Positions 1 through 38,938 of a stretch of 38,938 nucleotides of DNA are shown here, in pieces; position 1 is the first letter of the stretch; every line of letters begins with the position of its first letter. The notes under the pieces are model-generated. The model worked only from the letters and a program-made list of their open reading frames with translations. It searched no databases and was not told the DNA's origin. The DNA is from Caryophanales bacterium (GTDB lineage Bacteria; Bacillota; Bacilli; Bacillales; DSM-4216): contig JADBKC010000014.1 in NCBI GenBank assembly GCA_014896555.1, forward strand, positions 1 through 38,938, given 5' to 3'. Position numbers and translations under genes: made by a program.

Positions 1-439
1 TGGCTCCAGTCGTGTCTTTGTCCAATCGGTGCACATGGCGAAGAAAACCTATGTCCCCGTTCACGCACAAGTGCCCGGCCACCAGATGCAACAATGTATC
101 AGTATCCTCAGGTGAATTGGGATGAGTGGTGATTCCGGCTGGTTTATTCACAATGATGAAATGATCATCCTCCATTAGGACTTCAATGGGCCGAAAGGAA
201 GGGGGGACAGGCAAGGGGCCTTTTTTAAATAAAGGCAGCTGAATGTGGTCTTTTTCTTGTATTACAACGGACAGTGATACGGGTTTTCCGTTTAAATAAA
301 CCGATTGGTTCATACGCCATTCGTGCAGCTGTTTTTTGGGAACTCTCCACTTTTGCCGTAAAAATTCAGCGATTGTAAGGCCGGAAAAGCTTTTAGGGAT
401 GGATACTTCCAAAATTTCCCCTTTTCTGATTGCTTTCAT
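1..439 (-). CDS. RluA-family RNA pseudouridine synthase, N-terminal part (YhcT-like)
   Basis: The gene is cut by the window edge; about 146 N-terminal residues are visible. It reads without a stop from ATG at 439 and ends in HRLDKDTTG, the RluA/RluD catalytic motif whose Asp attacks the target uridine. Before it lies the family hallmark VNKPAGITTHP. The start is supported by an AAAGGA Shine-Dalgarno sequence 14 bases upstream. Enzymes of this family convert specific uridines of rRNA or tRNA to pseudouridine; the target cannot be told here. The divergent neighbour is a YhcU homologue, and in B. subtilis yhcT (a pseudouridine synthase of this family) lies beside yhcU, so YhcT is the likeliest orthologue. 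That last point rests on remembered gene order. Confidence 0.9.
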   Translation of the reverse strand, partial: MKAIRKGEILEVSIPKSFSGLTIAEFLRQKWRVPKKQLHEWRMNQSVYLNGKPVSLSVVIQEKDHIQLPLFKKGPLPVPPSFRPIEVLMEDDHFIIVNKPAGITTHPNSPEDTDTLLHLVAGHLCVNGDIGFLRHVHRLDKDTTGA

Positions 440-543
440 TCTATAAGGTCGTCCTTTCTGGTGCGAATTACCACCCTCCATTGGGCAGCGGATATGCTAT
501 TCTAAAGGTGTAATTTGGACTAATTAAAAGGTGTGGTTTATTA

Positions 544-948
544 GTGAAAATAATCATAGCTTCGACATTTGTGCAAAAAGAGACCATTCAAGAATTGATA
601 GAAGAGATCTACAGAGACATTTTCCCTATGTATTTTTCCGATGAGGAAATACGCCATTTTTGGAATCTGCAAGTACTACATATCACGGACCGTCATTTTC
701 AATACTTCGATACTTTGAAAGAAGCATTTCAAGTCATCGCCAGTTTGCAAACCGTTGTGTCCATTTTGAGTGTCAAAGCGAAACGGCCGCTTTCTCAACA
801 TTATGAAACGATTTTTAACCAAAATGTGCAGATTCTTCAGAAATTTGATTTATTCTTCCCATTCGCTTTCGAACAATTTACAAACCATTATTTTTCGGTC
901 GAAAAACTAAGTATGTTTACGAAAGCGAATAATGAACTTCTTCTTTAA
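544..948 (+). CDS. yhcU: YhcU-like conserved protein (DUF5365 type)
   Basis: A 134-residue soluble protein with no signal peptide or membrane segment, starting at GTG 544 behind AAGGTG (527-533). It is rich in aromatic residues (Phe, Tyr, His) and appears mostly helical. Length and sequence character fit the Bacillus YhcU family of unknown function, and its position next to a YhcT-like pseudouridine synthase gene agrees. No catalytic motif is visible. It is followed directly by an insertion sequence whose left end lies 23 bases after the stop codon, so the native downstream context has been changed. Confidence 0.7.
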   Translation: MKIIIASTFVQKETIQELIEEIYRDIFPMYFSDEEIRHFWNLQVLHITDRHFQYFDTLKEAFQVIASLQTVVSILSVKAKRPLSQHYETIFNQNVQILQKFDLFFPFAFEQFTNHYFSVEKLSMFTKANNELLL

Positions 949-971
949 ATTTAAACATCAATACTTAAAAT

Positions 972-2426
972 GAGCATTTTGCAAAATTAGAATTTTGGGA
1001 TGAAAGTATAAAAAATTAAGCACTCGACAAATTGCTACCAGCATGTCATTTTACAAAATATTACAAAAATCTTGTTTTTGGGCATACCTGCAGAATTTTT
1101 TACAGTGAATTTTTTTAAGCGGCTTCTCTTTATTTTCCCTTGCCATTGCTAGCGCTGAAACAAGTAATACAATGGCGTTCAGGTAGATATGGGTCTTTAC
1201 TTTTTCAATTCCCCATACATGTAAGGAGTTTGCTGTAAGAAAGCTTTTCATTCTTGAATTACAGCGTTCTACACTTGTTCTCTCGTTGTAAAGCTCTTTC
1301 CAACGTTTTGTATCACGGTGCGGATTGGAATATCGGCGCACATCCTTTTTGATGTCGACTTTTACCACCATTCCATAGTTGGAAGATGAACAGGCTGCCA
1401 TTCCTAGTGGGCCATCCACTTTGCCGGTTGCGTGAGGACATCTAAACTTGAGTTGGTCCTTATCAGCTCCCCAATCAGTCTTTTCATAACCCACGGAGCA
1501 ACGCGGAGTTCCATTGGAAGAAATCCCTTCAGGAGGCTCTTTTTCATTACGCAAATTGAGTGGGATAATGGCTTGCGCTCCATTGGTTTTGGCCGATTCA
1601 TAGTTTTTTAGTTGGTCATATCCCCCATCCATGATCAGGAATTCGATTTTGGATTTGGTACGATCTGTCACTTGTTCGATTAATTCTGGCGGGACTTCTC
1701 CATCGTTTACATGGGCAGGGGTTACCTCTATCGCCGTTGGCAATTCGCTTGCGGTATCGACGGAAAGGTGCATCTTATAGCCAAACCAAGTAATCTTATT
1801 GCCGAGGGAATAAAAACTTTGCGCCCCAATTGGCATTACCTGTATGTTGACTACCGCTTTTTGGGCTGTTTTTTCTCATAGGCATCAATGGCGGCACTGT
1901 CGATGGCCTGGTGGCTGCCATCCATAACTCCTTCCTCTTGAGCTAACTGTACCAAGTCAAGGAAGATCTTTTCAGCCAGCTGTTTTTTGATGAGTGCCGC
2001 AAAAACCCGGCTAAGAGTAGAGATAGACGGTGCAGGGCGATCAATCGCTAAACCGCATTGATAACGGAAACGTAGATCTTTATCCAATCGATGATGAAGG
2101 GCGGTAAAGGTGTCGATGCCTTCGAGTGGGGCAGCGATGAGGACCCTTAGAATCCCTTCTCTGGAATGACCGTCAGCCCCTTGGGGTGAAGAACTTCTCA
2201 ACTGTTTGGCATAAGGGCGTAAATCAAGTGAGCTAAAAAAGATGGGTAATTTCTCTTTTGACTCTAATTTTTGCAGTTCTTCAAAGGAAAATAGACTTTC
2301 TTGTAGAATATACAAAGTGACTTCCTCCTTTTGATTTTTTGTGGTTTCGTCACTTCAAAAATTCTACATTTTAGGGGTGAAGTCCTTTTTTAATGGCTCT
2401 TGCGCTGAAAAATATGCAAAATGCTC
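972..2426 (-). mobile_element. Insertion sequence, 1455 bp, IS1182/IS5-like DDE type, inactive copy
   Basis: The ends are inverted repeats: GAGCATTTTGCA at 972-983 and its complement TGCAAAATGCTC at 2415-2426, a perfect 12-base match. Outside them the same five bases AAAAT occur on both sides (967-971 and 2427-2431), the expected target duplication, although an A-rich 5-mer could match by chance. The only gene inside is a DDE transposase on the minus strand, broken by frameshifts. Size, domain content and single-gene layout fit an IS1182-like element; the family name is inferred from the protein, not from a database. Confidence 0.8.
1051..2315 (-). pseudogene. DDE transposase (DUF772 N-terminus plus DDE domain), frameshifted
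   Basis: The N-terminal half (2315-1851) starts at TTG 2315 behind GGAGG and carries the DUF772-type region ending in DSAAIDAYEKKQPK. The C-terminal half (1836-1051) holds the DGGYD motif and the YNERTSVERCNSR signature with the last catalytic acid. The halves are in different frames. The bridging peptide (SGSQHTGNANWGAKF, then YSLGNKITWFGYK) is recovered only by removing one base from a five-A run (1858-1862 on the plus strand) and one from a five-T run (1812-1816 on the plus strand). The intact protein would be about 420 residues. Two separate +1 shifts argue against programmed frameshifting; decay or homopolymer sequencing errors are the alternatives. Confidence 0.85.
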
Positions 2427-2479
2427 AAAATAATAAAACAGAATGGATTTCATTTTTGTTTTGTAACAATTACTGAATG

Positions 2480-2520
2480 GTTCAATGATCCCTAGGCGAA
2501 AAACCTAGGGATCATTGAAC
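2480..2520. terminator. Perfect 17-bp stem hairpin overlapping a gene end
   Basis: GTTCAATGATCCCTAGG (2480-2496) is exactly complementary to 2504-2520, with the loop CGAAAAA. The stop codon of the minus-strand thioredoxin-like gene (2512-2514) lies inside one arm. The T-rich tail (TTTATTTTTT from 2521) follows the hairpin on the plus strand, whereas the minus-strand exit is not U-rich. By sequence it would therefore terminate plus-strand transcription better than the gene it overlaps. It may also protect the 3' end of the minus-strand mRNA. Confidence 0.6.
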
Positions 2521-2991
2521 TTTATTTTTTATTGTTTGTTCGAAAAAGCTCCGCAATTTTTCTTTCGTCTGTTCCCCGACAAGCCGAGATTTTTCTTTTC
2601 CTTTTTCATAGTACACAATGGTTGGGGTATATTGAATATGATAATCATCCCATCCTTGATCAAACTCGAGCAGATTATATTGATAGACGTGCACGTTCAT
2701 ATCTTTTGCTAAAGGCATTAAAATGGGTGTTGTTTTTTTGCAATGAGGGCATGTTGGACTGTAAAAGTAGACGATCAAACTTTCTTTTTGATCGAGTTTC
2801 TTTTTCAGTTCATCAGGCAAAATCAAATTTTGATAATTCGGATCGTGCAGCTGGTCAGTGGTTTCAGGATGGAGATCCGCCTTGCCATACGGATTATTTT
2901 TCACTTTCTCATTTTGCTGATATTTCGTTACAAAAAAGATGGCCGCAAACAACGCTATCACAATGGCCAGAAATATGATCACCTTTTTCAA
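2512..2991 (-). CDS. Membrane-anchored thioredoxin-like thiol-disulfide protein
   Basis: A 159-residue protein with one N-terminal membrane anchor (about residues 3-22), facing the outside of the cell, followed by a thioredoxin fold. The active site is CPHC (Cys81, Cys84) in YFYSPTCPHCKK, and the conserved cis-proline appears in YTPTIVYY near residue 123. The start is TTG 2991, not the upstream ATG at 3009: GGAGG sits 8 bases before the TTG, and TTGA overlaps the stop codon of the upstream bdbC-like gene, indicating translational coupling. Its role is likely thiol oxidation or transfer at the cell surface together with that BdbC-type partner, comparable with BdbA or BdbD of B. subtilis, although it is shorter than BdbD. 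Which of these it matches is uncertain. Confidence 0.85.
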   Translation of the reverse strand: MKKVIIFLAIVIALFAAIFFVTKYQQNEKVKNNPYGKADLHPETTDQLHDPNYQNLILPDELKKKLDQKESLIVYFYSPTCPHCKKTTPILMPLAKDMNVHVYQYNLLEFDQGWDDYHIQYTPTIVYYEKGKEKSRLVGEQTKEKLRSFFEQTIKNKVQ

Positions 2992-3416
2992 TGTACTTCC
3001 TCCTTCCATTTTTTATAAACAATGATGCTTGAAACAAAAATGATGATAAAGGCTGTCAGCGCCAAGAAAGGAATGGTGATAAAACCAAACCAATTTATGT
3101 ATTCCGCCGTGCAGGGAATTCGCCCGCAAGCAGGTGCATGATCAGAAAGAAATGATACTTTTTGCAAAGAATAATGGTATAAAGAAATAGACCCTCCAAT
3201 GGCAGATAAGACAGTAGAATAGAGGGCCATACGATAATCTTTTCTTACAACGGCCATCCCTAAAAATACCGTGAGCGGATACATACAAATTCTTTGATAC
3301 CAGCAAAGTTCGCAAGGTTCATAACCCCTGATTTCGGAGAAGTATAAACTTCCCATCATCGCTATGACGGATGTTCCCCAAGCGAGAAATAATAGATTTT
3401 CTTTCAAATTTTTCAT
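2988..3416 (-). CDS. bdbC: BdbC-like disulfide bond formation protein (DsbB family)
   Basis: A 142-residue integral membrane protein with four hydrophobic segments and the two cysteine pairs of the DsbB/BdbC family: CELC (Cys35, Cys38) after the first helix and CGRIPC (Cys97, Cys102) in the second outer loop. It passes electrons from an extracellular thiol oxidase to membrane quinone. ATG 3416 is chosen as the start because GGGAGG lies 5 bases upstream; the upstream in-frame ATG at 3437 has no comparable site. It overlaps the thioredoxin-like gene by four bases, so the two form one operon. The symbol is by family resemblance. Confidence 0.9.
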   Translation of the reverse strand: MKNLKENLLFLAWGTSVIAMMGSLYFSEIRGYEPCELCWYQRICMYPLTVFLGMAVVRKDYRMALYSTVLSAIGGSISLYHYSLQKVSFLSDHAPACGRIPCTAEYINWFGFITIPFLALTAFIIIFVSSIIVYKKWKEEVH

Positions 3417-3447
3417 AACATCCTCCCTATATAACACTCTCCTCCAA

Positions 3448-3453
3448 ATTATA
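3448..3453 (-). promoter_or_regulatory. Possible -10 box for the bdbC operon
   Basis: On the minus strand a TATAAT hexamer lies 31 bases before the bdbC start. The expected -35 position holds only a weak match (TTTTCT-like). This is a candidate only. The rest of 3454-3732 shows no gene; it contains one small perfect hairpin, GAAAAGC / GCTTTTC, near 3561-3581. Confidence 0.35.
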
Positions 3454-3732
3454 GTATTGATTGAAGAAAAAGAAAATGTTCCAATCTTAAGTTATGAAAA
3501 AATACATTGATATTTCCATTTTAACCCATATTTTCTTTTGGTAGGAAAGTGTTGATAGACTGAAAAGCTGGGGACGCTTTTCTGCTAAAAGATAATATGG
3601 ATGGGGACCGAAGCTAGCAAGAAAGGAAAAATTTTTCGTATTAACATGAGCTGATCTATTATGAAAGGGGTAATCTGGAGAGTAAAGTCAGATCGAATGA
3701 AAATCAACTTTGAGAAAAAGCAATCATAGAAA

Positions 3733-3754
3733 GGCTCGCCTCAAGAGGCAAGCC
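3733..3754 (-). terminator. Rho-independent terminator of the yhdB gene
   Basis: GGCTCGCCTC (3733-3742) and GAGGCAAGCC (3745-3754) pair with one G-U wobble around a two-base loop. On the minus strand the hairpin is followed by TTTCTATGATTGCTTTTT. It lies 24 bases beyond the stop codon of the minus-strand gene ending at 3778. Confidence 0.75.
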
Positions 3755-3777
3755 GTTGATTGGTGGAATTCTCTGGA

Positions 3778-4026
3778 CTAAAAAAATGCTTCTTCAAAGG
3801 GATGTGTAACGCTATATGTGGTGTTCGCATGTTCAATATAGTGAAGCAATGCATATAAACGGCGCTCTATCACAAAATAATCATGGGAAAAATAATTCGC
3901 ATGCAAGAAATGTTCAATTTTTTTAGCTAAAAAATGGTCTTTCGTGCGCACCATTAAAATCAACAAATTATCCCATTCTAACCGGTGGATGTAGTATAAA
4001 GCACGATCGTAATCGACTTTGTCCAA
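3778..4026 (-). CDS. yhdB: YhdB-like small protein
   Basis: The translated product is 82 residues if it starts at TTG 4026, which has AAGGAGGG 8 bases upstream; the longer reading from ATG 4083 lacks such a site. The sequence begins MDKVDYDRALYYIHRLEWDN and is rich in aromatic and charged residues, without membrane segments. Length and N-terminus fit Bacillus YhdB (about 80 residues), a family of unknown function that lies not far from spoVR in B. subtilis. The divergent neighbour here is spoVR. Assignment is by remembered family likeness. Confidence 0.65.
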   Translation of the reverse strand: MDKVDYDRALYYIHRLEWDNLLILMVRTKDHFLAKKIEHFLHANYFSHDYFVIERRLYALLHYIEHANTTYSVTHPFEEAFF

Positions 4027-4338
4027 GCGACGTTCCCTCCTTGTATAGGAGTTGTTATTAGTGTATGTGATTTTCGCCAACATTCACAAAGCAAATGTTG
4101 GTCGGTCTGTAAAACAAATTGGATATTGCGGACAGCAAGTAGTAGCTAAATGCTTTCTTGATTGGGAATGATCAAAAAGGAGTGACATTGTTTCTATCCA
4201 ATTACATGATTTGTTCAAATTCATTCGCTTCACCTTCATATCCATTGATACGTTCAAACTAATGAAGTACTGCATCCATCTAGGATTAAGTTTGATGCTC
4301 GGCATAAATGGACAGCTTCGCCGCTTTCTTATCTATTT

Positions 4339-4367
4339 TCATCAAACCCCCTTTGTTCTCATAAATT
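4339..4367 (+). promoter_or_regulatory. Weak candidate sigma-E promoter for spoVR
   Basis: CATAAATT (4360-4367) matches the sigma-E -10 consensus CATACANT at most positions. Fourteen bases upstream TCATCAA (4339-4345) is a poor match to the -35 consensus. The B. subtilis spoVR gene is transcribed by sigma-E in the mother cell, which makes a site here plausible. The rest of 4084-4338 contains no recognised gene. Confidence 0.3.
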
Positions 4368-4380
4368 GTTATAAGAACAA
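4353..4380. repeat. 28-bp palindrome directly before the spoVR ribosome binding site
   Basis: TTGTTCTCATA (4353-4363) is complementary to TATAAGAACAA (4370-4380) with one mismatch, around the six bases AATTGT. It ends at the start of the AGGGGGGAAAG Shine-Dalgarno sequence. It could be an operator or a 5'-UTR hairpin. Confidence 0.5.
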
Positions 4381-4395
4381 AAGGGGGGAAAGCGA

Positions 4396-5817
4396 ATGCT
4401 GGAAAATGAACGAAAACAGTTGGAATACGCCATCAAAGAAATTACGGAAGTTGCTAGTGGATTTGGACTTGACTTTTACCCGATGAGATACGAAATCTGT
4501 CCTGCCGAAATTATTTATACATTTGGAGCGTATGGGATGCCGACAAGATTTTCTCATTGGAGTTTTGGAAAGCAATTTTTTAAAATGAAGCTGCATTATG
4601 ATTTAGGTTTAAGCAAAATTTATGAGCTTGTCATCAATTCTAATCCTTGCTACGCTTTTTTGCTTGATACAAATTCCCTTATCCAAAATAAATTAATCGT
4701 TGCCCACGTATTGGCACACTGCGATTTTTTCAAAAATAATGTTCGTTTTCAAAATACCAATCGAGACATAATCGAAAGTATGGCAGCGACAGCAGAGCGG
4801 ATCCGTCATTATGAAATTCAGTACGGAAAAAAGGAAGTGGAACAATTTATTGACGCTGTTTTGGCGATAGAAGAGCATATCGATCCGTCTCTTATGAGGC
4901 CGCAGCTTGCGTGGAGTGTGGAAGATTTAGAGGAGCGGGAGGAGGAAGAAGATCAAAAGCCAGCATCTCCATACGACGACTTATGGTCGCTGGACGAGAA
5001 AAAGCCGATAAGGAAAAATAGCGAAAAAAAGAAAAAAAAATTTCCTCCTCACCCCGAAAAAGACTTAGTGTTGTTTATTGAACAATATAGCAGGGAATTA
5101 ACGGAATGGCAGCGGGATATTATGACCATGATCAGAGAAGAAATGCTTTATTTTTGGCCGCAGTTGGAAACGAAGATTATGAACGAAGGCTGGGCTTCGT
5201 ATTGGCATCAACGAATTATCCGTGAATTAGATTTAACATCAGATGAAGCCATTGAATTTGCCAAATTAAATGCCAGTGTCGTTCAGCCATCTCGAACAAG
5301 CATAAATCCGTATTACCTCGGTTTGAAGATTTTTGAAGACATTGAAGAACGTTGGAACCATCCTAGTGATGAAATGAAAAAGCGCGGTGTCGTTCCTGGT
5401 TCTGGCCGAGAAAAGATATTTGAAGTCCGAGAAATTGAATCGGATATTTCGTTTTTACGCAATTATTTGACAAAGGAATTAGTGATGCGCGAAGATATGT
5501 TTCTTTTTCAAAAGCAAGGTCATGATTATAAAATTGTGGAGAAAGATTGGAAAAACGTTCGCGATCAGCTGGTGAGTATGCGGGTGAATGGCGGATTCCC
5601 GTATATAACCGTCAACGATGGCGACTATTTAAAAAATGGGGAATTGTATTTAAAGCATTGGTATGAAGGCATCGAGCTAGACTTGAATTATTTAGAGAAA
5701 GTGCTTCCTTATATTTACCAATTATGGGGCCGCCCCGTTCATATGGAAACAGTCGTCGAAGAACGCCCCATGCTGTTTACTTACAACGGTCGGAGCGTTC
5801 AAAGAAAATATTTATAG
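4396..5817 (+). CDS. spoVR: Stage V sporulation protein R
   Basis: 473 residues, the usual length for SpoVR, a mother-cell protein needed for spore cortex formation whose biochemical role is unknown. The N-terminal SpoVR domain fills residues 1-330, recognisable by the [30 protein letters not shown] and [10 protein letters not shown] blocks. A charged linker (EEREEEEDQ, then a lysine run) lies near residues 177-215, and a conserved C-terminal domain follows. The start ATG 4396 has AGGGGGGAAAG 6 bases upstream. The stop codon TAG (5815-5817) ends on the first G of a GGGGTCTGACCCC palindrome. Confidence 0.95.
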
Positions 5818-5860
5818 GGGTCTGACCCCTTTTGTGCTTTATAGTGAAAAAGGGGTCGAC
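5817..5860. repeat. REP-like palindrome copy A (GGGGTCTGACCCC)
   Basis: The head GGGGTCTGACCCC spans 5817-5829. The block GACCCCTTTT pairs with AAAAAGGGGTC (5849-5857) around a 15-20 base loop. It is a diverged copy of the perfect palindrome at 7560-7604, sharing the head, the central CTTTA and the AAAGGGGTC tail. A further half-site GGGGTC lies at 5866-5871. It begins on the last base of the spoVR stop codon. Confidence 0.8.
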
Positions 5861-5897
5861 TAGGAGGGGTCAAAATAAAGAATTTGTGCAACATAAT

Positions 5898-5933
5898 GGT
5901 ATGACGTGCGTTTAGTTGCGTTATACCTTTTTT
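5898..5933 (+). terminator. Terminator downstream of spoVR
   Basis: GGTATGACG pairs with CGTTATACC (one G-U pair) around a loop of about 12 bases, and seven T residues follow (5928-5933 region). It lies 80 bases beyond spoVR, after the REP-like element, and fits the original spoVR terminator. Confidence 0.7.
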
Positions 5934-6066
5934 ACTGCGAATGACTAAAAGGTCTGTGAGAAAAAATAAGTTAAACTAAATTTTTGAAGAGAAGATGAAA
6001 AATGTCGTAAGATGGAATTACATTCAAAGCTTTATGAAATTGTATAAAAAGTGGGACTGAGAAAAG

Positions 6067-6822
6067 GTGAAAAATACATACAATCCAACAACTGCAGAGG
6101 TTGAATTTAAAAATGTCCATAAAACTTTTATGAATCATAATGACGCAGTCCATGTATTAAAGGGGATAAGCGGGAACGTTCCAAAAGGCTCTATTTTAAC
6201 GATCATTGGACCTTCAGGATCAGGAAAAAGCACGATTTTATCGTTATGCAACTTGCTCATCACTCCTGATGAAGGAGAGGTCCATATTCATGGAAAAGAA
6301 GTTCGAAAGTGGGACGTCCAAGAACTAAGGCGTCGAGTTGGTATTGCTTTCCAAAGCGCACCTATGCTGACAGGAACGGCGTTAGATAACCTTATACTAC
6401 CCGCTCGTTTGCAAGGTCGAACTTTGGACAATCCTGAAAAATATATGGAATACGTTGGACTATCGAAAGATCTTTTAACTCGGGAAGCAAAAGAGCTTTC
6501 GGGGGGACAGCGGCAAAGATTGTCATTAGCTAGAACATTGGTCAACAATCCGTCCGTTTTATTGCTTGATGAAGTAACTTCCGCGCTTGATTCCATCTCT
6601 GCACATGAGATTGAAGAACTCATTTTAAGAATGAACCGTGAACAGCAAACGACCATTCTCTGGATCACCCATGATTTAGCACAAGCAGAAAGAGTCGGCG
6701 ATCAAACTTGGCTCATTATGGATGGAAGACTAATTGAAGCTGCTCCGACTAAACAATTTTTTGCCGTACCTAGAGAAGCCCAAACGAAACAATTTTTAGA
6801 TATGAAGAGGGAAAATAAATGA
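6067..6822 (+). CDS. ABC transporter ATP-binding protein, FetA/YjkB type
   Basis: 251 residues carrying all nucleotide-binding motifs: Walker A GPSGSGKST (48-56), signature LSGGQRQRL (144-152), Walker B LLLDE (165-169) and the switch His202 in WITHD. It is paired by an ATGA overlap with a UPF0014-type permease, an arrangement known from E. coli FetAB (iron efflux) and B. subtilis YjkB/YjkA. The likely role is energising metal or other export; the substrate is not shown by the sequence. The start is probably GTG 6067, but its ribosome binding site (AGAAAAGG) sits unusually close and no good internal alternative exists. Confidence 0.88.
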   Translation: MKNTYNPTTAEVEFKNVHKTFMNHNDAVHVLKGISGNVPKGSILTIIGPSGSGKSTILSLCNLLITPDEGEVHIHGKEVRKWDVQELRRRVGIAFQSAPMLTGTALDNLILPARLQGRTLDNPEKYMEYVGLSKDLLTREAKELSGGQRQRLSLARTLVNNPSVLLLDEVTSALDSISAHEIEELILRMNREQQTTILWITHDLAQAERVGDQTWLIMDGRLIEAAPTKQFFAVPREAQTKQFLDMKRENK

Positions 6823-7568
6823 ACTTGCTTACTGTATTGTTAAGTTTTAGCTACGTAATCTTCTCACTTTTTCTATCAACGGCCTTTAAATTAGGGCTTG
6901 GCCGTGACTTAATGATCACCAGTATCCGCGCGACCATTCAATTGTTGGTGATCGGATATATTTTAAAAGCTGTTTTCGGTTTTGATAATCCCCTTGTCAT
7001 TATTGTAATGCTATTACTTATGATTACGGTAGCAGCAAAAAATGCGGCGAAACGTGGAGAAGGTTTGCCTTATATTTTTTGGGAAATTTTCGTAACGATT
7101 TCCATTGTTGAAATCATTACACAAGCGTTCTTGCTTGGATTACATATCGTGCCGGCAACTCCGCCGTATATTATTTCGATCAGCGGCATGATTATCGGAA
7201 ACTCCATGGTCATCGCGAATCTTTTCTTAAATCGTCTAAAAGGTGAGCTGGAGATGCGAAAAGAAGAAGTCTTGCTTGTGCTGTCGCTTGGAGGCAGTAT
7301 AAAACAATCCATCTATCCCATTTTAAAACAGTCTATTCGTTCAAGCCTCATTCCAACCATTGAAAGTCAAAGAACCATTGGACTTGTTCAACTCCCTGGC
7401 ATGATGACAGGTCAAATCGTAGCAGGCGCCGATCCTATCCAAGCGGTTCGCTTTCAACTATTAATTGTATTTATGATCATGTCCGCCGCCACTCTCACTT
7501 CTATTATTTTAGGATTCCTCACTTATCCCGGCCTATTTAACAAACATCAACAATTAAATGGGGTCTGA
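6819..7568 (+). CDS. ABC transporter permease, FetB/YjkA (UPF0014) type
   Basis: A 249-residue membrane protein with about six or seven hydrophobic segments. The family block IGNSMVIANLFLNRLKGEL and the GSIKQSIYPILKQSIRSSLIPTI region, the likely coupling loop to the ATPase, are present. It starts at ATG 6819, overlapping the stop codon of its ATPase partner. The last residues (NGV) and the stop TGA (7566-7568) are encoded inside a GGGGTCTGACCCC palindrome. The native end was therefore probably altered by insertion or formation of that repeat; the body is of normal family length. Confidence 0.88.
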   Translation: MNLLTVLLSFSYVIFSLFLSTAFKLGLGRDLMITSIRATIQLLVIGYILKAVFGFDNPLVIIVMLLLMITVAAKNAAKRGEGLPYIFWEIFVTISIVEIITQAFLLGLHIVPATPPYIISISGMIIGNSMVIANLFLNRLKGELEMRKEEVLLVLSLGGSIKQSIYPILKQSIRSSLIPTIESQRTIGLVQLPGMMTGQIVAGADPIQAVRFQLLIVFMIMSAATLTSIILGFLTYPGLFNKHQQLNGV

Positions 7569-7604
7569 CCCCTTTGTGGCTTTAAAGCCACAAAGGGGTC
7601 AGAC
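7560..7604. repeat. REP-like palindrome copy B, perfect 42-bp inverted repeat
   Basis: From 7563 to 7604 the two 21-base arms are exactly complementary with no unpaired centre (GTCTGACCCC...GGGGTCAGAC, with TTTAAA in the middle). One extra GGG precedes it, completing GGGGTCTGACCCC at 7560-7572. A T-rich run (TTCATTTTTTTC) follows, so the transcript could also terminate here. It lies 84 bases upstream of the RAYT coding region. Confidence 0.9.
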
Positions 7605-7693
7605 TTCATTTTTTTCTTGCTTTCAAGTTTGAATAGTAATTATAATTAAAATATCTGAAATATGAGAAACATCAAAATTGAATAGAGGTGGTT

Positions 7694-8260
7694 ATGATAG
7701 CAAGAAAGCCGCGTGTGTGGTATCCAGGGGCTATTTATCATGTTACGGCTCGTGGAAACCGTAAAGAAGCTATTTTTCGTGATATTGTAGATTATCGAAC
7801 CTACTTAAAGTATCTCCGCATTGTCCGCAGCCGTTATCCTTTCATCCTTCATTCCTATTGTTTAATGAAAAACCACGTTCATCTTCAACTAGAAACGATT
7901 CAAGATCCCCTTTACATCATAATGAGAGACTTTCATTCAGAATATGCGATGTATTTTAATCGTCGACATGATTTAGTGGGTCATGTATTTCAAGGCCGCT
8001 ATAAAGCTCAACTCATTGAAAATGATCATTATTTCCTTAAAGTAAGCCAATATATCCATCTTAATCCAGTTAGAGCAAGTCTGGCAGAAAAGCCAGAGGA
8101 TTACATTTGGAGCAGCTACCATTCTTATATTACAGGGAAAGACAATCCTAACATCGATAAACAAAAGACATTGTCTTATTTCACAAAAGATCGCTCGCGA
8201 ATCACCTACCAGCAATATGTGGAAGAGCATATGAAAGAAAATCCATTCTCTACTCTTTAA
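7694..8260 (+). CDS. REP-associated tyrosine transposase (RAYT), Y1/HUH type
   Basis: 188 residues of the Y1-transposase fold: N-terminal RVWYPGAIYHVTARGNR, the metal-binding HUH motif HVH at 61-63 (MKNHVHLQ), and the catalytic tyrosine Tyr120 in YIHLNPVRAS. These single-strand nucleases cut at REP-type hairpins and are thought to spread or maintain them without the IS200 ends. ATG 7694 is preferred over GTG 7688 because GAGGTGG precedes it. GGGGTCTGACCCC palindromes lie on both sides (7560-7604 and 8287-8299), as expected for a RAYT and its target. The reading frame and catalytic residues are intact, so it may be active. Confidence 0.92.
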   Translation: MIARKPRVWYPGAIYHVTARGNRKEAIFRDIVDYRTYLKYLRIVRSRYPFILHSYCLMKNHVHLQLETIQDPLYIIMRDFHSEYAMYFNRRHDLVGHVFQGRYKAQLIENDHYFLKVSQYIHLNPVRASLAEKPEDYIWSSYHSYITGKDNPNIDKQKTLSYFTKDRSRITYQQYVEEHMKENPFSTL

Positions 8261-8286
8261 AATATTTAAAGTGTTAAAATATTAAA

Positions 8287-8299
8287 GGGGTCTGACCCC
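8287..8299. repeat. REP-like palindrome copy C (GGGGTCTGACCCC)
   Basis: An exact 13-base copy of the head of copies A and B, 27 bases after the RAYT stop codon. Directly after it, from 8302, begins coding-like MFS transporter sequence lacking its 5' end, so this copy marks the boundary of the inserted or rearranged segment. Confidence 0.85.
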
Positions 8300-8301
8300 A
8301 G

Positions 8302-9386
8302 GATACTCAAACGGCTATTTTAGTGTCGGCTGTAAATGTAGGTCCTATGTTTTCGATGATGTTTTTAGGAAAAGCGATTGATCAATATGGGGAGCGCTGG
8401 ATTTTGGGGATTAGCAGTTTGTTGCTCGGGCTCACGATGGGGGCAACGCTATTTTCTCATTATTATGTCTTCTTAATCATAATGTTAATGATCGTGGGGC
8501 GTGGTATGAAGCTTCGCAACCTGGGGGAAGTAAAGCGATTGTCCACTGGTTTCCAGCTAAAGAAAGAGGACTGGCAATGGGGAGCAGACAAACAAGTATT
8601 CGATTAGGCGGAGCGATTGCATCTGCTAGCATTCCATGACTGTCCGTTCATTTTGGAGTGTCAACGGCCATTATAGCCTAAGCAGGTCTAGCGATTGTCA
8701 ATGGATTGTTATTTCTATTCCTCTATCGGGATGCTAACAAACAAAAAGCGAGGGGGAAAAACAAATAGATCCTAAAGAAAAAGAAAACTAGAAATCTATT
8801 GGCCTTAATAAAAGCCTTTACCCTGTTTTCTTTGTAGGGGTTTCGCTTGTTTCTCTCCAATTTATATTGGTTGCCCACTATATGGGATTTTTAATGAACG
8901 AATTAAAAATCTCTCTCACAAAAGTTGGATTGTATTTAGCAGTGATTCAAGTTTCCGGAATGTTGTGATTTTGGCTTGGATCAGTGACACATGGTTCAGA
9001 GGAGATCGAGTTCATCCTTTTAAACTTTGTATCGGCATGCTATGGTGTCTATTTTCTCTCTTTTATGGTTGAATGAGGATGCACCTGTCTGGCTTTTTAT
9101 TGGAATCAGTGTTATATTCGGTTTCTTTGGAATGGACTGATACAGTCTCTATATCGTTTATATTTCGGAAAATGGGCCGGAAGATCAAGTTGCCTATACA
9201 GTGAGCATTGGTCTCACTTTGAACCAAATTGCCATTATATCGGCTCCTATTTTATTCGGAAAGACCGTAGACTGGCAAAAAAATGATTTTATGGCGTGGA
9301 TTTTCCTTATGATTATTATCGCTTTCGGTGGGCTTATGTGATTAAAATTACCGAGCAAATCTACCTTAAAGAAAGTAGATAGATAA
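8302..9386 (+). pseudogene. MFS transporter remnant, truncated and multiply broken
   Basis: Translation across frames gives a major facilitator protein: DTQTAILVSAVNVG..., GKAIDQYGERWILG (the loop 2-3 region), then after a shift near 8500 WYEASQPGGSKAIVHWFPAKE, and later LNQIAIISAPILFGKTVDW. The first transmembrane segment and start codon are absent; homology begins 2 bases after palindrome copy C. In-frame stops occur at 8637, 8679, 8766, 9138 and 9339, with a further frameshift near 8965. The YEASQPGG.AIV.WF block resembles sugar-phosphate and aromatic-acid permease subfamilies. The substrate may have been linked to the catabolic cluster downstream, but that is a guess. Confidence 0.85.
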
Positions 9387-9687
9387 TCATTTATTATTTA
9401 CATTCAAATGGGTTTAAAGAAAATACATAGAGGACTGTATAGCCTTGCCAAGCTCCCTCCAAAGGTTACTTTTCCCATTCCGATCATATGAGAGGGATCG
9501 TGACACTAAAAGACAAAAAAAGAATCGATTCGCTCTGCCTAAAATAGTCACCGCCATGAAAGAACCAGAAATGGTCACAATAAGATCAACCTAAGCTTAT
9601 CGTGATGTTGACTAATGTTATAGACAAGTCATTTTTAAGATGAATTGGAAAAAATTCTCCATCTAAATTTGAAGAAGTGGGGAGGAT
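9387..9687. other. Non-coding gap, no recognisable gene
   Basis: About 300 bases between the MFS remnant and the IclR gene. A stretch near 9435-9490 reads as a short gene-like peptide (SLAKLPPKVTFPIPII), interrupted by stops. It may be a relic of another lost gene but was not identified on either strand. Confidence 0.4.
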
Positions 9688-10476
9688 TTAAGGAGCTTCT
9701 TGGCTTGTTTCATAAAATCCAAGATTTTCTGAAATTTCAGCAGCTGCTTTTACAATTTTATCTACTAGAAAGTCAATTTTCATTTTCTTTATTCGATCTA
9801 ATGGCCCCACTACGCTGATGCCTGCAATGACTTTCCCGGTAAAATCTTTGACGGGTGCTCCAATACTCACAATCCCTTTACTTATTTCTTCTTTGGCAAT
9901 CGAATACCCTTGCTTTTTGGTTTGCTCCAGTTCCGCACGAATTTGTGCTGCCGTTTTTTCGCATAGGTATTGTTCACTTTTTGCAATCACATGCTGGATA
10001 TATTCTTCAGGTTGATAAGCCAATATCACTTTTCCTGCACCGGTTTTAAGGGCAGGATTTCGTTGACCGATGCTGGACATAAGAGAAACAGGATGCTGGC
10101 ATTCAATTTTATGAAGATAGACGATATGTTGATCTTCCAATATGGCAAGGTGAGCTGTTTCTCCTAACTCATCGACAAGTGGTTTGAGCACGTGCAAGGA
10201 CACTCTATATATTTCGTAATGAGTGGTGACAAGCCCGCTTAAACCGAGGATGGATAAACCAAGATGATATCTTTTCGTTTGAGGGTTTTGTTCTAAAAAG
10301 CCTTTGCTGCAAAGTTTAGTGACAAGCCGATGGACGGTGGTTTTATGAATGTTTAATTGGTGGGCGATTTCTGTTATTCCATATTCTTGTTTTGGGCGGG
10401 TATATAATTTTAAAATTCTTATAGCATTTTTGACCGAACCTAAGAAATATTTTTCATTGGCACCATCCTTTTGCAT
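9688..10476 (-). CDS. IclR-family transcriptional regulator (first)
   Basis: 262 residues. A winged helix-turn-helix occupies the N-terminus (YGITEIAHQLNIHKTTVHRLV), followed by the IclR effector-binding domain with the HPVSLMSSIGQRNPALKTGAGKVILA and KEEISKGIVSIGAPV blocks. ATG 10476 is chosen because AAGGAG lies 8 bases upstream; the ATG at 10497 overlaps that site and has none of its own. IclR proteins bind small aromatic or organic acids and often control adjacent catabolic operons. It lies 67 bases downstream of a second IclR gene on the same strand, divergent from the meta-cleavage operon, so control of that operon is likely but not shown. Confidence 0.9.
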   Translation of the reverse strand: MQKDGANEKYFLGSVKNAIRILKLYTRPKQEYGITEIAHQLNIHKTTVHRLVTKLCSKGFLEQNPQTKRYHLGLSILGLSGLVTTHYEIYRVSLHVLKPLVDELGETAHLAILEDQHIVYLHKIECQHPVSLMSSIGQRNPALKTGAGKVILAYQPEEYIQHVIAKSEQYLCEKTAAQIRAELEQTKKQGYSIAKEEISKGIVSIGAPVKDFTGKVIAGISVVGPLDRIKKMKIDFLVDKIVKAAAEISENLGFYETSQEAP

Positions 10477-10543
10477 TTTGGTCACTCCTTTTTTCATATT
10501 GGAATCATACTAGGTGCGGTGAAGGAAGATAGGACGAAGCGAG

Positions 10544-11308
10544 CTATACCGTTTTTAATTTTTGAGAAATTTGATCTGCCGCTTGAATAACTGCTTTCGT
10601 CATCGAATGATAGTTGGAAGAATGAATTCGTTTGATCGATCCAACGATACTGACAGAAGCTGCCACTTGATGATTGACTGTTATGGGAGCAGCGATGGAA
10701 GTGATTCCTTCATGAAGTTCTTCTTTACTAATCGCATATCCTTGTTGTTTGATCTGTTTTAAGACACGTAAAAATTCTTCAGGATGGGTGATCGTATTCG
10801 GTGTATAAGGATGAAGACCGTGCTCTTTTATATAGTTTTCTATGAAATCTTTAGACTTGTAAGCGAAAATGACCTTCCCTGCGCTTGTGCAATGAGGGGG
10901 ATTTTTACGCCCAATATGCGTCAACATTTCAACAGGGTGTTTGCAATCCACTTTGCAAAGATAAAACACTTCCCCATTTTTCAAAATGGCAATGTGGGCA
11001 CTCTCTCCGGTTTTCTCGACTAATTGTTGTATAATAGGCCGGCCAATTTCTAATATTTTCAAACGAGAACTTACAAGATTCCCCAATGCCAAAAGAGGGA
11101 CTCCTAAGTGATAACGATTCGTTTCTCTGTTTTTCATAACGAATCCTTCGCTTTCCAACGTAATCAGGAGTCGATGGGCAGTACTCTTTGCAATGCCTAG
11201 CTTGTTGGCGATTTCGGTTACTCCAAGCTCTGACACATCCATTGAGAATAAGTCCAATAATTTTAAAGCATTATCTAAAGAAGTGGACGCATTCTTCGTC
11301 TTTGTCAT
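10544..11308 (-). CDS. IclR-family transcriptional regulator (second)
   Basis: 254 residues, with the same architecture as its neighbour: helix-turn-helix LGVTEIANKLGIAKSTAHRLL and a C-terminal ligand domain with HPVEMLTHIGRKNPPHCTSAGKVI and KEELHEGITSIAAP. Start ATG 11308 has AAGGGAG upstream. The two regulators are clearly paralogous but well diverged, suggesting different effectors or operators rather than a recent duplication. It is transcribed away from the aromatic operon from a 259-bp shared control region that contains a cre site. Confidence 0.92.
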   Translation of the reverse strand: MTKTKNASTSLDNALKLLDLFSMDVSELGVTEIANKLGIAKSTAHRLLITLESEGFVMKNRETNRYHLGVPLLALGNLVSSRLKILEIGRPIIQQLVEKTGESAHIAILKNGEVFYLCKVDCKHPVEMLTHIGRKNPPHCTSAGKVIFAYKSKDFIENYIKEHGLHPYTPNTITHPEEFLRVLKQIKQQGYAISKEELHEGITSIAAPITVNHQVAASVSIVGSIKRIHSSNYHSMTKAVIQAADQISQKLKTV

Positions 11309-11352
11309 CGTATTCGCTCCCTTCTAAATTGTTGGCAACGAAAGCGATCAAG

Positions 11353-11380
11353 GTTTTATAATTGATTGAAAGCGTTATCA
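11353..11380. promoter_or_regulatory. cre site (CcpA box) in the IclR/aromatic operon control region
   Basis: TGAAAGCGTTATCA (11367-11380) fits the Bacillus catabolite-response consensus TGWAARCGYTWNCW at every position. On the minus strand it lies between a TTATGA -35-like and a TATAAA -10-like hexamer that could serve the second IclR gene. On the plus strand it lies upstream of a TATAAT (11426-11431) that could serve the catabolic operon. Glucose repression through CcpA is inferred. Confidence 0.6.
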
Positions 11381-11425
11381 TAATGGTGCCTTGTACGAAA
11401 CTGATTAAGTGACATTATTTTACCA

Positions 11426-11431
11426 TATAAT
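11426..11431 (+). promoter_or_regulatory. Candidate -10 box for the aromatic operon
   Basis: TATAAT lies 137 bases before the first start codon, with only a weak -35 (TGATTA or GATTAA) 17-18 bases upstream, as is common for activator-dependent promoters. An imperfect palindrome, TTTCATATGGAA, lies about 40-50 bases further down and could be a regulator site. Confidence 0.4.
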
Positions 11432-11567
11432 TTCATAAAATTAAATAAATTTAAAATTTTCATCTTTGTTTCATATGGAAGAACAACAATGTTGTAGACG
11501 TTCCCGCAATTTTCTACCCTTATTAAAGAGATTTAATATTTCAGAAAATAACTAGGGGGTATGAATC

Positions 11568-13034
11568 ATGACATCCATAACAGCCCAGACAAAAACGATG
11601 GATTGTTTGCATTTTATCAATGGAAAATATTGCTCTTCGGTGGATAATAAAACGTTTGAAAACATTAATCCAGCAACTGAGGAAGTGATTGGGACCGTTG
11701 CAGAAGGTGGAAAAAAAGAAATTGATCTTGCTGTCGCTGCAGCAAGAAAAGCATTAAATGGACGATGGAAGGAAATGTCCACACAAGAAAGATCGAAAAT
11801 CATCCGAAGAATTGGCGATATTATTTTGGAAAGAATCGATGAACTAGCCTTGCTGGAAACGTTGGATACTGGAAAACCGCTTTGGTTAGCCAAACAACTA
11901 GATATTCCAAGAGCGGCTTATAATTTTCATTTCTTTGCCGATTATATGATTTCGGTGGGTACGGAAGCGTATGAACAGGACAATGTAGCGATCAATTATG
12001 CGGTTCGTCGTCCTGTAGGGGTAGTTGGTCTAATTAATCCTTGGAATCTACCTTTGTTATTGCTAACTTGGAAATTAGCTCCTTGTTTGGCTGCTGGAAA
12101 TACAGCTGTCATGAAACCAGCAGAATGGACGCCGATGACAGCGACTTTATTAGGGGAAATTTGTAAAGAAGCAGGTGTTCCAGATGGAGTCGTGAATATT
12201 GTCCACGGTTTTGGTCCTAATTCAGCAGGGGCAGCTCTTTCCGAACATCCTGATGTAGATGCCATTAGTTTTACTGGAGAAACGTCAACGGGGACTGCCA
12301 TCATGAAATCAGCTGCCAAATCGTTGAAAAAATTGTCCTATGAACTAGGTGGGAAAAACCCCAATATTGTTTTTGCAGACTCGGATGTGGAGGAAGTCAT
12401 TGAAACAACAATCAAATCCAGTTTTATCAACCAAGGTGAAGTTTGTTTGTGTGGCTCTCGCATTTATGTCGAACGTCCGGTATTTGATGAATTTATGGAG
12501 AAATTTGTTCAAAAGACAAAAGAACTTACGGTCGGTGATCCTCTAGATCACAACAGCAAAGTGGGAGCCTTGATTTCAAAAGAACATTATGAAAGAGTGA
12601 CGAGCTATCTTAAAATTGCCCAAGAAGAAGGCGGGAAAATTGTTACAGGCGGAAAACGCCCTGAAGGATTGGAAAAAGGCTATTATTTAGAACCAACTAT
12701 TATCGTTGGATTAGACCGAAATTCCCGCTGCGTCAAAGAGGAAATTTTCGGTCCAGTTGTCACGGTTCTCCCTTTTGACAAGGAAGAAGAAGTGATTGAA
12801 CAGGTGAATGATACTCATTATGGATTAAGCGCATCCATTTGGACGAATGATTTGCGCCGTGCCCACCGGGTGGCCAGACAAATAGAAGCAGGAATCATCT
12901 GGGTCAACACATGGTTTTTGCGCGATTTACGCACTCCATTTGGAGGCATGAAAAGAAGTGGAATTGGCAGGGAAGGCGGAATGCACAGCTTTGAGTTTTA
13001 CACTGAATTATCCAATATTTGTATAAAATTATAA
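11568..13034 (+). CDS. 2-hydroxymuconic semialdehyde dehydrogenase (DmpC/XylG type)
   Basis: 488 residues of the NAD-dependent aldehyde dehydrogenase family, normal length. Visible are the NPWNLPLLLL block, Glu259 in YELGGKNP and catalytic Cys293 in FINQGEVCLCGSR, plus the FGGMKRSGIGREGG C-terminal signature. In the lower meta-cleavage pathway it oxidises 2-hydroxymuconate semialdehyde to 2-hydroxymuconate in the cytoplasm. The start ATG 11568 follows AGGGGG by 8 bases. The next five genes supply the rest of the pathway, which is the main ground for the specific substrate. The related 2-aminomuconate semialdehyde dehydrogenase belongs to the same subfamily and cannot be excluded. Confidence 0.88.
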   Translation: MTSITAQTKTMDCLHFINGKYCSSVDNKTFENINPATEEVIGTVAEGGKKEIDLAVAAARKALNGRWKEMSTQERSKIIRRIGDIILERIDELALLETLDTGKPLWLAKQLDIPRAAYNFHFFADYMISVGTEAYEQDNVAINYAVRRPVGVVGLINPWNLPLLLLTWKLAPCLAAGNTAVMKPAEWTPMTATLLGEICKEAGVPDGVVNIVHGFGPNSAGAALSEHPDVDAISFTGETSTGTAIMKSAAKSLKKLSYELGGKNPNIVFADSDVEEVIETTIKSSFINQGEVCLCGSRIYVERPVFDEFMEKFVQKTKELTVGDPLDHNSKVGALISKEHYERVTSYLKIAQEEGGKIVTGGKRPEGLEKGYYLEPTIIVGLDRNSRCVKEEIFGPVVTVLPFDKEEEVIEQVNDTHYGLSASIWTNDLRRAHRVARQIEAGIIWVNTWFLRDLRTPFGGMKRSGIGREGGMHSFEFYTELSNICIKL

Positions 13035-13044
13035 GGGTGATAAG

Positions 13045-13830
13045 ATGGTACAGAATCAGATTCAACTGCTGTCACAACAACTGATGGAGGCAGAGAAAAC
13101 AAGGAAAGGGATTGATCCGTTCACCAAAACATATCCACAACTTACGGAAGAAGAAGCTTATCAGATCCAATTAATAAACATACAAAAAAAACTCAATACC
13201 GGTGAGAAGATTGTCGGAAAAAAAATTGGGTTAACATCTCTTGCTATGCAAACGTTATTAGGCGTCAACGAACCTGATTATGGACATTTGCTGGATGGAA
13301 TGATTTTAGAAAACCATGGAATTCTTTCTTGGAAAAAAGTATGCCAGCCGAAAGTCGAGGCGGAAATTGCTTTTGTGCTAAAGAAAGACTTAATGGGACC
13401 TAATGTGTCGGAATTAGACGTTTTGCTAGCCACCGATTATGTTGTGCCGGCTTTAGAAATTGTAGACAGTCGAATTCGCGATTGGAATATTCAATTGGTA
13501 GATACAGTAGCAGACAACGCTTCCTCCGGGTATTTTGTGCTTGGCGGAAGCCCTGCTTCCATAGAGGATCTTGATTTAATAACGATTGGGATGGCTCTAT
13601 ATAAAAATGGTGAACTGATGAATACAGGAGCAGGTGCAGCTGCCTTGGGCCATCCGGCAAAGTGCGTTGCATGGCTTGCCAACAAATTGCATGATTACGG
13701 TATTCATTTAAAAGCGGGCGAAGTGATTTTATCAGGAGCTTTGTCCGCAGCGGTAGCGGCTGAGCCTGGAGATTATTTTCATGCAAAACTGGCACACCTA
13801 GGCGAGGTAAGTATGAAATTTGGCGACTAA
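13045..13830 (+). CDS. 2-oxopent-4-enoate hydratase (DmpE/XylJ type)
   Basis: 261 residues of the fumarylacetoacetase-like hydratase/decarboxylase family. It hydrates 2-hydroxypenta-2,4-dienoate to 4-hydroxy-2-oxovalerate with a divalent metal. Diagnostic blocks are [35 protein letters not shown] and VDSRIRDW...[18 protein letters not shown] favours the hydratase over the decarboxylase branch. A paralogue of about the same length lies at 15781 in the same operon and fits the decarboxylase. The start ATG follows an AAGGGTG site, only 10 bases after the dehydrogenase stop codon. Confidence 0.88.
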
Positions 13831-13850
13831 AGAACAAAGGGGGTTTTCAA

Positions 13851-14735
13851 GTGAACAAAGTGAAGGTTGGAATTATTGGCTCCGGAAATATTGGGACTGA
13901 CTTGATGTATAAGATCGAAAAAAGCGATGTTCTCGAAATGTCCACTATGATTGGAATTGATCCGGATTCAGAAGGATTAAAGCGGGCGAAATCGCGCGGC
14001 TACACCGTTTTTAGTAATGGAATTGAAGGATTTTTGCAGCATCCAGAATTGGCGGATATTCTTTTTGACGCTACAACAGCGAAAGCTCACGATTACCATA
14101 ATCAAGTGTTAGGGAAGCTTGGAAAGCAGGTGATCGATTTAACCCCTGCTGCTATAGGTCCGTTTGCTGTTCCTGCCGTGAATTTAACCGAGCATTTGGA
14201 ACAACCAAATGTCAATATGATCACATGCGGCGGACAGGCAACTATTCCTATTGTACATGCCATTCATCGCATTGTTTCTGTAGAATATGCGGAAATTGTC
14301 GCGACGATTGCCAGCAAAAGTGCCGGTCCGGGAACACGAGCCAATATTGATGAGTTTACGAGAACCACAGCAAGAGGAATCGAAGTGATTGGCGGAGCGA
14401 AAAAGGGCAAGGCAATTATTATCTTAAATCCAGCAGAGCCGCCGATCATGATGCGCGATGCCATTCATGCATTGGTTGAGGAAGAAGGAAAAGAAAGAGA
14501 AATCACGGAATCTATTAAAAAAATGGTAACCAACGTTCAAGAGTATGTCCCAGGTTATAGACTGAGAACTGAACCGATATTTAACGGCAAACGGGTATCT
14601 GTATTTATAGAGGTGGAAGGAGCAGGAGACTTCTTTCCTCCGTATTCAGGAAATTTGGATATTATGACGGCATCTGCCCGGAAAGTAGCAGAAGAATTTG
14701 CTAGAAAAAAATTGTCGCAGTTGCAGAAGCAGTGA
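13851..14735 (+). CDS. Acetaldehyde dehydrogenase (acylating) (DmpF/XylQ type)
   Basis: 294 residues. The N-terminal Rossmann motif GSGNIGTD (10-17) binds NAD, and Cys126 in [12 protein letters not shown] is the catalytic thiol. It converts acetaldehyde, CoA and NAD to acetyl-CoA, normally in a complex with the aldolase encoded next, which channels the volatile aldehyde. The start is GTG 13851 behind AAAGGGGG. The gene ends 13 bases before the aldolase start, keeping the usual dmpFG-type adjacency. Confidence 0.93.
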
Positions 14736-14748
14736 AGGGGGATTGAAA

Positions 14749-15771
14749 ATGACTCGTTTAAAATCAGCATTAACGGTTGTGGATGTGACGTTAAGAGACG
14801 GAAGCCACTCTATGAAACATGCTTTTACCGAAGAACAAGTTCGGTCCACAGCTCGTGCACTGGATGAAGCGGGAGTCCCATATTTTGAAGTATCCCATGG
14901 GGATGGTCTTGGCGGATCTTCTTTGCAATACGGACTTTCAAAAGTGAACGAAATGAAATTAATTGCAGCAGCAAAAGAAGAATGTCAGCAATCGAAAATT
15001 TCTGTTTTGCTTTTGCCGGGAATCGGCATTAAAGAAGATTTAAAAGAAGCTGTTCAAGCAGGAGCAGATATGGTTCGTGTGGCGACACATGTGACGGAAG
15101 CTGATGTTGCCAAGCAACATATTGAACTGGGGCGGAATCTTGGGTTAAAAACAGTTGGGTTCTTAATGATGGCTCATTCAGCCCCTACTTCCAAACTGGT
15201 GGAACAGGCGAAATTATTTGAAAGCTATGGAGCTGAAGTTGTTTATGTAACAGATTCGGCTGGTGCATTGCTGCCACACGAGGTAAAAGAGAAAATTGCC
15301 GCTTTGCGAAGCGAACTAGGAGTGGAAATTGGTTTTCACGGACATAACAATCTATCGCTGGCAATGGCGAATACTTTAGCCGCGATAGAAGAAGGAGCGA
15401 CGTATATTGACGGCAGTCTGCGGGCGCTAGGAGCAGGAAGCGGAAACACACAAACGGAAGTGATGGTCGCAGTTCTGGATCGTCTTGGTTATCAAACTGG
15501 CATCGATCTATATAAGATTATGGATGCAGCGAATATTGTGGCAGATTATATGCCGCGTCCTCAAGAAATTACCGGAGCGAGTTTAATTTTAGGCTATGCC
15601 GGGGTATACTCCAGCTTTTTATTGCATGCTAAGGAAGCAGCAGAGCGTTTCAAAGTTGACGAAAGAGAAATTTTGGTAGAGTTAGGCAAACGGAAAGTGG
15701 TTGGAGGACAAGAAGATATGATTTTGCAAGTGGCTTCAGAACTAGCATCGAAAGTAAAAACACTCTCCTAA
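14749..15771 (+). CDS. 4-hydroxy-2-oxovalerate aldolase (DmpG/XylK type)
   Basis: 340 residues, a (beta/alpha)8 DRE-TIM metallolyase. DVTLRDGSH near residue 12-20 gives the metal-binding Asp and active-site Arg16 and His20, and the paired metal histidines appear in FHGHNNLSLAMAN. It splits 4-hydroxy-2-oxovalerate to pyruvate and acetaldehyde. ATG 14749 is chosen over the upstream in-frame codon at 14698 because AAGGGGG lies 7 bases before it and the family N-terminus begins here. It forms a complex with the acylating acetaldehyde dehydrogenase encoded just upstream. Confidence 0.93.
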   Translation: MTRLKSALTVVDVTLRDGSHSMKHAFTEEQVRSTARALDEAGVPYFEVSHGDGLGGSSLQYGLSKVNEMKLIAAAKEECQQSKISVLLLPGIGIKEDLKEAVQAGADMVRVATHVTEADVAKQHIELGRNLGLKTVGFLMMAHSAPTSKLVEQAKLFESYGAEVVYVTDSAGALLPHEVKEKIAALRSELGVEIGFHGHNNLSLAMANTLAAIEEGATYIDGSLRALGAGSGNTQTEVMVAVLDRLGYQTGIDLYKIMDAANIVADYMPRPQEITGASLILGYAGVYSSFLLHAKEAAERFKVDEREILVELGKRKVVGGQEDMILQVASELASKVKTLS

Positions 15772-15780
15772 GAGGGGGAA

Positions 15781-16578
15781 ATGAATTTGGATAGACAAAA
15801 ATATCAAGAATTGGCGATATTTTTAATCAATGCAGAAAAAGAAAAAAGAGAAGTCATTCGGCTAACTTCTGAAATTCCTGATTTGACGCCGGAACAAGCG
15901 TATCAAATCCAGGAAGAGCTGGTCAATTTGAAATTGGCGAATGGACATCGGATTGTCGGTCCTAAAATGGGGCTGACGAGCTTTGCGAAAATGCAGCAAA
16001 TGAAAGTAAATGAGCCAATTTATGGCTATGTTTTTGATTATATGATGGTAGAAAGCGGAGGGACCATTTCTTTATCAGAATTGATCCATCCAAAAGTGGA
16101 AATCGAAATAGCATTTTTCCTAGGGGAGGATTTAGAAGGCCCTGGCATCACAAGTGCGCAAGTGATGTCGGCAACAGCTTATGTCGCACCGGCTCTTGAG
16201 ATTATCGATAGCAGATATAAAGATTTTCAATTTACGCTGCCTGATGTCATTGCCGATAATGCATCCTCTTCCCGGGTAGTCATTGGAAATAAGTTGACGC
16301 CAGTATCTTCCTTGACCACAGATTTGGAATTAATTGGTGCTGTATTGTACATTAATGGAGAATTAAAAGCGAATGGTGCCGGTGCAGCGATAGTAAATCA
16401 TCCAGCCAATTCCATCGCTGCACTTGCCAATATGCTAGCCCGTTCCGGCAAAAAGCTTCATGCAGGGGATATTATTTTGGCAGGAGCGATAACAGAGGCG
16501 ATTATGCTTTCAAACGGAGATGTTGTCCTTGGAAAGTTGGATCAATTAGGGGACGTTTCCTTTGTTGTCCGCGACTAA
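15781..16578 (+). CDS. 4-oxalocrotonate decarboxylase (DmpH/XylI type)
   Basis: 265 residues, paralogous to the hydratase at 13045. GPKMGLTSFAKMQQM, NEPIYGYVFDYMM and IDSRYKDFQFTLPDVIADNASSS match the decarboxylase branch. It converts 2-oxo-3-hexenedioate to 2-hydroxypenta-2,4-dienoate and works in a complex with the hydratase. The start is not certain: ATG 15781 is only two bases from the GAGGGGG site, while TTG 15787 has a better 8-base spacing and would shorten the protein by two residues. It lies nine bases after the aldolase stop codon. Confidence 0.87.
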   Translation: MNLDRQKYQELAIFLINAEKEKREVIRLTSEIPDLTPEQAYQIQEELVNLKLANGHRIVGPKMGLTSFAKMQQMKVNEPIYGYVFDYMMVESGGTISLSELIHPKVEIEIAFFLGEDLEGPGITSAQVMSATAYVAPALEIIDSRYKDFQFTLPDVIADNASSSRVVIGNKLTPVSSLTTDLELIGAVLYINGELKANGAGAAIVNHPANSIAALANMLARSGKKLHAGDIILAGAITEAIMLSNGDVVLGKLDQLGDVSFVVRD

Positions 16579-16596
16579 TTTTTAGGAGGAGTTCAA

Positions 16597-16785
16597 ATGC
16601 CATTTATTCAGATTCATTTGCTAGAAGGCAGATCAGAAGAGAAAATCAAAGAAGTGATTAAAAATGTTACAGACTGTGTCGCAGAGACATTAGATGCACC
16701 GCTAGCAAATATACGCGTCGTTGTAACAGAGATTCCTCCCACACATTGGGGCACTGCAGGAAAAACGAAAGCGGAAACAAAATAA
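16597..16785 (+). CDS. 4-oxalocrotonate tautomerase (DmpI/XylH type)
   Basis: 62 residues, the exact size of this enzyme. After removal of the start Met the N-terminal Pro1 acts as general base; the catalytic arginines are in LLEGRS and ANIRVVVTE (equivalent to Arg11 and Arg39). It isomerises 2-hydroxymuconate to 2-oxo-3-hexenedioate, the step between the dehydrogenase and the decarboxylase of this operon. AGGAGG lies 7 bases upstream of ATG 16597. It is the last gene of the operon and is followed by a terminator. Confidence 0.93.
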   Translation: MPFIQIHLLEGRSEEKIKEVIKNVTDCVAETLDAPLANIRVVVTEIPPTHWGTAGKTKAETK

Positions 16786-16810
16786 AGAACTGCATAGAAA
16801 AGGCTGACTA

Positions 16811-16853
16811 AGCGGAAAGCATCAGTTTCCTAACTGTGTTTTTCCGCTTTTTT
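16811..16853 (+). terminator. Terminator of the aromatic operon
   Basis: AGCGGAAA pairs with TTTCCGCT (16841-16848). A nested hairpin CAGTT-TCCT-AACTG sits inside, and a run of six T residues follows. The 3' end of the convergent acetyltransferase gene (stop at 16830-16832) overlaps it, so the same DNA encodes that protein's last residues. Confidence 0.85.
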
Positions 16854-17615
16854 CATGTATTCTGAAGTTTTTTTGAAAATGGAATTAGAAAAAAGTGTCT
16901 TCACTGCTTTCATGAATTCTGTAGGATCATTGAATTTAACCAGTTTTTGCTGTCCTGTTTTGGAAAAGCGGATTCTCATCTGTTTATCCGTGACGGAAAG
17001 AGTTTGATCGCTAAAACATTGGGCGATTAATGGAGAACTATTAAACGGGGATTTTTCATGAAACGTAATTTGTTCTTTGATATTCGTCAATTTTTCCCAA
17101 GGGAGTTCTGTCAATGAGAAGGCATATTTGATGATCCAGCGTTCTTGGGATTTCATTTCGAGCACATGTGTACCCTTTTGAGTTTGTAAACGGCGGGCTC
17201 GAAAACTTCCTGCCGCTGAGGTTACAGCCGATCCTCCAATCTCGATTGGGGAGAGTGCAAGCTGATTGCCAAATCCAGCATCCACTAGCCATATCGAATC
17301 GACAAGATCAAGAAGAATCATCACATGAGTGCCATCAATCGCCCAATTATTTCCATTAAAAATGGTGCCAGATACTAATTTTACATCGTATCCCTCTTCT
17401 TTAAGCTGCAAATAAAGAAATGGGTTTAGCTCATAGCACATCCCGCCCCTATATTGGGAAAATTTTTGAAAGAGAAAGGTTTCTGTGATCGGCATCGTAT
17501 TTTTGGTAATAACATCAAGATTTTCAAAAGGATATTGACTGGCGAACTGTCTCAGTAAACAGCCAATTTTCTCAATCGTGCTTTTGTTGTCTGCTTCCTG
17601 TTTTTCCGCTTTCAT
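16830..17615 (-). CDS. nat: Arylamine N-acetyltransferase
   Basis: 261 residues with the full catalytic triad of the family: Cys60 in YRGGMCYELN, His97 in DGTHVMI and Asp112 in VDAGFGNQ. The family block PFENLD is at 29-34. It transfers acetyl from acetyl-CoA to aromatic amines or hydrazines. It faces the aromatic operon tail to tail and shares its terminator region. A functional link, such as detoxifying aminoaromatics, is possible but only inferred. The start ATG 17615 lies behind a purine-rich GGGGTG segment on the minus strand. Confidence 0.9.
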   Translation of the reverse strand: MKAEKQEADNKSTIEKIGCLLRQFASQYPFENLDVITKNTMPITETFLFQKFSQYRGGMCYELNPFLYLQLKEEGYDVKLVSGTIFNGNNWAIDGTHVMILLDLVDSIWLVDAGFGNQLALSPIEIGGSAVTSAAGSFRARRLQTQKGTHVLEMKSQERWIIKYAFSLTELPWEKLTNIKEQITFHEKSPFNSSPLIAQCFSDQTLSVTDKQMRIRFSKTGQQKLVKFNDPTEFMKAVKTLFSNSIFKKTSEYMKKAEKHS

Positions 17616-17757
17616 GGAATCACCCCTGCACTCATTGTAGTCTTTTCAGCTGAAAGCCTGCAACCATTTCTCATTTCCAGTATTTCCTTTAAAGATATTG
17701 AGAAAAAATGGGAACAGTAATAGTTAACGAAAATAGATAGAAAGTAAGGTGGAAAAT

Positions 17758-18000
17758 ATGGATTCATTTCCTCATCTGGATGTTTCTGTTGGCGATATTG
17801 TGTATGTGATTTATCGAAATCCGCATGTTCAGGATGCTGCTAATGTTCAGGAAGCAGCTGTAGTCCGTCATCCTGAACATCCTGATCAACTAGCGCTTTT
17901 CTTGTATGAAACTTATTATCCGCTTTCTGATGAACTGGCTGTTTACAAGAATGAAGAAGAAGCGTACAATGCGTTTCAGTATTATTTTGGAGACATATAG
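17758..18000 (+). CDS. splA: SplA, regulator of spore photoproduct lyase
   Basis: 80 residues, matching the 79-residue SplA of B. subtilis, a TRAP-like protein that lowers expression of splB. The reading frame can be extended to GTG 17749, but ATG 17758 has AAGGTGG 5 bases before it and gives the family length. It lies two bases upstream of splB in the standard splAB operon, expressed in the developing forespore under sigma-G in B. subtilis. A convincing sigma-G promoter could not be picked out in 17616-17757. Confidence 0.88.
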   Translation: MDSFPHLDVSVGDIVYVIYRNPHVQDAANVQEAAVVRHPEHPDQLALFLYETYYPLSDELAVYKNEEEAYNAFQYYFGDI

Positions 18001-18002
18001 TC

Positions 18003-19031
18003 ATGATCAAACCGTTTACACCTCAACTCGTTTATTTTGAACCGCAGGCACTTGAATACCCGCTTGGTGCTAAACTAAAAGACAAATTTGAAAATATGGG
18101 AATGGAAATTCGTTATACAACCTCACACAATCAAGTTAGAAATTTGCCGGGAAAAAATGATTTTCAAAAATACAGAATAGCAAAATCAACACTAGTAGTC
18201 GGAGTCAGGAAAACGTTAAAATTTGATACTTCCAAACCGTCAGCAGAATATGCTATTCCACTAGCAACTGGATGCATGGGGCACTGTCATTATTGCTATT
18301 TGCAAACTACAATGGGCAGTAAGCCATATATACGTACGTATGTCAATGTTGAAGAAATTTTGGAAAAGGCCGCCATGTACATGGAGGATAGGGCGCCGGA
18401 AATAACAAGATTTGAAGCTTCTTGTACTTCAGATGTCGTCGGAATTGACCATTTGACTCATTTGTTAAAAAGAACGATTGAGTTTTTTGGCCAATCGGAA
18501 TTAGGACAGCTTCGTTTTGTGACAAAGTTTCATTATATTGATCATTTGCTCGACGCAAAACATAATGGAAAAACGAGATTTCGCTTCAGCGTCAACGCAG
18601 ATTATATTATAAAACATTTTGAGCCAGGAACGTCTTCTCTTGATGAGCGGATTCATGCGGCAGCAAAAGCGGCAGACGCTGGATATCCGATTGGTTTTAT
18701 TGTGGCTCCCATTTATCTTCACGAAGGTTGGGAAGAAGGATATCGCATATTATTTGAAAAGCTGGAAGGAACCTTGCCCAAGGAAGCCCAGAAAGATGTA
18801 ACGTTTGAATTGATTCAGCACCGTTTTACAAAACCGGCCAAAAAAGTCATTCAAAAAAATTATCCAATGACCAAGTTAGAACTGGATGAAGCCAAAAGAA
18901 GATATAAATGGGGAAGATACGGAATTGGCAAGTATGTATACCCGAAAAGAGAAGAAGAAAAAATCAAAACCGTTCTATCCAATTATATTGAAACTTATTT
19001 TCCGAAAGCAAAGATAGAATATTTTACATGA
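18003..19031 (+). CDS. splB: Spore photoproduct lyase
   Basis: 342 residues, a radical-SAM repair enzyme that reverses 5-thyminyl-5,6-dihydrothymine (spore photoproduct) in UV-damaged spore DNA during germination. The iron-sulfur cluster ligands are Cys91, Cys95 and Cys98 in CMGHCHYCY, and the essential hydrogen-donor Cys141 lies in FEASCTSDVVGIDH. These positions are the same as in B. subtilis SplB. The start ATG 18003 has GGAG about 10 bases upstream. The gene is intact. Confidence 0.96.
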   Translation: MIKPFTPQLVYFEPQALEYPLGAKLKDKFENMGMEIRYTTSHNQVRNLPGKNDFQKYRIAKSTLVVGVRKTLKFDTSKPSAEYAIPLATGCMGHCHYCYLQTTMGSKPYIRTYVNVEEILEKAAMYMEDRAPEITRFEASCTSDVVGIDHLTHLLKRTIEFFGQSELGQLRFVTKFHYIDHLLDAKHNGKTRFRFSVNADYIIKHFEPGTSSLDERIHAAAKAADAGYPIGFIVAPIYLHEGWEEGYRILFEKLEGTLPKEAQKDVTFELIQHRFTKPAKKVIQKNYPMTKLELDEAKRRYKWGRYGIGKYVYPKREEEKIKTVLSNYIETYFPKAKIEYFT

Positions 19032-19038
19032 TTTAAAT

Positions 19039-19085
19039 AACACCTCCGAAATAAATGATACATTTTATTCAGGAGGTGTTTTTTC
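19039..19085 (+). terminator. Terminator of splAB
   Basis: AACACCTCC (19039-19047) pairs exactly with GGAGGTGTT (19072-19080), with a second partly paired AT-rich stem inside, and a T run follows. It starts 8 bases beyond the splB stop codon. Confidence 0.88.
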
Positions 19086-19096
19086 ATCTTCGCTTT

Positions 19097-19340
19097 TTAT
19101 TTCGAGCTTTTTAGGAATTTAAAGGGCGTTTGCTTTTTTACGCTTATAGCCATCAAATCACATACTTCATTCACAATGAACCCCTTTTTGAATTCATTTT
19201 TTGATTGATCGGGATGAGGGGAGAGAGAAAAAGAAATCGGTTCTTTATTTTCAAAATCCAAAATGTGGAGACACTACATTGGCTTTGACGATTTCAACAG
19301 TCTTCACTTTTTGCTTTTTATGATCGTAAATTTCATTTTA
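19097..19340 (-). pseudogene. Possible decayed gene fragment, unidentified
   Basis: The minus strand shows two adjoining coding-like stretches in different frames: KKQKVKTVEIVKANVVSPH, then after a shift near 19262 DFENKEPISFSLSPHPDQSK through FIVNEVCDLMAISVKK to a stop at 19097. No start codon with a ribosome binding site is seen. The composition looks protein-coding rather than random, but the family is not recognised. Confidence 0.35.
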
Positions 19341-19372
19341 GATTTCATTTCTTCGCTTCGTACTTACTGATC

Positions 19373-19490
19373 GAGTGTAAAGAAATTTGTATAATAAAAT
19401 TGTTTTACAGCACATCTTAATAGAGTGCAAAGAAATAAGTGGTATTGTATAATGAAAAATAATGAAAATTCTTTTGCAGCACACCTTAAT
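19373..19490. repeat. Tandem duplicated element with promoter-like core, upstream of tatA
   Basis: Two similar units lie end to end: 19373-19421 and 19423-19490. Both begin GAGTG(T/C)AAAGAAAT, contain TTGTATAAT(A/G)AAA and end TTTT(A/G)CAGCACA(T/C)CTTAAT. The second is about 18 bases longer. The GTG(T/C)AAA and TTT(A/G)CAGCAC parts of each unit are inverted repeats of each other, so each could fold. The TATAAT cores could act as -10 boxes for tatA. Confidence 0.65.
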
Positions 19491-19535
19491 CGGGTCCCCT
19501 CTTTGGGGATATTATGAGGCAAAGGGGAGTTATAC

Positions 19536-19736
19536 ATGAATTTGGGATTTGGTGAGATTGCTCTTATCGTCATTGTAGCCTTGCTGATTTTTGGACCTGC
19601 TAAACTCCCTCAACTAGGAAAAGCTGCTGGACAAACCCTTCATGAATTTAAAAAAGGCATGAAAGGTGTCTTAGAAGATGAAGAGGAAGAGGAAAGGAAA
19701 GAAAAAGCAGCTGTAAAAGATGAAAAGTCCCGATGA
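19536..19736 (+). CDS. tatA: Twin-arginine translocase subunit TatA
   Basis: 66 residues: a short N-terminal membrane helix (GEIALIVIVALLIFG), the FGPAKLPQLGKAAG hinge and amphipathic helix, and a strongly charged tail. This is the classic TatA/TatE pattern; it forms the protein-conducting oligomer of the Tat pathway for folded proteins. No tatC is nearby. Downstream modAB suggests service to a molybdoenzyme, a common Tat substrate class, by inference. AAAGGGGAG lies 9 bases upstream of ATG 19536. The stop codon TGA falls inside the loop of its own terminator hairpin. Confidence 0.93.
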   Translation: MNLGFGEIALIVIVALLIFGPAKLPQLGKAAGQTLHEFKKGMKGVLEDEEEEERKEKAAVKDEKSR

Positions 19737-19750
19737 AATCGGGATTTTTT
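19728..19750 (+). terminator. Terminator of tatA
   Basis: TCCCGAT (19728-19734) pairs with ATCGGGA (19738-19744) around GAA, followed by six T residues. The tatA stop codon is 19734-19736, within the hairpin. Confidence 0.88.
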
Positions 19751-19789
19751 ATCGTGCTTGAACGTTACTTCAAGGCCATTGACAGAACG

Positions 19790-19801
19790 TATGGATCCAT
19801 A
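19790..19801. promoter_or_regulatory. 12-bp perfect palindrome upstream of modA
   Basis: TATGGATCCATA is self-complementary and lies 84 bases before the modA start. It could be an operator, but chance cannot be excluded and it does not match a molybdate-regulator site I can name. Confidence 0.3.
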
Positions 19802-19884
19802 TCAGCTTCTTTCCACCAGGCGATAGTGAATTCATGAATAGGACTTCCCCTTTTTTAGGGCAATGATTTTATTGGAGGACATGA

Positions 19885-20685
19885 ATGATGGTAAAAAAAA
19901 TGGGTATCCTGATGATGGCAGCTTTGCTTTTGGTTGCGGCAGGTTGCTCTGGAAAGTCACAGGGTGGAGCACAGAATCAAGCAGAAGAGAAGAAAATCAC
20001 CGTTTCAGCAGCAGCTAGTTTGCAGCCGGTTCTTGACGAGATTGTTTCCGAGTTTGAAAAAAAACATAAGGATTTTCATGTTACTGTAAACTACGGTGGT
20101 TCAGGTGCATTAGCCCAACAGATTTCTCAAGGCGCTCCTGTGGACTTATTTTTATCTGCATCCACAGATAACGTTGACCAATTAAAGAAAAAGAATCTTG
20201 TTAGCAAGGACGATTTGTTGTTAGAAAATGAGCTTGTTGTTGCTGTGCCGAAAGGAGAATCTTCAAGTATTTCAGATATGAAGGACTTGAAGGGGGATCG
20301 TGTGAAAAAAATAGCCATTGGGACACCAGACGCTGTTCCTGCAGGCCAATATGCGAAACAAACGTTGGAATTTTTAAAATTATGGAATGATTTGAAAAGC
20401 AAGATGGTTTATACGAAGGATGTTAGACAAGCTTTAAGCTATGTGGAAACTGGCAGCGTGGATGCAGCGTTTGTTTATAAAACAGATGCTTTATCTTCCC
20501 AAAAGGTGAAAATTGCATTCGTAGTGAATAAAAAGTGGCATGACCCTATCGTTTACGAAATGGCGGTCATAAAGAATCATCAAGAAAAAGAGGCAGAGGA
20601 ATTTGCTAGCTTTTTACAAGACAAGCACAGCCAATCTGTATTTAAAAAATATGGCTATTTCATTCCGTCTAAGGAGCATTCCTAA
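19885..20685 (+). CDS. modA: Molybdate ABC transporter substrate-binding lipoprotein
   Basis: 266 residues. A lipoprotein signal peptide ends in LVAAGC (lipidated Cys21). The mature part has ModA hallmarks: VSAAASLQPVLDEI, NYGGSGALAQQISQGAPVDLFLSAS and IAIGTPDAVPAGQYA, which form the molybdate or tungstate site. GGAGG lies 6 bases before ATG 19885 (a second ATG follows at once). It overlaps modB by one base. Confidence 0.93.
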   Translation: MMVKKMGILMMAALLLVAAGCSGKSQGGAQNQAEEKKITVSAAASLQPVLDEIVSEFEKKHKDFHVTVNYGGSGALAQQISQGAPVDLFLSASTDNVDQLKKKNLVSKDDLLLENELVVAVPKGESSSISDMKDLKGDRVKKIAIGTPDAVPAGQYAKQTLEFLKLWNDLKSKMVYTKDVRQALSYVETGSVDAAFVYKTDALSSQKVKIAFVVNKKWHDPIVYEMAVIKNHQEKEAEEFASFLQDKHSQSVFKKYGYFIPSKEHS

Positions 20686-21350
20686 TGGCAAGTTCTTTAT
20701 GGGAACCGGTCTTTTTATCTCTAAAGCTCGCTTTCGGAGCAACGATGATCGTGCTTATTTTCGGGCTAGCAGCGGCAAAATGGATGGCCACCTATTCTTT
20801 TAAGGGAAAATTGCTCGTGGAGCTTTTGTTTCTTTTACCGATCGTTTTGCCGCCAACTGTTGTAGGATTTATATTAATCGTATTATTTGGCGGGGATTCT
20901 TTGCTAGGACGGGCGGTTGAGTCGATATTCGACCAACCGCTAATGTTTACACAATGGGCTGCGCTCATTTCTGCTACGGTTGTATCGTTTCCGCTGATGT
21001 ACCAGTCGCTTAGCATAGGATTTCAGGAAATGGACCAAGAAATCATTCAGGCTGCCCGCCTAGACCGTGCTTCTTGGCTGCAAATATTAATCTATATTGA
21101 ACTGCCGCTTATATGGAAAGCGATAATGGCGGGAATCTTTCTTAGCTTTGCTAGGGCATTAGGCGAATTTGGCGCTACGCTTATGTTTGCAGGCAATATT
21201 CCTGGTAAAACTCAAACTACCGCAATCGCCATTTATATGGCAATGGAAAGCGGGGATATGAAAACAGCGTGGATATTGGTCATTGTGTTGATGGCGATTT
21301 CATTTGTCTTGCTGTTTGTCGTCCAGATGATGAAGAAGAAATCATCTTGA
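20685..21350 (+). CDS. modB: Molybdate ABC transporter permease
   Basis: 221 residues with five or six membrane helices and the permease EAA-type loop (EMDQEIIQAARLDRASWLQILIYIELPL), where the ATPase docks. The FARALGEFGATLMFAGNIPG motif is diagnostic for ModB. The ATG start shares its A with the modA stop codon. No modC ATPase follows; the next gene is a penicillin-binding protein 450 bases away. The ATPase must come from elsewhere, as in the B. subtilis yvgL-yvgM pair as I recall it. Confidence 0.93.
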   Translation: MASSLWEPVFLSLKLAFGATMIVLIFGLAAAKWMATYSFKGKLLVELLFLLPIVLPPTVVGFILIVLFGGDSLLGRAVESIFDQPLMFTQWAALISATVVSFPLMYQSLSIGFQEMDQEIIQAARLDRASWLQILIYIELPLIWKAIMAGIFLSFARALGEFGATLMFAGNIPGKTQTTAIAIYMAMESGDMKTAWILVIVLMAISFVLLFVVQMMKKKSS

Positions 21351-21804
21351 AAATAGAATGATCCGAAATCCATCGTTTCCTGATTTGTTATTGAGTTTCC
21401 GCTTTCCCCCTATTTCCCCCTCAAGTATGATTTCGACCTATCCCCTTGACTTTTTTATCAGTTTTCTTGCAGAAATTTGAACTTTTCCACACGGAATGGG
21501 AGATAATCATCTAGACAAAAAATGAGCAACAAGAGTAAAATCAATGAGACATGAATCTCAAAACTGGCCATTAAGGGAAAGAAAATGAATGCAGTAATGG
21601 AAGTTTTTCTCTCTTAAAGAATAACTGTTGTTGAAATTCGTTATGTTATAATGTTTCTCAGCATAAGGAGCTTCATTGCTTTCATGGACTTTTCTTTACT
21701 GCCATTAGTTAGCTAGAGCAAATGAAACCCGTTGAGAATGTGAACAGAGCTGATTATAGAACTTTTATGGACTAGTGTTAACAACAGGGGGAACCAAAAA
21801 AGAC
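21351..21804. other. Intergenic region before the penicillin-binding protein gene
   Basis: About 450 bases without a recognised gene. TTATAATG occurs near 21647, about 160 bases before the likely start, and may be a -10 box, but no good -35 lies at the right distance. No terminator hairpin was found directly after modB. Confidence 0.4.
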
Positions 21805-23766
21805 ATGGGAACAAGTTTAGATACAATGAAGAACATTTGGAGAAAATTCCATTTAACCCAAGTGTTTATTTTGCTTCTTTCTATTTGCATACTTGTTTTG
21901 TTGGGATTTGTGATCTATTTTATGAAATCAGCAGATGTAGAGTCTTTAAAAAAAGGCTTGTCACAGCAAACGATTATTTATGACAAAGACGGGGACGTTG
22001 CCAGTAAATTATCAGCTAATCGGTCGGATAGTGTGCCGATCAAGAAAATACCGGATTCTTTGCAAAATGCGGTCATTTCGATTGAAGACCATCAATTTTA
22101 CAACCATAACGGATTTTATTTAAAAGGAATGTTGAGAGCATTTGTGGAAGATATAGTGCATGGAAGTGCGGTCCAAGGCGGTAGCACGATTACGCAGCAG
22201 CTGACGAAAAATGCGCTGCTTTCACCGGAAAAAACATTGAAGCGAAAAATTGAAGAACTCTTTCTTGCGATCCAAATTGAAAAAGTGTATAAGAAAAAAG
22301 AAATACTAGAAATGTACTTAAACACCATTTACTTTGGCCAAGGTGCATGGGGGGTTCAAAATGCATCGGAAAAGTATTTTGGAAAAAATGTAGAAGAATT
22401 GAATTTGAGTGAATCAGCATTGCTTGCTGGCCTCATTAAAGCTCCGTCCGCCCTTGATCCGTATGATCATTACGAAGCGGCCATCAAACGCCGCAACGTT
22501 GTATTAGATCAAATGGTGAAATATGGGTACATCACACAAGAAGAAGCAAACAAAGCAAAAAGTACGACCATTGTACTGAAAGACGGAAGCAAGGACCCGC
22601 TAAAAGAAAAATATCCTTATTTTGGCGATGCTGTTATTGAAGAAGCTGTCAATCGATATGGCCTTTCTCAAAAAGATCTGTTGGAGAAGGGGTATAAAAT
22701 TTACACAACGATGGATCAAAATATCCAATCTGAATTGGAAAAAGTGTATAAAGAGGATTGGCTTTTTCCAAAAGGTGTTCATGGAGGAGATGTTCAAAGC
22801 GCTGTTGTTCTGTTAGATCCACATAATGGAGGGGTTTTAGGGGTTGTAGGAAGCCGAGGAGAACATGTATTCCGCGGATTCAGCTACGCTACGCAAATGA
22901 AAACGTCCCCTGGCTCTACGATTAAACCTCTCGCTGTTTATACACCAGCGTTAGAAGAAGGATATCAGCCAACGAGCATGCTGAAAGATGAAAAAATGAA
23001 ATTCGGCGATTATGACCCTTCCAACTATGATGGAGTTTACAAAGGAGAAGTTCCAATGTACGAAGCGGTCGAAAAATCACTGAATGTACCAGCTGTTTGG
23101 CTTTTAAATAAAATTGGATTGGATAAAGGAATAGATGCATTAAATCGGTTCGGAATCCCTCTTGAAAAAGGGGATCGGAACTTGAGCATTGCTCTTGGCG
23201 GAATGTATAAAGGGGTTTCACCATTGCAAATGGCGTCTGCCTATTCGACATTTGCCAATGGGGGTGTTCGTCAAGAAGGCCATTTTATCAGAAAAATTGT
23301 GGATCCTAACGGCAAGGTGGTGGCAGAGTGGAAAGGCGAAGGAAAGCGGGTTACAAGTAAAAAAGTAGCTGATGAAATGAATTCTATGCTGTTGAACGTA
23401 GTCGAAGAAGGAACTGGAAGAAAAGCATCAATTCCAGGGTACAAAATCGCCGGAAAGACAGGATCTACCCAAGTGCCCATTGAAGGTGTGGATGGGACAA
23501 AGGATCAATGGTTTATAGGGTATACGCCTAATGTGGTGGGAGCTGTCTGGCTTGGCTTTGACAGCAACAATGATTATTTGACAAGCAACAGTTCTGATGG
23601 CGTAGTGCCGGTATTTCGGGAAGTCATGGAAAAAACTTTGCCGTTTATAAAAAATGAATCCTTTGATGTAGTGCCCATTCAAAAACAAATAGAGAAAAAG
23701 GCGAAAAAAGATTGGAAAGAAAAACTAATTGAAGAATGGAAGAATTTTTTTAAGACATCGTTTTAG
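21805..23766 (+). CDS. Class A penicillin-binding protein (transglycosylase/transpeptidase)
   Basis: 653 residues from ATG 21805. There is one N-terminal membrane anchor (about 18-40), then a glycosyltransferase-51 domain with catalytic Glu94 in EDHQFYNH and QGGSTITQQLTKN. A transpeptidase domain follows with S371-T-I-K, S425-L-N and K551-T-G. It polymerises and cross-links peptidoglycan. Size and architecture fit B. subtilis PbpG (PBP2d, made during sporulation) or PbpD; PbpG is the better guess but not proven. The frame opens at GTG 21775, but that codon lacks a ribosome binding site; ATG 21805 has AGGGGG 13 bases upstream, so the start is tentative. The stop lies in the terminator loop. 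Confidence 0.92.
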   Translation: MGTSLDTMKNIWRKFHLTQVFILLLSICILVLLGFVIYFMKSADVESLKKGLSQQTIIYDKDGDVASKLSANRSDSVPIKKIPDSLQNAVISIEDHQFYNHNGFYLKGMLRAFVEDIVHGSAVQGGSTITQQLTKNALLSPEKTLKRKIEELFLAIQIEKVYKKKEILEMYLNTIYFGQGAWGVQNASEKYFGKNVEELNLSESALLAGLIKAPSALDPYDHYEAAIKRRNVVLDQMVKYGYITQEEANKAKSTTIVLKDGSKDPLKEKYPYFGDAVIEEAVNRYGLSQKDLLEKGYKIYTTMDQNIQSELEKVYKEDWLFPKGVHGGDVQSAVVLLDPHNGGVLGVVGSRGEHVFRGFSYATQMKTSPGSTIKPLAVYTPALEEGYQPTSMLKDEKMKFGDYDPSNYDGVYKGEVPMYEAVEKSLNVPAVWLLNKIGLDKGIDALNRFGIPLEKGDRNLSIALGGMYKGVSPLQMASAYSTFANGGVRQEGHFIRKIVDPNGKVVAEWKGEGKRVTSKKVADEMNSMLLNVVEEGTGRKASIPGYKIAGKTGSTQVPIEGVDGTKDQWFIGYTPNVVGAVWLGFDSNNDYLTSNSSDGVVPVFREVMEKTLPFIKNESFDVVPIQKQIEKKAKKDWKEKLIEEWKNFFKTSF

Positions 23767-23781
23767 GCGATGTCTTTTTTT
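23754..23781 (+). terminator. Terminator of the penicillin-binding protein gene
   Basis: GACATCG (23754-23760) pairs with CGATGTC (23768-23774) around TTTTAGG, followed by seven T residues. The gene's stop codon TAG is in the loop. Confidence 0.9.
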
Positions 23782-24139
23782 GTGAGTGAAACATTCTGTG
23801 ATAAAAATGAAACGGTCATGGAATTTACTTGATGGCACGATGTATGGAGACTGTTTGGTTGGATCCGTCATTCTGAAATGGTAGACAAAAACAGAGGTTC
23901 ATCTGTTTCAACGGGAAGAAAAGGACATTTTTCGTTTCTCTAGTCCTTTGTTTATGAAAGCTGCCCGAAAGTTTTGTTGAAGTGATCTCTTAAATTTGAA
24001 AGGGAATGGTGATACGAAGATAGAATAGGAATGAGAGAAAAAAACTGAAAACAAGCGAGAATAGGAGAATGACGCGTATGTAAGCGATATCAAAATAAGT
24101 TGATGATTCTAAAAAGTCAAAAAATTTCCCGGAAAGGTA

Positions 24140-24168
24140 TTGACCAGAACGAAAATCAGCAGTATTAT
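24140..24168 (+). promoter_or_regulatory. Sigma-A promoter for ilvE-ilvD
   Basis: TTGACC (24140-24145), a 17-base spacer and TATTAT (24163-24168) give a good sigma-A promoter about 100 bases before ilvE. The preceding 23782-24139 contains nothing recognised. Confidence 0.65.
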
Positions 24169-24183
24169 TTACCTCAATTAAAC

Positions 24184-24198
24184 AATATTCTGATACGG
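24184..24198. promoter_or_regulatory. Possible CodY-binding site upstream of ilvE
   Basis: AATATTCTGATACGG matches the CodY consensus AATTTTCWGAAAATT at 10 of 15 positions. It lies just downstream of the predicted -10 box, a position suited to repression. CodY controls ilv genes in Bacillus; the match is only moderate. Confidence 0.35.
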
Positions 24199-24271
24199 CA
24201 GATAAATAAAATTATTCGAATAGTTTCCGCCATTAAATTTCTATTTTTTAACTATCGAGGAGTGAACAAAA

Positions 24272-25174
24272 GTGAGTGAGCAATGGATCTATTTAAACGA
24301 CAAACTGGTAAAAAAAGAAGATGCGGTCGTTTCAGTATACGACCACGGTTTTTTGTACGGGGACGGCGTTTTTGAAGGCATCCGGATGTATAAAGGAGTA
24401 GTTTTTCGATTAAAAGAACATATTGATCGGCTTTACGACTCCGCCAAATCCATAATGCTGAATATCCCTAAGACAAAGGAAGAAATGACGCAAATGATTG
24501 TGGATACACTAAAAAAGAATGAATTGAAAGATGCTTATATTCGGGTAGTCGTTTCTAGAGGGGTCGGTGACTTGGGGTTGGATCCAAACAATTGTAAAAG
24601 ACCTCAAATTATTGTTATAGCAGAGCCGCTTGCCCTGTTCCCTAAAGAATTATATGAGAGCGGAATCGAGATTGTGACGGTGGCAAGCCGCCGAAATCGT
24701 TCGGATGTGCTACCCCCTCAAGTAAAATCTTTAAACTATCTAAATAATATTCTCGTAAAAATTGAAGCGCACTTGGCTAACGCCAGTGAAGCGCTGATGC
24801 TAAACGATCAAGGTTATGTGGCGGAAGGTTCGGGAGATAATGTTTTTATTGTAAAGAACGGAGTTATAAAAACCCCACCTACTCATGTTGGAGCACTTGA
24901 GGGAATTACAAGAAATACCATCATTGAAATCGGCAGAAAGTTAGGCTATGAGGTCAGGGAAGAAATTATGACACGCCACGATGTCTATTCGGCAGATGAA
25001 GTATTTTTAACAGGTACGGCAGCGGAAATCATTTCGGTAGTGAAAGTGGATGGAAGAGTGATTGGGGACGGAAAACCTGGTGAATATACGAAGAAGCTGC
25101 TCGATGCATTCCGTGAATATGTAACAACGGATGGAGTAAAGGTGTATTCAGAAACAAGCGTTCATGCTGGTTGA
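24272..25174 (+). CDS. ilvE: Branched-chain amino acid aminotransferase
   Basis: 300 residues of the class IV PLP aminotransferases. YDHGFLYGDGVFEGIRMY at the N-terminus, the PLP lysine in PQVKSLNYLNNILVK, and EGSGDNVFIVKNG and GALEGITRNTI further on are standard for IlvE. It performs the last step of Ile, Val and Leu synthesis. The start is GTG 24272 behind GAGGAG. It is co-directional with ilvD, 20 bases apart. A smaller relative of the same fold (pabC) lies near the window's end. Confidence 0.94.
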   Translation: MSEQWIYLNDKLVKKEDAVVSVYDHGFLYGDGVFEGIRMYKGVVFRLKEHIDRLYDSAKSIMLNIPKTKEEMTQMIVDTLKKNELKDAYIRVVVSRGVGDLGLDPNNCKRPQIIVIAEPLALFPKELYESGIEIVTVASRRNRSDVLPPQVKSLNYLNNILVKIEAHLANASEALMLNDQGYVAEGSGDNVFIVKNGVIKTPPTHVGALEGITRNTIIEIGRKLGYEVREEIMTRHDVYSADEVFLTGTAAEIISVVKVDGRVIGDGKPGEYTKKLLDAFREYVTTDGVKVYSETSVHAG

Positions 25175-25194
25175 GGGTTCGGAGGAGATAACGG

Positions 25195-26862
25195 ATGCGA
25201 AGTGACATGATAAAAAAAGGGATTGACCGAGCCCCGCATCGCAGCCTTTTATATGCGGCAGGGGTGAAAACAGAAGATTTGAATAAACCATTTATCGGAG
25301 TGTGCAATTCGTATATCGACATTATTCCGGGACATGTCCATTTAAAAGAATTTGCGGAGGTTGTCAAAGAAGCCATAATGGAGGCCGGCGGCGTTCCATT
25401 TGAATTTAATACGATAGGGGTGGACGATGGAATTGCCATGGGGCATATCGGAATGCGGTACTCCTTGCCTAGCAGGGAGCTAATTGCCGACTCGGCAGAG
25501 ACCGTCATAAATGCCCACTGGTTTGATGGGGTATTCTTTATTCCAAATTGTGATAAAATAACGCCCGGTATGCTGATGGCGGCGGTTCGGACGAATGTTC
25601 CATCCGTTTTCGTCTCTGGAGGTCCGATGGAAGCCGGCAGAACAAAAGCGGGGAAACAATTGTCCCTTTCCTCCGTTTTTGAAGGAGTTGGAGCGAGGCT
25701 GTCCGGAAGAATAACGGAAGAAGAATTTCTGGAAATTGAAAGAAACGCTTGTCCGTCTTGCGGTTCCTGCTCCGGAATGTTTACGGCGAATTCCATGAAT
25801 TCTTTAATGGAAGTTCTAGGAATGGCACCGCCGGGCAACGGTACCATCGTGGCAACTTCATCGGAACGGCATAGACTTATCAAGGAAGCTGTCCATTATT
25901 TAATGGACTTGATCGAAAAAGATATCCGTCCGCGAGATATTATTACACAGGAAGCCATTGATGATGCATTTGCCCTAGATATGGCAATGGGCGGTTCCAC
26001 TAACACCGTTCTTCATACGTTAGCCATCGCGAATGAAGCCGAAATTGAGTATGACTTAAAGCGAATCAACGAGATTGCTAAGAAAGTTCCATACTTGGCT
26101 AAAATCAGTCCTGCATCAGACTATTCAATGCAGGATGTTCACAGAGCGGGCGGTATTAGTGCGATCATGAAAGAATTGTGTGAATTGGATGGAGTAATCC
26201 ACAAAGATAGAATCACGATCACTGGTAAAACTCTTTATGAAAATGTAAAAAATGCTGAAATATTGGATGATCAAGTCATTAGAAGAAAGGAAAATCCATA
26301 CAGTCGAGTCGGCGGACTTTCCATCTTGTACGGAAATATTGCACCTGATGGAGCGGTCATTAAGGTAGGGGCTGTGGATCCTTCCATCAAGACTTTCCTT
26401 GGGGAAGCGATCGTGTTCGATTCACAGGATGAAGCGTTGAAAGGAATTCACAGCGGGCTGGTCCGGGAAGGTCACGTTGTTGTCATCCGATACGAAGGAC
26501 CTAAAGGCGGACCAGGGATGCCAGAGATGCTTGCTCCCACATCGGAGATTGCCGGAAGAGGTCTCGATAAAAAAGTGGCTCTCATAACGGATGGAAGATT
26601 TTCTGGCGCTTCCCGTGGCATTTCCATAGGCCATATTTCCCCTGAAGCAGCAGAAGGCGGTCCAATTGCTTTCATAGAAAATGGAGATCAAATCCTAATT
26701 GATTTAGAAAATCGAACGATTAATGTGATGCTGACAGAGAAAGAAATGGCAGAACGAAAGAGACGTTGGATTCAGCCGGAACCAAAAATTAAAAAAGGCT
26801 ATTTGGCGAGATATTCCAAACTTGTCACTTCCGCCAGCACAGGCGGCATCATGAAAATTTAA
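25195..26862 (+). CDS. ilvD: Dihydroxy-acid dehydratase
   Basis: 555 residues, full length. The iron-sulfur cysteines are in [23 protein letters not shown] and [37 protein letters not shown] is the C-terminal signature. It dehydrates dihydroxy-isovalerate and dihydroxy-methylvalerate to the 2-oxo acids. The start ATG 25195 is preceded by GGAGG. The stop codon falls only a few bases before the T-box leader that controls the genes further on. Confidence 0.96.
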
Positions 26863-26869
26863 TCGATGC

Positions 26870-27170
26870 AAATCGATGACGAGGTAAAAGTTGCAGGCAT
26901 TCCGTATTCACAGAGAGCCGGTTGTTGCTGAGAGCCGGTAATACTACCTGCAGCGACTTCCCCTCTGAGTGCCGATCTGAACGGAAACTATTAGGATTGG
27001 CCGAGTATTCTATACTCGTTATCAAAAAGAACAATGTACAGTCATTGTTCATGAGGTGGCGTTCGTGAGAATGTCATGAATCAGGGTGGTACCGTGGAAA
27101 GAATACAGCCTTTTCACCCCTGCGCTATAGGATTGGTAGGCGCGAGGAGTGAAAGGGCTTTTCTTTTTTG
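26870..27170 (+). ncRNA. T-box leader, probably leucine-specific, before ilvB
   Basis: The conserved T-box sequence AGGGTGGTACCGTGG (27083-27097) is unmistakable; its TGGT bulge pairs with the tRNA acceptor end. Stem I shows AGAGAGCCGG-type elements and a helix between GTTGCAGG and CCTGCAGC. The likely specifier codon CTC (26963-26965) lies in CCCCTCTGAG just after that helix, pointing to tRNA-Leu. A large terminator hairpin (27107-27159) with a T-rich tail ends the leader. Uncharged tRNA-Leu would stabilise the antiterminator and allow transcription of ilvB to leuD. Confidence 0.93.
27107..27169 (+). terminator. T-box attenuator terminator
   Basis: AGCCTTTTCACCCCTGCGCT pairs with the segment from GGCGCGAGGAGT to GAAAGGGCT (27139-27159), followed by TTTCTTTTTT. 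It competes with the antiterminator formed around the T-box sequence. Confidence 0.88.
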
Positions 27171-27217
27171 AACCAAAAAGTCTAAAGGATGAAACCAACC
27201 AGTTGGAGGGAGAATCA

Positions 27218-28933
27218 ATGAGGGCTAATGCAAAAGCGGAAACGGAATCTATGACGAGGACGATGACAGGCGCAGAAATTCTAATTGAATCATTAAAAAG
27301 AGAAAACGTAGAGATCATCTTTGGATATCCTGGGGGAGCTGTATTGCCAATATATGATGCGTTATATAAAAATCCGATCCGCCATATACTGGCAAAACAT
27401 GAACAAGGAGCTATTCATGCTGCTGAAGGGTACGCAAGAGTATCAGGGAAACCAGGAGTTGTGATCGCTACATCGGGACCTGGTGCAACCAATTTAATTA
27501 CAGGAATTACAGATGCTATGATGGATTCGTTGCCGCTTGTTATTTTTACAGGTCAAGTTGCCACTAATGTAATTGGTTCCGATGCTTTTCAAGAAGCAGA
27601 TATTATCGGCATCACGATGCCAATTACAAAGCACAATTATCAAGTCCGTGATTTGAATGACTTGCCAAGAATTATAAAAGAAGCTTTCCACATTGCGACC
27701 ACTGGCCGACCGGGACCTGTGTTGATCGATATTCCAAAAGATATCGCCAACAATAAAACACTTCCTTCTTTCGATCACACTGTGGAGCTGCCAGGATATC
27801 AGCCTACGATCGTTCCGAACATTTTGCAAATTAGAAAATTAATAGAAGCGATTAAAGAGTCGCAAAAACCAGTGGTTTTGGCAGGGGCTGGTGTGCTTCA
27901 TGCTCAAGCTTCCGATGAACTGTTGGCATTTGCTGAGGAAACCAATATACCGGTTGTCAATACACTGCTTGGATTAGGATCATTTCCGGCTGATCATCCT
28001 TTGTTTCTTGGAATGGGGGGGATGCATGGAACCTATACGGCCAATATGGCGATGTATGAATGTGATTTGCTCATTAATTTTGGCGCAAGATTTGATGACC
28101 GCTTAACGGGAAATTTAAAGCATTTTGCTCCAAAAGCGAAAGTAGCCCATATTGATATTGATCCAGCAGAAATCGGAAAAAATGTCGAAACGCATATCCC
28201 GATAGTAGGCGATGCAAAAGAAGCTTTGAGCCAATTGTTGAAAGAGGATAAGCAAATTCCGGAAATCAATGAATGGCTTCTTCACTTGGAAAAATACAAA
28301 CGTGATTTTCCGCTTTGGTTTTCAGACGATGAGGAGGGAATTTCACCACAGCGTTTAGTGAAAATGATCCATAAATTTTCGAAAGGTGAAGCGATTGTTT
28401 CAACAGATGTCGGACAGCATCAAATGTGGGCTGCCCAACATTATGGATTTGTCCGTCCGAACCGTTGGATTACGTCTGGAGGACTGGGTACGATGGGATT
28501 TGGTCTTCCGGCGGCCATTGGAGCGCAGTTTGCTGAAGAGGAAGAAACAGTGGTGGCCATCGTTGGAGATGCCGGATTTCAAATGACGCTTCAAGAATTA
28601 GCGGTCATAAAAGAATTCGATTTGCCTATAAAAATCTTCATTTTTAACAATCAGGCGCTAGGAATGGTTCGGCAATGGCAAGAAGCCTTTTATGAAGAAC
28701 GTTATTCCCAATCCTTAACTCCTGTGCAGCCTGACTATGTGAAGCTCGCTGATTCATATGGCATCCGTGGATTTAAGGTTTCTACCGAGAAAGAAGCGGA
28801 AAAAGTCATTCGCGAGACATTGAATCATCGACAACCTGTTTTGATCGACTGCCGCATCAAACCGATGGAAAAAGTATTTCCGATGATAGCACCAGGAAAA
28901 GGATTACATGAAATGATTGGGGTGAAACCATGA
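27218..28933 (+). CDS. ilvB: Acetolactate synthase large subunit
   Basis: 571 residues, a ThDP enzyme. The N-terminal block [14 protein letters not shown] and catalytic Glu in [15 protein letters not shown] are present, and the ThDP/metal motif starts [13 protein letters not shown] and ends in NN. It condenses pyruvate with pyruvate or 2-oxobutyrate. ATG 27218 is chosen because GGAGGG lies 7 bases upstream; the in-frame extension to 27149 would reach into the T-box terminator. Its ATGA overlap with ilvH couples the two subunits. Confidence 0.96.
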
Positions 28934-29451
28934 GACGGATTGTGACAGTATCAGTGTTAAATCAAAGCGGAGTTTTGAACCGGATCACCGGTCTTTTTAC
29001 AAGAAGGCAATTTAATATTGAAAGTATTACGGTTGGACCGACAGAGGCAGAAGGAATTTCAAAAATGACTTTTGTTGTCAATGTAGAAGATGATAGGAAG
29101 ATGGAGCAGCTGACCAAACAGCTAAATAAGCAGATTGATGTTTTGAAAGTTTCCGATATTACCGATCAAGCGATTGTCATAAGGGAACTAGCATTGATCA
29201 AGGTTATCAGCACTCCTCAAACCCGAGGGGAAATCAAAGGAATTATTGAACCTTTCCGGGCAACGATCGTTGATGTAGCAAAAGACAGCGTTACAGTACA
29301 AGTTGCTGGAAATTTCGAAAAAGTAGAAACAATCATTGATTTGCTTCGTCCATATGGCATTAAAGAAATATCCAGGACAGGGATCACGGCATTGCCGAGA
29401 GGGTCACAAAAATCAGTAACTGATTTCAAGCAATTTACAATCTTAAATTAA
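28930..29451 (+). CDS. ilvH: Acetolactate synthase small (regulatory) subunit
   Basis: 173 residues with an N-terminal ACT domain ([20 protein letters not shown], the valine-binding region) and a C-terminal domain ending [12 protein letters not shown]. It activates the large subunit and confers valine feedback. The start ATG 28930 overlaps the ilvB stop codon by four bases. Confidence 0.95.
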
Positions 29452-32029
<2,578 letters not shown>

Positions 32030-32046
32030 TTACTGGAGGGGTTGAA

Positions 32047-33147
32047 ATGAAAAAGAAAATTGCGGTTCTGCCGGGTGATGGAATCGGCCGAGAAGTGGCA
32101 AAAGGAGCCGTCGAAGTGTTAAAAGCGGTTGGCGGTCGGTTTGGACATGAATTTGAAATGGAATTTGCCAACATCGGAGGGGCTGCAATTGATCAAGAAC
32201 AAACACCTCTTTCGGAAAAAACCATTGATCTCTGTAAACAGAGCGATGCTGTATTGCTGGGAGCGGTAGGAGGTCCTAAATGGGATTCCCTCCCCGGCCA
32301 TCTGCGACCGGAAAAAGGACTACTAAAGATTCGTAAAGAACTTGGTCTATTTGCTAATTTACGCCCGGTAAAAGCCTTTCAAAGCCTTCTTTCTTCTTCT
32401 CCTCTGAAAAAGGAAATTGTTGAGGATGTCGATTTAATAATTGTCCGGGAACTGACCGGCGGATTGTATTTCGGAAAACCGAGCGAGCGGCGGGGAGAAA
32501 ATCAAGAAGTGGCTGTTGATACTTTGCTTTATACAAAAGACGAAATAAAAAGAATTGTAGACAAAGCGTTTCAAATCGCTAAAGCAAGAAGGAAAAAAAT
32601 GGTATCTGTTGATAAAGCAAATGTGCTGGAATCAAGCCGAATGTGGAGGGAAGTGGTGGAAGAAACAGCCGTCCGCCATCCGGAAGTGGAATATGAACAC
32701 ATGTTAGTGGATGCAGCCGCTATGAAGCTTATTCATAACCCGAAAGACTTTGATGTAGTGGTCACAGAAAATATGTTTGGAGATATTTTAAGCGATGAAG
32801 CGTCTATGATTACTGGCTCTTTAGGCATGCTGCCGTCGGCTAGTCTAAGGGAAGACGGATTCGGTCTTTATGAACCGGTTCATGGATCTGCGCCTGATAT
32901 TGCGGGGCAGGACAAAGCCAATCCGTTGGCGATGATTTTATCTGCTGCTATGATGCTGAAATATACTTTTGGATTCCATTACGAAGCAAAAGCGGTAGAA
33001 CAAGCGGTGGAAGACGTATTAAATGATGGATATCGAACGTTTGACTTACGCCATACAGGAAGCCAAGTGGTGGGAACGGAAAAAATGATTGATTTGGTCG
33101 TGAAGCGAATTCAAGAAGATCGTGTCATTGCTTCTACTAAGGCTTAA
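32047..33147 (+). CDS. leuB: 3-isopropylmalate dehydrogenase
   Basis: 366 residues, full length. LPGDGIGREV, the substrate-binding RKELGLFANLRPVK and VRELTGGLYFGKP, and the metal/NAD part NMFGDILSDEASMITGSLG are all present. It oxidises and decarboxylates 3-isopropylmalate with NAD. TGGAGGGG precedes ATG 32047. About 100 bases separate it from leuC, the largest gap in the ilvB-leuD unit, without a clear terminator. Confidence 0.96.
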   Translation: MKKKIAVLPGDGIGREVAKGAVEVLKAVGGRFGHEFEMEFANIGGAAIDQEQTPLSEKTIDLCKQSDAVLLGAVGGPKWDSLPGHLRPEKGLLKIRKELGLFANLRPVKAFQSLLSSSPLKKEIVEDVDLIIVRELTGGLYFGKPSERRGENQEVAVDTLLYTKDEIKRIVDKAFQIAKARRKKMVSVDKANVLESSRMWREVVEETAVRHPEVEYEHMLVDAAAMKLIHNPKDFDVVVTENMFGDILSDEASMITGSLGMLPSASLREDGFGLYEPVHGSAPDIAGQDKANPLAMILSAAMMLKYTFGFHYEAKAVEQAVEDVLNDGYRTFDLRHTGSQVVGTEKMIDLVVKRIQEDRVIASTKA

Positions 33148-33249
33148 TAGATTGTGAATGGATAGCCGTTTTCCATATTCATTGAGACCGGGAAAGAAGC
33201 GGTTTTTTCTGATCTAGTTTCAGTCAAGTTCATAGAGGAGGGACAGCCA

Positions 33250-34662
33250 TTGCAGCCGAAGACAATTATTGAAAAAATATGGGAACAGCATGTGGTTCAT
33301 CGAGAAGAAGGAAAACCGGACTTATTGTATATTGATTTGCATTTAGTACATGAAGTCACATCTCCTCAAGCTTTTGAAGGACTCCGGATGAAAAATCGAA
33401 AAGTGAGACGGCCCGATTTGACATACGCTACGATGGATCATAACGTTCCTACGATGAATAGACATATTGTAAACGATCCTATTTCGAAAACACAAATGGA
33501 AAAATTATATGAAAACTGTAAGGAATTTGGCATTGAATTAGCGGATATCAACCATCCAGATCAAGGAATTGTTCATGTGATTGGCCCTGAACTTGGATTG
33601 ACACAGCCGGGCAAAACCATCGTTTGCGGTGACAGCCATACCTCTACTCATGGAGCATTTGGCGCTCTCGCATTTGGAATTGGGACAAGCGAGGTCGAAC
33701 ATGTACTGGCGACCCAAACCCTTTGGCAAGCGAAGCCAAAGACGCTGCAAATCAAAGTGAACGGGAAACTGGGATTTGGCGTGACGGCCAAAGATTTGAT
33801 TTTGGGGATTATATCCAAATTTGGCATTGACGCTGGCACTGGCTATATTATCGAATATACGGGAGAAGCCATTCGCAAACTTTCCATGGAAGAACGGATG
33901 ACCATTTGTAATATGTCCATTGAAGCAGGAGCCCGAGCTGGTCTTGTTAGTCCGGATGAAGTGACATTTAATTATTTAAAAGGAAGAAAATATGTTCCGA
34001 AAGGCGAGGAATTTGAAAAATTAGTGGAATATTGGAAAACATTGGCGACGGATGATGGTGCTGTTTACGATAAAACACTAGAAATTGACGCATCTGAAAT
34101 AGAACCACAAGTGACGTGGGGAACAAACCCATCGATGGGCACAGGAATAAGTGGAATCGTTCCTTTCCCTGAAAAATTCGAAAGACCACAAGACCGTGAA
34201 GCGGCAGCAAGAGCGATTGAATATATGGGGTTGAAGCCGGGAACGAAAATGGAAGAGATTCCGATCGACTATGTTTTTATCGGATCGTGTACTAATTCTA
34301 GGCTGAGCGACTTGCGGGCAGCAGCGGAGGTTGTAAAAGGGCGGAAAATCCATAATGGTGTGAAAGCGATTGTTGTACCTGGTTCTCAGACTGTCAAAAA
34401 AGCAGCTGAAGAAGAAGGGTTAGACCGAATTTTTACAGAAGCAGGATTTGAATGGCGTGAATCAGGATGCAGCATGTGTTTGGCGATGAATGAGGACATT
34501 GTTCCAGCAGGAAAGCGTTGTGCCTCCACTTCTAACCGGAATTTTGAAGGGCGCCAAGGGAATGGTTCAAGAACCCATCTGGTAAGCCCTCCTATGGCAG
34601 CGGCTGCAGCCATAGCGGGAAGATTTATGGATGTTCGCAAACTATCTGGAATTTATCAATAG
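33250..34662 (+). CDS. leuC: 3-isopropylmalate dehydratase large subunit
   Basis: 470 residues, aconitase family. Cluster ligands are in [15 protein letters not shown] and [12 protein letters not shown]; the [30 protein letters not shown] region matches the family. It isomerises 2- to 3-isopropylmalate together with LeuD. The start is TTG 33250 behind GAGGAGGG, giving the family N-terminus [16 protein letters not shown]. Confidence 0.96.
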
Positions 34663-34675
34663 GAGTTGTAGCCGT

Positions 34676-35278
34676 ATGGAACCGATCAATAAATATAATG
34701 GGATTGTTTGTCCTCTGAATAGAACGAATGTAGATACAGACCAAATTATACCGAAACAGTTTTTAAAGCGAATTGAGCGCAAAGGTTTTGGCCAGTTTTT
34801 ATTTTATCATTGGCGTTTTGATGACAACGGCAACGTGAGAGAAGATTTTGTTTTGAATGATGCACAATATAAAGACGCCAGTATTTTAGTGGCAGGAGAA
34901 AACTTTGGATGTGGCTCTTCTCGTGAACATGCTCCGTGGGCTTTAATGGATTACGGCTTTAAAATCATTATTGCTCCCAGCTTTGCTGATATCTTCTATA
35001 ATAACTGTTTGAAAAATGGCCTATTGCCTATCAAATTAATGGCAGAAGAGGTGTCTCTGCTGTTGGAAAATGCCTCACAACCTGGTTACCGCCTCTTTGT
35101 TGATTTGAACAATCAGCATGTGACGGATCGAAAAGGATTTTTGGCTACGTTTAACATGGATCCTTATTGGAAGGAAATGCTGTTAAACGGATGGGATGAA
35201 ATTGCCGTCACTCTCAATTTCGAAGATGAAATTCGAGCTTATGAGGAGAGAAGGGATAAAACAGTACAGGCGAAATAG
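34676..35278 (+). CDS. leuD: 3-isopropylmalate dehydratase small subunit
   Basis: 200 residues, the swivel domain. NVDTDQIIPKQFLKRI at the N-terminus and the substrate-binding loop GENFGCGSSREHAPWAL are typical. ATG 34676 has AGGAG 10 bases upstream and lies 13 bases beyond leuC; an earlier in-frame ATG at 34631 inside leuC is rejected. It is the last gene of the unit. Confidence 0.96.
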   Translation: MEPINKYNGIVCPLNRTNVDTDQIIPKQFLKRIERKGFGQFLFYHWRFDDNGNVREDFVLNDAQYKDASILVAGENFGCGSSREHAPWALMDYGFKIIIAPSFADIFYNNCLKNGLLPIKLMAEEVSLLLENASQPGYRLFVDLNNQHVTDRKGFLATFNMDPYWKEMLLNGWDEIAVTLNFEDEIRAYEERRDKTVQAK

Positions 35279-35307
35279 GCGTTATCTTCATCGAAGTGAT
35301 GACTAGA

Positions 35308-35339
35308 AAAGCTGCCGGGGTTGGCCCCAGCAGCTTTTT
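35308..35339 (+). terminator. Terminator of the ilv-leu operon
   Basis: AAAGCTGCCGGGG (35308-35320) pairs with CCCCAGCAGCTTT (35325-35337), with one unpaired C-A position, around TTGG, and a T run follows. Confidence 0.92.
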
Positions 35340-35486
35340 CGTTTATTCCATGAAAAAATAAGATTCTTTCTTTAATCATGATGAGCTTTTTTCAATTGTT
35401 ATCCTATTTGCCTATATAATCAATGGAACAAGGGCTCTTTTTTGTTGAAAGATGCCGAAAGTAAAATGAAAGAAGGTAGCAGACGA

Positions 35487-36887
35487 ATGAAGTTGCTTTA
35501 TGACACGATCCCTTATTCAAAAGAACGTTTTTTTAAAAAATTTTGTCAATTTACAAAAGGAAAATCTCATTATGCTTTGTTAGAAAGTGGACGATCTGGT
35601 CGATACAGCATTGCTGGAATTGAACCTTTTGCAGTGATAGAAGGAAGAGAGAATGGGATTCAGGTGAAAATGAATGGCCGTGATAAATGGATAGAAGGTC
35701 AACCGATTCGAATGCTTGAACAATGGCTTGAGCCTTACAAGCTTGATCCGGCGCTAGGACTGCCTGAATTTCAAGGTGGATTAATAGGCTATATCAGCTA
35801 TGATTATGCCCGCCTTATTGAAAAATTGCCCAATTTAGCAAAAGACGATCTAGGCCTTCCGCTTCTATATTTTTATTTTTTTCGAGAATGGGTCGTTTTC
35901 GACCATGAAACGAATTGGCTATGGGTGATGACATTAGCTGAATCTGAGGACAGTCGATATGGTTTGGATGCATGGAAGGAAATGTGGCAATCTGAACTGG
36001 TGGAAAGCGAAGAGGCCGAATATCCTGTTCCTGACATTTTTGAAAAAGATCCTGATGTGTCGCTATCGGAAAAAGAATTTATCAATGCAGTGGAAAAAAT
36101 TCAAGAATATATTGCCAGCGGGGATGTCTTTCAAGTCAATTTATCCGTTCGCCAAGCAAAAACGCTGCATGTCCCGGCTCTTGAAGTATATAAAACATTA
36201 CGCAGCATCAATCCTTCTCCGTATATGGGATATATACATTCGAACGATTTTCAAATAGTATGTGGATCTCCGGAGCTGTTGGTCAAAAAATCCGGAAAAA
36301 GAGTAAAAACCCGTCCAATTGCCGGCACCCGTTCTCGAGGAAAAAACGAGGAGGAAGACCGGATTTTGGCGAGTGAATTGCTCGAAAACGAAAAGGAACG
36401 GGCAGAACATGTCATGCTGGTGGACTTGGAACGTAACGATTTAGGACGGGTATGCCAGTACGGCACTGTTCGGGTCAATGAATTGATGACTATTGAAAAA
36501 TACTCCCATGTCATGCATCTTGTCTCTGAAGTCGAAGGGCGATTGGCAGAAGAAAAAAACGCATTTGACGTGATTGATGCTGTCTTTCCGGGAGGGACGA
36601 TCACAGGTGCACCAAAAGTTCGGACGATGGAAATCATAGAAGAATTAGAGAATGTTCGCCGAGGAGTTTATACAGGATCGATTGGCTGGATCGGGGTGAA
36701 TGGCGATATGGATCTCAATATTGTGATCCGAACGATGATTGCCAAAAATGGAAAAGCCTATGTGCAGGCTGGAGCAGGCATTGTGATAGATTCCCGGCCC
36801 CAATATGAATACAAAGAATCATTGAAAAAAGCGGCGGCACTATGGAAGGCAAAAGAAATGGCAGAAAAAAAGGGGGCGCTCATATGA
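35487..36887 (+). CDS. pabB: Aminodeoxychorismate synthase component I
   Basis: 466 residues of the chorismate-utilising family. It carries [11 protein letters not shown] near the N-terminus and, in the catalytic half, [41 protein letters not shown] and [19 protein letters not shown]. It aminates chorismate to 4-amino-4-deoxychorismate for folate. PabB rather than TrpE is supported by the pabA and pabC neighbours. The start ATG 35487 has GAAGG about 11 bases upstream; the frame could extend to TTG 35442, so the start is not firm. A TATAAT at 35415-35420 may be the -10 box of the operon. Confidence 0.92.
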
Positions 36888-37483
36888 TTTTAATGATTGA
36901 TAATTATGATTCCTTTACTTATAATCTCGTTCAATATATAGGGGAATTAGGAGAAGAGATTGTTGTAAAAAGAAACGATTGTCTCACGATACGCGATATA
37001 GAAGACCTTTCTCCTGATTTTTTAATGATTTCACCTGGTCCCTGTACGCCAAATGAAGCGGGGATCAGTTTAGAGGCAACCCGCCATTTTGCTGGCCTCA
37101 TTCCTATTTTTGGAGTTTGTCTAGGCCATCAAGCGATCGCACAGTCTTTTGGCGGAAACATTATTCGGGCAGAAAAACAAATGCACGGAAAAACATCTGC
37201 CATTTTTCACGACGACTGCACCATTTTTCACGATATTCCGAATCCGTTTCATGCTACTAGATATCATTCGTTAATAGTAGAAAAAGATTCTCTTCCAGAC
37301 TGTTTTGAAATCTCGGCTTGGACAGAGGAAGGGGAGATTATGGCGATACGTCATCGATCCTATTCAATCGAAGGAGTCCAATTTCATCCAGAATCGATTT
37401 TAACGGAATCGGGCAAAAAACTGCTGTTCAATTTTTTCAATACTTATCGAATGAAAGCAGAGAAAGGGGAACGAACAAGATGA
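36884..37483 (+). CDS. pabA: Aminodeoxychorismate/anthranilate synthase glutaminase subunit
   Basis: 199 residues, class I glutamine amidotransferase. The nucleophile Cys is in [16 protein letters not shown] and the His/Glu pair in [12 protein letters not shown]. It supplies ammonia to PabB, and in Bacillus the same subunit often also serves tryptophan synthesis. ATG 36884 overlaps the pabB stop codon (ATGA) and has AGGGGG upstream; the ATG at 36842 is inside pabB. Confidence 0.95.
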
Positions 37484-38343
37484 TCGTCTATCTTAATGGC
37501 CATTTTGTAGAAAAAGAAAAGGCAATGATCTCGCCGTTTGACCACGGATATTTATATGGTCTTGGCGTTTTTGAGACCATCCCTACTTACTCTAGTCATC
37601 CTTTTCTATTAGACGACCATCTTGAACGCCTCAATGAAGGATTAAAGGAATTGCGAATCCGTACATCCATTACACGGAAAAAAGCGCTGGACATTATTCA
37701 AGAACTATGCCGGCGCAATGGGCTGCCAGATTCGTCAGTGCGCTTGAATGTGTCGGCAGGGCTCGGGGAGATGGGGATGCAAATCGAACCATATCATCGA
37801 CCAACTATCCTCGTTTTCCAGCGGCCGCTTAAACCTCTCCAAGCAATGCGAGAAAAAGAAGCTGTCTTATTAACATTGCCGAGAAATACGCCGGAAACGG
37901 GAAAACGATTAAAATCTCACCATTTTCTTAATAACGTGGCCGCAAAATGGGAAATGGGAAAGAGTGTAGAACAGGAAGGCATTTTTTTGACAAAAGAAGG
38001 GCATTTAGCGGAAGGCATTGTATCCAACCTTTTTTGGATAAAAGACGGAACGATTTTTACTCCTTGTTTACAAACGGGAATTTTAGATGGAATTACGAGG
38101 CGATTCATTATTGAGTTGGCACAGCGTCTGCATATTCCGGTACAAGAGGGATATTTTTTTCCGGAAGAACTGGATCATGCAGAAGAAGTCTTTTTGACTA
38201 ATTCGATTATTGAAATTGCTCCGATTCGAAACATAGGCGAACGTTTTTATCCAGGAACTCAAGGAAAATACGTGCGTACACTTTGGGAGGAATATGAGCG
38301 TTATCGCTCCCATTTATGGTCAGCAAAAGCATTACCCATTTAA
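37480..38343 (+). CDS. pabC: 4-amino-4-deoxychorismate lyase
   Basis: 287 residues of the class IV PLP fold. [18 protein letters not shown] at the N-terminus, the PLP Lys in [16 protein letters not shown] and [15 protein letters not shown] near the end match PabC. It releases pyruvate to form 4-aminobenzoate. The start ATG 37480 overlaps the pabA stop codon; AAAGGGG lies about 10 bases upstream. The next gene is fumC, so sul-folB-folK genes do not follow directly here. Confidence 0.92.
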
Positions 38344-38569
38344 GTGATAAAAAAATTTTCCTTAATCCACTTTTGAAAATCTATGTTTTGACTCAAGGGT
38401 ATAGGGGAAAGAATTTGCTTTGAAAGATTTGTTTATGAAAAGGCGCATATAGAATTTTTTCTTGAAGCCAATAAAAGCACCTTTTGCAAAGGCTAAAAGG
38501 TTTAAAGAAAAAGATTGCATAAAGGGATTCAAGAACAGAAATTTGATGAAATCTTTGAAAACCAAAAAA

Positions 38570-38599
38570 TTGACAGAATTCTTGTGAAAAGACTATGAT
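38570..38599 (+). promoter_or_regulatory. Sigma-A promoter of fumC
   Basis: A perfect TTGACA (38570-38575), an 18-base spacer and TATGAT (38594-38599), placed 54 bases before the fumC start. The upstream part of the gap (38344-38569) has no recognised gene or clear pab terminator. Confidence 0.8.
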
Positions 38600-38652
38600 A
38601 AAAATGACTTAAGAGTTGCGGTAAAGACTGAAAAATGTAAGGAGGATGGAAA

Positions 38653-38938
38653 ATGGAGTATCGTATTGAAAAGGACACTCTTGGTGAAGTGAAAGTTCCG
38701 AAAGACAAATATTGGGGTCCCCAAACAGAAAGAAGTCGAAATAACTTTAAAATCAGCATAGAAAAAATGCCTCTTGATCTCATTTACGCTTATGCTCATT
38801 TAAAGAAAGCGGCGGCCGTTGTGAATCATGAGCTAGGAAAATTAAGCGCTGCCAAAAAAGAAGCCATTGTGCAAGTATGCGATGAGATTTTAGGAGGAAA
38901 ATGGGATGAACATTTTCCGTTGTCTGTCTGGCAAACTG
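38653..38938 (+). CDS. fumC: Class II fumarate hydratase, N-terminal part
   Basis: The gene runs off the window; 95 residues are visible. [19 protein letters not shown] followed by [12 protein letters not shown] is the FumC/aspartase-superfamily N-terminus, and [16 protein letters not shown] follows as in fumarases. It interconverts fumarate and malate in the citric acid cycle. AAGGAGG lies 7 bases before ATG 38653. Confidence 0.92.

Follow-up and report, generated by a model that had tools for sequence, protein, structure and literature searches.

A RAYT gene in Bacillota and its probable cognate palindromes

Pairs of a RAYT transposase and its REPIN elements are established in Pseudomonas and, as the REPtron (TnpAREP), in E. 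coli (PMC3116915, PMC8266576). In a Caryophanales bacterium, the 38,938 nucleotides of contig JADBKC010000014.1 that were analysed here (GCA_014896555.1; hereafter the window) carry a RAYT gene lying between palindromes. Is this gene the cognate partner of the palindromes beside it, as a sequence-only reading of the window had proposed, and does such a pairing extend beyond one genome?

The RAYT gene (7694-8260, plus strand), of the TnpAREP-like HUH-Y1 type, has two in-frame starts: GTG at 7688 and, downstream of it, ATG at 7694, which is preceded by AGAGGTGG and is the preferred one, yielding a protein of 188 aa. In this numbering HVH occupies residues 61-63 and the catalytic tyrosine is Tyr120 within YIHLNP, and the protein also carries GHVFQGRY and WSSY. 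It matched Pfam Y1_Tnp (2e-9) and the NCBIfam model "REP-associated tyrosine transposase" (4e-22; 78.7 bits, just below the cut-off of 80), so that the earlier assignment as a real transposase with these catalytic residues is borne out, with numbering from the ATG. NHVH and YIHLNP were kept in an alignment of 29 relatives; both the HUH motif and the Y...NP feature of class 2 TnpAY1 are thus present. The AlphaFold2 model (pLDDT 92) matched E. coli TnpAREP bound to its REP hairpin (4er8) with Z 18.4 and an rmsd of 2.4 over 155 residues, with IS608 and ISDra2 far below (Z about 10-11); at the sequence level the match to 4er8 had an E of 0.05. The protein stops about 45 residues past the SS motif, with short helices only in that part of the model, and the C-terminal helix-turn-helix tail of subclass 2.1 is absent, both from the model and by Pfam, which gave no HTH match.

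Between the window species and a sister species of the same family (G001), dN of the RAYT gene was 0.027 and dS 0.528 (dN/dS 0.05), and the gene is syntenic in the two. Low dN relative to dS, together with synteny in the sister species, thus identifies the RAYT as a gene under strong purifying selection at a fixed position, not a roaming IS. It had been called single-copy, which holds for the intact gene (one copy in the window's own genome, G000, a 2.99 Mb draft) and fails once decayed genes are counted: G000:C177:4398-4802 holds a second RAYT of 40% identity, interrupted by an internal TGA, with a palindrome class of its own, GGTGACAGGCACC, beside it (L091:1878-1890). Elsewhere in the window, an IS1182-like transposase gene (1051-2315, minus strand) is split across two reading frames.

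Exact copies of GGGGTCTGACCCC stand at 5817-5829, 7560-7572 and 8287-8299, and when up to two mismatches were allowed, seven matches were found in the window against 0.27 expected, a number reached by none of 100 shuffles. The left REPIN-like element (7560-7607) measures 48 nt and consists of GGGGTCTGACCCC, a 22-nt inverted-repeat spacer and GGGGTCAGACttc; its inner part (7563-7604) is the longest perfect palindrome, at 42 bp. As single-stranded DNA the element folds at -27.1 kcal/mol (z -11.7), and a T-run follows it. The right palindrome (8287-8299), again GGGGTCTGACCCC, begins 26 nt past the RAYT stop codon, a position conserved in the sister species; the gene therefore lies, as claimed, between the 42-bp palindrome and a 13-bp copy of its head. 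The third element (5817-5857) sits directly at the stop codon of spoVR and has an ortholog, GGGGCCTGACCCC, in the sister species. The sequence-only reading had described it as a diverged copy: it is indeed present, but its 13-bp head is exact and only the second half has decayed.

In the whole genome GGGGTCTGACCCC occurs seven times, on five contigs, where base composition predicts 0.019 copies, and its reversed control occurs 0 times; the enrichment expected by the sequence-only reading is therefore real. Five of the seven copies are at a stop codon. The UPF0014 gene ends at 7568 with a TGA that belongs to the left palindrome itself (7560-7568), and its protein thereby gains a C-terminus in ...NGV; a second gene of this genome (L002:727-1509) also takes its TGA stop from the palindrome.

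Downstream of the RAYT lies a 5'-truncated MFS transporter fragment (8300-8607, plus strand; ORF 8323-8607). Alignment with the sister species, where the 5' end of the gene is intact, showed that about 125 bp are missing (upstream region, start and N-terminus), and one edge of the deletion abuts the right palindrome. This edge may be a trace of activity, though as a single case it proves no mechanism alone. At the level of the genus, five of six comparable sites were common to the two species, the sixth had decayed and one region was absent, and no recent insertion was seen in this comparison. Sites that are shared or decayed indicate age, not activity: the palindrome system of the window's genus is low-copy, old and nearly static.

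Evidence on the pairing itself came from 299 genomes of the order, 176 with and 123 without a RAYT, surveyed for the palindrome family GGKGHCWGDCMCC. At least five family palindromes were present in 117 of the 176 RAYT-positive genomes, versus 10 of the 123 RAYT-negative ones (Fisher p 6e-26). The association held when RAYT presence was permuted inside families (p 2e-4; mean 23 copies with a RAYT vs 2.5 without, in 23 mixed families), so that enrichment tracks the RAYT across relatives as the sequence-only reading anticipated. By variant, GGGGTCTGACCCC accounted for 1,237 copies in 93 genomes, GGGGACAGTCCCC for 297 in 40, GGGGTCAGTCCCC for about 196 in 66 and the class GGTGHCWGDCACC for 2,676 in 166; reversed controls across the order gave one or two copies in scattered genomes. 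The GGTGHCWGDCACC class peaked in G077, G088, G045 and G167 (208, 153, 120 and 115 copies respectively). The ten RAYT-negative genomes held 5-45 copies, which may be relics after RAYT loss; candidate relic populations are those of G053, G035, G234, G051 and G157 (23-45 palindromes, no RAYT found; G157 is 80% complete).

Does a RAYT have its own palindrome at hand? Among 130 RAYT genes with flanks, from 115 genomes, a family palindrome lay within 300 nt of 66 and at 300-600 nt of 16, and shuffled flanks contained 0; near about half of the 130, a palindrome of GGKGHCWGDCMCC form was missing. A de novo count, made with no prior motif, returned CTGACCCC as the most frequent G+C-rich 8-mer at up to 300 nt from RAYTs (49 of 130). 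The same palindromes were also found near RAYTs in Bacillus, in Butyrivibrio (in the hybrid form GGTGCCTGACCCC), in many Lachnospiraceae and in Desulforamulus putei, whose RAYT (L205), as an example from Clostridia, is flanked by the palindrome left and right. A third outer class, GGTACCWGGTACC, stands beside some RAYTs (L178, L179, L204 and L219). Thus the window genome is no special case: many genomes of the order have the palindrome-RAYT system, and Clostridia have it too.

Moreover the variants match. Of 30 genomes with one variant expanded and one beside the RAYT, 25 had the same variant in both roles (permutation p 1.5e-4), and the copy number elsewhere in the genome was much higher when the same variant flanked the RAYT (Mann-Whitney p 4e-11 for TCTGA and 8e-10 for ACAGT, with a third p of 7e-6); for the GGTG class the medians were 31.5 copies with and 1 copy without such flanking (p 3e-6). 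On the RAYT tree the outer class (GGGG, GGTG or GGTA) was clustered, requiring 14 changes against a shuffled mean of 20.5 and a lowest shuffled value of 17. Coevolution of the inner letter (T or A) was also tried and gave no signal (7 changes vs 8.2 shuffled); since this letter does not follow the RAYT tree, fine specificity may be loose.

The dispersed copies have a defined form. Doublets accounted for 59 of the 97 palindromes in copy-rich stretches, with a start-to-start spacing of 39 or 31 nt in 25 of 30, so that the doublets are 52 or 44 nt long, with inverted units that form one long hairpin. The two lengths, 8 nt apart, were seen in L258-L274. The 52-nt form reads GGGGTCTGACCCC-CACYGCGTTAA-NNNN-TTAACGCRGTG-GGGGTCAGACCCC, and the window element at 7560-7607 follows the same plan with its 22-nt spacer. 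Over 23 copies the 24-bp hairpin stem had 87% paired cells, and in 12 pairs both partners had changed; covariation was 0.215 versus 0.119 (sd 0.013) in shuffled and at most 0.10 in slid alignments. Separate small hairpins, considered as an alternative conserved structure, covaried more poorly than the full hairpin. Copies were biased to intergenic DNA (20 of 75 within ORFs, at a coding share of 76%). The 13-nt core has an invariant CWG centre and symmetrical variants. Over 52 REPIN ends no bases outside the palindrome were conserved (at most 0.35 bit), nor was any tetranucleotide; hence the GTAG/GTGG foot of the canonical REP is absent. In sum, two inverted units in one hairpin, fixed spacing, extragenic location and abundance above chance, all of them features of a REPIN, were found.

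Possible signs of mobility came from outside the window's genus. One genome, G131, holds 110 copies, and its congeners G028, G070, G102 and G183 hold 3, 18, 0 and 11 respectively. When the REPIN flanks of G131 were compared with six congeners, the three sites examined corresponded to orthologous gaps without the element, with a different copy nearby in G183. The pattern fits amplification within one lineage, in gaps too diverged to yield insertion boundaries or target duplications.

Could such palindromes be explained otherwise? They might be ordinary intrinsic terminators, or sites of an unrelated host protein, with the RAYT merely situated among them: the hairpins are strong and near stop codons, as in five of the seven copies of the window's genome, and the left element has a T-run after it. 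However, terminators would need no RAYT, whereas palindrome abundance is tied to the RAYT within families and the palindromes are nearly absent from most RAYT-free genomes; moreover the variant in the genome matches that beside the RAYT, the CWG core with its symmetrical variants is sequence-specific, and the spacing of doublets is fixed. We regard this explanation as quite improbable. Still less credit is due to the RAYT and its flanking palindromes being a conventional autonomous IS (of the IS200/IS605 type, or a "TIRtron") whose solo ends are the scattered palindromes, even though the gene is flanked on both sides, Clostridia included, and "TIRtrons" of that kind were described by Di Nocera 2013 (PMC3733652). 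A gene present in one intact copy, with no identical copies, whose place is shared with the sister species and whose dN/dS is 0.05, is not what such an element would show; the protein has Y...NP instead of the Y...Q of IS200 transposases, and the scattered copies are built as doublets around a defined spacer, unlike IS ends.

A further option is complete domestication of the RAYT, with the host using it in repair, at replication forks or for regulatory cutting at palindromes; the palindromes would then be selected working sites that the RAYT did not spread. The strong purifying selection on the gene, the old sites common to the window species and its sister, and the position of copies at gene ends all agree with it. 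On the other hand, copy numbers differ widely inside genera, and lineage-specific bursts, such as that of G131, with 110 copies where its congeners have 0-18, resemble amplification; full domestication is therefore unlikely, if less so than the two preceding explanations.

The pairing of RAYT and palindrome proposed by the sequence-only reading is thus supported, and the window and its relatives probably represent a cognate RAYT-REPIN system of Bacillota with a palindrome code of its own, to which binding, cleavage, transposition and a host benefit would belong. In this system the window would hold a locus resembling a REPtron, in which a RAYT inherited vertically and conserved by the host acts as an HUH single-tyrosine endonuclease of single-stranded DNA and is accompanied by its cognate palindromes. 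What the RAYT recognises, as a single-stranded hairpin, is most likely the 13-nt palindrome (family GGKGHCWGDCMCC, here GGGGTCTGACCCC), and two inverted units flanking an inverted-repeat spacer would make up the REPIN-like element. Variant matching and lineage-specific bursts suggest indirectly that the REPIN may be mobilised in trans by its cognate RAYT, which would cut and rejoin it while the DNA is single-stranded; copies would thus spread between genes, often to stop codons. Each RAYT would be paired with a palindrome class of its own: GGGG..CCCC, GGTG..CACC or perhaps GGTA..TACC.

How does this system relate to those described before? Nunvar 2010 retained only RAYTs with abundant REPs (PMC2817692). 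Di Nocera 2013 named as TIRYTs some RAYT-like genes whose terminal inverted repeats carry GGGGWSAS; the TIRs were long and moderately abundant in few genomes, some TIR families were repeated, the main text gave no example from Bacillota (Bacillus appears only for Bcr1), and no cross-species link between copy number and transposase was shown (PMC3733652). Quentin 2018 placed TIRYTs in TnpAY1 subclass 2.1, equivalent to RAYT group 1 of Bertels, for which neither automatic nor manual search found REPs (PMC6006769). As the automatic search required GTAG or GTGG (PMC6006769), a palindrome of the GGKGHCWGDCMCC type could not pass it. In the open-access literature searched, we found no earlier report of the palindrome in a RAYT context; priority is accordingly uncertain.

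If the proposed system is correct, it provides the substrate that has been missing for the largest RAYT group, and it makes the partnership of REP and RAYT, worked out until now in Proteobacteria, testable in spore-formers. Paired variants would offer ready natural swaps of protein-DNA specificity, and the orphan palindromes of RAYT-free genomes would serve as natural knock-outs.

With TnpA of IS200/IS605 elements (IS608, ISDra2) the window RAYT shares the HUH-Y1 core (Z about 10-11), but those proteins have Y...Q and belong to identical multi-copy elements, whereas the window RAYT has Y...NP and one intact copy; moreover its extra C-terminal part is common to TnpAREP and not to IS200/IS605 TnpA. 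Subclass 2.1 fits the protein: NHVH, FQ, Y[IV]HLNP (here YIHLNP) and the SS motifs of PMC6006769 Table 1 are all conserved. Members of that subclass, however, have a median of 238 aa with a C-terminal HTH tail (heterogeneous in 2.1.2), in contrast to the 188 aa without a tail found here, and the protein appears nearest to subclass 2.1.2, with uncertain membership. The TIRYT/TIRtron likewise has a transposase of the same branch, and its motif fits the flanking repeats, which contain GGGGTCAG or GGGGACAG on one strand; both palindromes flanking the window gene have GGGGTCAG on one strand. Thus what was described as the TIR motif GGGGWSAS corresponds to a single strand of this palindrome, which Bacillota carry in dispersed and doubled copies matched to the RAYT.

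The Pseudomonas REPIN-RAYT and the E. coli REPtron resemble the present system in the HUH-Y1 fold (4er8, Z 18.4), a single palindrome-flanked gene copy, inverted doublets that form a long hairpin, extragenic spread and a cognate variant for each RAYT. Their REPs have a GTAG/GTGG foot, whereas here there is none and the signal is the 13-nt GGKGHCWGDCMCC with its invariant CWG centre; a palindrome without a foot would demand another rule for the choice of strand and cleavage site by the RAYT. We lean towards the view that Bacilli and Clostridia have a REPIN branch of their own, in which group-1 RAYTs keep up to some 200 REPINs without a GTAG guide and specificity is set by the letters at positions 3 and 5 of the strand-alike GGKGHCWGDCMCC, which are symmetrical and exchangeable.
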